Source: a virus. From it: DNA of 48,046 bases. Position 1 is the first letter of the stretch. Each line of letters opens with the position of its first letter. A program made the translations under genes and the position numbers. Below the pieces are notes generated by a model. That model searched no databases and was not told the DNA's origin. It was given only the letters and a program-made list of their open reading frames with translations. Below are positions 1-48,046 of this stretch, in pieces. The stretch is taken from positions 1 to 48,046 of the IMG/VR virus record IMGVR_UViG_3300003702_000002; one strand, 5' to 3'.

Positions 1-113
1 ATAGAGAAAGAGAAGAACAAGCAAAAAAATAACAAATAGAATGAATAGCAAGAAATAGCCAATCATCATACCCCATACCAGTATAGAGTACCGAGGCTGT
101 CATACCCCATACC
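1..113. repeat. Left copy of 113-bp imperfect terminal direct repeat
   Basis: Aligned without gaps to 47,934-48,046, this segment matches at about 99 of 113 positions by hand count. Inside it, the motif ATACCCCATACCAGTATAGAGTA-type (about 23 bp) occurs at about 69-90 and starts again at about 102. This gives a shorter period of about 34 bp. A true terminal redundancy should be identical, so these divergent copies look more like repeats flanking the genome ends, comparable in position to the T7 SRL/SRR arrays. They could also be an assembly break inside a repeat. Confidence 0.8.
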
Positions 114-275
114 AGTATAGAGTATAAATAGGAATCGGACAGCTAAAAAAAATGAGAAGGAATAGGCAAAGTTGCAGGAATTGGCTCCGGTCCTGGTTTC
201 CCTGGCTTTTTCCGAAGGAACCGATGGGGGAAACTGCCTCTTTACACGTTAGATATACCCCCTCAGATTTTTTCC
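114..275. other. Non-coding region downstream of TerL, GC-richer patch
   Basis: No gene is visible here. The stretch at about 180-240 is clearly richer in G+C than its surroundings and can fold: on the minus strand GTTTCCC pairs with GGGAAAC around an inner TTCC-TTC-GGAA hairpin. A third run of the 'gtatagagta' repeat element ends at about 124. Its position just beyond the large terminase gene fits a packaging or concatemer-processing region, but no cos or pac site can be defined from the sequence alone. Confidence 0.4.
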
Positions 276-1934
276 CTACATATTCATCCAGACATTAGGT
301 GTTTCTTCATACTGTTTATCGAACACACCTGCAGTAAACCTATCTAATTCCTCATCCATTAACCTATCTTTCCGCACATCCACCTCTTTATCTGCATCAG
401 TAGCCATCTGTTCGACCCAGTATCCTACTGCCATCTGCAAAGCATCCAATCTATCATCATGAATCAGAGCACCTTTATCCTTTGTAATTCTAGTCATTTG
501 GTGAAACAGCATGTATTTAGCTTGACTTTCACTAGGATAGTGTCTAACAGTCTGTATATCCTTCTCTATCACTTGTGGATCTATAACTAGCCTATGTTGA
601 TTCATAACAGGTTCAAGAGTATCTATAATTCTTCTCTCTTTCTGTATATTAGATCTAACTTCTTCCATAGTAACATTATAAATCTTATTTAGAATAGGTT
701 TCCACAGTTCCATAAACATCCCATCACCAAAGTTAGACTCTATCAATACCAAATTAACTTTATTACGTTTGGCAATGACTGATAGTGCTTGTAGGTTATC
801 TTGTTTATAGCCTCCTTGTAGTCCTCCACATTCAGTTAGATACAGAATACCATTCAACATCTTTACAACTGCATAGCCTGTCTCATCTTTACCTCTACCA
901 CTAGGGTCGACTGACAAAACACTACCAGTATATTCCAACCAATCACCTATTTTCTTTTGAGGAGAGTAATAACCATCACCCGGAAGACCCACATTAGGTA
1001 GATCAGTTAATTTATGTTCAGGATCTCTAGACCACACAGGTTTTTCAGGTGCTTTATCTCCATCTAGGGACATTACTATCAAATCACTAAGTTTAAGAGG
1101 ATACCTATCGGCATCACTAAGTGAAGTATCGAGTTGAAACTGTAGATTAAATCCTGATCTACCATAGGAAAGTTCTCTCTCAGTAAGATCATCATCATCA
1201 AATCTCAAAGGATCAGTAGGTTCTCCAGTTTTACCTTTCTTATTTCTTATAAAAGGAGATAATCTATTTTCATATCTAACAATCTGTTCATCGGTAGGGT
1301 ATCTACTAGGCCATATTTGTACTGTATAACCTCTCTCAGGAAGTGTTTCATATAGAGACATCTCTGTCTGAGGAGTTCCTAGATAGATAATTGATCCATC
1401 AGGTTTAAGTATTGCATCAAACTCTTTAACTGCTTCTGATAACTTATCTCTCATTGATTGAGTCATTGAGTTATTAGGAACCTCCACATCATCTGCAACG
1501 ATAAGATCAGCCCTACTACCTGCAAGTTGACCTGTGATACCTACACTTTTAACTGAGGGAGAATGTGAAGCTAATGCCGGCCCTACATCGAATGATACTT
1601 TTGATTGTCTCTGACCTTCAGAGGATCTAAGGTGTTGCAGGATAGGTATTTCGTGTATGAGTCTCTGTGTAAAGGTTGAGAAGTCATCTGACCTAACTTT
1701 GGAAGCACTTACAACTAGAACTTTCATTTGAGGATCAATAAGGAGGGTATGACAAACGAAGGCAGATGTGATATAGCTTTTCCCCACTCCACGAAAAGCT
1801 TCTATCACTCCACGTTTAGGTTTGTTCTGTAGGAATGTTGCAATGTCGTATTGCACAGGGGTAGGATCAGGTAGGTGCAGATGTTTCCAACAGATAAAAA
1901 GGAAGTTACGAAAGTCCTTCAACTTATTATCCAT
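276..1934 (-). CDS. terL: Terminase large subunit (T7 gp19-like DNA maturase B)
   Basis: This is the ATPase-nuclease motor subunit that docks on the portal, cuts concatemeric DNA and drives packaging. The 552-residue protein has an N-terminal Walker A region with EAFRGVGKS at about residues 45-53, as in T7 gp19. LIVADDVEVPN at about 144-154 is the Walker B segment. The C-terminal RNase H-like nuclease begins around VLSVDPSGRGKDETGYAV, which contains the first catalytic Asp, and a later DDRLDALQMAV segment supplies another acid. Length is close to T7 gp19 (586). The ATG at 1934 shares one base with the TAA of a 15-codon ORF (TAATG) and has no good Shine-Dalgarno sequence of its own. This suggests translation coupled to the upstream ORFs. 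It is the last gene of the late region. Confidence 0.96.
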   Translation of the reverse strand: MDNKLKDFRNFLFICWKHLHLPDPTPVQYDIATFLQNKPKRGVIEAFRGVGKSYITSAFVCHTLLIDPQMKVLVVSASKVRSDDFSTFTQRLIHEIPILQHLRSSEGQRQSKVSFDVGPALASHSPSVKSVGITGQLAGSRADLIVADDVEVPNNSMTQSMRDKLSEAVKEFDAILKPDGSIIYLGTPQTEMSLYETLPERGYTVQIWPSRYPTDEQIVRYENRLSPFIRNKKGKTGEPTDPLRFDDDDLTERELSYGRSGFNLQFQLDTSLSDADRYPLKLSDLIVMSLDGDKAPEKPVWSRDPEHKLTDLPNVGLPGDGYYSPQKKIGDWLEYTGSVLSVDPSGRGKDETGYAVVKMLNGILYLTECGGLQGGYKQDNLQALSVIAKRNKVNLVLIESNFGDGMFMELWKPILNKIYNVTMEEVRSNIQKERRIIDTLEPVMNQHRLVIDPQVIEKDIQTVRHYPSESQAKYMLFHQMTRITKDKGALIHDDRLDALQMAVGYWVEQMATDADKEVDVRKDRLMDEELDRFTAGVFDKQYEETPNVWMNM

Positions 1935-1981
1935 TATTCACATCTACATGGATTACATTTACAATCTTTACATTTACACAT
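1934..1981 (-). CDS. 15-residue Cys-rich micro-ORF overlapping the TerL start
   Basis: Reading the minus strand from ATG at 1981 gives MCKCKDCKCNPCRCE and a TAA whose last base is the A of the terL ATG. Six of the 15 residues are Cys, in CxC-xx-CxC-xx-CxC spacing with interspersed Lys. This resembles a minimal metallothionein or metal-cluster ligand. It starts 10 nt after the TAG of the preceding 84-aa Cys-rich gene. There is no strong ribosome site, so translation would depend on coupling in both directions. A leader role for terL is the alternative. The evidence is composition, the exact overlap and the neighbouring Fe-S gene. I know of no homologue. Confidence 0.5.
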   Translation of the reverse strand: MCKCKDCKCNPCRCE

Positions 1982-1991
1982 ATTATTTTTT

Positions 1992-2246
1992 CTATTTAAG
2001 AAAATAACCAATACATAATTTACAATCAAACATAGGGTCTTCACTCAATACATGAGAAATTCTTACCCTTTCTCTTCCTTTTTTTACCTTCCTTTTTTCG
2101 TTTATACATGTAGGACATTCTCCTGTCTCCGTATTTACAGGACATCCTGCTATAGCTTTACATACTCTTATAATAATATATTCATTACTGAAAGAGTAGT
2201 AAGGTGTAATTAATAATATAATTATAATTAATAATAGATATTTCAT
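1992..2246 (-). CDS. Exported cysteine-rich small protein, unknown function
   Basis: This 84-residue protein has a clear N-terminal signal or anchor (MKYLLLIIIILLITPYYSFS). The Lys- and Arg-rich remainder carries six Cys at about 29, 35, 44, 47, 75 and 78, including two CxxC pairs (CPTC and CKLC). The pattern suggests a disulfide-bonded or metal-binding domain facing the periplasm. An AGGAAGG ribosome site lies 7 nt before the ATG. A phage-type promoter lies 42 nt upstream, so this gene heads a short late unit with the 15-aa Cys peptide and terL. T7 places its Rz-like gene between TerS and TerL, so a lysis role (spanin-like) is possible. The Cys content is unusual for that. Family not recognised. 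Confidence 0.7.
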   Translation of the reverse strand: MKYLLLIIIILLITPYYSFSNEYIIIRVCKAIAGCPVNTETGECPTCINEKRKVKKGRERVRISHVLSEDPMFDCKLCIGYFLK

Positions 2247-2278
2247 TATCTATCCTTCCTCTATTATATACATTTAAC

Positions 2279-2300
2279 CTCCCCTATACTATAAGGGGAG
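2279..2300 (-). terminator. Hairpin overlapping the promoter upstream of the 84-aa gene
   Basis: CTCCCCT (2279-2285) pairs with AGGGGAG (2294-2300) around an 8-nt loop, with further weaker complementarity outside (TTAA/TTAA, ACAT/ATGT). It contains the TATAG of the phage promoter. On read-through RNA from iscU it would form a strong stem but lacks a clear U-tract. It could act as an attenuating or processing hairpin or as a promoter cruciform. Confidence 0.4.
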
Positions 2301-2308
2301 TTAATTAA
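2288..2308 (-). promoter_or_regulatory. T7-family phage promoter (copy 1)
   Basis: On the minus strand the core is AATTAACTCCCCTTATAGT, with a predicted start at the G opposite position 2289. The 21 bp are identical to 40,422-40,442 upstream of the ssDNA-binding gene. The layout resembles the T3 promoter (AATTAACCCTCACTAAAG): an AT block, a pyrimidine block, TATA and a starting G. It would drive the 84-aa gene, the Cys micro-ORF and terL. Confidence 0.75.
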
Positions 2309-2323
2309 ACATGTATAATAATA

Positions 2324-2695
2324 TCAATGACTAAGGTAATCTGCAATAGCAGCCTTAATCGCATCTTCTGCAAGGACAGAACAATGAATTTTTACTGGAG
2401 GTAATGACAGTTCTTTCACTATATCAGTATTCCTAATTGTCTTAGCTTCCTCTATTGTTCTACCTTTAATCCATTCAGTTGCAAGAGAAGATGATGCTAT
2501 TGCAGAACCACATCCGAAAGTCTTGAATTTAGCATCCACTATCTTATTATCTTTCACCATAATTTGAAGCTTCATTACATCACCACATTCAGGTGCGCCC
2601 ACAAGCCCAGTACCGACAGAGACACTAGCACTATCCATGCTACCAATATTCCTTGGTTTTTCATAATGTTCTATTACTTTCTCTGAATACGCCAT
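2324..2695 (-). CDS. iscU: IscU-type Fe-S cluster assembly scaffold protein
   Basis: In bacteria IscU receives sulfur from IscS, builds a [2Fe-2S] cluster and passes it to clients with HscA/HscB help. This 123-residue copy looks fully functional. The three ligand Cys are C37 (PECGD), C62 (FGCGSAIASSSLATEW) and C105 (KIHCS), D39 follows C37, and the LPPVK site for HscA is intact at 98-102. It is full-length and closely resembles proteobacterial and mitochondrial IscU rather than the NifU or SufU families. No other isc gene is present, so it would have to work with host IscS and HscA. It sits in the late region between TerS and TerL, just after a 34-aa membrane ORF. It is an auxiliary host-derived gene, and its position beside Cys-rich ORFs is striking. 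Confidence 0.97.
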   Translation of the reverse strand: MAYSEKVIEHYEKPRNIGSMDSASVSVGTGLVGAPECGDVMKLQIMVKDNKIVDAKFKTFGCGSAIASSSLATEWIKGRTIEEAKTIRNTDIVKELSLPPVKIHCSVLAEDAIKAAIADYLSH

Positions 2696-2700
2696 ATTTT

Positions 2701-2805
2701 TTAATTAAAAACAAATGCTCCTATGATTCCTAAACCAAATGGAATAGCTACAAAAATATAACCATACGAAAATACAAATATAACTACTTCTTCAAATATA
2801 TTCAT
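2701..2805 (-). CDS. 34-aa single-span membrane peptide
   Basis: ATG at 2805 opens a 34-codon ORF reading MNIFEEVVIFVFSYGYIFVA followed by a second hydrophobic stretch ending in AFVFN. A Shine-Dalgarno AGGA lies 7 nt upstream and the ORF starts 2 nt after the TGA of the 309-aa gene. It ends 5 nt before iscU, which itself lacks a clear ribosome site and may depend on coupling to this ORF. The protein is almost entirely hydrophobic and is probably an inner-membrane peptide. Function unknown. Confidence 0.6.
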   Translation of the reverse strand: MNIFEEVVIFVFSYGYIFVAIPFGLGIIGAFVFN

Positions 2806-2807
2806 AT

Positions 2808-3737
2808 TCAAGTCCTATAAAGGACAACTTCATAGAAAGAATCAGGATTATTAGATATTGATACTTCTTCCATTAATGGACTATCTGGATGATACTGTAT
2901 TATTGATGCAGTATATCCTGCTGCTCTGGCTATATCTGAAAAGTCTTTGGAAGGTAGGAAGGAAGTTAATTCATCTAGAGTTAATTGACCTCTCCTATCA
3001 GGATGTTGGAATTTCCATCTCCATGTCTCTTCTGATTGTTCAGGTTTCTGACCTGGCAAGGGATTAAAAGGATCATTAGACAGAAACATATCACCATCTT
3101 TTGTAATTTTAGCTTTTCTAATTATCGAGTCTTCAGCATTATTACCTACTTCCAATAATTTTCTATTAAAATCAAAAGTAGTTAGCCCTCTCTGATCTTT
3201 ATCTAACTTACTATCATTATTCTTTATTAGTTTTCTAGTTGCAGATAGGATTTTTTCATAATCTTTAGAATCTCGTACAAAGGTTGAATCCTTTTTAAAG
3301 GTAACTAAGTTCAGACCATTTTTAGGTGCAATATGTACTTGTACAATTGAAGGTTGTTTATTATTTGTCCTTCTAGAGTTTTTAATTTCCTGTAATTCAG
3401 TAAGTCTAACTTCTTCCAATTCAGGAATTGTATTTCTATAAGATAGGAATGCATCATCAAGATTAGTACTAAAGAACATCCCTGTTCCTTCTGAGTAATT
3501 ATTAGTCTTAAAGGATGGAAGTTCTTCAAACTGATCTTCTTTTTTCCTAGCTATACCTTTATAGAAGTTTATTGGCATAGGCATTACCTTACCATTAAAA
3601 TAAGATAATGTTCTAGTTGTATCTACGATTAGATTACCATTTCCCCATATATCTAAGTCTTGTCTAGTGAAGAAAGGTTCCTTCATTATTCTGTTTTCTT
3701 CTTGCAATTGATACATTTCATAGTTTTGTTCAGGCAT
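2808..3737 (-). CDS. Unknown 309-aa protein, possible ADP-ribosyltransferase-like fold
   Basis: The family is not recognised with confidence. The protein is soluble and charged with no signal or membrane span. Residues about 57-61 (FYKGI) followed by GTGMFFSTNLDDAFLSY at about 84-100 resemble the arrangement of mono-ADP-ribosyltransferases, where an aromatic-[KR]-G strand is followed by an STS-like strand. The C-terminus (DSFYEVVLYRT) could supply a late acidic strand, but a canonical ExE motif is not seen. It lies between terS and the iscU unit with 3 nt to terS, so it is expressed late. A late or virion-injected effector is an inference. A structural or DNA-packaging accessory is equally possible. 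Confidence 0.65.
   Translation of the reverse strand: MPEQNYEMYQLQEENRIMKEPFFTRQDLDIWGNGNLIVDTTRTLSYFNGKVMPMPINFYKGIARKKEDQFEELPSFKTNNYSEGTGMFFSTNLDDAFLSYRNTIPELEEVRLTELQEIKNSRRTNNKQPSIVQVHIAPKNGLNLVTFKKDSTFVRDSKDYEKILSATRKLIKNNDSKLDKDQRGLTTFDFNRKLLEVGNNAEDSIIRKAKITKDGDMFLSNDPFNPLPGQKPEQSEETWRWKFQHPDRRGQLTLDELTSFLPSKDFSDIARAAGYTASIIQYHPDSPLMEEVSISNNPDSFYEVVLYRT
2815..2831 (-). promoter_or_regulatory. Weak phage-promoter-like site before the iscU unit
   Basis: The minus strand reads GTTGTCCTTTATAGGAC. It shares CCTTTATAG with the site at 31,510 but lacks the upstream AACTC block. It lies within the last codons of the 309-aa gene (codons for VVLYRT), so coincidence cannot be excluded. Confidence 0.25.
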
Positions 3738-3740
3738 AGT

Positions 3741-3974
3741 TTAACAATCGAAAGAGGTTTTACCTTTTGCTATATCTTTCTCACTAGGAAAAGGCATACT
3801 TTCCATTAGTTGTTGGAGAGCATTATCATTAACTGGTAGAGCAGTTATATCATTATCTTTGAGGAACCTAACTGCTACTGCAAGGTCAGCAGGTTTAGCT
3901 TCACCTGACTCTATCTTAGCTAGTAATTCATCTGCTACTGCTTCATATAGTGTACTAAGTTTATTTGTTTCCAT
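3741..3974 (-). CDS. terS: Terminase small subunit (T7 gp18-like)
   Basis: The 77-residue protein carries the signature of short T7-group small terminases: an N-terminal helix, then LLAKIESGEAKPADLAVAVRFL-type sequence (about 17-38) and KDNDI, as in many marine T7-like DNA maturase A proteins. It recognises concatemer ends and stimulates TerL. Length is close to T7 gp18 (89). The ATG directly follows the TAA of a small lipoprotein gene (TAAATG), and the gene ends 3 nt before the unknown 309-aa gene. Unlike T7, TerS and TerL are separated by about 1.8 kb of other genes here. Confidence 0.85.
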   Translation of the reverse strand: METNKLSTLYEAVADELLAKIESGEAKPADLAVAVRFLKDNDITALPVNDNALQQLMESMPFPSEKDIAKGKTSFDC

Positions 3975-4133
3975 TTAACATTCCTTATTTATATATGGTG
4001 TAAAAATCTCTACACATTGCCAGAATGATACACTCTGAGTATAACTTTCATGCCAGTAGCCGAATTTATGAACAGGAGTAGAGGTAGTACAGCCTATTAT
4101 AATTAGTGAGATGATTAGTATTAGAAACTTCAT
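3975..4133 (-). CDS. Small lipoprotein, candidate outer-membrane spanin (Rz1-like)
   Basis: A 52-codon ORF missed by longer-ORF scans. It begins MKFLILIISLIIIGCTTSTP: a short positively charged start, a hydrophobic core, and a lipobox (IIGC) with Cys at 15 followed by T/S/P. The mature 38 residues contain two more Cys and several aromatics. Its TAA is immediately followed by the terS ATG. T7 keeps its Rz/Rz1 spanin pair next to TerS, so an o-spanin role is plausible. Known Rz1 proteins are usually Pro-rich, which this is not, and no clear partner is adjacent. The lipoprotein call is strong and the spanin role is inferred. Confidence 0.7.
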   Translation of the reverse strand: MKFLILIISLIIIGCTTSTPVHKFGYWHESYTQSVSFWQCVEIFTPYINKEC

Positions 4134-4138
4134 TTTGG

Positions 4139-5341
4139 TTATATCGAAGGTGGAGTATAATAATTACCGAACATCTCCTTCTTCAATGCTTTCAATCGTG
4201 CATAAGGAGGTACTGTGTATTCCAGAACTTCTAATATACTTGGTTCTCTACCTAGATCTTTTTTTGCTTCTTTCCTTGCTCTAACTATTCCTAATACACT
4301 TGAAATTCCAGAAAGTGCTCCTATTCCTTTACCTGAAGGTTTTCCACCTCCTTTTCCTCCTGATCCTTTTGCTTTTTGTAATTTTTTAATATTTTGAATC
4401 TGTTGAGCAGACATTGGTTGATTACTTTTTATCTGTTCATGCATAAACTCAAGATACTTTTTTTGAGCTGGTGGAGATAAGTTTTTAAAATTAGGATCAG
4501 TTCTTAATGCTTCTACTTTTAATTTATCTCCATAACCTAGTCTAATTTTTCTAGTAATACTTTCAGGAGATGTTACAGTAGGCTTCATTGGTTGGTGTTT
4601 TTTCCTTCCTAGTTGAGGTGTAGCTGTCTTACCTTCTACATTTTTAGTAGGAATAACTGTTTTAGGTGTTATTTTAGGAAAAAGTAATTGTAATTTCTTT
4701 CTAATTTCAGGATGTAAATCCTTTTTATATTTTAAAAATTGTGCTTCTGCTCCTATAGGAGTGGTCAACTTTGTTATTAAGGCTTCTACTTTTAGTGTTG
4801 CGGGCCACATTCTCCTGTGAGCATCAATCATTCTTGTATGTTTTGTCTCAAAAGTTTTTCTTACTTCATGTGGATCTAAAGCAACAACTTTTATTTTTTT
4901 AATATCTTCAGCTATTATATTTATTTGTTTCCTAATCTCAAAATCTTGTCTTGATTGAGGAAGTTTTAAGTTTTCTTTATTTTGTTGTAAAACATTCTCA
5001 ATCCATTGTCTAGTTTTTTGCTGCTCTATAACATATTGAGTAGCCATCTCATTTTTAAATGTAGGATCATCAGTATAAGGAAATTGTTCAATCTCAGAAT
5101 AATGAGGTTTAGTTACATTTTCAATTAATCTTTGTTCACCTGTCTTAGGATCTGTATGAACTCTTGAATACTGTCTAATTCCTTGTAACCATCCTTTAGG
5201 TTTGCTATTAGGAGGATTTAAACGTCTTTTTTGTTCTGCTACATCTAGATTTGTTGGCCCAGTAAAGATTTTACCTAATCTTTCTAGGAAAGGTTTCTTC
5301 TTTATCTTTAAAGTAACTCTTTTATCTTTCTTCTTTGCCAT
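4139..5341 (-). CDS. Unknown basic 400-aa late protein
   Basis: The protein is rich in Lys, Arg, Gln and Pro (MAKKKDKRVTLKIKKKPF start) with many helical, charged segments. A Gly/Lys-rich linker (KGSGGKGGGKPSGKG) at about 325-340 precedes a short hydrophobic helix (GIGALSGISSVLGIV) and a C-terminal tail ending YYTPPSI. No enzymatic motif is seen. It directly follows the endolysin gene (ATG at 5341, endolysin stop at 5342) and precedes the lipoprotein and terS. The composition fits a DNA- or membrane-binding virion-associated protein, but that is inference. Family not recognised. Confidence 0.7.
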   Translation of the reverse strand: MAKKKDKRVTLKIKKKPFLERLGKIFTGPTNLDVAEQKRRLNPPNSKPKGWLQGIRQYSRVHTDPKTGEQRLIENVTKPHYSEIEQFPYTDDPTFKNEMATQYVIEQQKTRQWIENVLQQNKENLKLPQSRQDFEIRKQINIIAEDIKKIKVVALDPHEVRKTFETKHTRMIDAHRRMWPATLKVEALITKLTTPIGAEAQFLKYKKDLHPEIRKKLQLLFPKITPKTVIPTKNVEGKTATPQLGRKKHQPMKPTVTSPESITRKIRLGYGDKLKVEALRTDPNFKNLSPPAQKKYLEFMHEQIKSNQPMSAQQIQNIKKLQKAKGSGGKGGGKPSGKGIGALSGISSVLGIVRARKEAKKDLGREPSILEVLEYTVPPYARLKALKKEMFGNYYTPPSI

Positions 5342-5725
5342 CTAGTAACTCCATACCCAAGGTCTGTTATCAGAGTCTATTGTATCCAAATGTATGAACC
5401 TGGATTTGTGTTTACCTTTCTGACTAATACCAATTCCTTTCCATATACTGGAACGTATCATTGCAAAGCTTAGAATTTCATAGGTAAATTTTCCACTACA
5501 TAAAATATCAATTGCTTTCCCTGTAGTATGTGGCCCATTTGAACCTGTTGAACTAACTTTATCATTGTGAACAGGGCAGCGATAGGCTGAACTCAGGGAC
5601 ATTGGTTTACCTATTGCATCTCTAAGTCTCTGTAGGGCTATCAATGTCTCCTTATTCATCTTATTCTCTCCACAGCAGGAACAAGCTAACTCTTTGTCGG
5701 AAAAGTTTTTAGTTGATATTCCCAT
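5342..5725 (-). CDS. Peptidase M15-family endolysin
   Basis: A 127-residue zinc peptidase likely to cleave peptidoglycan peptide cross-links at lysis. The M15 zinc signature is intact: HTTGKAID (H66 and D73) and FIHLD (H112). SSAYRCPVHN near residues 45-54 is the usual substrate-side segment. The N-terminal CSCCGE motif is common in the M15_3 group. There is no signal peptide, so export would need a holin. The start overlaps the end of the exported 126-aa gene by 40 nt. This enzyme probably replaces the lytic amidase of T7, since the gene 3.5 homologue in this genome lacks catalytic residues. Confidence 0.9.
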   Translation of the reverse strand: MGISTKNFSDKELACSCCGENKMNKETLIALQRLRDAIGKPMSLSSAYRCPVHNDKVSSTGSNGPHTTGKAIDILCSGKFTYEILSFAMIRSSIWKGIGISQKGKHKSRFIHLDTIDSDNRPWVWSY

Positions 5726-6066
5726 TTAGTGAATTTCTCTTCGATTAGGTTTTTAGGATTACATGCGTTTCGTAGTTCTTGGGATAACGAAAAAGATCCT
5801 TCTGATGTCATATTATCCATCATTTTTTGATTATAATTAACTCTTATGTGATCTACATAACAGTCACATACAGGAAAGTAAACATCCTGTCCAATATTTG
5901 GATTAATATTACGAAATGAAGTAGCACAAATCTGCCATAGTTCTCGTGTTTGTTGAGTAGAGAATTTTAGTTTATCTTTTCCATATACTGTACCTTGCAT
6001 AACTGATGCATACATAAATATTATAAATGTACACAACATAAAAAAGTGAAGTATGTGCTCTTTCAT
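5686..6066 (-). CDS. Exported Cys-containing protein in the lysis region
   Basis: The 126-residue protein has an N-terminal hydrophobic segment (about 5-25, LHFFMLCTFIIFMYASV) and a periplasmic-type remainder with Cys at about 47, 67, 69 and 102. The motif PVCDCYVDHIRV stands out. The spacing suggests disulfides. It lies between two small membrane genes and the endolysin, which it overlaps by 40 nt in another frame. It could be an i-spanin-like or periplasmic lysis accessory protein. Family not recognised. Confidence 0.7.
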   Translation of the reverse strand: MKEHILHFFMLCTFIIFMYASVMQGTVYGKDKLKFSTQQTRELWQICATSFRNINPNIGQDVYFPVCDCYVDHIRVNYNQKMMDNMTSEGSFSLSQELRNACNPKNLIEEKFTKWEYQLKTFPTKS

Positions 6067-6078
6067 GTTTACCTCTGA

Positions 6079-6252
6079 TTACATATGTTTCTTATATTCT
6101 GCAAGTATCTGATCGTCTAATGTATTGTCAGTAGATTTCACGAGTCGCTCTAGCAATATCAGTATTACACGTTTTAAAAGTTCCTCACTAAGCATACTCA
6201 TGCAGAGTGCTTTAACAGTTCCTCCAATTAATGGAGCTAGTAATCCAATCAT
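6079..6252 (-). CDS. 57-aa amphipathic small protein, lysis-region
   Basis: The ORF starts at ATG 6252 with an excellent GGGAG ribosome site that overlaps the end of the previous gene (stop at 6255). The product begins MIGLLAPLIGGTVKAL, a glycine-rich hydrophobic start typical of small proteins found beside holins in marine T7-like phages. A second hydrophobic helix (RVILILLERLV) and a charged tail follow. It is probably membrane-associated and may be part of the holin system. No family assigned. Confidence 0.65.
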   Translation of the reverse strand: MIGLLAPLIGGTVKALCMSMLSEELLKRVILILLERLVKSTDNTLDDQILAEYKKHM

Positions 6253-6254
6253 TT

Positions 6255-6518
6255 TTATTTCTCCCTTAGTGTTACAGTTAGTAAATCCAGACTCTTAGTA
6301 TTGGCATCCAATGCTCTACTCATGTTATTAATTGCTTGTGCTGAAAGTTCTGCAAGTTCAAATATCTTGGTGTCGTTCTCCATGTCCTGACGAAGAAATT
6401 CATGCCTTTCTTGTGCGGCAGCATCAAACATGTACCTGATAAACCAGAAGGATGCACCTGCTACTATAGTAGGTACACCAACTGTTTGAACTACGGATAG
6501 CCATTCTTGTCCGTTCAT
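6255..6518 (-). CDS. Small membrane protein with coiled-coil tail, holin or i-spanin candidate
   Basis: The 87-residue protein has one N-terminal transmembrane helix (about residues 10-30, VQTVGVPTIVAGASFWFIRYMF). A long polar helix follows (about 32-85) with heptad-like spacing and no Cys. One membrane span plus a coiled coil is the topology of Rz-type inner-membrane spanins and of some small holins. AGGAG lies 8 nt before the ATG. Synteny (after the tail fibres, before the endolysin) supports a lysis role. The exact function is undecided. Confidence 0.7.
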   Translation of the reverse strand: MNGQEWLSVVQTVGVPTIVAGASFWFIRYMFDAAAQERHEFLRQDMENDTKIFELAELSAQAINNMSRALDANTKSLDLLTVTLREK

Positions 6519-6608
6519 ATTGTTTACTCCTGTTTAGTTAAATTGTTAATACTTGGGTTATGTTCCTTGCAATTTCGTAGTTGTACTTCTAATTTTCAAG
6601 GTTATATT

Positions 6609-6624
6609 CGGACACTTTTGTCCG
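6609..6624 (-). terminator. Hairpin directly after the 84-aa gene
   Basis: CGGACA (6609-6614) and TGTCCG (6619-6624) form a perfect 6-bp stem with a 4-nt loop, immediately downstream of the stop codon at 6625. No U-tract follows on the minus strand, so it may be an RNA-stabilising or processing hairpin rather than an intrinsic terminator. The 6519-6608 interval holds only the leader of the 87-aa gene. Confidence 0.4.
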
Positions 6625-6879
6625 TTATTCTGGTGTCTGTTCTTCCTTAAATGTAGCCCAAGCTGCTTTCACTTCATCAGTCCAGACTGCATTGCAGACA
6701 TCCTGAGTTTCCTGTGGCTCTCCTGATATATCTGAGTCAGGATGCAGAACGTGACGATGAAAGGAACGTGTCAGTTCAACTCCATCTTCTTTAATTATTG
6801 TTGCTTCACGACATTGTACTGCTTTGTAGTCACCTACAATTTCAGTTTTGTCGTATTGTACTTCTTTTGTTATTGCCAT
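6625..6879 (-). CDS. Small conserved-type protein after the tail fibres
   Basis: An 84-residue soluble protein (MAITKEVQYDKTEIVGDYKA start, VWTDEVKAAWATF near the C-terminus). Proteins of this shape (a short beta-rich domain with a VREAT/CREATI-like strand and a C-terminal VW-T-E helix) are frequent downstream of tail-fibre genes in marine T7-like and other cyanophage/pelagiphage genomes, from general recollection. The role is unknown, perhaps virion-associated. An AGGAAAG ribosome site precedes the ATG. Confidence 0.75.
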   Translation of the reverse strand: MAITKEVQYDKTEIVGDYKAVQCREATIIKEDGVELTRSFHRHVLHPDSDISGEPQETQDVCNAVWTDEVKAAWATFKEEQTPE

Positions 6880-6932
6880 GATTCTTTCCTATTTTGTTAA
6901 AGTTCGTTTAATATATTTGTCATTTTTTACTC

Positions 6933-8048
6933 CTAAACTCTATATGAAAATATAAATCCATAATAAACATTGGTTGCGCCACTTATTCTACTGGCAGGAA
7001 ATGGTGTATCTGTATCTCCCGCTACGTCTTGTATTCTAACTCCAAGATTAGAATCATTACTATTTTTTAAGAATACTAATCCACATTCCCCTGCGGCGGT
7101 GAAAGCACTAGCTGGAAAAAAATAAGGATTAGACCCAACATTCACATGACTAGTCGTAGCACCTCCTGTAAATGGCAATCCACCTATTGACAAAGAACCC
7201 GCATAAGAGCCATTAAAATCAAAACCTATCTTTGACCAATAACAGTAAACCATATTCCCAATTTTTGTATATAAACCTTCATTAGGGAATGTTGTAGATC
7301 CAGCAGAACCATACCAGTTAGGTGTCCAAGTCCCTTCCTCATAATCAGTCAGAGTATTCCCTGCGGCTCCTCCTGTAATACTTCCAGCAGTATCTGGATC
7401 AGTACCACCTGAGAAATAAATACCTTTGTCTGCCGTTGGGATTACTAGGTTGCCTGTGTTTACTGTTACATCGCCAGCAGAGTCAATTTTAAGATGATTT
7501 GTACTATTTGTATCATCCTGAAACAAGTATCCAGCAGTACCTCCTGTAATCCTAAGTCTGCTAGAACTGTCATGGTAAATTGATGCAACAGCAGGAGTAA
7601 TATCTCCTTGGGAAACCTTAAACCCACCAGTAGTCGTGATTGCTCCAGAGGTATTAACTACAGTACTGCCACCTATTGTGCCTGTGGTAACTGTCCCAAG
7701 TCTAGTAATCGCATCCTGTGTACCAGATGTAATTGTTCCAGTTAAATCATCGGCTGGAATTGAAGTTAAATTAGAGGCATTCCCAGATGCAGGAGTGCCA
7801 AGTTCAGGTGTAACAAGAGTCGGAGAACTCGATAAAACAACATTACCAGTTCCTGTTTTAGTTGTTACTCCAGTTCCACCTTGATTTACTGCTACTGTGG
7901 TTCCTTCCCAAGTTCCAGTTCCAACTGTACCAACTCTAGTAATATTATCCTGAACAGTATTACCTAATGTTCCTGTGGTAAGATCACTAGCATCTAATCC
8001 TGATCCTGCTTGTGCGCCTAAGTTGGCATTATCTCTTGCTCTGCTCAT
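6933..8048 (-). CDS. Second tail-fibre-like protein
   Basis: The 371-residue protein starts with a segment common to fibre distal parts (MSRARDNANLGAQAGSGLDA). It continues with Gly/Thr/Asn/Ser-rich beta repeats (TLGTPASGNASNLTSIPADD, TSGTQDAITRLGTVTTGTIG) related to those in the large fibre gene. A compact domain closes the protein at about 235-371 (GTWTPNWYGSAG to FIFSYRV) and could be the receptor-binding tip. No S74 chaperone is present. The ATG overlaps the stop of the 51-aa gene (ATGA). It probably forms an alternative or distal fibre subunit. Confidence 0.8.
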   Translation of the reverse strand: MSRARDNANLGAQAGSGLDASDLTTGTLGNTVQDNITRVGTVGTGTWEGTTVAVNQGGTGVTTKTGTGNVVLSSSPTLVTPELGTPASGNASNLTSIPADDLTGTITSGTQDAITRLGTVTTGTIGGSTVVNTSGAITTTGGFKVSQGDITPAVASIYHDSSSRLRITGGTAGYLFQDDTNSTNHLKIDSAGDVTVNTGNLVIPTADKGIYFSGGTDPDTAGSITGGAAGNTLTDYEEGTWTPNWYGSAGSTTFPNEGLYTKIGNMVYCYWSKIGFDFNGSYAGSLSIGGLPFTGGATTSHVNVGSNPYFFPASAFTAAGECGLVFLKNSNDSNLGVRIQDVAGDTDTPFPASRISGATNVYYGFIFSYRV

Positions 8049-8200
8049 TTATTATCCTTTGGTTTAGGTTCTTTTTCTTTTTGTTTTTCTATGTCTACTA
8101 ATGCTTGCTTGTAGCCCTCTGCTTGGTTCAGTTGCATCTGCATGTTCGGTATCTGTTGCCGAAGGTCGTTGATTATCTTGTCTATTTCTTCTATTGTCAT
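8045..8200 (-). CDS. 51-aa coiled-coil protein between the fibre genes
   Basis: This short ORF (MTIEEIDKIINDLRQQIPNM start, Lys/Glu-rich tail) joins the two fibre genes by overlaps at both ends: TAATG with the large fibre stop and ATGA with the next fibre start. It is all-helical, with heptad-like I/L/M positions over about 30 residues. The position and coupling suggest a fibre assembly or bridging factor. This is inference, and the family is not recognised. Confidence 0.7.
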   Translation of the reverse strand: MTIEEIDKIINDLRQQIPNMQMQLNQAEGYKQALVDIEKQKEKEPKPKDNK

Positions 8201-11200
8201 TATGCGTTCTCTAGTGTGGTTACTTTTGCTGAAAGTTCTTGGATTGCTTTTGTGAGGATTGGAATTAATGAAGTCACTGACATTACTTTATTACCCTCTG
8301 GACTATCACCAACTGCCTCTGGAACAACTTTTTCGACTTCCTGTGCAATAAAACCTTTTATATTTTTCCTCTCTACTACTTCCACAGGATTATCTTTAAC
8401 TTCAGGACGGTCTTCAGGAATAGGTTCCTTCCAATCAAACGAAACAGGCCGTAAACTTAAAACTTCGTCCAATCCATATTCAGCATCTCGGATATTCTTT
8501 TTTAATTTTTCATCTGATTCAGAAACTACCTCAAAAGTGCTACCACTATTATTCCACAAATATCCTACTGATGTTCCATTTTGTCTGAAGGCATGAAAGA
8601 AAATACTGGTAGCGGCCGCATCCATACCGCTCATATCAGTTATCATACCGAACTCGCTTGTAGACCCAGGACTTTTAATGTGCAATGCACAGTCTGGGGT
8701 AGAGCCTTTTACACCAAAAGACCCAATACCAAGTCTTGCATTATTCACTATTAAGTTTCCACCTGTAACTTCTTTAATCGTGAGTGAATCTATTCTTGTG
8801 ACTTTGTCTACCCCTCCTGTGTTTTCTAACCCATGTCTAAAAAAGAATCCACCTTGTGTTGTTTCTGTCATTGGTGAGATTTCAAATGTTTCGTCAAAAT
8901 CACCAATGTTAATATTATATACGTGTTGGCTTGGTGACCAACCTGTGTAAATAGAAACACCGTGGGAGGAGTTACCTGTTATATGAACTTGGTAGGTTTT
9001 TCCATTAACATAAGTCCAACCAGCAGGATAGTATGGGCCACCAGCAGGTGTATTGGAACCAGAAGCAACTGAAGTAAATGAATCTGTCGGTGAGGCTGGC
9101 AAGGCGGAAGATGCATAATGACTCCATCCACTATTAAAAGCAGGGCATGAGGCTAAAAGAACAGTTCCAACGTGACCAGCAGAAGTTTCAGTTGTACCAG
9201 AAGAGTTAATTCGCATTCTTTCTACTACATCACCAGAACCATCTGGACAAGTATAAAATAATAACGCTGATGGTAAATCATTAGTACCCCAAGTTCCTTC
9301 CGCCCTTGCCTGTATAATAGCACCAGTAGAACCATCTGGATCATCACCAGAAAAATGGATGCTACCTAAATTTTCAGTATCTACAATTGCACTATCTGCT
9401 CTTGTAAAACGCATTACTGGGTCTGTAGCGTGAGCTAGCTCAAGTTGTTTGTCAGGAGCCGCAGTACCGATTCCTATGTTTCCAGAGTTGTCAATGGTCA
9501 TTACAGCATCACCTATTACTGGGCCATCTCTATCAGCATCTGAGTTTTGTAAGAAATGAAATTTACCTCTTGCATAAGAAGTGGAAGGTTCATATATCAA
9601 TGCACCCTTACCTTGATCACCAACTCCATCTGCACCATAATAATCACAACCAAATTGAATACCTACACCTTCACCAGCACCATCTGCTGTATCATTATAT
9701 ACTCTAAGTGGAAAAGTTATTCCTGCTGCATTGCTCATAACATCCAAAACTCTATGGGGAACAGCATTCCCAACACCTACCTGTTCACTAGCATTAATAG
9801 TGATTGCAGTTGCACCTGAAGCATTGTCATCTATGCCTGTTGATCTAAAGCTAGTAAGCGTTCCTACTGATGTAAGATTGGTTGCAGTAGTAATTGCTGA
9901 TTGAGTACCCCCTGTTACTGTAGCGGCTGTTCCTCCTGCATTACCTGATATATTACCTGTAATAGTACAGCCATCAATAGTTCCACCATTAATATCAGCA
10001 GTTGTAACTGTTCCTAAGTCTGCACAAGTCTGTGAAGCAGCAGTCCAGTTACCATCTATAGTAATTCCACCTAGAGTTCCACCATTAATATCTGCGGTAT
10101 TAGCTACTAATCCTGCTCCAAATGTAACTGCACCACTAAAGGTTCCTCCTGAAGCCTGACTAACTGCATCTCCAACCTCAAAGGTCTTGAATGCCAATAC
10201 TACCATTTCATCTAAATTCGCTAATGCAGATAACCCTGTAATTGTGGTTCCTGTTGTCGCAGTATAATCCGTTGCATCTAACTTAACACCATTGAGCCAT
10301 ACAACTATATTGTTTACTTCATAGCTTAATGTAGGAGTAAAGTCACTAGCCGCAAACGAGGTTGGTGTTCCAGAGGCAACAGCTTTGTGCATTACTAAAG
10401 AGACACCACCTGAAGATGTAGCGGCAATCCAAGCCGCACCTGTCTCCTTATAGACCATCATGTTGTTATCGGTGCTGTTAAAATACAGCATTCCATTTGC
10501 TAATGCGCCATTATCATTATCTGTAGTAGGCCCATCTTTAGTACCATTGTAAGTACCATATACTCCATATCCAGTAAAAGTTAGGGCTACTGCTGATCCT
10601 AATGCCGACAAATTCTCTGATACAACTACTGCGGTTCCTGATACTGAAATAACATTTGGAGGTGGTGCTGGTGAAGGAAGATGGGAAGAAGTAAAACCAG
10701 TAACAACCTGACCAACTTTTATATTAGTTCCACTTACTACAGTTATTGCAGATGAATCTTTAGCCCAAGTACCATTAGTAGTAGGATTAGTTCCTTGAGC
10801 AGAGGTATTACTCATTGTTCCCAGATAAGTATCATCAAAAGCATCAAAAGTATTTGCTACTGCATTGGCACTATTTTTAGCGGCTAATGCTGAATTGGAA
10901 GCATCTGTTGAATAGTGTAATGCCGATCTATTAGCAGAACTTGCACCTGGAACTTGAGTATCGTATGCAGTAGAAGCCCAACCTTTTGCTGAACCTCCAT
11001 AAGTATCTGTACCTGCAGTAGTAGACTGTGAATAAGCTTTTGATGCATAGCTAGTTCCTGTTACTGCTGTTCCTACTGCATGTGAACCTCCACCTAGAGA
11101 CCATTGTTTAGATGTACCACCTGTTGCAGTTACACCTTGTGAGTATTCTTTTGCAGAAAACTCTGAACCATTTGGTGTAGTTGCCATAGTTCCTTCACCA

Positions 11201-12555
11201 CCAATAGACCATTCTTTAGCAGAACCATCTGAGGGAGCATTTGAAGCGTGTGTACCTGTAGCCCAGTTCTTAGCAGACCATTCACTAGCTGCAACGACTC
11301 CTCCTGTATCTTTTGCCCACTCTTTTGCAGAACCATCTGGAGGAGTACCAACTGCATATTGCTTAGAAGAATAATCTGCGGATGTTACCTGAGTTGCTAA
11401 AACTGCCCAATCCTTGGATGAACCGATGTTATTTCCTGTGTCCTGTGCGTATGCTTTTGAAGAATATCCTGCACTTGTAGCTACCTCTGCACTACCTGCA
11501 TTTGTGGCCCATTCCTTTGAAGAACCATCTGAGGGAGCATTTGCTCCTGTTTCACTAGCCCATGACTTAGCAGATTTATCTCCAGATGCACCTCCTGTAA
11601 TATGTCCTGATTCCCCTGCTCCTGTTTCTGAAGCCCAAGTTTTTGCAGAACCATCAGGTTTATGCGTAGATGTACCAATAGCCCACTCTCTTGCAGAAGC
11701 CTCTGCAGCAGTACTAGAAGGAGTTCCATTGATTTCCATAGCCCAATCTTTAGCTGAACCTGTGGCATTATCTACTCCTGTTCCACCTATAGCATGAGCT
11801 TTTGCTGAGAAAGCTGAACCATCAGTTTGAGCTGTATTATCAACATAAGTATTTACTGCACCATTAACCTTAGTAGCCCAATCAGCAGTTTCTAATTTGT
11901 AGTCCTCAGTATCTTCTCTGTAAGCTAATGTAGTATCTCTGTATCCAGTAATAGTGGTATCATGCGTTTCTAATTGACTTACGTTTACTGCATCATTGTC
12001 TGCAACTCCATCTAATACACTTTTAATTTTTTTACTTTGTGCATCCCATTTATCATCAGTATCTAGAACCATTGATCCCACAGCTATATCTATTGCTTCC
12101 TGTGCTACATGGATAATCTGAGTATTACTACTATCTAGATCAACCTCTCTTATAACTGAACCTGGAGCATAGTCAACATTCTTAGAAGACCTATTGGAAA
12201 CTCGTTTAATAACTAAGAAATCACCATCTGACAAACTTTCAATTGTTGAACCATTTCCTGCTGAAGAAGTTAAAGCTAGAAGAGTATCATTAGGTACAAT
12301 TGTAAGTGTAGTTGGAGCAGTAAGACTATTTACGAAGAATTCATCTCCACCACCTGTAGTAGTAGTTCCTCCTGAACCTTTAAGTTTCACTCCCTCAACA
12401 TATACTTCTAGGATTTCATTAATATCAGGATCAATCCGTGTTCTAGTAGATAAATCAAATGTTCTACCAGAAACATTGTCAGCAGATGTAGTCTCATCTA
12501 ATGTATATTTATCGTAGCTAAAAGGCCCACGTTCTAATGCTGCTGGTGCTGTCAT
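8200..12555 (-). CDS. Large tail fibre with T7 gp17-like N-terminus and S74 chaperone
   Basis: The 1451-residue protein carries the T7 fibre attachment domain at its N-terminus (SYDKYTLDETTSADN and DLSTRTRIDPDINEILEVYV, about 13-55). A long array of S-A-K-x-W-A motifs follows (about 250-530), then beta-rich repeats. The C-terminal intramolecular chaperone (Peptidase S74) begins at SDEKLKKNI (about 1355) with the catalytic Ser-Asp, then GFIAQEVEKVVPEAV and a terminal coiled coil. The S74 domain trimerises the fibre and cuts itself off. The gene is the last large virion gene and is followed by two coupled fibre accessories. It is nearly three times the T7 gp17 length, probably giving a long fibre. 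Confidence 0.95.
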   Translation of the reverse strand: MTAPAALERGPFSYDKYTLDETTSADNVSGRTFDLSTRTRIDPDINEILEVYVEGVKLKGSGGTTTTGGGDEFFVNSLTAPTTLTIVPNDTLLALTSSAGNGSTIESLSDGDFLVIKRVSNRSSKNVDYAPGSVIREVDLDSSNTQIIHVAQEAIDIAVGSMVLDTDDKWDAQSKKIKSVLDGVADNDAVNVSQLETHDTTITGYRDTTLAYREDTEDYKLETADWATKVNGAVNTYVDNTAQTDGSAFSAKAHAIGGTGVDNATGSAKDWAMEINGTPSSTAAEASAREWAIGTSTHKPDGSAKTWASETGAGESGHITGGASGDKSAKSWASETGANAPSDGSSKEWATNAGSAEVATSAGYSSKAYAQDTGNNIGSSKDWAVLATQVTSADYSSKQYAVGTPPDGSAKEWAKDTGGVVAASEWSAKNWATGTHASNAPSDGSAKEWSIGGEGTMATTPNGSEFSAKEYSQGVTATGGTSKQWSLGGGSHAVGTAVTGTSYASKAYSQSTTAGTDTYGGSAKGWASTAYDTQVPGASSANRSALHYSTDASNSALAAKNSANAVANTFDAFDDTYLGTMSNTSAQGTNPTTNGTWAKDSSAITVVSGTNIKVGQVVTGFTSSHLPSPAPPPNVISVSGTAVVVSENLSALGSAVALTFTGYGVYGTYNGTKDGPTTDNDNGALANGMLYFNSTDNNMMVYKETGAAWIAATSSGGVSLVMHKAVASGTPTSFAASDFTPTLSYEVNNIVVWLNGVKLDATDYTATTGTTITGLSALANLDEMVVLAFKTFEVGDAVSQASGGTFSGAVTFGAGLVANTADINGGTLGGITIDGNWTAASQTCADLGTVTTADINGGTIDGCTITGNISGNAGGTAATVTGGTQSAITTATNLTSVGTLTSFRSTGIDDNASGATAITINASEQVGVGNAVPHRVLDVMSNAAGITFPLRVYNDTADGAGEGVGIQFGCDYYGADGVGDQGKGALIYEPSTSYARGKFHFLQNSDADRDGPVIGDAVMTIDNSGNIGIGTAAPDKQLELAHATDPVMRFTRADSAIVDTENLGSIHFSGDDPDGSTGAIIQARAEGTWGTNDLPSALLFYTCPDGSGDVVERMRINSSGTTETSAGHVGTVLLASCPAFNSGWSHYASSALPASPTDSFTSVASGSNTPAGGPYYPAGWTYVNGKTYQVHITGNSSHGVSIYTGWSPSQHVYNINIGDFDETFEISPMTETTQGGFFFRHGLENTGGVDKVTRIDSLTIKEVTGGNLIVNNARLGIGSFGVKGSTPDCALHIKSPGSTSEFGMITDMSGMDAAATSIFFHAFRQNGTSVGYLWNNSGSTFEVVSESDEKLKKNIRDAEYGLDEVLSLRPVSFDWKEPIPEDRPEVKDNPVEVVERKNIKGFIAQEVEKVVPEAVGDSPEGNKVMSVTSLIPILTKAIQELSAKVTTLENA
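10970..11812 (-). repeat. S-[AS]-K-x-[WY]-[AS] repeat array inside the tail fibre
   Basis: About 16 copies of the hexapeptide pattern (SAKDWA, SAREWA, SAKTWA, SSKEWA, SSKAYA, SAKNWA and others) at irregular spacing of roughly 12-25 residues, joined by Gly/Ser/Thr-rich linkers. The DNA copies are related but not identical. It probably forms a repetitive fibre shaft, and copy number could change by recombination. Confidence 0.85.
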
Positions 12556-12567
12556 ATTACTATATAA

Positions 12568-15500
12568 TTAAAGGTTCTGCCGTGTTTGATTTGAGGGATC
12601 TTTTAATTTATCTAAAAATCTCTGTGATTCTGTTAATTTCATTATTTTAGGATTTTTCAATATTTGTAATTCTATACTCAGATCTAATAATCTTTTGAAT
12701 TCAGGTGTCTTTAAGAGTATTGCACCTGCAAAAGTTTTATTTGCTATTAATTTAGCTTCCACTTCTTCTTTGAAGGCTAGTAGATTTCCATCGGTTGAAA
12801 ATTCTTTTATCCTGTCTAAATTTTCAATTGTACCAGTTTTTAATGCATGTATAATTTTCTTAAATTTAGGTGTATTAAAGGAATGTCTATTAAATTGTCC
12901 TGCCAATGCCCCATAAACAAATTGTTGTCTGCCAGTTAAAGGCATGTACTTCCCTGTCTCTGGTACTGAATATGTAGTCCATCTCTTAGGATGATCCCAA
13001 CTTAGTTTAAGTGCTCTAATTAATACTGAAGTATTATTCTCTTTAACTTTCCTTACTGAGACAGGTGCTAATACGTTTTCAAGAAATCTCCTTGCCATGC
13101 TTTCTTCTTTAGGAGAGAAACCTTTAAGATTTCCTTCCAAATCCATCATCCAGCAACATCCTCTTTTTATAGGATCATTCTTACCTTCTTCATCTAAGTC
13201 ACCATCAGGATCTATAATGTATAATTTTCTCTGTCTATCAATCCATGAATTAACTAACTTTGTAATATAACCTAACTGTTCAATTTTATTTGCACTCAGT
13301 AGATTACCATGTCTATCTAGAACACCTTTATCACCTTTCTCTTTAGGTACTAATCTCTCTTTAATTTTAGCTTGTGGTAGAAAAGCTCTATTTTGTACTG
13401 CCCTTGCTATACCTTTCCGTAAACTTTCATAGAAGACAGGATTCAACCATTCAACTAAATAATCATTTATTATTTTAGAAGGATCAGAATAAGGGTGATC
13501 CAAACCTGGAACACTAAATATAATATCTTTCAATCCTTGCAGAGCCATTTTATCAGTAAAGAACATTCCTGTCTGGTAGAATATTTGTCTCATCAATTCT
13601 TCAGACTTTTCATCTACTTCAAAAGTTTCTCCTGCTTCCTCCAAGGCTTCCATTTCTAACCACAGTTCCTCATATAGAGCTATCATGGCTCCTGCAATTA
13701 CAGGACTTGTTATGGGATCTGCCCTACCAATAGGAATAGAATGTAATGTTCCATCTTGAATATTCCTAATAGTTACATCTGGAACTAATCTAAAATCTTC
13801 TTGGTTTAAATCTCTAGTATTAATATCAGGACTATTTAAGTTCAATTGAACCTGATTCTCGTCTATTGTAAGACCTTTGTATCCTGCATATCCTAAGTAC
13901 ATTAAACCCATACCAGTAGTAATTTGAGCTAAATCTTGTTGCCTCTGGTGAGGATTTTTAGCCCATGCTTTTGCCGCCTTCTCATCTGAAAGGAATGAAT
14001 ATCCTAATCTGGCAAGTTTAACTGGCCCTCTTTCCCACATCATTTGTTTCTGTATATTGTACAGAGTCTTTACAAATGGCATTTTGGAAAGTAGAAATGA
14101 AGTAGCAACATTACTTCCGAAATTCTTTAATAAGAAATTCTTAACTCCTGGTGAAATTGTAGCTTTCCTATTTTTTTCTAACCAATGAAATAAAGTTTCT
14201 AATCCTTTTGGTTCTAATTTCTCATGAAATAATGCAATTTGGGAGGCAATTTGTGCAGCTTCATCTATTTCTTCAGGTAATGCTCTTATTAGCTCTCTAT
14301 AAGTAGCTTTTATTTCAGAATGTGTAGCATTTGCCCCTGCTAAATTAGTAGCTTCTCTCCATGATAACATGTGAATAAAAGCTCTATAATTAGTTTCTTT
14401 AAAAAATGCATCTCCTGCTAATAATCCTCTTCCCGGTAATCCTACTCCTATTGAAGCAGTCTTTAATATTCTACCTATTACTGATTGATCAGGTATATTC
14501 AATCCAGTTAAATCACCTATAGCTCTTGGCCCTAAAGCTTCAGGTACACCAAATCCTCCTAGAGTTTCTTCACCTACACTTAAACCTGCCCTATGTAATT
14601 CATGTTCAACTTTATCTAGTTTACCTCTTTTAAAAGTTTTCCAACCTAGTCCACCTGCAGATCTAATCAACATTTTAGATTCAGTAAACCATACACTTTC
14701 TAATAAAGCTTGACTCATTCCGAAGATATAATGATAAGATTCCTTGAATCCTCCTTGTGTTCCTCCACCGCCCATACCTGGAAGTTTACTGTATATTGCA
14801 CCTAGTATCTTTTCTCCTGCAATAATATTTGTCATTACTCCTGTTCCTGTTATATTAACAGAATTTGTAGCTACATTAGACAACATTGCATTTATATTAA
14901 CAAAATTAATTGCCTCAAAAAGTCTAGTAAAAAATGGTTTATTCACCATATTACTGATTTGTGCATCATCAGTATGTTGAGTGACCATGATAGCGAAGTC
15001 TTCTATGATTTCCTGTGCTTCCTGTCCTGTCCCTGCTGCTGTTTCCAATCTGCGGAGTGCTTTCTCAGTAATATCAGTTATAACTTGAGGATCTACCATC
15101 TCAGGCATTACAGGTATCTGTTGAAATCTTTGAGCACGAGCAATATCAGTATTAACTCCACTTAAAAACCCAGTTAATTGATGAAATTTAGCAGTCTCTT
15201 CTAATACATCTAAAGCATCATCTAAAGTTGCTCCTTCTAATGCTAGTCTTTCCTCTAAAACTTCAGTATTTCTACCTTTATTCCTAGCTTTTCTTAACTC
15301 TTCTTTTATTATTCTTGTAGTAAGAGCTTTACCTGTTAAAAGTCGTGCAGCTTCTGCAAATTTCTGTGTCTGATTTGCATGAAGTATTCTTGCAGCTAAA
15401 ATTTGATAAGGTAAGTCTTTAGTTTTTCCTCCAAGTTGAGCTAAAAAGGTTTCAATATCTACACCTTTTAATTTTAATTCTTCTATCCATAGATCAGCAC

Positions 15501-17595
15501 CTCTTCTAGCTTGTTCTTCAGACATAGGAATATGTTTAGGGAGTTTCTCACCCATGACTTCTATTGCCCTTATGACATCATGATCAGCTATAATCTTTTC
15601 TAAATTAATTCTACCAAGTTTCTTAGTAGTATCAATTGGGCCTGTAATAAACTCTTCTACTTCTTGAGGACTAAGAGTCTCTGCTCCTGCTTTTGATGCT
15701 ATAACTGTGTCAGTATCAGTTATTAATTCTTTTTTTCTATCATTATATTTAAACTTAGTACCACTTTTTTTACCATGTTTAGCTTTAGGAGCAGATTTCT
15801 TATCCCAATATGTAATTTTCCCTCTAACTAAAACTCTTTGATCTACTATTACTGCCTCTTCGGCACTTCTAATAGCTAATCCATTCTCTACTACTCTAAA
15901 TAAATGATCTGATTTAGGATTAAAATTAACTTCCACACCTTCAAACACAGGTTTAACCTGAACTATTTCTCCTTTTGCGGTCATCGCAGGAAATTTAGTA
16001 CTTTTACCTGAAGCTATTTCATATCTTGCATCTTGATTTACTCTAAATTCTACATTTCTAAGAGTGACTGCACGATCATATCCAATTGGACTCTTAGGTT
16101 TCTTAGCATTTTTAGGATCAGGATGTACAGTAACTAAAACTTGTTTACCTTTTCTAGTATTAAGAGCATCTGCAGGAGCTATAGTAGGTCTAACTTCTAC
16201 AACTGTTCCATCAGGTATATCTCTATTAGCTTTTAATTTATTTTTAACTTTCTCACTACTAATATTTTTAATATTTAATTGTCGTTCTGTTACAAAAGCT
16301 TCTTTAGGAAGTTTATCTTTAGGAATAGAAGTGACACCTGGATTTTCAAATCTGAAATTAGCAGTATCATGAGTAAAAGGAAGTAGAGTTTCGTCACTAT
16401 GAAGAGTAGGAGTAAAATCTATTGGTTCTACTTCAGGTTTAGGTTTCTTCTTACCTGTTTTTAATGCTATTTGTTCTTGTAATTCTTTTCTTAATTTAGG
16501 AATAGTTTTAGCAATATCTACATCTCTTGTCTTAACTATAGTTTCAGGAAAAAGATCAATATAATCATTTTTAATTTGTTTCAATTCTGCAGTTAGAGCT
16601 TTAATTGGTTTAGTATTAACTACTGCATTTTTAACAAATGATCCACCTTTAAAAAGTTGTTTCCCAAAATATAGTAAAGGTGGTACTAATATTGTTCCTC
16701 CCATTCCTACGAAGAAACCATCTAAAAATGATTTGAATCTACCTTCAAACATACCTTCATCTTCAGAAGCTGCCAACCAATCAAATACTCCTTTATCCAT
16801 ATCAAATGTATCTCTCATTATAGTTGAGAGTCTCCATTCTTTAGGGAGTGTTATTGCTTCACCTGTAGCCATTTGTATTACTGCCTTTGAAGCAGGTAAT
16901 GCAACGAAAGATTCAAGTGCAGGGATAGCTTTACCGAGCCATTTAGGTGCATTTAAAATTGCTCCTGCACCATAACTAAATCCTGCTTGTCCTGCATAGG
17001 CAGCTACTTCTCCACCTCCTGTCTGTGGAATAGTAGGAGGGAAAGGTAACCATTTATCGCCTTGTACTGTTAAGTAAGCAGCATAATTTAATCCTTTAAT
17101 TTGGTCACCAGTATTATAAATAGTCCAATCTAAAAAGTCCCATTCTTCCCTTTCTGATATAATACCAAATTCCTTCTTTAAGAAAGCAGTCAGAGAATTA
17201 ACTTCGTTGTTTTTATCCTCTTTTTCCTGTATATATTGTATAACTTCTTTAGCACTTTTTCCTTTTAATACTCCTTCTTCAGAATCAAATATACCAGTTT
17301 TTTCAGAATAACCTTTTAACCATTTACTGCCTTGTAAAGCTACAAATTCTTGTGGATATTCTTTAAAGGTTTTCTCAATAGTAATATTATCTGGAGCTGG
17401 TGTCTCAGGAGAAACTTTTTCTGGTAATGTTTTATTATCAGATTCTATTTTTTCTTCTATAGCATCAAGATCAGGAGTATTAATTGCTAATCCTGTCTCA
17501 TCTTCAATAGAAATATTCTCTTCTCCTATAAGTATTTCGGGAGGAACTTTTTCAGGTTCTATCGGAGTTGTATTATCTGTTATAGTTTCTGCCAT
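12568..17595 (-). CDS. Internal virion protein, gp16 position (1675 aa)
   Basis: Called by position: in T7 the largest internal core and ejection protein lies directly before the fibre gene, as here. The protein is mainly helical. It has hydrophobic Gly-rich segments that could insert in a membrane, such as DGFFVGMGGTILVPPLLYFG at about 290-310 and the stretch around 890-930. No lytic transglycosylase signature (a catalytic Glu in a GLMQ-type motif) is visible at the N-terminus, unlike T7 gp16. The lengthened middle (about 410-640) contains a beta-rich insertion. It is likely part of the ejectosome that forms a trans-envelope conduit. Confidence 0.8.
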   Translation of the reverse strand: MAETITDNTTPIEPEKVPPEILIGEENISIEDETGLAINTPDLDAIEEKIESDNKTLPEKVSPETPAPDNITIEKTFKEYPQEFVALQGSKWLKGYSEKTGIFDSEEGVLKGKSAKEVIQYIQEKEDKNNEVNSLTAFLKKEFGIISEREEWDFLDWTIYNTGDQIKGLNYAAYLTVQGDKWLPFPPTIPQTGGGEVAAYAGQAGFSYGAGAILNAPKWLGKAIPALESFVALPASKAVIQMATGEAITLPKEWRLSTIMRDTFDMDKGVFDWLAASEDEGMFEGRFKSFLDGFFVGMGGTILVPPLLYFGKQLFKGGSFVKNAVVNTKPIKALTAELKQIKNDYIDLFPETIVKTRDVDIAKTIPKLRKELQEQIALKTGKKKPKPEVEPIDFTPTLHSDETLLPFTHDTANFRFENPGVTSIPKDKLPKEAFVTERQLNIKNISSEKVKNKLKANRDIPDGTVVEVRPTIAPADALNTRKGKQVLVTVHPDPKNAKKPKSPIGYDRAVTLRNVEFRVNQDARYEIASGKSTKFPAMTAKGEIVQVKPVFEGVEVNFNPKSDHLFRVVENGLAIRSAEEAVIVDQRVLVRGKITYWDKKSAPKAKHGKKSGTKFKYNDRKKELITDTDTVIASKAGAETLSPQEVEEFITGPIDTTKKLGRINLEKIIADHDVIRAIEVMGEKLPKHIPMSEEQARRGADLWIEELKLKGVDIETFLAQLGGKTKDLPYQILAARILHANQTQKFAEAARLLTGKALTTRIIKEELRKARNKGRNTEVLEERLALEGATLDDALDVLEETAKFHQLTGFLSGVNTDIARAQRFQQIPVMPEMVDPQVITDITEKALRRLETAAGTGQEAQEIIEDFAIMVTQHTDDAQISNMVNKPFFTRLFEAINFVNINAMLSNVATNSVNITGTGVMTNIIAGEKILGAIYSKLPGMGGGGTQGGFKESYHYIFGMSQALLESVWFTESKMLIRSAGGLGWKTFKRGKLDKVEHELHRAGLSVGEETLGGFGVPEALGPRAIGDLTGLNIPDQSVIGRILKTASIGVGLPGRGLLAGDAFFKETNYRAFIHMLSWREATNLAGANATHSEIKATYRELIRALPEEIDEAAQIASQIALFHEKLEPKGLETLFHWLEKNRKATISPGVKNFLLKNFGSNVATSFLLSKMPFVKTLYNIQKQMMWERGPVKLARLGYSFLSDEKAAKAWAKNPHQRQQDLAQITTGMGLMYLGYAGYKGLTIDENQVQLNLNSPDINTRDLNQEDFRLVPDVTIRNIQDGTLHSIPIGRADPITSPVIAGAMIALYEELWLEMEALEEAGETFEVDEKSEELMRQIFYQTGMFFTDKMALQGLKDIIFSVPGLDHPYSDPSKIINDYLVEWLNPVFYESLRKGIARAVQNRAFLPQAKIKERLVPKEKGDKGVLDRHGNLLSANKIEQLGYITKLVNSWIDRQRKLYIIDPDGDLDEEGKNDPIKRGCCWMMDLEGNLKGFSPKEESMARRFLENVLAPVSVRKVKENNTSVLIRALKLSWDHPKRWTTYSVPETGKYMPLTGRQQFVYGALAGQFNRHSFNTPKFKKIIHALKTGTIENLDRIKEFSTDGNLLAFKEEVEAKLIANKTFAGAILLKTPEFKRLLDLSIELQILKNPKIMKLTESQRFLDKLKDPSNQTRQNL

Positions 17596-17598
17596 AAG

Positions 17599-20538
17599 TT
17601 AGTTATTTTTAAATAAATTATTATTTATATCGTCATCAGTTATTTCACTAGAATTATCTACTTCTACAATCTCCCATACAAAATCACCTGCTTCTTCAAA
17701 GGTGTAAATTGTACCTGATCTAGCTGCTTCTATTTGTGTTGGTGAAAGCACTACACCTTTTTCTGCCGCCTTTTCAATTAGTTTAGTTAAACTTTTACTA
17801 CTCTTAACTTCTGTTCCTTTTTCTTTAGGAGTAATAGGAAGAGAAGTACCAGTACCACGAATTCTAATTGCTAATTGTTCAAAGGATTCTTTATGAGGAC
17901 TTGTATTTTTAGGAATACTATCTTTAAATACTCGTTCCTCATATTCAGTAAATCTAGCTTTTTTCTCTCCTGTAAATTCATTTATAGTAAGATACTTTTT
18001 TAAAATAGCTTCAGTCGTGTCTTTTCCTTCTAACCATTCAACATAAGCTGAATATATTCCTTCTCTTAAAGGATGATTATTATGATTAGTATTTACAAAA
18101 ATATTAGGCCACCTTTTTATCATACTATTCTGGAATCTTTTTAGATCACCTGTAGTATTCTTTAATAATGTTTTGTCAGGGTAGTTTAAAATTGATATAT
18201 TAATACCATCTTCCGAACTTCCTGCAATAGAAAGTTTAAGCATTCTTTCCGCACTATCAAATACAGTTTTAGATCCATAAAGTTTATTCAATGTTTTATC
18301 TGCATTTGAAGAAAGTTTATTTAATATACCCCAAAAATGATTATAATCAGTTGTTGTTAATTCTTTAGCTCTATATTTTTTAGAAATTTTCCCTTTAATT
18401 TTAGTTATTCTACCTTCTGTTTTGTCTCTCTCATTATATAATTGAAGTGCAGGTACATTTACTAAAGCATCAATCTCTTGATTTATTGTTTCATATAAGT
18501 CAGGATCAGTTTCTACAGGAGATATATTTGTTTTAGCATCTATTTCTCGTTGGTGTGTCTCTCTAGTATCTGCAATTTTACTTAGATACATATTTATTTC
18601 AGACTCACTAAATAAAGGAACCTTATCTTTTGGCTGATCTCCTATTATTAATAAACCTTTATCATTTATTTTAAACTTATTTACTTTTTTATCTAATACT
18701 GTTTCTAAAAGATTTAAATTAAAATCTAGTCTCTCTTCAACAGGTAATTTTAAAAACTGTTCAAGACTTTCATGAAATGAAGATATGGTAGAAGCTTTTA
18801 GTATTGAATTTCTAACTTCATTGTCAAGTTGTCTTTTATAATTTCTATAAGTTTGAGTTTTTACATTCTTTTTCTCATTTGCCTTCTCTCTTCGTGCTTC
18901 TAGAGCTACTTGTTGAGTATTTATTGCAGTTATAACTTCACTTTTTAGTTTATAAAATTGAGGAAAAGCTTTCCAATCTTTTTTAAGACTAAGTATTGCA
19001 TGACTATATATACCATTTACCTCTTTTTTTAATTCATTTACTTTGTCTACACTATCTTCTGTCGGATCAAAATTTTGTATTGCTTCTATATTGCTTGCTA
19101 TATCACGAAATTTAGTTTCAGCATCATTTTGTATTTGTTTTTCATCTGGATTTAATTCTCTTTCTTCTTTAGGTTTATCAATTTCTGTTTGAAGTTCTTT
19201 ATTTCTAGCATCGATAAGTTTAATTAGATCAATTGGATAATCTTTACCTAAAGTACCAAATATAGCAATATTTTTGTCTAAAGGTTCGCTTATAATTTCC
19301 TGTACCTCTCCTCTAATATCTATAATATCATTTAAAGTTAGGTCAGGATTACTCAACTTCTCTTGAACTCCTGCAAATACAACAGTAAATTGTATTTGAA
19401 GTCCTTTTTCTCTTTCTTTTTCTGCTCTATTATCAGTATTTTTTTTTAGAGTTTCTGCCTTATCATAAAGTTTTTTATAAGTAGAATTAACTAGATTTAA
19501 TAATACCCTTGCATCCTCTCCTACATTATATTTACCTCCTGCAATGAGAAGAGATACTCCATCGGCATCAGGTTGTGTCAGAAGTTTAGGAATTTGTGAG
19601 AATATAGGATCAATTAATATACCCTCTCCTTCATTACTTACCCTATTTTGAAAATAACTTGATAAAAAACCAACTATTTCTTTATTTGCTCTGTTTTTAA
19701 AAATCCCAAACTCATCTTTTAAAAGATTTCTAACACTTTGAAGATTATTAATCTCAGACCAGGATTGTTTTGATAATGCATTATTAATTAATTTTTGTTT
19801 TTCTCTGTCTTTATAATTTTTATACCACTTTGCGGCAGAATTATAATAAGGATCATAATTTAATCTTTTTCCTTCTTTAGCTAAAACTTCATCTATTAAA
19901 GGATAGTTTTTTATTAAAAAATTTGTTGTTTTTGATGCATGTTCATCTATAAACTCAGATATAAACTCAGGAAAATCTGGAACAGGGCTTTCCTGCTCCC
20001 TTCCTCCTCCTCCTCTTTTATCTTTAGGGGAAAGTATAGAATCTTGTCTTTGTTTTATCCAGTCAAATCCTAACTGTTCTATATTAACTGGAGCATTTAC
20101 TTTAAGATCACTATTACGTTTAAAAAGTTCCAGTTCACCAATTTTTAATTGGTAACCTCTATTTAATCTAGCTATTAATTCAGGATTAGCTCTCCTAAAT
20201 GCATTACTATCACGAAGTATTTTCGTTGCAATAGTCTCATTATATATTCCACCTCCTCCTGCTAATGCTCTCCCTGCAATTTCAGCTTGAATAAGTTCTT
20301 CTCTAAATATTTTTCTTTCTGCTAATGTATTAATTTCTTCCTGCTCTTGTTTTCTTTGATGAGCAAGACCAAAGGATTTTCCAAATGATGATGCTATACT
20401 CATTATTTGATTTGCAACTGCTACTTTTCTTTCGTAATCAGCAGGAATATCATTAACAGGAGCAGGTGGATTAAACTTACTTTGTTCCATAGGGGGATTA
20501 AATCCCTTTTGACTTACATGTGTGTTATATTCTGCCAT
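17599..20538 (-). CDS. Internal virion protein, gp15 position (979 aa)
   Basis: Long, highly charged and helical, with no membrane span. This matches the T7 gp15 core and ejection protein in size (747 in T7) and place. A Gly-rich loop (RALAGGGGIYNE) lies near residue 90. The start ATG shares one base with the stop of the gp14-like gene (TAATG), and the stop is 3 nt before the gp16-like gene, so the three ejection proteins form one translational unit. Assignment rests on synteny and composition rather than a recognised motif. Confidence 0.8.
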   Translation of the reverse strand: MAEYNTHVSQKGFNPPMEQSKFNPPAPVNDIPADYERKVAVANQIMSIASSFGKSFGLAHQRKQEQEEINTLAERKIFREELIQAEIAGRALAGGGGIYNETIATKILRDSNAFRRANPELIARLNRGYQLKIGELELFKRNSDLKVNAPVNIEQLGFDWIKQRQDSILSPKDKRGGGGREQESPVPDFPEFISEFIDEHASKTTNFLIKNYPLIDEVLAKEGKRLNYDPYYNSAAKWYKNYKDREKQKLINNALSKQSWSEINNLQSVRNLLKDEFGIFKNRANKEIVGFLSSYFQNRVSNEGEGILIDPIFSQIPKLLTQPDADGVSLLIAGGKYNVGEDARVLLNLVNSTYKKLYDKAETLKKNTDNRAEKEREKGLQIQFTVVFAGVQEKLSNPDLTLNDIIDIRGEVQEIISEPLDKNIAIFGTLGKDYPIDLIKLIDARNKELQTEIDKPKEERELNPDEKQIQNDAETKFRDIASNIEAIQNFDPTEDSVDKVNELKKEVNGIYSHAILSLKKDWKAFPQFYKLKSEVITAINTQQVALEARREKANEKKNVKTQTYRNYKRQLDNEVRNSILKASTISSFHESLEQFLKLPVEERLDFNLNLLETVLDKKVNKFKINDKGLLIIGDQPKDKVPLFSESEINMYLSKIADTRETHQREIDAKTNISPVETDPDLYETINQEIDALVNVPALQLYNERDKTEGRITKIKGKISKKYRAKELTTTDYNHFWGILNKLSSNADKTLNKLYGSKTVFDSAERMLKLSIAGSSEDGINISILNYPDKTLLKNTTGDLKRFQNSMIKRWPNIFVNTNHNNHPLREGIYSAYVEWLEGKDTTEAILKKYLTINEFTGEKKARFTEYEERVFKDSIPKNTSPHKESFEQLAIRIRGTGTSLPITPKEKGTEVKSSKSLTKLIEKAAEKGVVLSPTQIEAARSGTIYTFEEAGDFVWEIVEVDNSSEITDDDINNNLFKNN

Positions 20539-21278
20539 TATGCCATCCCATAAACATCTTGACCACTATCATAACCATAAATATTAGGATCAACTTTAGG
20601 TCTAGAATATTTCCAATAAGTACCATAGGCATCCAAACCGGCATTAGCCATCTGTAAATACATAAGCGATCTATCAGGTGTAGAAGGAGCAGTAAGTCCT
20701 GCTATTCCATATTGCATATTTATTCTATCGGTTCTTAATCCTCTCATAACTGATTCTCCTTTAGTTTGAACTTCTAGTCTCTTAAATAAGAAGTCCTCCT
20801 TATAGGCATCCATTCCTCTCAATAAATCTCCTGAAATTCTATCCATATAAAAATCTGAACTTTGACCATACATTCCACCATGTGCTTTTATTGTCCCTTC
20901 TATTTTTTTCTGTTTTATAGTCTCAGTAAGTAGTACATTTTTCTCAATATCTCTGTCTCTCTGTTCTTGTCTGTCTAAGTTAGTTAGATTCCATGCTGCT
21001 GTACCTTGTTGGTGTTTAAATTTCTTTATTGCCAATCTTTTTAAATTTGCCCTTCTAGCAGCTTCAGCTTTGGCAGCTTCTTCAGCAGCTTGTTGTCCTT
21101 TGTAAACACCATACATTGAAATAGCTAATTGTACACCTGCTATAATATAGGGTATAGCAACTGCCCAAGGCCCACATAAAGTTAAAGGCCCATGATAATC
21201 AAATGATTTTGAAGATTCTTCAACTAATTCTTCTTTAGCATTATTCCATGTATAAACAACCTCAGTATAAATTTTCAT
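20538..21278 (-). CDS. Internal virion protein, gp14-like (246 aa)
   Basis: Residues about 1-35 (MKIYTEVVYTWNN... to DYHGPLTLCG) match the N-terminus of the 315-aa protein at 30,313-31,260. A hydrophobic stretch (AVAIPYIIAGVQLAISMYGVY, about 39-59) is followed by an Ala/Lys/Arg-rich helix (QQAAEEAAKAEAARRANLKR), as in T7 gp14. T7 gp14 is ejected into the outer membrane at infection. The size is close to T7 (196). It overlaps tail tubular B by 4 nt (ATGA) and the gp15-like gene by 1 nt. Confidence 0.85.
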   Translation of the reverse strand: MKIYTEVVYTWNNAKEELVEESSKSFDYHGPLTLCGPWAVAIPYIIAGVQLAISMYGVYKGQQAAEEAAKAEAARRANLKRLAIKKFKHQQGTAAWNLTNLDRQEQRDRDIEKNVLLTETIKQKKIEGTIKAHGGMYGQSSDFYMDRISGDLLRGMDAYKEDFLFKRLEVQTKGESVMRGLRTDRINMQYGIAGLTAPSTPDRSLMYLQMANAGLDAYGTYWKYSRPKVDPNIYGYDSGQDVYGMA

Positions 21279-24262
21279 ATTCTTTGTGATCTAAGATTTA
21301 GGAAACCTTCCCATTCAGCACTCTGAAAGGAGCATGGAAGATATTCATTATTAGTGAGAGAAATTCTACAATTCTGTGGACTAGAAAGTATCGAACTTTT
21401 AAAGGAACCTGATAGTAATTTATATTCTCCTATCTGGGAACTATTAGTAATAAATCCACTAAATGTTTTTTCGTAAGCTTTACGAGGAGTTATATCCTTA
21501 GTACTCCCTGGATTATCAGGATCAGGAACTGAAATAGTATATGGTGCAACTTCTACATTTAATTTAAAGAAACCTGTATTACTATAAAGTACATTTATAT
21601 TTCTAAGTTGAAGTTTTGCTGTCTGTACTGCAACTTCATCTTTTGATTTGTACAGAAATCTTGTAAATTCATATTTAAAGTTAAATGGTATTCCTGCATA
21701 TATAGTATCTCCTGCTACTATCTGTGTATCAACATCTGCTTGTGCAATCTTCTGTGCATTCTGATTTACATACACTATATCAGAAGGCAACTCTATAGTA
21801 GGAGTAATAACTGCATTTGAACCACCTGTAATATTTATTGTAGGTGCAGAGGTATAACCAGTTCCTGCATTAGTAATTGTCACAGTAGTAACAGCACCAC
21901 CACTTACAGTATAAGTTCCTGCAAACCCAGTTCCTCCACCTCCTGAAGCAGTTAAACTACTTGCTGAGTATCCTGAACCTGCAGTTGTAATAGCCAGACT
22001 CTGAATACCTGTATATGGTAAATCTGTAAATGTATCCACACTTGTAGAAGATTTCATCTTCACCCTCCTATCTAATAATACTGGAGTTTCATCTTGCATA
22101 ACATCAACTGCAGAATCAGTAGATAAATTAATATTTTCAAGATATGCACCATCAGATCTATGAATAAGAACTTGAAGTGTTGAACCTATAAATGTACAAT
22201 TAAGAATATCAGCACCAAATTTCCAAACTGACCATGAGGATTGAATCTTATCATCTGCTTGCCAATAATATTTATACACATATAAATTTTGAAGTTCAGT
22301 ATCACTTTGGCATACTAGAATCTGTTCATTACTTGAAGATACTAAATTTGTAATTTTTCCAGGTATATATTGTGGTACATGGGAAGTAACTTCGACAGCA
22401 TCATTAACCTCTTTTCTATTATCAACAAAATACTCTCTTACACCTGAAAACCTACCTCTTTGGAATGCGAAAAAGATATACCTTCCAACTGACACAGGTT
22501 TAGCCCTAGCATCAGTCTCAAATTGGGTAGTCACATCAATGGATACAGTTGCAGGAGACAGAATGCTTCCCGAAGATAATTTGAACTGTTGAAGTTCTGA
22601 GAAGAATAGGATAGATTCGGCAAAAGGTACTGCATGTCTAAGGAGGGATACTTTATCATTGGAGACTGTCACATCAATAGGATTACTATCTATTCCTGAT
22701 ATGACAGTTAGAGGGAAGTAATTATAATAATTTCCTGCTTCACTAAAAATTACATTTTCATCATTTAAAAATCCTAGTCTATTTTTATGGAAGAATATAT
22801 CTGTTATGGCTCCACCTACAAAGGAAGGGAAAGGATTTAGAGTATCATCTCCTGCCAATCTAGCATTCCATCCAATTCTTGAATAGTCGGTAACTACTTC
22901 ATCTACTTCTCTGGCATCATCTGCAGTAGCAGTAACCGCTTCAAATACAAATGTAATACCAAAAGGATTTGTAATAACATCCTTATTATCATCATCAAAT
23001 AACCTGATTAACCTATGTGGCATAGTATTAAAGTTAAAGTGATGATCTTCATCTGGCCCTATACATTCTCTCCATACTCCTTTACCTAGAGTATCGGCTT
23101 CAAATTTTACATAAAAATCATCCATTCCTACAGTATTATCACCTGCTATTTTTGTTATAAAACCATCTTTAACACCTGTGGCAGGAAGATCTGTGAATTT
23201 CTTAGTTGATTTACTACTTCCTGTATCACCATATCTTGCTCCCATGATTGCAAATAGATCAGTATCACCATGAGAGTCAGAAGTACTAATATCAAAATCT
23301 GCAGTATGTGCGATATGAAGAATACTGCCGTTTCTTGTCATAGTCATACCAGTAGGCATTCCTAATGGAAGAGGGGTTTCAGCCGTACTCATTTGATCAA
23401 ATCCATCCCAATGATCTAGATCTGCATTACCTGTGGCATCTTTATTTTCTTCAGGTAGTCGTCCACCAAAACCTTCTTTCTCTAAATTTGTAGTAGTAGC
23501 ATCAAATTCTCCCCAACCATAAGGATCAGGAGTTCCTACTGCGGAAGCTCCTTCATGGAGAATTTGTGCAATACTCTCAGTACCAATCCATTGTTGGTTC
23601 ATCACAGGTTGAGTGGCAGGAGTTTGGTATCCTACTTTATATTTTGTACTTCCTACCTTAATAGTTACTGCATATTTACTATTGAATCCACCTTGTTTAA
23701 TATAAATTAGAGCTTCTCGGACAATACTTCCTGTTATTAATGAACTACCTTTTGAAGATTTAGCTAGAGCATTATCTTGTCTGGAAGTTTGATTACTTAA
23801 AGTGGCCTTGGTAATTGTTTTCTGATTTGAACAGAAGAAAGTTGTATCGGTTACAGTAGTGGCAGTTACTTGTGTACTGAAGTCAGTAACTTCAGTAAAA
23901 TATCCTAGATGAGAGTTTGCTATAGTTGTAAAAGTTGGATCTGCGGCATTGTCACTACCTTGAACAGGCATGGCATTACCATCTCCGTCAAATATTTTTA
24001 TGAATTTATCTGAACCTGACTTACCTAGTATTAAAGTATATTCCTCAGTCTCATCTCTCCTTATTGGATGAATAAGATAAGTACCTGAAGGAGTGAAATC
24101 TAATTTCTGAACTACCTCAGTTCCAGGTCTCTTCTCTAAACCTCTAACTACTGTAGCTAAACCATTTTCCTGTACCTCTCCTTGTGAAGCTAATCTTACT
24201 TCAGGTGGTTGTTGTGATATTCCATTTATAAGATTAGGTATTCCTTTAGATACTAAGGCCAT
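21275..24262 (-). CDS. Tail tubular protein B (T7 gp12-like nozzle)
   Basis: A recognisable gp12 homologue. It begins SKGIPNLINGISQQPPEVRL and contains FHKNRLGFLNDENVIFSEAGNYYNY and SILFFSELQQFKLS, the conserved core of podoviral nozzles. It forms the lower tail tube and seals the DNA channel. At 995 residues it is about 200 longer than T7 gp12 (794). A clear insertion at about 745-820 is a Gly-rich beta repeat (ITTAGSGYSASS, ITNAGTGYTSAPTINITGG) found in surface-exposed adhesin-like modules. It lies 9 nt after tail tubular A. Confidence 0.95.
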   Translation of the reverse strand: MALVSKGIPNLINGISQQPPEVRLASQGEVQENGLATVVRGLEKRPGTEVVQKLDFTPSGTYLIHPIRRDETEEYTLILGKSGSDKFIKIFDGDGNAMPVQGSDNAADPTFTTIANSHLGYFTEVTDFSTQVTATTVTDTTFFCSNQKTITKATLSNQTSRQDNALAKSSKGSSLITGSIVREALIYIKQGGFNSKYAVTIKVGSTKYKVGYQTPATQPVMNQQWIGTESIAQILHEGASAVGTPDPYGWGEFDATTTNLEKEGFGGRLPEENKDATGNADLDHWDGFDQMSTAETPLPLGMPTGMTMTRNGSILHIAHTADFDISTSDSHGDTDLFAIMGARYGDTGSSKSTKKFTDLPATGVKDGFITKIAGDNTVGMDDFYVKFEADTLGKGVWRECIGPDEDHHFNFNTMPHRLIRLFDDDNKDVITNPFGITFVFEAVTATADDAREVDEVVTDYSRIGWNARLAGDDTLNPFPSFVGGAITDIFFHKNRLGFLNDENVIFSEAGNYYNYFPLTVISGIDSNPIDVTVSNDKVSLLRHAVPFAESILFFSELQQFKLSSGSILSPATVSIDVTTQFETDARAKPVSVGRYIFFAFQRGRFSGVREYFVDNRKEVNDAVEVTSHVPQYIPGKITNLVSSSNEQILVCQSDTELQNLYVYKYYWQADDKIQSSWSVWKFGADILNCTFIGSTLQVLIHRSDGAYLENINLSTDSAVDVMQDETPVLLDRRVKMKSSTSVDTFTDLPYTGIQSLAITTAGSGYSASSLTASGGGGTGFAGTYTVSGGAVTTVTITNAGTGYTSAPTINITGGSNAVITPTIELPSDIVYVNQNAQKIAQADVDTQIVAGDTIYAGIPFNFKYEFTRFLYKSKDEVAVQTAKLQLRNINVLYSNTGFFKLNVEVAPYTISVPDPDNPGSTKDITPRKAYEKTFSGFITNSSQIGEYKLLSGSFKSSILSSPQNCRISLTNNEYLPCSFQSAEWEGFLNLRSQRI

Positions 24263-24271
24263 AGTTTATAT

Positions 24272-24883
24272 TTATAAAAGTGTAGAAATAGATGTATTTA
24301 TTTTTCTATCAATATGACGATAAGTATCATACTGGTCAAATATAGTGTAATCTCCAATTTCTGATTCCGCTTCTTTTAATGCATTTAATGCCAAACCTTC
24401 TTCATCTGCTTGAAGTTTGGATAAGGTCTCAGATCCTAAAATATTTTCTTGATACTTTCTAGCTGCCCTCAAAGTTATATATCGTCTTGCAGATTCAGGA
24501 ATATCTTCAAAGTCTAGAAAAACAACTATATCTGTTTCTATATTTGTAGTAAAGACAAATGTATTTTTAACCCTATCATATAATTTTCTACTTCGTTCAA
24601 CTACATCAGTAGTATAATCTCTTAGAACTGAGACTACATCTATCTTTAAACAATTAGTAGGAAGATTAATTATTCCATCTGAATTTTTTGCTAATGTATA
24701 TCTTACTTCAGTATTAAAATGCCATCCTAAAGATTGAACTTCTCTATTAATGTTATTTAAAGTTACTTCAGCAATCTCTGCTTCCTGTAATCCTGATCCT
24801 AAAGTATTAACTGGTGCTTCACCTATACCTAAAAGAATTGAATTAACAGCATCTAGTTTTGATGTAGGTGTTAATGTCGCCAT
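24272..24883 (-). CDS. Tail tubular protein A (T7 gp11-like adaptor)
   Basis: A 203-residue homologue of T7 gp11 (196). The start ATLTPTSKLDAVNSILLGIG and the LGWHFNTE motif near residue 54 are typical. It forms the dodecameric ring joining portal to nozzle. It is the first gene after the terminator that follows the capsid gene, and a phage-promoter-like CTCCCCTTATA lies in its 5' leader. Confidence 0.95.
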   Translation of the reverse strand: MATLTPTSKLDAVNSILLGIGEAPVNTLGSGLQEAEIAEVTLNNINREVQSLGWHFNTEVRYTLAKNSDGIINLPTNCLKIDVVSVLRDYTTDVVERSRKLYDRVKNTFVFTTNIETDIVVFLDFEDIPESARRYITLRAARKYQENILGSETLSKLQADEEGLALNALKEAESEIGDYTIFDQYDTYRHIDRKINTSISTLL

Positions 24884-24893
24884 GATAAATAAT

Positions 24894-24910
24894 AATATAA
24901 GGGGAGATAA
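24894..24910 (-). promoter_or_regulatory. Phage-promoter-like site before tail tubular A
   Basis: The minus strand reads TCTCCCCTTATATTATT, sharing CTCCCCTTATA with the two 21-bp promoters but with T instead of G at the expected start. It lies directly after the terminator T-tract and 11 nt or more before the ATG. It is a degenerate copy, possibly weak. Confidence 0.4.
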
Positions 24911-24994
24911 AAAAGAAAAAAAGAGAGGGCAGAGCAGGAGGTAATGGAGAGAGGAAGGATCGCTCCGTTTGGAAGAGAACCTCCTGTTGCCCTC
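24911..24994 (-). terminator. Strong intrinsic terminator after the capsid gene
   Basis: On the minus strand GAGGGCAACAGGAGG (24,994-24,980) pairs with CCTCCTG...TGCCCTC (24,941-24,925). The stem is long with one small internal loop, and a TCTTTTTTTCTTTTTT tract follows. T7 has its main class III terminator (T-phi) at the same place, directly downstream of gene 10. It would boost capsid relative to tail transcripts. Confidence 0.8.
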
Positions 24995-25002
24995 AATTTA
25001 GT

Positions 25003-26226
25003 TTATGCGGTAGCTGGAGCCATTAGTGCTACTGCCATTGCTGGACGTAGTACGTTATGACCCATTGCATACCTAGAAACAATCAGAGTACCCTGACGTT
25101 CAATCTGATACTCAGACTCAACGGACAAGTCCATCAGTTTCACAGTTGCAACAGCATCCTTGTGCATTACTATAGCACGAACTGTTAAAGATTCGTTCTC
25201 TAAATCAATAGCAGATGTACCATCTTGACCATTAGTAGGCCCATTGTTACTACCATCATTTACAACAGCAGAATAAGCCTGTGGAAGGTCATACTGAGCA
25301 GTTCTACCTGATCCTGCAGTATTAGCAAGTGGTCTTGAACCAGTTGAAAGTGCAGGATTAGTAGAATTTGTCCATAATGGAGAAGTCCATGCAGTACCTA
25401 TAGATCCAAGATGAGGAGTTCTAACTACAGGAATACCTGCAATCATTGGAAGATCAATATCCTTAATTGATCCACCTCCACCTACATCTCTATTAAACAT
25501 TGTCAAAGCTGAGACAGCTTCACTATTTGATACTGTCTTAAACAACGAGTAATATTGATCGGTTGCCATCACACAAACGAGATCCTCCAGAGGTGCTCCT
25601 GCAACTTCTAAGACACGTTTGGCTTCAATTAAGCCCTCCATGAAATAGGCAGCCTTCTTTGAATTAGCAAAGGAAGCGGCAAAAGTCACATTCTCCGTGA
25701 AATCTTCATCTGTAAGTTTAGTAGAAGCAAGCGAATCGTAATCTTGAATCAGTTTACTGGCTCGTTGCTGATTAGTTGACAATGCCGCTTTCACAGCCAT
25801 ACGAAGGATATTCTGGTCAGCCGCTTTCGCTAGAGCATAACCTGATTCCTGTGTATAGACTGAACGGATGTCAAAGTGTTGCATTGCTTCATCAATATTA
25901 GGGATGAATTGTGCAGCGATTAAGAGATCATCAACAGAGACTACTCTCTCTAGATTTTTTGATACCACATCCGGCATGATCTCATTTCCCGGTGTATGGT
26001 ATTCTGCGGCTCGGTACTTCCCTGTTATAATAAACTGGGCAGACTTACCTTTCTTAATTGATCTTACACGACAGTAGTTCATCATGATGTTTCTTGTCTG
26101 AAAAGCAGACATTACTTCACCAGCGTAAAGTTTTAAATATAAATTCCTTACGTCACCTGTAGCGTGGCTTTGACCACTACGTTGAGCAGCAGCGTTCAAA
26201 GCGTTTGAGGCTCCTTGAAGTGCCAT
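25003..26226 (-). CDS. Major capsid protein (T7 gp10-like)
   Basis: The 407-residue protein shows the gp10 pattern: GDVRNLYLKLYAGEVMSAFQ at about 24-43, IIKGKS-like SIKKGKSAQFIITG, YHTPGNEI, and VAVMHKDAV-type VRAIVMHKDAVATVKLMDL near the C-terminus. It forms the T=7 head. AAGGA precedes the ATG. The gene is flanked by a 144-nt structured leader and a strong terminator. Both suit very high expression. No frameshifted minor form is evident. Codon use looks more balanced in GC than the neighbours. Confidence 0.95.
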   Translation of the reverse strand: MALQGASNALNAAAQRSGQSHATGDVRNLYLKLYAGEVMSAFQTRNIMMNYCRVRSIKKGKSAQFIITGKYRAAEYHTPGNEIMPDVVSKNLERVVSVDDLLIAAQFIPNIDEAMQHFDIRSVYTQESGYALAKAADQNILRMAVKAALSTNQQRASKLIQDYDSLASTKLTDEDFTENVTFAASFANSKKAAYFMEGLIEAKRVLEVAGAPLEDLVCVMATDQYYSLFKTVSNSEAVSALTMFNRDVGGGGSIKDIDLPMIAGIPVVRTPHLGSIGTAWTSPLWTNSTNPALSTGSRPLANTAGSGRTAQYDLPQAYSAVVNDGSNNGPTNGQDGTSAIDLENESLTVRAIVMHKDAVATVKLMDLSVESEYQIERQGTLIVSRYAMGHNVLRPAMAVALMAPATA

Positions 26227-26370
26227 TTTGTTCCTTGATTAAAGTTAAAGCTGGACTAAATTGCCAGCAATTTGATTATAAAAATCTCCGTTTATAACCA
26301 CAGTACTTTTCAATCAAAGTTATCCACCGCAATGGGCTAAAATTTACTTTGTCGTAGTATTATTGGAGTG
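26227..26370 (-). promoter_or_regulatory. Capsid leader with hairpin
   Basis: This 144-nt gap between scaffold and capsid holds a perfect hairpin, AAATTG-CCAG-CAATTT (26,258-26,273), about 30 nt before the capsid ATG. It also holds a TTATAAACGGAGA segment, which ends like the T7 initial transcribed sequence but lacks the TATAG start. T7 carries an RNase III site and its strongest promoter here, so a promoter is expected. Only the hairpin is clear. Confidence 0.4.
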
Positions 26371-27138
26371 TTACATAATGGATGATTGTGACAATTTCTG
26401 TGTCACTTCATCCCTGTAGGCAGGATCTTTACTATAGCGTGGATCATTCATAGCCTTTGTCAATTGAGCTACTGACTTAAAGGTATCTACTCCTGTTCCA
26501 CCTGTATCACCCTGCAAAAGTGTTGGTGCTTGTCCTTCTTCCATTTGTCTCCTTGCATTTAAAGATTTAATTGCGAAGACTACATCATCTGGATTAGGAG
26601 TTTCTATTGCACGATTAAAAGCATCTATTTCTTTTTCTTCTAATGATTTAGCTGACCATTCCATCAAGGTATTATATTCTTCTTCTCCTCCTACCGCATC
26701 ATGAGCTAAATTAATTGTCTCATCTGCAATAGCTTGTTGTCCTGTCAGCCATGTATCGACTACATCTCCTGTCATTCCACCTTGAGATAACTTTTTATAA
26801 GAATCTTCACTTAAACTCCCATTCTCTGCATACTCTCGTGCATACTTCTCAAAATCTATACCTTTATTAGGAGGAGGTTTACTTCTCTGTTCTTTTGTAA
26901 CTGGAGGTGGAGTTTCTTGTTGAGTGTCCTGAGAAGAAGAAGATAATTTTTGCTCCAGTTGGGCATAAGCTTCTGCCATATCTTCTGGACTTTCAAATTT
27001 ATCTGGTAACCATGTAGGTTTCCCATCATCTCTAGGAACACTCTGAACTCTCTCAGCCTTATCAATCATCTCCTTTATATGTTCCTGACTTTCAGGTTCT
27101 GGATCTTCGTGAGTTTCTATTACTTTTGTATCTGCCAT
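26371..27138 (-). CDS. Scaffolding protein (T7 gp9-like)
   Basis: A 255-residue acidic, Gln/Glu/Pro-rich helical protein between portal and capsid, the position of T7 gp9 (307). GKPTWLPDKFESPEDMAEAYAQLEQKL at about 39-65 is a hallmark of marine podoviral scaffolds, and the C-terminus has a helix-turn-helix-like DPRYSKDPAYRDEVTQKL segment that contacts capsid subunits in the family. AGGAAGG precedes the start. Confidence 0.92.
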   Translation of the reverse strand: MADTKVIETHEDPEPESQEHIKEMIDKAERVQSVPRDDGKPTWLPDKFESPEDMAEAYAQLEQKLSSSSQDTQQETPPPVTKEQRSKPPPNKGIDFEKYAREYAENGSLSEDSYKKLSQGGMTGDVVDTWLTGQQAIADETINLAHDAVGGEEEYNTLMEWSAKSLEEKEIDAFNRAIETPNPDDVVFAIKSLNARRQMEEGQAPTLLQGDTGGTGVDTFKSVAQLTKAMNDPRYSKDPAYRDEVTQKLSQSSIM

Positions 27139-27149
27139 ATTGTACCTTC

Positions 27150-28736
27150 CTATTGTTGTTCTTCTTGTTGTTGTTGTATTTCATTTTTAGCTATTTCAGG
27201 AGCCATATCTCCTACTACTTTACTCACCATTTCTTGTTCCATCATTTTTTCCTGCCGTTGTTGACTCTCTTGTTGCTCCTGTTGTTTCTGTTCCTCAGTT
27301 TTCAAAAGCCCTTCGGTATCAATTCCGAGGGAAGCCGCTAGTCGAGATATATACTCACTAACATTTAATTCTCTTATGGCAGTCTCAGGCCCAAGAGGTG
27401 CTAAATGTTGCAAGAATCCTGCAAGCTCATTTAAATCTTGACCTCGCCCAAGTGCCTCAACACCTGTGACAATTAGAGGTTTTAAAGATTCATCAGGAAA
27501 CTTGGGTAATTTTTTCTCTTTCTGCATTTTGTGCATGAGAAGTTGTACCAAGGGCAATTGAAATTCTTGAGATAGAATAGAGTAAACTCCACCTAGAGCT
27601 ATCTCTAATTCTTGATATGCAATTCTTACTTCTTCTGCAGTAACTCTTTCCGCATCTCTCCTAACAGAAGAATTCATAAGAAATACACGAGCCAGACGTT
27701 CAGATAAAGTTCTTATTGTATCTTGGGCAACACGAAAGTCTGCAGATTTCTGTAATTGTAAAGTAGATACATCCTGATCATCACCAGTTACTATCGCACC
27801 ATTAGGAGAGTCAGCTAAAGTTTTAATTCTGGTAGTACCATTAGGTCTAACTAGAAACAGAACTTTTGCGGCAGCAGCACTTCCTTCTACAATTGCTTTA
27901 GTCAAGGTCTCTAAAGATTTTAGATCTCCAATGTATTCTTCTACAAATCCTCTACCATAATCTTCACCATCTATATGTGTAAAACGTAGAGCTAGAAAAG
28001 GACTCTTATTTTTAGGATAACTTCCTTCACTTCCAGGTACAATTTGCCCTTCAAGTTCCTGAAGTATTGTCCAATTTTTTCCTGTCCATGTAACACAAGT
28101 ATAGAGATCGACACTACCCATAGGTAATTCATCTTTCTCTGGTTCAGGTAATAACTTCTTAGCATTTTCCGGTAATGATAATGGAGAAAGAGATTCCTTA
28201 GTTACAATTTTTAAGACCTTACCCATTGAGTCTCGTTTAACTACATATCTATCCAATCTAAAGACTCTCATCTGTTCTTTAGGAGGAAGATATAGTAATA
28301 CATTTCCTGCTACTAACAATTGTTTAAGAGCTTCTGAAATTGGGACACGAAATGCACGAACCTCAATTTCCTGTGCTATCATTCTTTCTATCTTTGCCAA
28401 GGCTTCCTCTACCTGACCTTTCTTATCAGCAACCAAAGCTTCCAACTCGGCATCATCTATAACTAACCTAAAGAATGGAGAATTAGGAGGTAAAAGAGAA
28501 AGGAGTAATTTACTGGCTAAATTATTTACACCTTCTGCTCCTATGGATTGATAGGGAGTAGGTAGGATACTTGAACCTGAATGTCCTTGTTCAGGTAGTA
28601 ATGATGGGATGGTTATTTCGGAAGCAGTCCTTGCCCTCTCAAGAAAAGATGAACGATCAGCAGATAGGTTGGTATATATTCCATGAACATATCCTGTCTG
28701 ATCTTTGTACTCAGTATCTACACTAATAGTTTCCAT
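27150..28736 (-). CDS. Portal protein (T7 gp8-like head-tail connector)
   Basis: The 528-residue protein has the gp8 features LLPPNSPFFRLVID at about 81-94, VARSTRV-like NSSVRRDAERVTAEEVRIAYQELE at about 354-377 and a Gln-rich C-terminal tail. The connector family is about 510-560 residues. It forms the dodecameric DNA gate and the docking site for terminase. Its ATG overlaps the preceding stop (TAATG). The last 40 residues are nearly all Gln, Glu and Lys. Confidence 0.95.
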   Translation of the reverse strand: METISVDTEYKDQTGYVHGIYTNLSADRSSFLERARTASEITIPSLLPEQGHSGSSILPTPYQSIGAEGVNNLASKLLLSLLPPNSPFFRLVIDDAELEALVADKKGQVEEALAKIERMIAQEIEVRAFRVPISEALKQLLVAGNVLLYLPPKEQMRVFRLDRYVVKRDSMGKVLKIVTKESLSPLSLPENAKKLLPEPEKDELPMGSVDLYTCVTWTGKNWTILQELEGQIVPGSEGSYPKNKSPFLALRFTHIDGEDYGRGFVEEYIGDLKSLETLTKAIVEGSAAAAKVLFLVRPNGTTRIKTLADSPNGAIVTGDDQDVSTLQLQKSADFRVAQDTIRTLSERLARVFLMNSSVRRDAERVTAEEVRIAYQELEIALGGVYSILSQEFQLPLVQLLMHKMQKEKKLPKFPDESLKPLIVTGVEALGRGQDLNELAGFLQHLAPLGPETAIRELNVSEYISRLAASLGIDTEGLLKTEEQKQQEQQESQQRQEKMMEQEMVSKVVGDMAPEIAKNEIQQQQEEQQ

Positions 28737-29503
28737 TAAATTGTCATCCCGCTAAGTTTTTTTACTCTAAGTGAACCTCTAGTAAATGCTCCTTTTAATC
28801 CTTTAGTTTGTTTTTTAATTTTTAAAAATGGATTGTATCCTTTTGTTCTTTGAGCATATCCTCTACCTCCATAGCCCTTAGTATCTTCTACTGGTTCATC
28901 AACAGGCTCGTCCTGATTTCCCTCACCCGCATTTCCTACACCTTCTGGCCCTATATAATTTCCACCAGTATCAAAATTAGCATCATTCATCAAGTCAGCT
29001 AGTTCTGCATCGTTTGGCATACCTTCACCATCTTCTCCCATACCGGGTTCCTGAAATGCTGGTTTCCAATCTGCCCCCTTACCATAACCGGGTTCGCCTG
29101 GGAATCTCCCTTCGTCATCGGACGTAAGAGTATCCCCTTCATCACTATAAACCGGCTTGTCCTCTTCCATAGGATTACCCTCTTTATCTGTCTTTACTCC
29201 ATCTCTATATATATAGTCCCAGCCATATTTCTCAAATCCCCATATATAACTCTTCATTTCTGCTTCTGTTAATTCTGCTGGCCCTTCATCCCCTGCACCT
29301 TCCGACCACGGATCATAATTAGGATCGGTTGGATCTGTTATAGCACTACTACTCCTATCATTGATAGGATAACCCTTTTCATCTATCTTTATTCCATTTC
29401 TATATATAAAGTTCCAGCCATATTTTTTATTTTTTCTTAGTCGTTGTCTTTCATTTAAAGTTAGGCTTCCTCTTCTATTTGGATTATCTTTTCTATGTGC
29501 CAT
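28736..29503 (-). CDS. Structural-region protein, paralogue A of a duplicated pair
   Basis: A 255-residue acidic protein with two copies of a motif KYGW-[ND]-[FY]-IYR-[ND]-G-[IV]-K (about residues 27-40 and 92-105). The basic C-terminal tail (QRTKGYNPFLKIKKQ, AFTRGSLRVKK) is shared with the neighbouring 263-aa protein, and the DNA there is nearly identical over more than 100 nt. This place corresponds to T7 genes 6.5-7.3, where tail-assembly and virion proteins lie. It is probably a minor virion protein. Function unknown. It is coupled to both neighbours by TAATG. Confidence 0.75.
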   Translation of the reverse strand: MAHRKDNPNRRGSLTLNERQRLRKNKKYGWNFIYRNGIKIDEKGYPINDRSSSAITDPTDPNYDPWSEGAGDEGPAELTEAEMKSYIWGFEKYGWDYIYRDGVKTDKEGNPMEEDKPVYSDEGDTLTSDDEGRFPGEPGYGKGADWKPAFQEPGMGEDGEGMPNDAELADLMNDANFDTGGNYIGPEGVGNAGEGNQDEPVDEPVEDTKGYGGRGYAQRTKGYNPFLKIKKQTKGLKGAFTRGSLRVKKLSGMTI

Positions 29504-30294
29504 TAAACTGCCATCCGTCTAGGTTTTCTTACTCTAAGTGAACCTCTAGTAAATGCTCCTTTTTTACCTTCACTTTGTTTTTTAATTTTTAAAAATGGAT
29601 TGTATCCTTTTGTTCTTTGAGAATATCCTTTACCTCCATAAGTATCTTTTTCTTCTCCAGTTATTAGATCTATACTGCTTTCGCCCATTGTTATATTCTT
29701 TGGATCATCGATGTCTATTGTTTGATCTCCAACCTCTGGTACTTCGCCTCCACCTACTCCAGTTCCTGGGGTTGATGTGTTTTCATTAGTCTCGTAGTGT
29801 TCTATCATTTCATCTTCCGTTTTCTGCCAAGGACGACCTGATGAATCTACCTGTATTCCATCTTTCCAATATCTTCCTTGATCATCTCTACTATCATAAA
29901 ATTTTTCGACTTCCCATTCTCCTGTTGCTTCGTTATAAGTTCGTTTAGGTCTCTTTCCCTTGGCATTAGGATCTATGTAATTTGGTGATTGTGGATTTGA
30001 CTCGTCAAAAGGAACAATTTGACCATTTACATTTCTAAAATAACCTTCTGGAATTTCATCTTCATTCTGCTCCCAAGATGCAGTTTCCATATTCCAAGTT
30101 TGTCCTAATCTTGAGAATCCTTCAGTTTGTTCTTGTCCTTTTATATATTTTTCACCAGTTGTTTTCCATCTTTTTATACCTAGAGTATCAAATGTATAGG
30201 GTTGAACTACTGGTTGAACATAAGTTTCAGTTCCTGTTTGTTGGCTAGCAACATAATCCCGCAACTGTTGACTCCAGCCACTTCTATATCCCAT
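29503..30294 (-). CDS. Structural-region protein, paralogue B of a duplicated pair
   Basis: A 263-residue hydrophilic protein rich in Gly, Glu, Asn and Trp. A degenerate copy of the paralogue's motif appears as GRYWKDGIQVDSSGRPW (about 146-162). The C-terminal 50 residues (GGKGYSQRTKGYNPFLKIKK, GAFTRGSLRVRKPRR) match the 255-aa neighbour. The shared tail could be a virion-targeting or DNA-binding signal. The rest has diverged. No catalytic motif. Predicted virion-associated from position only. Confidence 0.75.
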   Translation of the reverse strand: MGYRSGWSQQLRDYVASQQTGTETYVQPVVQPYTFDTLGIKRWKTTGEKYIKGQEQTEGFSRLGQTWNMETASWEQNEDEIPEGYFRNVNGQIVPFDESNPQSPNYIDPNAKGKRPKRTYNEATGEWEVEKFYDSRDDQGRYWKDGIQVDSSGRPWQKTEDEMIEHYETNENTSTPGTGVGGGEVPEVGDQTIDIDDPKNITMGESSIDLITGEEKDTYGGKGYSQRTKGYNPFLKIKKQSEGKKGAFTRGSLRVRKPRRMAV

Positions 30295-30312
30295 ATTGAT
30301 TTCTATATATTT

Positions 30313-31260
30313 TTAATGAACTCTAGTATATCTACCAGATTTATATGTTTTAAATTTTCCACCTACAGGTTCTCCCATTCCTCCTGTACCTATTCTAAGT
30401 GACTTTCTTCCAAAACCTTTTCCACCTTTATTAAGTTTGAGGGAAGGTGCTCTTCCTCTCATTGTTCCTCTGCCTTTTACATACAAAGATGTACCATCAT
30501 CTCCACCTCCACCTCCATCTCCAGCTCCACCAAGTGGTATACCACTTTGAGCTAAAAGCATGCTTGCCAATTGATCATTAACTATGTACTCTTTTGGATT
30601 CTGAATAAAAGCCCACATGTGACCAAAAGATTCCCGACTATAATTTGCAAGTGCTTCTGCTCTATCATGAAGGTATCCTTTACCTGAAAGTTTTCCTCCA
30701 AGCCAATTCATATTCTCCCCAAATTTTCCTGATCCTAGGTCACCAAAATTAGGAGAGGTAGCTCCTCCATAGGAAGGGATTCCAAGATTAGGTGTACCTA
30801 ACCCAAATAAACCATGTTTACCTACATTAGCACCTGTCCAATCACCATTAATAACTCCACTAATTAGATCATTAGTAAACAGTCCACCCTTTCCTAGAAC
30901 ATTTGCTGTTTGATTGAATATATTTTGACCACCTTCCATTAAAATATTTAATCCCATACCATCACCCAACAAGTCAGCACCTCCACTAATTACATCTCCA
31001 CCTAGATTTAATACATCTCCACCTAAATTTAATGCATTATCAAGTAAATCTCCTGCGTTATCTGGTATTATATTATCCGTATGTACATGTATTTGATATA
31101 CGTCCCTACACTTTTTGCCCACTAGAGGTATGTTTACACATTTTTCTGTATATCGAGCATCACACTTAGTAACTTCACCTTCATACTCATAGGACTTGGA
31201 GTCAGTCTGAACTAGCTTATCATCTTTCCAGATATAATTGACTTCAGTATATACTTTCAT
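30313..31260 (-). CDS. Gly-rich structural-region protein sharing an N-terminus with the gp14-like protein
   Basis: The 315-residue protein starts MKVYTEVNYIWKDDKLVQTD followed by SKSYEYEGEVTKC. This aligns position by position with the start of the gp14-like internal protein at 20,538-21,278. The middle is Gly/Asn/Leu-rich, with repeats such as LNLGGDVLNLGGDVISGGADLLGDG. The C-terminus is basic (GKGFGRKSLRIGTGGMG), echoing the GSLRVKK tails of the two downstream paralogues. It therefore combines modules from both virion groups. A virion protein is likely. Role unknown. Confidence 0.75.
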   Translation of the reverse strand: MKVYTEVNYIWKDDKLVQTDSKSYEYEGEVTKCDARYTEKCVNIPLVGKKCRDVYQIHVHTDNIIPDNAGDLLDNALNLGGDVLNLGGDVISGGADLLGDGMGLNILMEGGQNIFNQTANVLGKGGLFTNDLISGVINGDWTGANVGKHGLFGLGTPNLGIPSYGGATSPNFGDLGSGKFGENMNWLGGKLSGKGYLHDRAEALANYSRESFGHMWAFIQNPKEYIVNDQLASMLLAQSGIPLGGAGDGGGGGDDGTSLYVKGRGTMRGRAPSLKLNKGGKGFGRKSLRIGTGGMGEPVGGKFKTYKSGRYTRVH

Positions 31261-31261
31261 A

Positions 31262-31495
31262 TTATTTATCAGGTGCAGTTAAAATTGTTATTGAATCTCT
31301 AGAACTTTCTTGTTGTTCCTGTGTACTACTTTCATAAGTAGATTTAATTAAGTCAACCACTTTTTGCTGTCCTTGTAGGTAGCGTAGATCCTCTACATCA
31401 CAGCTTAAAGGAGGTAGTTTATTAGGTACAATATCTTCCAACCAACCTATTAACTCAGGAGTTATACCATGTTCACCTATATTTCCGTGTAACAT
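31262..31495 (-). CDS. Small unknown protein at the start of the structural unit
   Basis: A 77-residue acidic protein (LHGNIGEHGITPELIGWLED start, Ser/Gln-rich tail). No membrane span or motif is recognised. Its ATG lies only about 15 nt downstream of a predicted phage-promoter start and has no Shine-Dalgarno sequence, so the mRNA would have a very short leader. It is followed after 1 nt by the 315-aa gene. Confidence 0.7.
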   Translation of the reverse strand: MLHGNIGEHGITPELIGWLEDIVPNKLPPLSCDVEDLRYLQGQQKVVDLIKSTYESSTQEQQESSRDSITILTAPDK

Positions 31496-31509
31496 ATTAA
31501 ATTTTTTCT

Positions 31510-31527
31510 CTATAAAGGTTGTTTTTA
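31510..31527 (-). promoter_or_regulatory. T7-family phage promoter, variant, before the structural genes
   Basis: The minus strand reads AAAAACAACCTTTATAGAG, with a predicted start at the G opposite 31,510. It keeps the AAC block, the CC at -8/-7 and TTATAG of the two 21-bp copies. The upstream part overlaps the RNR stop codon. The position (between the DNA-metabolism and virion genes) is where T7 switches to class III transcription. Confidence 0.55.
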
Positions 31528-33441
31528 AGGAATTTCACAGGTGTTCCCTGTGCATGAAAGCTCTTGTGAGGAAGTAGTATGATCTACACTTTCATATTCA
31601 GAAAGTTTAGACCAATTTAAGGTAGGTATTTTTTTAATTAGTTCTTTATATTCTTTTTCAGTACACTCCTGATAAGGTGCTTGCTTATAGACATGATCAG
31701 AATAAGGAAGAAAGCTAATGCCAGATATAGAATGGAAATTATCAAACACAAAAGCTCCAACTTCAGGCCACTCGTTTTCCTTGACTGAGATTGTACAGGA
31801 AGGTTTGTGTTCACACCAAGATTTGGCATATACTAACCATAATTGTAATTGTTGAATCGCAGATAGTGAATTACGCATTACTGATTTGGAAGGTGACTTA
31901 ATAGGAAATGAAAATACTGTGACACTACTAGGATTAGTTATATCAGGTTCAGTAGGTACTCCTTCATCTGTCATGTACTTACCAATAGGATCTGATAAAT
32001 CGGATCTAACTGTCCTGATATAATAAGGAGCATGTCTGGCATGAATACCACTTGCAGAATCTACTAACTGAGAGACTGTACCTGAAGGTTTTACACATGT
32101 GATTGCACTAGCAGGATTGATACTTAATTTCTTACTCCATTCTTTATTTACTTTGATACACTCCTTCTTCAAGTCCTCTAAAATTACAGGGAGATCTGTT
32201 GATAATTTATTTAATATAAAGTTATCCATTACACCAGTTAATGACACTCCTAGTAGTCTCTCTTCCTCACAATTGATCTTCCAATCACTACTAAGGTATC
32301 TAAAGTGGGTGAGTGTACTCTGCCATGTACCTAGAATGGTAGCTAATTTAACTTTTCTTTTAAAATCTTCAGGTTTATCATGAGAACGTACAATTACCTC
32401 AGAGAGGTTACAGAACTCTCGTGACCGCAATATTATCTCTGAGCAAGGGTTAGTACCAAAGTCCTCCCTCTCTTCTCTCCTACCATTTAATTCAAGACAT
32501 TTTTTCTTGGAATTATAGGAAGAAAAGATTCCTCTCTCCCCACTTTTGGATTCATAGAGTGCAGTCCACTCTCTGAAGAAAGTTCCTACATCAGGTTTAG
32601 TATGATAGTTAGTAGAGTTGTTTGCCAATGCCCTCTGTGGATTTTCTTCCCACCATCTTCCTGACTTTGCAGTTCTCATTTGATCATCACCTAAATCTGA
32701 AAGACTTATCAATGCACTTCTCCTAACTCCACCTACTACTACTATCTCTGCTATCTTAGTGATGATGTCATGACATTCAATAGGTTTCAATCTTCTACCT
32801 TTAGCCTTATGAAAACTCTCAACTGTAAATTTAAAGAGGGCATCCAATGGTTCAGGGCCACTTGCCCTACCACCAAAAGTTTTTAGTGGTGATCCTGCAG
32901 GACGCACCTTCTGTAGATCCCACTTAGGAACAACACCTACATAAAGAAGACTTACTAATTCCCTGTATGCCTTGGCCCATCCTAACTTACTGTCTCTAAC
33001 CTGTATAATAGTATCAGTAGGATGAAGTTCATTAGGGACTATAGGTAATTTATCTATGTGTCTAGCTTCCACGCTAAACCCTACACCTGTACCATTCATT
33101 AAAACATATAGTATCTCATCGAATGAACGTGGTGTATCGACATGAAGATAAGCACAGTTATATCCTGCCACATTTTCTTTTTTCAATGCGGCTCCTGCGG
33201 TCATTAGACACCTCATTGACGGCATAATTTGCAGGGAAAGTACTGCATCCTTTAGTTCTGTTAATGTTTTAGATGGCACTTGATAATCACAATTGTCTTC
33301 TAAATGTTCTATGAAAAAATTAAAGTATCTACTTACTGTCTCTTCCCAAGTCTCTCTTCTTTCTTTATCGTAGTCCCAACGTGAGTACCTAGATAAATGA
33401 ATGTATTGCTGATACTGAGTAGGTAAATACTTATCTTCCAT
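31525..33441 (-). CDS. nrdJ: Class II (B12-dependent) ribonucleoside-triphosphate reductase
   Basis: The 638-residue protein has the layout of the monomeric Lactobacillus-type RTPR: GYNCAYLHVDTPRSFDEILY with the first redox Cys (about 114), MNGTGVGFSVE, GGVRRSALISLSDLGDD and FGTNPCSEIIL carrying the thiyl-radical Cys near 333. SCTGNTCEIP is the C-terminal Cys pair that is re-reduced by thioredoxin. It makes dNTPs from host ribonucleotides and needs adenosylcobalamin but neither oxygen nor a small subunit. Phages of marine bacteria often carry such enzymes. It follows a DUF3310 gene with an 11-nt overlap. Confidence 0.95.
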   Translation of the reverse strand: MEDKYLPTQYQQYIHLSRYSRWDYDKERRETWEETVSRYFNFFIEHLEDNCDYQVPSKTLTELKDAVLSLQIMPSMRCLMTAGAALKKENVAGYNCAYLHVDTPRSFDEILYVLMNGTGVGFSVEARHIDKLPIVPNELHPTDTIIQVRDSKLGWAKAYRELVSLLYVGVVPKWDLQKVRPAGSPLKTFGGRASGPEPLDALFKFTVESFHKAKGRRLKPIECHDIITKIAEIVVVGGVRRSALISLSDLGDDQMRTAKSGRWWEENPQRALANNSTNYHTKPDVGTFFREWTALYESKSGERGIFSSYNSKKKCLELNGRREEREDFGTNPCSEIILRSREFCNLSEVIVRSHDKPEDFKRKVKLATILGTWQSTLTHFRYLSSDWKINCEEERLLGVSLTGVMDNFILNKLSTDLPVILEDLKKECIKVNKEWSKKLSINPASAITCVKPSGTVSQLVDSASGIHARHAPYYIRTVRSDLSDPIGKYMTDEGVPTEPDITNPSSVTVFSFPIKSPSKSVMRNSLSAIQQLQLWLVYAKSWCEHKPSCTISVKENEWPEVGAFVFDNFHSISGISFLPYSDHVYKQAPYQECTEKEYKELIKKIPTLNWSKLSEYESVDHTTSSQELSCTGNTCEIP

Positions 33442-33889
33442 CTCTTTCCCTTTCTATTAGTTTCTCTAAATAAGTTCTAGCTTTTAATAAATCATTTATT
33501 CCACCCTTGTAGGTGTAGCGTGTAATATATTTTATTATATTACCTTCCAAAAAATCCAGTTCGTTTGCTATTATATAATCCAATGGTTCCATCTTCCTCT
33601 CATTGTAATGTTTAGGATTAGTTACCTCTTCCTTTTCCAAAGGTCTTCGTAACATATCTAATTCTTCTCTTGATGTATTATCATCTATAAGTGGTAAGGA
33701 AACATTCTTTAATGGATTTTTCTTCCAATTTTGTAGTCTAATTTTTCGTATATTCTCTTGATCATCCACCTCATCTTTATTTGTTGCCTCTGAACTATCT
33801 AAGGGATGCTTCAAACTATTAGTAACATAGTCCCTCCATTGTTCTTTTTTGTTAAGTCGATCAATCTCATCCATATCATAATTTGACAT
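33431..33889 (-). CDS. DUF3310-type protein, T7 gp1.7-like nucleotide kinase candidate
   Basis: The C-terminal half matches DUF3310: TNPKHYN, then EPLDYIIAN, NIIKYITRYTYKGG and DLLKARTYLEKLI (about 90-150). Phage annotation links this domain to T7 gp1.7, a nucleotide kinase. Start chosen at 33,889 because AGGAGG lies 6 nt upstream. Longer in-frame starts lack one. This gives 152 residues. The N-terminal half is charged and unassigned. It is placed next to the RNR, fitting dNTP supply. Biochemical activity of this copy is inferred. Confidence 0.75.
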   Translation of the reverse strand: MSNYDMDEIDRLNKKEQWRDYVTNSLKHPLDSSEATNKDEVDDQENIRKIRLQNWKKNPLKNVSLPLIDDNTSREELDMLRRPLEKEEVTNPKHYNERKMEPLDYIIANELDFLEGNIIKYITRYTYKGGINDLLKARTYLEKLIERERDGR

Positions 33890-34145
33890 CAGTCTCCTCC
33901 TTTTTAACATAAGTCTCAGTATCAATAAACTGTTTTGTTCTTACTAAATCTTCAAAGATTGAGAACAGTTTTTCATTCCTAAAATCATGTATAATTTTAA
34001 GTCCAATTAAAGCATTAGATAATTCATCTTCATTTAAAGGAGGATGTCCATCCAAATATCTCTCGGCAATTAAGTTTATATCATCTGAAGTCTGCCATGT
34101 ATCCATTATAGCTTCTTCTAAATCAAATCTATTCTTGTTACTCAT
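33876..34145 (-). CDS. Unknown 89-aa protein between exonuclease and DUF3310
   Basis: A small acidic helical protein (MSNKNRFDLEEAIMDTWQTS start). The start at 34,145 is chosen because GGAGG lies 5 nt upstream and the ATG overlaps the exonuclease TGA (ATGA). It overlaps the next gene by 14 nt. The EEAIMDTWQTSDDINLIAERYLD segment is reminiscent of small phage proteins of unknown role found next to replication genes. No motif recognised. Confidence 0.7.
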   Translation of the reverse strand: MSNKNRFDLEEAIMDTWQTSDDINLIAERYLDGHPPLNEDELSNALIGLKIIHDFRNEKLFSIFEDLVRTKQFIDTETYVKKEETDVKL

Positions 34146-34975
34146 GGTGTCCTCCACAGATTAGGCTCATGAATCAATGGTGTTTCTTTTTCAGGACTAG
34201 CATCAAATGTTTCAGTCTTCCCTTCAGGAGTCCATAATGTAATTTCTTTTGTATCAGTATCGAACTCATCTTCTCTTAAAATCCTAGCCATCCTAGCATT
34301 TCTAATAGCTTCCTTCTCACCTTGTCCTGATTTTAGAAATGCCTCTAACACAACCTCCCACATATCTGAAACCGAACCTATATTTCCTTTCAAAATTTTT
34401 TCGGCAGATATTGGGCCTATCCCTTGACATCCCTTGTAGTTATCAACTGTATCTCCTACTAAAACTTGATAGAAAAACTGGTAATCAGCCTGATCTTCTG
34501 ACCATTTAAAAATCTTCTCCTCTTTAAAATCCCAATGCAAACCTGGAATTGTTAATAAATCCTTATCCTCACTAACAATTATGGTTGATTCTTTGGAAGG
34601 TTTAGTTGACCTTATTCCCATCACATCGTCTGCCTCCAACCAATCATAAGAGACACAGGTGTATTCACTCTTACAATAATCAATTGCATTTGAGAAACAC
34701 ATAGGTTTTCTACCACCCTTCCTGTTACTCTTGTAATCAGGATTAACTTCCTTCCTGAAGTTTTTCCTATCACTAAAACAGAGGGTCACTTTAGGAAATA
34801 CGGAACCTACCTTAGTCTTATCTATTACCTTCCAAATTTGATCATCAATTATAGTCTTAACTTCTGCCATATCTGAATGCAGAGTCCATGAATCACCTTC
34901 CCAATTGATCTCCCTCTCGGAGAGTCTAGTAGCTTTATATACAAATATGTCTGCATCAATTAATAATTCTCTCAT
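34142..34975 (-). CDS. 5'-3' exonuclease (T7 gp6-like, FEN family)
   Basis: The 277-residue protein shows the flap endonuclease acid sets: LLIDADIF at about 4-11, KSNRKGGRKP, WLEADDVMGI at about 115-124, IIVSEDKDLLTIPG at about 137-150 and VGDTVDNYKGCQGIGPISAEKIL at about 172-194. The last is the helix-hairpin-helix with its acids. T7 gp6 (300 aa) removes RNA primers and degrades host DNA. GGAAGG precedes the ATG. The neighbours are the polymerase module upstream and a small ATGA-coupled gene downstream. Confidence 0.93.
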   Translation of the reverse strand: MRELLIDADIFVYKATRLSEREINWEGDSWTLHSDMAEVKTIIDDQIWKVIDKTKVGSVFPKVTLCFSDRKNFRKEVNPDYKSNRKGGRKPMCFSNAIDYCKSEYTCVSYDWLEADDVMGIRSTKPSKESTIIVSEDKDLLTIPGLHWDFKEEKIFKWSEDQADYQFFYQVLVGDTVDNYKGCQGIGPISAEKILKGNIGSVSDMWEVVLEAFLKSGQGEKEAIRNARMARILREDEFDTDTKEITLWTPEGKTETFDASPEKETPLIHEPNLWRTP

Positions 34976-35495
34976 CTTTACCTTCCTTCTCTAAGATTAC
35001 TTTGTTTATATAAGTTCTTTCATCCGTCAAGTCGTGACGATATGATTCATACATGCTGAATGTGAAGCATGATAAAGCTTTTAAATTCTTCCAAGGTACG
35101 ATATAAATATAAGGAAATTGACATACAAATAAGTAATCAAAATCTCCTTCCTGATATGTCTTATATGTCCTAGTATTTTTACCACCTTTTTCTCGCATCA
35201 ACTTAAAAGTTTTTTGAATTGAATGTTTTATTTGAATAGTTATCCAATCATTCTCCCCTTTAACTAACAAATCAAAAGGTGCTGAAGGATCTAAAGGTAA
35301 GAACATAGGATAGTTCCACATGTGAATAAGATAACGAACCAGTTCTTCCCCTGCCATACCAAAGGCAGTCCAGTTAGTGTGTGGTTGCCCAATTGGAACC
35401 TGTTTTGAATTCCCCTGTGAGTGGGATTCTAAAATTATACTTCTCTCCTGCGATTGCGATTGCCTTGACTCCAAGTTCTCCGATTCGATTGCCAT
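34956..35495 (-). CDS. PD-(D/E)XK-like nuclease, start overlapping DNA polymerase
   Basis: The C-terminal 130 residues look like a small restriction or resolvase-type nuclease: GEELVRYL with a helix Glu (about 50-51), APFDLLV with D75, and ITIQIKHS giving a Q-x-K pair (88-90), followed by a DYLFVCQFPYIYIVP beta core. The QxK variant of the E-x-K signature is known in this superfamily. The start at 35,495 has AGAGGGAG just upstream but lies 122 nt inside the polymerase gene. A start at 35,357 is the alternative and would keep the whole nuclease core. It could process DNA ends or host DNA. Confidence 0.65.
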   Translation of the reverse strand: MAIESENLESRQSQSQERSIILESHSQGNSKQVPIGQPHTNWTAFGMAGEELVRYLIHMWNYPMFLPLDPSAPFDLLVKGENDWITIQIKHSIQKTFKLMREKGGKNTRTYKTYQEGDFDYLFVCQFPYIYIVPWKNLKALSCFTFSMYESYRHDLTDERTYINKVILEKEGKDERIIN

Positions 35496-37107
35496 ACTCC
35501 CTCTTTACTGTAAGTTGTACTTCATCATGAACAAAAGCTACCTGTGCATAATCCTCTCCGTCTTCAAATTCCTCCTGAAGTAGAGAATGCATCTCAACTA
35601 TCCATCTCTTACAGATAATTGCTCCTGCCGATTGAAGTAATGTATTGAGTGCCGCATAGTTGGAACGTACTGGTACTTTCCTTCCATCCAAACCCATTAT
35701 AAATCCTGACTTTGCTTTCTTCTGTACTGCATTTCGTAGTTGCTTCAGAGCAGGAATCTTACTTAGAAATTCTTTCTTTAATCTTGCTCCTTCAGCTTTA
35801 CCTTTGCCAACAATCTGACCAATCTTTTCATTCCCTGCTCCATAGAGGAAACCATAGATGAAAGTCTTAGCCTGATCCCTAGTGGCAAGACCAGCAGCTT
35901 TTTGATTGGCAGTATGAATATCTGATTCAAGTAGTAACTTGCCGTACCTACCGCCATCATACCTAGCCAGATAATGCGAAAGACAACGCAATTCCAAGCT
36001 AGATACATCAATTCCCAATAGATCCATGTCTGTATCCGGCCTAAACAACTCCCTACATACTGACCCATAGGGTGCATGAGTATTCGGAACTTGAGCGATA
36101 TTAGGGTGTGAGTGAGAACAGCGTGAAGTCTGTGCTCCCATTGTGTTGACTCTCCCATGTAACTTACCTTTTCTACAAAGTTTCATCCATGCTTGGTTAC
36201 CCTCTGCCAATTGTGCTATCCGTTTATTCAACATAAAATATTTAGACATCAACTTAGCTTCAGGATATTCTAATTTATTCAGAACCTTCTCATCAATCTT
36301 AGGTTCCATTGATGGAGTGAACTCTCTAGGAATCCACCCTCTTAATTCTTGTAGTCTCTTTGCTATATGCTTACGAGAATTAGGATTGAAATCTACAATC
36401 TTAATCTTATTATACATTCCATTCTTCCTTGGCCCTTCATCTATGAGCCAAGATCCAAACACTTCACTTAATTTGTGTGATAGTATAGATCTTTTCTCTG
36501 CCAACTCCACATATAATTCTGATGCTTTCTTCTCATCGAAAGAGAATCCTCTCTCCTCCTGCCTGAAACAAATGTCTGCAATTCTATGTTCCAAATCAAC
36601 TGCTTCCTTTGAAGGAATATCAGGACGGAAATGTTCATATAAACTTTCAGTAAGATGAACATCATTTACACAATAGTCTCTCATCTCAGGAGTAAGTTTC
36701 TCAAATGCATTTTCCTGTTGATTGTATGTCCCTTTGAAGGAACCTAACCTTTCTCCCCATGCTTTCAATGAATGACTACCCCATAATTTAACCTCCATCT
36801 TCTTTATTACGCCATCTTTATCCCTTATGTTAGGATAAAGTAGCCGAGAAAGAATAAGAGTGTCAACAACCTGATCTATAGGTACTGAAAATTGATAGAG
36901 GTCTTTCAAAACTATCAAATCAAAGCCTAATATATTATGACCAACTATTTTCTTATCCTTCAGGTCTTCCAAGGCGTGTGTTATTTCTTCATGTGAATCT
37001 GCCTCAGTTAAATCACCAGTAGTTAGGTTTCGATACACTAATAAATGTACCTTGGTTACTGTATCCAACAGACCATCTGTTTCTATATCTAAAACTACCT
37101 CTTCCAT
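35374..37107 (-). CDS. DNA polymerase, family A (T7 gp5-like)
   Basis: The 577-residue enzyme has a 3'-5' exonuclease domain (LDIETDGL at about 6-13, VGHNILGFDLIVLK at about 56-69) and polymerase motifs A (LGIDVSSLELRCLSHY), B (RDQAKTFIYGFLYGAG) and C (AFVHDEV). T7 gp5 has 704 residues. The difference lies mainly where T7 has its thioredoxin-binding loop: between SEVFGSW and DFNPNSRKHI only about 20 residues remain. Processivity through host thioredoxin is therefore unlikely. It ends NWATTH, matching T7's NWAICH. GGAAGGA precedes the ATG. Confidence 0.96.
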   Translation of the reverse strand: MEEVVLDIETDGLLDTVTKVHLLVYRNLTTGDLTEADSHEEITHALEDLKDKKIVGHNILGFDLIVLKDLYQFSVPIDQVVDTLILSRLLYPNIRDKDGVIKKMEVKLWGSHSLKAWGERLGSFKGTYNQQENAFEKLTPEMRDYCVNDVHLTESLYEHFRPDIPSKEAVDLEHRIADICFRQEERGFSFDEKKASELYVELAEKRSILSHKLSEVFGSWLIDEGPRKNGMYNKIKIVDFNPNSRKHIAKRLQELRGWIPREFTPSMEPKIDEKVLNKLEYPEAKLMSKYFMLNKRIAQLAEGNQAWMKLCRKGKLHGRVNTMGAQTSRCSHSHPNIAQVPNTHAPYGSVCRELFRPDTDMDLLGIDVSSLELRCLSHYLARYDGGRYGKLLLESDIHTANQKAAGLATRDQAKTFIYGFLYGAGNEKIGQIVGKGKAEGARLKKEFLSKIPALKQLRNAVQKKAKSGFIMGLDGRKVPVRSNYAALNTLLQSAGAIICKRWIVEMHSLLQEEFEDGEDYAQVAFVHDEVQLTVKREYGNRIGELGVKAIAIAGEKYNFRIPLTGEFKTGSNWATTH

Positions 37108-37121
37108 TTTATTCCTTCCTA

Positions 37122-38774
37122 TTAAAAGTCCTTGTTTTCTTCTTCGCTAGTCTCTTCCTCAAATATATTATCCTGAGAAAGTTCGGTCATCCTTCCTGTT
37201 TGTCTGGAATATTCCAGTAAATTACAAATGCCTGTCTCTCCTGTCCATCTGTTTTTAAGTATCCGTACTGTGGTAAGGTTAGGTGAATCCTCACTCTGTT
37301 GATTTCTCTCACAACCTACTACAATATCAGACAGTTGGGCTATTCCATGCGTACCTCTGAGTTGGTTTAGTGAAGTCTGTACTCCTTCTTCATGTCCTCT
37401 GTCACCACTAGGTCTCCTTAAATGAGAGACTAAGATAAGAGCACATTGTAATTCTTCAACCAAACTTCTAAGTTTAGTCATTACAAAGTCCAACATTCTC
37501 CTCTCATCTCCTCCACTTGTAAGACCTGAGATTACAATACTGATGTGATCTAATATAATACAATCACATTCCATACCTTTTACTAAGTAACGAATCTTAT
37601 TGAATAGATTCTCCGGTTCCACACTACCCCAATGGTCATAGAGGAATAGGTTACCTGTACCTAGTATATTATCAAATCCTTCCTTTAATTCCTCAGTAGT
37701 ACACTCTATATTCTGTAGATGTATAGGTTTATTTAGGTAGAGTCCTATGAATCCTAAAGCAGTACGTTTATTGTTCTCTTCCAAGGCCAAGTAACCTAGT
37801 TTAAGTCCTTGCAACATCAACGAGTAGCCAATCTCTCTACATATTTGAGACTTACCTACGCCACTACCTGCCGTGATGGTTACAATTTCTCCTCTCCTTA
37901 TACCTTGTGTCATTGTATTTAGACCGGAGAAAGGATAAGGAAATGATTCAATATTATTCTCAGATGAGATCAGATTCCACAGATCTTTTCCATCTATGAT
38001 ACCATCAGGTCTCCATATCTGTGCGTTCCATATAGCAGAGATGATATCACTATCCCTGCCTTCCTTTAACATTTCATTTGCATCCTTCAAAGGAAGAGTA
38101 GCAATCTTAACTTTTCCTGGCGAGAACAGAGGTACACATTCCTCTATTGCTTTCTTCCCTGCCTTATCCTGATCAAACATTAAGATTACTGAATCAAATC
38201 CTTCCAGATATTCTATCTCTCTTTGTAGACATTTCTTTGCACCTCCTGCTCCCAAAGATACTGAGACAACAGGCCATTTATTTCCTTGTGCCTGAGATAC
38301 TGACATTGCATCCAGTTCTCCTTCGGTTACAACTATCATCTTCCCTTTAGAGAAGAGATGTTTACCAAACAAGTTGGCCTTCTTAGTATCTCCAATAAAT
38401 AGAAAGTCCTTATTAGAAAATCTTAATTTCTGTGCAACTATTTCTCTTGAATTATTATCTCTGTAGTTAGCAATCTGAACTTTCTTACTATTAAAAATAC
38501 CTATCTGATAATCCCATTTGTTAATAGTATCCTGTTTGATTCCTCGTTTTTGAAGCGGTAATTTCTCACCAGATACGAAATCATTTTTCATTTTTTCCTT
38601 CCTCTCCGGAAATTTTTCAGTTAATATTTCTCCTTGTTGGTAGCCACAGCCCGGACTAAAACAGAAACCATGACCATCATCATAGATGGCAAGGTTATCA
38701 TTAGATCCACACTTAGGACAAGGTACATGAGTAACGCAAGTAGAATCTACTTGTTCTCTTCCAAAGTCGTCCAT
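37122..38774 (-). CDS. Primase-helicase (T7 gp4-like)
   Basis: A bifunctional replisome protein of 550 residues. The N-terminal zinc ribbon has CPKCGS (19-22) and CFSPGC (about 37-42). A TOPRIM primase core has VTEGELDAMS at about 149-158 and MFDQDKAG at about 196-203. The DnaB-type helicase has Walker A GSGVGKSQ near 296 and LDHISIVISG near 410. The C-terminus is a short acidic tail ending in Phe, like the partner-binding tail of T7 gp4 and gp2.5. It starts inside the end of the 93-aa gene (28-nt overlap). Confidence 0.96.
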   Translation of the reverse strand: MDDFGREQVDSTCVTHVPCPKCGSNDNLAIYDDGHGFCFSPGCGYQQGEILTEKFPERKEKMKNDFVSGEKLPLQKRGIKQDTINKWDYQIGIFNSKKVQIANYRDNNSREIVAQKLRFSNKDFLFIGDTKKANLFGKHLFSKGKMIVVTEGELDAMSVSQAQGNKWPVVSVSLGAGGAKKCLQREIEYLEGFDSVILMFDQDKAGKKAIEECVPLFSPGKVKIATLPLKDANEMLKEGRDSDIISAIWNAQIWRPDGIIDGKDLWNLISSENNIESFPYPFSGLNTMTQGIRRGEIVTITAGSGVGKSQICREIGYSLMLQGLKLGYLALEENNKRTALGFIGLYLNKPIHLQNIECTTEELKEGFDNILGTGNLFLYDHWGSVEPENLFNKIRYLVKGMECDCIILDHISIVISGLTSGGDERRMLDFVMTKLRSLVEELQCALILVSHLRRPSGDRGHEEGVQTSLNQLRGTHGIAQLSDIVVGCERNQQSEDSPNLTTVRILKNRWTGETGICNLLEYSRQTGRMTELSQDNIFEEETSEEENKDF

Positions 38775-39028
38775 GTTTTATTATCTAGTTTAGAGTATGC
38801 AGTTAAACTACCCACATAAGTGTAGCCACTTGCCGATAAGAAGTCCAAGAACCTATCCAATAATAATGGTAGTGTCTCTGCTTCAAATCGCATCTTAACT
38901 AGATTATGTGAAGGTGGATTAAAATTCATTCTCACTTGACGAAATGTATAGGTCTCTTCCATTTCCCTATCTTCATCTTCTACCTTTGGTACTGGTTTCA
39001 TACCAGACCAATCAACTTTCTCTTGCAT
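38747..39028 (-). CDS. Unknown 93-aa protein upstream of the primase-helicase
   Basis: A small soluble protein (QEKVDWSGMKPVPKVED start) with a beta-strand pattern in the second half. AGGAGG lies 6 nt before the ATG. It overlaps the helicase by 28 nt in another frame, so the two are translationally linked. In T7 small genes 3.8-4.3 flank this location. No motif recognised. Confidence 0.7.
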   Translation of the reverse strand: MQEKVDWSGMKPVPKVEDEDREMEETYTFRQVRMNFNPPSHNLVKMRFEAETLPLLLDRFLDFLSASGYTYVGSLTAYSKLDNKTWTTLEENK

Positions 39029-39046
39029 GTTATCCCTCCTGTTATA

Positions 39047-39481
39047 TTAAAAATCAAACCATGCTTGTACATCAAAGTATGGACTGACTTTGTTAGTGTC
39101 CACTTCATTGAATCCTACCACTTTTGCTTCAGGATATAGCAGACACATTGATTTTACTAGAGTCCTCAAGGTTTCCCATTGTCTAGCAGTATAATTTAAT
39201 CTAGGTTCATTATCTTTGTCAGTTTCTACTCCACCAATTAGACATACTGATACTGACTGATCATCCAAATCCTCCGTATGTGAACCTACCTCATCTATAT
39301 CTCTCCCTGCTTCTATGGTTCCATCTCGTTTTATTATTAAATGGAATCTTATATTTAAGAATCCTTTCTGTCTATGTAATTTATTTAATTCACATACAGT
39401 TAGGTCTTTGCTAGGAGGTGAATTACTACAATGAATAATAATATACTCAGTTTTTTTTCTTCTTATTTTTGGTAGAATCAT
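39047..39481 (-). CDS. T7 lysozyme (gp3.5)-like protein lacking amidase active-site residues
   Basis: T7 gp3.5 is both an N-acetylmuramoyl-L-alanine amidase and an inhibitor of T7 RNA polymerase. This 144-residue homologue keeps the fold signature (IIIHCSN with H17, FHLIIKRDGTIEAGRDIDEVGSH, VCLIGGV). The residues T7 uses for catalysis are changed: Tyr46 is Phe, and the segment that supplies the second zinc His and the Cys (HHEVAPKACPSFD in T7) reads FNEVDTNKVSPYFD, with no His or Cys. A hydrolase role is therefore unlikely and polymerase regulation is the remaining known function. The endolysin role can be filled by the M15 peptidase at 5,342. It overlaps endonuclease I by 35 nt. Confidence 0.88.
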   Translation of the reverse strand: MILPKIRRKKTEYIIIHCSNSPPSKDLTVCELNKLHRQKGFLNIRFHLIIKRDGTIEAGRDIDEVGSHTEDLDDQSVSVCLIGGVETDKDNEPRLNYTARQWETLRTLVKSMCLLYPEAKVVGFNEVDTNKVSPYFDVQAWFDF

Positions 39482-39839
39482 TTGTTATCCATGCTTCAGG
39501 AATGGAGCCATTTGCAAATTTAAATTTGTATTTGACTGCCCATTCGTAACACTTTAGTTTTGAACCTTGTACTTTTTGATTTTGATTATAAAAAACTAAT
39601 CTAATATCTAACTTAGGATGTTCCTTCTTGACTGCTCTCAATGCTCGTTGAGCATGTGTCCTGAAAAAACCTTTTGCTTCTATTATTATTCCGTTAGGTA
39701 ATATGAAGTCAGGCTTGTACTTTCCTTCCAGCGTATAGCCTAGAACAAGTGTTTCGTATTCATAAGCTATACGCCTATCGTCTAGGAAGGAGCCTAGTCG
39801 TTCTTCAAATTGGTTACGGAAACCTTTAGAAGTCCTCAT
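39447..39839 (-). CDS. Endonuclease I, Holliday junction resolvase (T7 gp3-like)
   Basis: A clear homologue of T7 endonuclease I. It has FEERLGSFLDDRRIAYEYE with the helix Glu, YKPDFILPNGIIIEAKG supplying the Asp, Glu and Lys of the active site, and HPKLDIRLVFYNQNQKV and FANGSIPEAWI at the end. It resolves branched DNA before packaging and helps break host DNA. Start set at 39,839 (MRTSKGFRNQFEE), giving 130 residues against 149 in T7. An in-frame extension upstream reads through the end of the ssDNA-binding gene in another frame. The Lys-rich tail ends inside the lysozyme-like gene. Confidence 0.93.
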   Translation of the reverse strand: MRTSKGFRNQFEERLGSFLDDRRIAYEYETLVLGYTLEGKYKPDFILPNGIIIEAKGFFRTHAQRALRAVKKEHPKLDIRLVFYNQNQKVQGSKLKCYEWAVKYKFKFANGSIPEAWITNDSTKNKKKKN

Positions 39840-40371
39840 CCTCTTCTTTAAATTCCATAGAGGTTGAATCTGAAGCATCTTCAAACCCTTCCTCTTCTTC
39901 AAATCCCATATCTGCAATAGGATTATAAGGAATCAAGTTGATAATTTGTACTGCATCCATCCACATTGTCACTCCTGCACCACCTTGAACCATCCAGGTT
40001 ACAGGACGGAAAGAAACTTTAACTTCTGAACCTTTTCCTATTGATGCACTACAAGGATGCAATTTAGAATCAATAAGTCTAATCGTAACTTTCCTTTTCT
40101 CTCCATTCTTTCCCTTGAAGAAAGGTTTCTGTTTGAATTTAAACAGGACATCATCCCCATCCTCCGTATAAGGTGGGTCTGCCTGTTTTGTTGCACCTGA
40201 ATCTTTCAATGAGGTGTCCATCCACTCATCAATCTGAGCCATGAACTTCTTGGCATCTTTACGAGGAATACTAAAGGCCAACCGATACTCACCTTCCTCT
40301 GAATACTTGGTGTCAGGTCTATCGATATAGGCCCATGTAACTTTTCCTCTCGGTGATACTACTCTATCCAT
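39826..40371 (-). CDS. Single-stranded DNA-binding protein (T7 gp2.5-like)
   Basis: A 181-residue protein at the gp2.5 position. An OB-fold-like body (VSPRGKVTWAYIDRPDTKYS start, VKVSFRPVTWMVQGGAGVTMW) ends in a highly acidic tail EEEEGFED...FKEEDEDF with a terminal Phe, as in T7 gp2.5. That tail contacts polymerase and helicase. It is the first gene behind a 21-bp phage promoter, with a short hairpin (AAGCTTTCATAAGC region) in the leader and AAGGAG before the ATG. Confidence 0.92.
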   Translation of the reverse strand: MDRVVSPRGKVTWAYIDRPDTKYSEEGEYRLAFSIPRKDAKKFMAQIDEWMDTSLKDSGATKQADPPYTEDGDDVLFKFKQKPFFKGKNGEKRKVTIRLIDSKLHPCSASIGKGSEVKVSFRPVTWMVQGGAGVTMWMDAVQIINLIPYNPIADMGFEEEEGFEDASDSTSMEFKEEDEDF

Positions 40372-40421
40372 TTTTATTCTCCTTAAATGAATGATTAATT
40401 TAAGCTTTCATAAGCCTAAAT

Positions 40422-40442
40422 ACTATAAGGGGAGTTAATTAA
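40422..40442 (-). promoter_or_regulatory. T7-family phage promoter (copy 2)
   Basis: This site is identical over 21 bp to 2,288-2,308. The minus strand core is AATTAACTCCCCTTATAGT, predicted start opposite 40,423. It lies just downstream of the phage RNA polymerase gene and before the replication genes, as T7 class II promoters do. The transcript would begin with a leader containing a short AAGCTT-type stem and then the ssDNA-binding gene. Confidence 0.78.
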
Positions 40443-40445
40443 CTT

Positions 40446-42887
40446 TTAACAGAAAAAGTATTTAGAATCAAGGACTTCTGTTATATCCAGTTCCCCTCTC
40501 TTGGGAGGATTTGGTACTTGATCTACCACCTCCAAAGCTGCTTGTCTAAACTCCTCAAGAGGATCAAACTCTTGGTAAAGTTTTACAAATGCCTTCCTTA
40601 ATAACCCTGCTAATTTAGGTGTGTTGTGTGCATGTGTACCATAGGAATCATGTATCATTTGAAATGATTCTACTCCTTCCTCAACACACATGTTTACTGT
40701 GAAGGTCAAGGCACAGGCATCTAAAGAATGTACGAAATTAGGTGCTGAACCATTGACTGCCCTTCTATTATCTATACCTGAGTCATCTTCCACCTGTACT
40801 GTAGGTTTTATCAGGATACCATCTATATGAGTGAATATTTTCTTCTTACTTACGTCCTTATATTGCTGATGTACTACCATCCCTGAAGGAACCCACCATA
40901 TTAAAGGGTAATCCTCTTTACTCATTATGCTTGATACTTTCCTTATCCAATTCATAGCTTCCCTTGCACTCACTACTACTTCAGTAATTGCATTCCAAAC
41001 TTTACCTGTTATCCAGTTTACTGGTATGTACAATGGTAAGTTCTTGTCCCAAGGCCAGTTAGCACCATCATAAATAGCATCTCTAACATACTCCTCTACA
41101 TAACTTCTACAACTGAACCTCGTACCTCCGTATGGTACTACCATTACAGGTCTCTTTGTCATCTTCCTGTTTATCAGACCAGAATTCAACCACTTCTCTG
41201 CCATTTCATCACCTTCTTCCATATCTCGCCTTACATCCCTTAGAACACAGTCTGCTACATCTTGGTATATATCCTGTGGATCATTCTTGTTCATTAGATT
41301 GGTTGCCTTACCACCTATCTTACACCTTAACATGGCAGAGTAATGTTGTAGCCCATTGTTGCTACCATCCAAAGCTATTGGCAAGCTTGACTTGTATCCA
41401 AATCCTTCCCTCTTAAATCCTGCCCACTCGTAACAGAATGCTAAGAATAACCAAGGATGATCCATTTTTTTCCAGAACTCATAGTTGAGGTCGTGTTTTG
41501 CGACTCCAAGTATCTCTTTTTCGTGTTCTTCTACCCAATTTATTCTCTCTTCCAATGTTAGTTTGTCCACTCCTGCACAGTTTGCACCATGAATTGCCAA
41601 CCAATCTGCCTGTTCCTGGTTTTCAATTGGAAGTGCAGTAGCAAAAGTTATTAAAGCCTTTGCATACTCAGTCCCTTGTGGTGTAAGGAAGGAAGATACT
41701 GTGTATTTCCTACCTCTGAAGTCTACTTGGTAAGGAAAGTATAGACCTTCAAACTTTGAGAACTTCTCTGCCATTGAGAGTGTCCTCATGAATTGTAAAA
41801 TCTTACTCTTCCTTCTAATATTCTCGGCATAACATTCAGATGCCACAGTTTTCCAATCTATGAACTGCTTGTACATCTCCTCATCCATATCTTTCTTCTT
41901 CATCCCTTTCTTTGCAGGACATGGTGGAATGCTTGCTTCAGTCCTGTCAGGCATTGAACCTACAGTCCAATTCAATTCCCATGCTTTCTTCATTATATTA
42001 AAGACCTTCTTATTTACACACCACTTGGTTTGTTGAAGTGCATTGACTGAACTATACTCCTGTTTCAGGTCATGGTATGCCAATTCACTTGCAATATTCT
42101 TGTTGCTGGTCTTTATGAAGGATACTCTGTGCGTTAGGTAACCACCACTATAAGGTGAGTTCCAGTTCAGAGGTGTGCATACCATTGGAGAGAATGCAGG
42201 ACTTAGGATTTCCCCTTTGCTATTTATCCTTTCTATCCAATCCAATGTAGTGTCGGTAGGGAGTAATGTTAATTCTTTCTTCTTCCTACCCTTAGTCATC
42301 GTGACTACCTTTACTAGACCAGTTGAACGGACTAACAGGTCTACTGCTTTCAAGCCTACCTGTATCCTCTCAGTCACAGTCCATGTGTCAGTCTGTGACA
42401 CTTCTATCTTATGTTTGCAATGCTTTAACAAACCATATCTGCGATAGTGCCTAGATGCTGACCTTTTTCCTACCTGTTTCTTCAAGTAGTCAAAGAAATG
42501 CTTGTCTTCCTCCCTGTATATGTTAAACTTTACTTGATCTTCCAATGCCTGACCAATCTTGAAGGCCAAGTTGGTTAGTTTCTGAGACTTTGAGATACCA
42601 TCCATCACCGATCTTAGGGCAATGAATGCCGATACCTCACTATCTAACATGGCTAGAAATGGGGCAGCTAGAGCCTTTCTTCCTGCTCCACCCTGTAGTG
42701 CTTCTGCTACAAAGGAATCTATTTTTCTTGAGAACCTGTCAACACTCTGCTTCATTAATAGAATACCATGTAGAGATATTGACTCGGAGCCAGAACTCTT
42801 AGCCTCCCTCACTTGCTTTCGGAACTTCTCAATTCCAAACTCAACCATATCATCTTCTAATTTTTTCTGCTCCTCAAATATATTCAT
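40446..42887 (-). CDS. Single-subunit DNA-dependent RNA polymerase (T7 gp1-like)
   Basis: The 813-residue polymerase has all T7-family catalytic motifs. Motif A is ALDGSNNGLQHYSAMLR, with Asp. Motif B is KRPVMVVPYGG, with Lys and Tyr. Motif C is MIHDSYGTHA, with Asp. APNFVHSLDACAL is also conserved. The C-terminal foot ends YFFC (T7 FAFA). The ATG at 42,887 is chosen because AAGGA lies 6 nt upstream. A TTG 6 nt earlier is too close. The enzyme should read the AATTAACTCCCCTTATAGT promoters. It follows the early cluster, so the first copies come from host polymerase. T7 RNAP has 883 residues; this copy is slightly short in the N-terminal domain. Confidence 0.97.
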   Translation of the reverse strand: MNIFEEQKKLEDDMVEFGIEKFRKQVREAKSSGSESISLHGILLMKQSVDRFSRKIDSFVAEALQGGAGRKALAAPFLAMLDSEVSAFIALRSVMDGISKSQKLTNLAFKIGQALEDQVKFNIYREEDKHFFDYLKKQVGKRSASRHYRRYGLLKHCKHKIEVSQTDTWTVTERIQVGLKAVDLLVRSTGLVKVVTMTKGRKKKELTLLPTDTTLDWIERINSKGEILSPAFSPMVCTPLNWNSPYSGGYLTHRVSFIKTSNKNIASELAYHDLKQEYSSVNALQQTKWCVNKKVFNIMKKAWELNWTVGSMPDRTEASIPPCPAKKGMKKKDMDEEMYKQFIDWKTVASECYAENIRRKSKILQFMRTLSMAEKFSKFEGLYFPYQVDFRGRKYTVSSFLTPQGTEYAKALITFATALPIENQEQADWLAIHGANCAGVDKLTLEERINWVEEHEKEILGVAKHDLNYEFWKKMDHPWLFLAFCYEWAGFKREGFGYKSSLPIALDGSNNGLQHYSAMLRCKIGGKATNLMNKNDPQDIYQDVADCVLRDVRRDMEEGDEMAEKWLNSGLINRKMTKRPVMVVPYGGTRFSCRSYVEEYVRDAIYDGANWPWDKNLPLYIPVNWITGKVWNAITEVVVSAREAMNWIRKVSSIMSKEDYPLIWWVPSGMVVHQQYKDVSKKKIFTHIDGILIKPTVQVEDDSGIDNRRAVNGSAPNFVHSLDACALTFTVNMCVEEGVESFQMIHDSYGTHAHNTPKLAGLLRKAFVKLYQEFDPLEEFRQAALEVVDQVPNPPKRGELDITEVLDSKYFFC
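42147..42161 (-). promoter_or_regulatory. Phage-promoter-like site inside the RNA polymerase gene
   Basis: The minus strand reads AACTCACCTTATAGT, 14 of 15 identical to the core of the two 21-bp promoters. It is inside codons for NSPYS of the polymerase, so the match is constrained by coding. T7 also has promoters inside and just after gene 1. It lacks the AATT block. Confidence 0.4.
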
Positions 42888-42899
42888 TCGCAATCCTTT

Positions 42900-42989
42900 T
42901 TACATTAATGCAACTAACCAATGACAGCTTGTTATATATAATAGACAAGTCATCATTATGATATATAGAATTATAGTTATAAAATGCAT
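42900..42989 (-). CDS. 29-aa hydrophobic peptide before RNA polymerase
   Basis: ATG at 42,989 opens MHFITIILYIMMTCLLYITS with a short tail ending ALM. AAGGA lies 8 nt upstream. It fills most of the 113-nt gap between the 126-aa gene and the polymerase and ends 12 nt before the polymerase ATG. It would insert in the membrane. Tiny single-span ORFs recur in this early region (44,112-44,484). Whether this one is expressed is uncertain. Confidence 0.4.
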   Translation of the reverse strand: MHFITIILYIIMMTCLLYITSCHWLVALM

Positions 42990-43000
42990 AAGTTCATTCC

Positions 43001-43381
43001 TTAGTTTAAGAGTTGAGGTTTTCTAATTGCTTTGCAACTCACAGGGCCAGTATAATGTTCTTCATATATCTTCCACTCCATTACACCCTCTTGTAATGCT
43101 ATATACAATGGCTCAGTAGGTTCAAATGCCATCTGTTCAAACTTAACCTTGTGGAGATGGAACACAGGTTCAAACTCCACCTTTTCCTGGGTAAAAATGA
43201 TACCACTACCCATAGGTGTCTCGGCAAAAGCTATATCAAGTGGATATAATATCTCATTCAAGATGAAAAATAAATCCAAATAATTTTTTGCCTGAAAAAT
43301 CCCAATGATTGAACGCTCATTGAAATTTCCCTCAATAAACTCATCTGCTTCTCGTTGTCTTACTAGGTATTGTTTAGACAT
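43001..43381 (-). CDS. Unknown early protein, 126 aa
   Basis: A soluble protein with mixed alpha/beta character (SKQYLVRQREADEFIEGNFN start, FHLHKVKFEQMAFEPTEPLY middle). No motif recognised. It lies 2 nt after a small early gene and upstream of RNA polymerase, the zone where T7 has host-takeover genes 0.4-0.7. A host-interaction role is possible but not shown. Confidence 0.7.
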   Translation of the reverse strand: MSKQYLVRQREADEFIEGNFNERSIIGIFQAKNYLDLFFILNEILYPLDIAFAETPMGSGIIFTQEKVEFEPVFHLHKVKFEQMAFEPTEPLYIALQEGVMEWKIYEEHYTGPVSCKAIRKPQLLN

Positions 43382-43383
43382 AT

Positions 43384-43542
43384 TTACTCCTCGTCTGTAG
43401 CTCCACGATCCGAGTCTGGTTCGTTGTACCTGTGTCCATACGGATACTGGTAGTCCTGATCATCACCATGAAATGTGGATCGTTCTTCCTGCTGTTTGTT
43501 TCTGTGATAATTATACACAGTCTTATGGTAAAAGTCTAGCAT
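43384..43542 (-). CDS. Unknown 52-aa polar early protein
   Basis: Start chosen at ATG 43,542 because AAGGAAGGAG lies 5 nt upstream. A longer in-frame start at 43,650 has no ribosome site and adds a Lys-rich stretch. The product (MLDFYHKTVYNYHRNKQQEE start) is rich in Tyr, Asp, Arg and Gln and ends DSDRGATDEE. It is probably disordered. It is followed by the 126-aa gene after 2 nt. Confidence 0.55.
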   Translation of the reverse strand: MLDFYHKTVYNYHRNKQQEERSTFHGDDQDYQYPYGHRYNEPDSDRGATDEE

Positions 43543-43765
43543 ATTAACTCCTTCCTTTCCTTTCTTTTTCTCTTGCACCTTGACTATAAATCCTTTAAAT
43601 TTATCTGAAGTTTTGTATGTGTGTATTGTATATACTATAAATGTTTTCATAAGTTGTTGAGGTTCGGAAACTAACTAAGCAGTTTTAGTCTAAGACTTCC
43701 CCTCCGAGTCGTATGCTCAAGTCTTTATGATGTGGGCTGTACATTTATTACGTCAATAACCACAC
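43543..43765 (-). other. Non-coding early gap with stem-loop at 43,692-43,725
   Basis: No convincing gene. AAGACTT (43,692-43,698) pairs with AAGTCTT (43,719-43,725), with a nested GAG/CTC stem around a 7-nt loop and a 7-nt purine-rich bulge (GGAGGGG on the minus strand). It could be an RNA processing signal between the zinc-ribbon gene and the next gene. A TTTATAGTATATAC segment near 43,640 resembles a promoter end but lacks the upstream block. Confidence 0.35.
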
Positions 43766-43933
43766 TCATTTATTAGGTTTAACTACACATTGAGCCATGT
43801 GTCCACAATGAGGACATGTCATAACTGACTTCCAATGACCAAAATATCCTGCGTAACTCCACCAATTCTTACACTCTCCACATGTGAAATGATATATCTT
43901 CTCATCAGTCCATGTGTGTGTCTTTGTCTCCAT
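43766..43933 (-). CDS. Zinc-ribbon-like early protein, 55 aa
   Basis: Start at 43,933 (METKTHTWTDEKIYHFTCGE) chosen for AGGAG 5 nt upstream. A GTG 21 nt earlier is less likely. The pattern CGEC (C18, C21) with CPHCGH (C40, C43) is a four-Cys zinc ribbon, plus an extra C49. Such mini-ribbons bind nucleic acid or protein. It could modify host polymerase or translation, but this is inference. Its ribosome site lies in the last codons of the upstream gene. Confidence 0.7.
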   Translation of the reverse strand: METKTHTWTDEKIYHFTCGECKNWWSYAGYFGHWKSVMTCPHCGHMAQCVVKPNK

Positions 43934-43935
43934 AT

Positions 43936-44112
43936 CTACTCCTTCAGTTCCCACCTAATAATTCTATTTCTATTTCGTATTGTACATTGATCTATTCTCT
44001 TATCATGGTTTCGTAAATCTGAATACCACTTGAAAGGACATGGTTTATGTGTGTCAAAGATAAAGTTTGCTGTCCATAGCATTACTATTATACCTATTAG
44101 TATGTTTGTCAT
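43936..44112 (-). CDS. 58-aa membrane-anchored early protein
   Basis: The ATG at 44,112 overlaps the TAA of a 30-aa ORF (TAATG), which fixes the start. A GTG further upstream is not needed. An N-terminal transmembrane helix (MTNILIGIIVMLWTANFIF) is followed by a basic, cytosolic- or periplasmic-facing tail with two Cys. Function unknown. It is part of a chain of small membrane genes (44,112-44,484). Confidence 0.6.
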   Translation of the reverse strand: MTNILIGIIVMLWTANFIFDTHKPCPFKWYSDLRNHDKRIDQCTIRNRNRIIRWELKE

Positions 44113-44204
44113 TAACCGAACTGTGCTAGTATGTACACGTTCCACTCATTGAAAAATGATATGTATGAGTACAGAATAAATAATAGTACTGTGAATTTAA
44201 ACAT
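44112..44204 (-). CDS. 30-aa hydrophobic early peptide
   Basis: MFKFTVLLFILYSYISFFNE start and ILAQFG end. AAGGAAGGGG lies 5 nt upstream, one of the strongest ribosome sites in the region, and the stop is coupled to the next ATG (TAATG). It begins 22 nt after the tRNA gene. It is probably a single-span membrane peptide, or a short translated leader feeding the next gene. Confidence 0.55.
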   Translation of the reverse strand: MFKFTVLLFILYSYISFFNEWNVYILAQFG

Positions 44205-44226
44205 ATTTTCCCCTTCCTTATTATAC

Positions 44227-44314
44227 TGGTGGGCAGGGTAGGATTCGAACCTACAGATGCGTGTCACACGCCTGATTTACAGTCAGGTTGCTTATCCAGT
44301 TTGCATACCTACCC
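44227..44314 (-). tRNA. tRNA-Tyr (anticodon GTA), complete with CCA
   Basis: 88 nt on the minus strand. The acceptor GGGTAGG pairs with CCTGCCC (one G-T), followed by an A discriminator and encoded CCA. The D arm is TGC/GCA. The anticodon stem CCTGA/TCAGG has loop CTGTAAA (GTA anticodon). A long variable arm GCGTG-TGA-CACGC, typical of bacterial tRNA-Tyr, is followed by T arm GTAGG-TTCGAAT-CCTAC. All expected features are present, so it should be functional. The 5' base overlaps the stop codon of the 56-aa gene. It could supplement host Tyr decoding in this Tyr-rich AT genome or be a relic of host exchange. Confidence 0.95.
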
Positions 44315-44484
44315 TAAAAGACATCTTGATTTTCTTTCTTTGCATACTTTATTTGTATTTCTCCACCTCCCCAACAATACATTACAACAAGTGCAAATGT
44401 CAAGAATATTCCTGTCAGTACACCTAGTCCGAATATTGTAAAGAAGTGGAAGATGTCAGGTAACATCAAGAACCATCTATCCAT
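44314..44484 (-). CDS. 56-aa membrane protein abutting the tRNA
   Basis: ATG at 44,484 has AAAGG 4 nt upstream. The protein (MDRWFLMLPDIFHFFTIFGL start) has a hydrophobic helix (about 10-36) then GGGEIQIKYAKKENQDVF. Its TAG stop shares its last base with the first base of the tRNA, so tRNA processing would cut the mRNA right at its end. Function unknown. Confidence 0.65.
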   Translation of the reverse strand: MDRWFLMLPDIFHFFTIFGLGVLTGIFLTFALVVMYCWGGGEIQIKYAKKENQDVF

Positions 44485-44503
44485 ACTACCTTTATATTCT
44501 TAA

Positions 44504-44743
44504 TTAACTGCAAGAACCACAGTCAAAGTGTGCTTCATTTGTGAGTTGGTATTTGACATAATCACCTGTCCAAACAGGTTCCACAGGAACAACTTTTACA
44601 CCTAGACTTGCTATGAATGTCAAGTCTCCATGAGATAGAGTCTTCTTTCCTAATCTCTGTGCATATTCCTTCCCCAATTTATTCTGAGGATATAATCTTG
44701 TCATACCATACTCACTTCTTTCCTGTATGGTAATTTCATGCAT
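44504..44743 (-). CDS. Unknown 79-aa early protein
   Basis: A soluble basic protein (MHEITIQERSEYGMTRLYPQ start) ending with a CGSC pair. AAAGGAG lies 8 nt upstream. The middle contains a helix typical of small phage regulatory proteins, but no family is recognised. It lies just downstream of the methyltransferase-like gene in the early unit. Confidence 0.7.
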   Translation of the reverse strand: MHEITIQERSEYGMTRLYPQNKLGKEYAQRLGKKTLSHGDLTFIASLGVKVVPVEPVWTGDYVKYQLTNEAHFDCGSCS

Positions 44744-44760
44744 ATACTATTCTCCTTTTA

Positions 44761-45330
44761 TTATCCCCATTGATCTGCCATTGCATCGGCAATTCCTGGG
44801 TACGTTGTGGATCGTAGTTTCCAGCGATCCGGTGATGGTGGTAGACTATGGCAGTAGCCAAATCTACCCTCCACTATGTCAGTAGGCTGAAGCATCGGAA
44901 GATTCTTCAACCATAGACAAGTCCTTTTTGTTTCTCCATGACCAAATTGCCAAGGTTGTATCGTCTGTGTGTATTTCTTATTACCAATCCTCTCCAATGC
45001 ATACTTATGTGGTACAGGATTTTCTATTGCTACTTTATCACACGGATGATCGAGAAACAAGTTGAAAAAGTTAGCACTTTCATCAAGTTTTTCCCATCTA
45101 CCTTCCTGTCGATGTAACCAACTGACTCCACTATTAGCAAAGTAAGTACAAGGTGGATGGGCTATTATTAAATCCCAATCCTTATACAAAATGTCCCTTA
45201 TATCACCTTGATAGTGAAAGAAACTTGGTTTATCTGTCGGTAGTAAATCACAAGACCATGTATCATGACCTCTTTTGATGAAAGCATCTCTAACTCTTCC
45301 ACTATATTCACAAGCTATCAATACTTTCAT
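44761..45330 (-). CDS. Minimal C5-cytosine-methyltransferase-like protein
   Basis: The 189-residue protein shows the AdoMet motif VLIACEYSGRVRDAF (3-17), IIAHPPCTYFAN (PPC, C61 as potential nucleophile) and AIENPVP (motif VI-like ENP, 102-107). These are in the order of DNA (cytosine-5) methyltransferases. It is about half the usual size, with no space for a target-recognition domain. A non-specific or RNA methylase, or a modification accessory, is possible. A strong AAAAGGAGG ribosome site precedes the ATG. It lies 18 nt after a glycosylase-like gene in the early region, where phages place anti-restriction functions. Confidence 0.8.
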   Translation of the reverse strand: MKVLIACEYSGRVRDAFIKRGHDTWSCDLLPTDKPSFFHYQGDIRDILYKDWDLIIAHPPCTYFANSGVSWLHRQEGRWEKLDESANFFNLFLDHPCDKVAIENPVPHKYALERIGNKKYTQTIQPWQFGHGETKRTCLWLKNLPMLQPTDIVEGRFGYCHSLPPSPDRWKLRSTTYPGIADAMADQWG

Positions 45331-45348
45331 TAATTTACCTCCTTTTAG

Positions 45349-45963
45349 TTATTTCCATATACACAAATGGACTGCTGATACATCAAATGGAGTTGGAAAG
45401 TGTTGAGGATAATCTTCACTTCTATCCGTACACCATCCATTCCACATTACTTTACACCCACCTATTACCTTTGTCAAGTCTAAATATTCTATTGCCTTCC
45501 TTAACTTGGTGGCATAAGAATTTCCAGATGTCTGAAAATAGTTAGGTGTACCAATGGAAGCATCCACCTCTGGTACATACTTCCTTAAATTGTGAACATC
45601 CATACATCCTGCCTTCCCTGCTACTAATTGGACTACAAATCCTGCCTTCGGCAAACCCAATCCCGGTACTTCCAGAAAAAGCATTAGTAAGTCAAGGTCA
45701 CAATCCTTCTTCTTGGCCTTCAGAATCCTCATCATACGCACATAAAGATCTTTCCTATGCTTTCTAACATATTTAAGTCCCTTTATCTTGTTGCCCCAAA
45801 TCCAAGACGATTTGAGACCTTTTTTGCGAAACTCTGCCATTAATTCAGGTAACCTACTTGTCTGTACTCTAATTGATGCGAATACGAAAGCAATTACCAA
45901 TTCTAAATTCTTGGCAGATTTACAAGAAAACTTCCGTACCAATGGATTATGAATTTGGTACAT
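45349..45963 (-). CDS. Helix-hairpin-helix DNA glycosylase-like protein
   Basis: The 204-residue basic protein has a helix-hairpin-helix segment FLEVPGLGLPKAGFVVQLV (about 96-114) followed by GCMDVHNLR (D122), the arrangement of HhH-GPD glycosylases (catalytic Asp in a VD-H motif). A Lys at about 106 lies near where bifunctional enzymes carry theirs. The flanking helices are Lys-rich. It has no Fe-S Cys loop like EndoIII. Function could be excision of a modified or damaged base, or binding of the methylase product. AAGGAAGGG precedes the ATG. Family membership is by motif only. Confidence 0.6.
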   Translation of the reverse strand: MYQIHNPLVRKFSCKSAKNLELVIAFVFASIRVQTSRLPELMAEFRKKGLKSSWIWGNKIKGLKYVRKHRKDLYVRMMRILKAKKKDCDLDLLMLFLEVPGLGLPKAGFVVQLVAGKAGCMDVHNLRKYVPEVDASIGTPNYFQTSGNSYATKLRKAIEYLDLTKVIGGCKVMWNGWCTDRSEDYPQHFPTPFDVSAVHLCIWK

Positions 45964-45989
45964 ATTTCCCTTCCTTCCTAAAAATTAGA

Positions 45990-46165
45990 AGAATAGGTGT
46001 GAACATTGCTATTCGGCTATTTGCTCTACGATTCTATCTAAGGCACAGTCAAAACGACTGCCCACCAGTTGCAGTAATTGTAGGATTTCTTATTTCCCCA
46101 CTAATCACTCCCTGTACTATAGAATTGTGGCTCTTATGCTCGCCAAGATGATACACACCTATTCT
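45990..46165 (-). ncRNA. Structured 176-nt element closed by a perfect 12-bp stem
   Basis: AGAATAGGTGTG (45,990-46,001) and CACACCTATTCT (46,154-46,165) are perfect inverted repeats enclosing 152 nt without a gene. Inside, further helices are possible: GATTCTAT with ATAGAATT (about 46,031 and 46,119), GGC-CAGTC with GACTG-CC (about 46,042-46,062) and AGTAATT with AATCACT (about 46,073 and 46,102). The last improves to G-U on the minus-strand RNA. The nested arrangement resembles a folded non-coding RNA or long leader of the glycosylase-like gene. It could also be a replication element. Direction of transcription is taken from neighbours. Confidence 0.5.
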
Positions 46166-46218
46166 ATTTAGCTAATTCCTATCTTAGAGAAGTAAAACAC
46201 TTTAATGTTAAATTAAAA

Positions 46219-46599
46219 TTACACGATTGCAGGGCCGATAATATGACCAAACATATCAGTAGAGAAACCAGTATTAAATACTACTTCCTTCTTCCTTGGA
46301 GAATGATACACATCAAAATGAGTTGCCTCACTCTTGATATTGTGTGATGGATTATGCTTCCTTCCACCATCTGCATTTCTCCAACGGACACGAATGTCCG
46401 ACCTACTACACTTGTAGCGGGCTTGTGCTAGATTCCTTGCATATTCCAGGTTTTCTTCTGAAAAAGGAATCATTCTTGACATTGACACATATTCCTTGGA
46501 ATCTCGTGTCGTAGTCATTACGTTGAATGGTGTCATCCATCCAAAATCGGGAGAGTAATTTCCATACATCTTATCCCGATTGACAATTACAGAACTCAT
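46219..46599 (-). CDS. Unknown 126-aa early protein
   Basis: A soluble protein (SSVIVNRDKMYGNYSPDFGW start, ARYKCSRSDIRVRWRNADGG middle, FSTDMFGHIIGP end). No motif recognised. The AGGAAGG ribosome site, 6 nt from the ATG, sits inside a stable hairpin (46,600-46,645), so translation is probably regulated. The gene is followed by the structured 176-nt element. Confidence 0.7.
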   Translation of the reverse strand: MSSVIVNRDKMYGNYSPDFGWMTPFNVMTTTRDSKEYVSMSRMIPFSEENLEYARNLAQARYKCSRSDIRVRWRNADGGRKHNPSHNIKSEATHFDVYHSPRKKEVVFNTGFSTDMFGHIIGPAIV

Positions 46600-46645
46600 A
46601 AGCTACCTTCCTAGTATCTTACTCCTCTAGGATAGGAACTAGCTT
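46600..46645 (-). promoter_or_regulatory. Hairpin sequestering the ribosome site of the 126-aa gene
   Basis: On the minus strand AAGCTA-G-TTCCTA pairs with TAGGAA-GG-TAGCTT: two perfect 6-bp stems separated by a small internal loop, closing a 19-nt loop. The AGGAAGG Shine-Dalgarno lies in the 3' arm, and the ATG follows the stem directly. Opening would need a protein, RNA or temperature trigger. Only the fold is seen. Confidence 0.6.
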
Positions 46646-46696
46646 GATTGCACACATACTGTTAATTCGTATCATTTATGGATCATGACAGGTTGA

Positions 46697-46999
46697 TTAC
46701 ATACTAGGTATTCCTATACCTAATTCTTTCATTTCCTCCCTGAAAATAGGATTGATTTCACGAACTGCACCTGAATTTTTAATTTCATGTACATAAGTGT
46801 CACCCATTTCCCATCCTCCATAAGTTTCAGGTGATTTTGCAGCTACCATCCACCTTGCATAAGGATTCTTACTCTCATTTTCAGGTGTCTGGTACTTCTT
46901 TAATACCTGCCATGTCCAGCCAGCGTGAGCTAGTGTCCATGTTTCATAAGGATCATCAATTTTCCTCATCTTACCACAAAAGTTTTTTGCTCTAGCCAT
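46697..46999 (-). CDS. Unknown protein of a type common in marine phages, 100 aa
   Basis: The sequence (ARAKNFCGKMRKIDDPYETW start, GWTWQVLKKYQ, YARWMVAAKSPETYGGWEMG and DTYVHEI) resembles a short uncharacterised protein seen in many cyanophages and other marine phages. This is from general recollection of the pattern NF-gK-DPYE-W-WxVLK-ARW-AV-SP-TYG-lGDtY. Function unknown. It overlaps the previous gene by 8 nt and has AAGGAG upstream. Confidence 0.8.
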   Translation of the reverse strand: MARAKNFCGKMRKIDDPYETWTLAHAGWTWQVLKKYQTPENESKNPYARWMVAAKSPETYGGWEMGDTYVHEIKNSGAVREINPIFREEMKELGIGIPSM

Positions 47000-47216
47000 G
47001 TTTGCTCCTTCTATTACGATAGATTAATCGTTTAGACATGGCACTCCAAAACCTACTAATTTGTGGTTTTATTCCTTTCGGAAATGTAGGAAAGTTGATT
47101 ACTTTTAATTCACTTTCATGTTTAACATTCAATTCAATCATTTGTTCAAAACTTAATGCTGATCTCATATTGAAATCGTCAGGAACATAGATATATTTGA
47201 TTCTCCGTTTAGCCAT
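46992..47216 (-). CDS. Unknown basic early protein, 74 aa
   Basis: Start at 47,216 (MAKRRIKYIYVPDDFNMRSA) is preferred over an in-frame ATG at 47,246, which adds ten residues and has no better ribosome site. It is a short basic protein with strand-helix pattern. No family recognised. It ends inside the 100-aa gene. Confidence 0.55.
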   Translation of the reverse strand: MAKRRIKYIYVPDDFNMRSALSFEQMIELNVKHESELKVINFPTFPKGIKPQISRFWSAMSKRLIYRNRRSKHG

Positions 47217-47266
47217 GTCTTTACCATTGGTTGAGCCATGACCCATAAAAGATACGAATTAACCAT

Positions 47267-47285
47267 GAATGCTATTAGTAGAGAG
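47267..47285. repeat. Inverted repeat arm downstream of the first early gene
   Basis: GAATGCTATTAGTAGAGAG here is the reverse complement, with one mismatch in 19, of 47,573-47,591. The two arms flank the first early gene (47,298-47,543). Confidence 0.7.
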
Positions 47286-47297
47286 TAGATAGATATA

Positions 47298-47543
47298 CTA
47301 CTGTAAATAACTTTGTGGTACTTTCTTCCTACTATCACGTTCTTCCTGACATACTTCCACAAGTTCATCAAATGTTATCAAATAGCACAAGTGGTATGCA
47401 TTGAATGCATCTTGTACAACTTTTGGTGCTTTTTGTTCTTGTGGATTCACATCCTTGCCTACTTTAACAGAGAAACTGCCAAAATTATAAATACTAAAAT
47501 CTCTATATTTATAAACTAACGAATCAAGTTTAGAATAAGCCAT
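47298..47543 (-). CDS. First early gene, unknown 81-aa protein
   Basis: Start at 47,543 (MAYSKLDSLVYKYRDFSIYN) chosen for AGGGG just upstream. A further in-frame start at 47,579 would run through a leader hairpin. The protein is charged and soluble, with a helical second half (VVQDAFNAYHLCYLITFDELVEV). It is the first gene expressed from the host-type promoter at 47,847-47,875. T7 places the anti-restriction protein Ocr at this position, but no similarity is visible. Its message starts with a hairpin. Confidence 0.65.
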   Translation of the reverse strand: MAYSKLDSLVYKYRDFSIYNFGSFSVKVGKDVNPQEQKAPKVVQDAFNAYHLCYLITFDELVEVCQEERDSRKKVPQSYLQ

Positions 47544-47550
47544 TTTACCC

Positions 47551-47586
47551 CTATTAGTTGAATGTTGTTCTACTCTCAACTAATAG
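47551..47586 (-). promoter_or_regulatory. 11-bp hairpin before the first early gene
   Basis: CTATTAGTTGA (47,551-47,561) and TCAACTAATAG (47,576-47,586) are perfect inverted repeats with a 14-nt loop. On the minus-strand RNA the stem ends right before the GGGGT ribosome site and the ATG at 47,543. It may control translation or protect the 5' end. A third copy of the arm lies at 47,271. Confidence 0.6.
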
Positions 47587-47591
47587 CATTC
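47573..47591. repeat. Inverted repeat arm upstream of the first early gene
   Basis: CTCTCAACTAATAGCATTC is complementary to 47,267-47,285 (18 of 19). It overlaps the 3' half of the leader hairpin, so the two pairings exclude each other. Confidence 0.7.
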
Positions 47592-47933
47592 AAGATACTC
47601 CAGATTTAATTTTCAAAGAACAACTTCTTAAAATTCCAAATTAAGTAGAATATTTGAATAAATCCAATTTGTAAATAATCTGAAACAGTTTTTAAATTGC
47701 GTTGAATTCTTTCATGTTCTTGCAAGCTTGTTGTGTTGAAGCTTTATGCAGTTTCAAGTTTTCAACTGGATTGAATGTTTCCTATAAGTAGGTAACGGCG
47801 TTACGTTGAACCTTTAAATGTAGAATCGTTTCAATCGTTGAGTACAATTAGATCATAGTTGAAAAAGTATGTCAAGTATAAAATGAATTATTTTACAGGG
47901 CCAGTAATAGCAGGGCCAAAAAACCACAGATAG
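47592..47933 (-). other. Early leader region with GTTGAA motif cluster
   Basis: No gene is seen. GTTGAA occurs at 47,701, 47,735, 47,805 and 47,858, with GTTGAG at 47,837 and the reverse complement TTCAAC at 47,761. The spacing is about 21-44 bp. A 13-bp palindrome GTAACGGCGTTAC lies at 47,792-47,804, and CAGGGCCA is repeated at about 47,896 and 47,912. The region sits between the terminal repeat and the first gene, the place where T7 has its early promoters. It could bind a regulator or serve replication. Confidence 0.45.
47847..47875 (-). promoter_or_regulatory. Host sigma70 early promoter
   Basis: On the minus strand TTGACA (47,875-47,870) is followed by a 17-bp spacer and TCTAAT (47,852-47,847), one mismatch from the consensus -10. 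The predicted start is near 47,840. It points into the early genes and fits the T7 strategy of using host polymerase first. Confidence 0.8.
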
Positions 47934-48046
47934 ATAGAGAAAGAGAAGAACAAACAAAAAATAAACTAATAGAATGAATAACAAGAAATAGCAAATCATT
48001 ATACCCCATACCAGTAGGTAGTACCGAGAACGGCATACCCCATACC
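47934..48046. repeat. Right copy of 113-bp imperfect terminal direct repeat
   Basis: It is in register with 1-113 up to the last base of the window, with about 14 substitutions and no gaps. Most differences are clustered in the 84-100 segment of the unit. The window stops inside the second CATACCCCATACC element, so the repeat probably continues beyond the sequence shown. Confidence 0.8.

Follow-up and report, generated by a model that had tools for sequence, protein, structure and literature searches.

A fifteen-residue, cysteine-rich peptide gene linked to iscU in marine phages is a candidate metal-binding microgene

Results

A 15-codon ORF lies at the start of the large terminase gene

The window, by which we mean the whole 48,046-nucleotide stretch of DNA analysed here, is a contig of a T7-like phage from an IMG/VR virus record. 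Its GC content is 36%, and its late genes lie on the minus strand. The genes recognised in it include those for both terminase subunits (terL and terS), for a DNA polymerase of family A and for an RNA polymerase of the T7 type. The ORF that adjoins terL (Table 1) encodes MCKCKDCKCNPCRCE, with six Cys in 15 residues, and the sequence, length and position reported in a preliminary description of this DNA were all confirmed, as was the overlap of its TAA with the terL ATG by one base (TAATG). The spacing of the cysteines had also been described as far from random, and the pattern C-x-C-x2-C-x-C-x2-C-x-C is indeed found at a single place in the 48-kb window and did not arise in any of 100 shuffles that preserved dinucleotides. 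An alternative, GTG-started reading would give a product of 36 aa (1934–2044). Since the additional N-terminal part of this longer reading is unconserved among relatives, translation is likely to start at the ATG at 1981.

Table 1. Positions of the features discussed, in the window and in related stretches.
Feature	Stretch	Position	Strand	Remarks
terL, large terminase subunit (T7-like DNA maturase B)	Window	276–1934	−	phrog_38, PF22530
CxC micropeptide ORF	Window	1934–1981	−	15 codons + TAA, MCKCKDCKCNPCRCE; conserved homologues
84-aa protein	Window	1992–2246	−	Apparent signal sequence and conserved Cys (CK..GC...CPTC...CxxC); 3' end 10 nt before peptide ATG
Phage IscU / NifU_N Fe-S scaffold	Window	2324–2695	−	PF01592 (E=9e-50), phrog_8429; two genes upstream of peptide
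309-aa protein	Window	2808–3737	−	Between terS and iscU; no family match
terS, small terminase subunit	Window	3741–3974	−	PF11123, phrog_891
Small ORF with CxxC...PCxC	L033	1689–1784
Small ORF with CxxC...PCxC	L034	656–751
Small ORF with CxxC...PCxC	L047	2946–3041
Small ORF with CxxC...PCxC	L030	121–246
Small ORFs with CxxC...PCxC	L035–L038			Shortly upstream of terL
Protein with weak Sdh_cyt match	L304	429–1340	−	Prevotella sp. UBA6994

Two proteins encoded near the peptide gene matched no family. The 84-aa protein, for which Pfam and PHROGs profile searches returned nothing, occupies roughly the position of the T7 spanin genes. Its cysteines are invariant among relatives (C....GC...CPTC), and the C-terminal CxxC is found in the window, L001, L002, L007, L011, L014 and L048 and is missing from others. 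The 309-aa protein is 33–81% identical in relatives, against 84–99% for terS and terL.

The cysteine codons are under selection

Relatives were retrieved by TerL and by IscU, with the Cys pattern left unused, and the scan tolerated motifs with as few as four of the six cysteines. At homologous places the six-Cys motif was either complete or absent. The preliminary description had proposed asking whether the Cys codons are kept under synonymous change, and this is the case for all 144 of 144 codons in 24 distinct sequences (120 TGT and 24 TGC, with no other codon). Differences at first and second codon positions amount to 0.000 at the Cys columns compared with 0.395 at the other columns (the Pro column being excluded), and the third positions of the Cys codons differ by 0.274 on average. 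The residues between the cysteines vary freely, with Lys, Glu, Asp, Asn, Thr, Ser and others being found. A Shine-Dalgarno-like site (GGAG/AGGA-like) precedes the peptide ATG in eight of the nine relatives checked, against a background of 0.18; in the window itself this site is poor. Because the Cys codons are all kept while other residues vary, and such sites stand before the ORF in relatives, the ORF is very probably a translated gene with selected cysteines. A dense CxC/CxxC array under selection (six Cys in 15 residues across the 24 sequences) is also what would be expected of a metallothionein in the broad sense.

The six-Cys core recurs in phages and cells and matches no described family

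In pattern scans, small ORFs with the core CxCxxCxC[DN]PCxC turned up in many marine phages and in archaeal, Chloroflexi and other genomes; the abundance seen in these broad scans is a lower bound. The core also forms the C-terminal tail of larger proteins, for example of a protein kinase, of an ABC ATPase and of a protein from Prevotella that weakly matches a membrane subunit of succinate dehydrogenase (Sdh_cyt). The longer peptides, of the form CxNPxCxCxxCxCDPCxC, and the CxC tails of marine phages, archaea, Chloroflexi and Prevotella share the six-Cys core with the 15-mer, but differ from it in being 20–60 aa long or in being joined to a larger protein, and their representatives are nameless in the family libraries searched.

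In the Prevotella protein (L304, Table 1) the Sdh_cyt match (E=0.0004) is below the cut-off and the C-terminal tail consists of repeated CKCEDCKCDPCKC units; similar tails were seen in several Prevotella contigs. Small ORFs with CPHCLSDPC[AS]CDDNI-like or ECDVCGNTPCSC stretches occur in the same genome region of phages of the 75–78% TerL group (Table 1), and their CxxC...PCxC arrangement is distinct from the peptide motif.

Ten representative peptides (the 36-aa reading and nine related ones) gave no Pfam, NCBIfam or PHROGs match at E<=1, although such models score peptides of this length poorly. The same caveat applies to the bacterial metallothionein family PF02069 (Metallothio_Pro), which was not matched up to E=1. 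There was likewise no Pfam match to the A-type carrier family PF01521 (Fe-S_biosyn fold, three conserved Cys), for whose fold the 15-mer is too short, though it might act in a similar way. Two tested peptides matched no PDB chain at E<=10, and tblastn with two related peptides against 50,697 phage records returned nothing convincing, with the caveat that BLAST masks short Cys-rich queries. Among isolated phages the motif is absent from the terL regions of HTVC031P, HTVC019P and S45-C18 and from the iscU region of phage C48C1, and no report of it in phages was found in the open-access papers searched.

Association with the terminase gene is not conserved

The peptide gene precedes terL, as in the window, in L001–L005, L048 and L011–L013, with TAG-TAA-ATG replacing the one-base overlap in L001. 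No peptide precedes terL in L006 and L007, whose TerL is 97% identical, and the ORF is missing from terL relatives of 92–97% identity; in L008–L010, L015–L017 and L019–L024 terL is present and the peptide is absent at that place. Whole-record scans detected one copy in each carrier and none anywhere in a relative of 39 kb whose TerL is 89% identical. Elsewhere the peptide precedes terS (L014, L026/L027) or, in unrelated phages, a different terminase-like gene (L087, L067, L216) or other genes, and in L056 and L071 it lies in an apparent portal–scaffold region, the names of these genes in unrelated phages having been read from translations rather than based on family searches.

The preliminary description had noted that terL has no good ribosome site and had suggested that the peptide may set terminase translation, possibly as a Cys- or metal-responsive leader. 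It is true that terL has no Shine-Dalgarno-like site, but this is not distinctive, since 22 of the 42 window starts checked have none and the terL genes of the peptide-less L006 and L007 have none either. The peptide–terL junction showed no unusual RNA folding (z=0.35) and no credible Rfam match. A leader of terL should hold a constant position before that gene, whereas the peptide is missing there in close relatives and stands before other genes elsewhere. Neither suggestion is therefore supported. The description had stated that its reading would be refuted by relatives in which the ORF is broken or the Cys are not conserved while terL and its overlap remain; this is seen in part, in the relatives that keep terL without the peptide.

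We judge it unlikely, indeed very unlikely, that translation of the peptide senses Cys or metal and tunes the downstream gene, here terL. The TAATG overlap and the tight junctions with other downstream genes would suit such a role, and there is precedent for translated metal-sensing ORFs in CutF, which lies upstream of cutO in Rhodobacter, is exported and acts together with an mRNA stem-loop (PMC9973294). Both are small ORFs, metal-binding (putatively so here), that adjoin another gene, which in the case of CutF is regulated. However, CutF works differently: the phage peptide lacks a signal sequence, its locus shows no unusual stem-loop, and the gene downstream of it varies. In addition, the genome encodes a T7-type RNA polymerase, leaving little room for host-type attenuation.

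The possibility that the sequence matters solely as a reinitiation route into terL, whose missing Shine-Dalgarno site and shared TAATG would fit this, is extremely improbable. Six conserved cysteines would be unneeded for such a purpose, terL copes without the peptide in L006 and L007, and L001 has no overlap; as the cysteines are also conserved at positions away from terL, this reading is largely refuted. In the window's own lineage it is possible that ribosomes that finish the peptide reinitiate at terL. Given the absence of the peptide from phages with near-identical TerL, its place before other genes and the lack of unusual folding at the junction, comparison of these sequences indicates that the terminase link is incidental and that the conserved function of the peptide is something other than a leader or coupling role specific to terL.

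The peptide gene is linked to iscU

The 15-residue form occurs in several settings, of which the commonest places it right at the 3' end of a phage iscU gene, where the peptide codons ATG TGT run into the iscU stop. The overlap is 8 nt, or 14 nt in a variant, and was seen at at least 14 distinct loci, where several different genes lie downstream. L014 and L092, contigs seemingly free of IscU, begin within the last codons of iscU. Across the wider motif, IscU lay within 3 kb of 20 of the 75 distinct gene-like CxC motifs compared with none of the 68 chance-match control loci from the same collection (p=7e-7), the two classes being separated by a composition rule that made no use of IscU and was drawn up after the results of an earlier control grouping. 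For the shortest CxC forms IscU was nearby in 12 of 25. Within the group of phages with at least 87% TerL identity the peptide is present in 6/6 IscU-positive lineages and 2/9 IscU-negative ones (p=0.007, from hand-made counts). Genetic linkage to iscU, as an Fe-S partner would have, is thus found both in this proximity and in the overlaps, with the proviso that the loci share ancestry, so that the p-values overstate their independence.

In a tree of IscU sequences the window's IscU and its terL-adjacent kin fall in one neighbourhood with IscU of the overlap type, many forks being unresolved. Longer peptides with the same core lie 0.07–2.7 kb from IscU in other phages, and on this tree that arrangement is gained or lost several times over. 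The simplest history would be that one iscU-CxC cassette moved among phage backbones, with a gene now lying between its parts in the window's lineage; the overlap cassette may be of single origin.

We also considered a programmed frameshift that would fuse IscU to a CxC tail, and set this aside because the IscU-overlap loci have an in-frame ATG. In L230 and L247 the proximal peptide ATG is missing and another ATG lies seven codons earlier.

IscU is not the only partner of the peptide, since 55 of the 75 gene-like CxC motifs have no IscU nearby and the 15-mer itself occurs without IscU in L026/L027 and L011–L013. Conversely, 53 of 78 lineages counted with phage IscU have no peptide. Phage IscU itself was detected in at least 588 IMG/VR stretches as against 17 of 50,697 phage records, several of those being doubtful; with so few matches, isolates miss it almost wholly.

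Where a CxC ORF overlaps iscU, 1 of 11 loci has an A-type carrier gene nearby, compared with 36 of 53 IscU loci that have no CxC (p=4e-4), and in L254, L267–L269 and L291 the carrier gene fills the slot directly after iscU. This would be consistent with an Fe-S carrier role, in which phage IscU passes iron or a cluster to the peptide, and the peptide stands in for the A-type carrier (IscA/ErpA/SufA-like) that other IscU phages encode. We regard that role as rather unlikely. Phage type is a confounder here, and the mutual exclusion is no more than suggestive: the CxC-overlap loci are mostly podovirus-like with short flanks, and the others include T4-like phages. Moreover, the motif is common without IscU, and L112/L217 has both the peptide and an A-type carrier.

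Discussion

We favour, with moderate confidence, the view that this ORF is a genuine microgene that moves independently. Its product would be a minimal metallothionein-like peptide of the cytoplasm, built around the core CxCxxCxCxPCxC, and in the window's phage group the gene would belong to an iscU-CxC cassette that has come to lie beside terL here. That the gene is real, that its cysteines are under selection and that it is linked to iscU are the steps supported by sequence. The suggestion in the preliminary description of a minimal metal-binding peptide is supported indirectly, by the strict conservation of the Cys codons and the recurrence of the motif in many unrelated phages and cells. 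A metallothionein-like reading is favoured because a 15-residue peptide with six thiolates, spaced as CxC and CxPC, shows a metal-binding pattern of the metallothionein type. Thiolate metal clusters typically have such dense CxC spacing together with CxPC, which also argues against a thiol role other than metal binding. Such a role might be that of a redox buffer, of a carrier bringing persulphide to IscU or of a small component of the virion, produced along with the late genes. It would suit the late-operon site among packaging and lysis genes, and the IscU linkage would fit a sulphur carrier, but we consider it quite unlikely.

As a metallothionein-like peptide it would be translated within the late operon, and its six thiolates could hold either iron or soft metal (Zn(II)/Cu(I)), in the latter case one or two ions. 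The peptide might then buffer metal, pass it on or shield the scaffold from thiophilic metals at a time of infection when phage IscU would raise Fe-S assembly. The link to IscU suggests buffering of soft metals that would otherwise be toxic to the scaffold, or the supply or acceptance of iron or clusters; the peptide probably serves Fe-S assembly or metal buffering in infection.

Bacterial metallothioneins (SmtA/BmtA, PF02069; MymT) are likewise small cytosolic Cys-rich peptides with CxC and CxxC spacing, and metallothioneins bind Zn(II), Cu(I) and Cd(II) via thiolates spaced in this way (PMC7558416). In contrast to their length of about 50 residues the phage peptide has 15, is too short for a zinc-finger fold and has no Pfam or NCBIfam match at E=1. 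Phage-encoded IscU and A-type carriers are known as auxiliary metabolic genes in marine phages (Nishimura et al., 2017, PMC5332604; HMO-2011-type phages, PMC9038755), and the window iscU belongs to the same IscU/NifU_N family. The relevant passages of these two papers treat scaffold and carrier genes.

A selected microgene of metal-binding type that is widespread in marine phages appears to be unannotated because gene callers pass over ORFs so short. Were the peptide, as seems unlikely, a 15-residue Fe-S or iron carrier for phage IscU in place of the A-type carrier, it would be among the smallest known metal-trafficking proteins and would make Fe-S biogenesis branch in a way specific to phages. 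From the linkage to IscU it seems that phages with Fe-S assembly genes also carry a metal-handling peptide, making it a candidate partner for these auxiliary genes.
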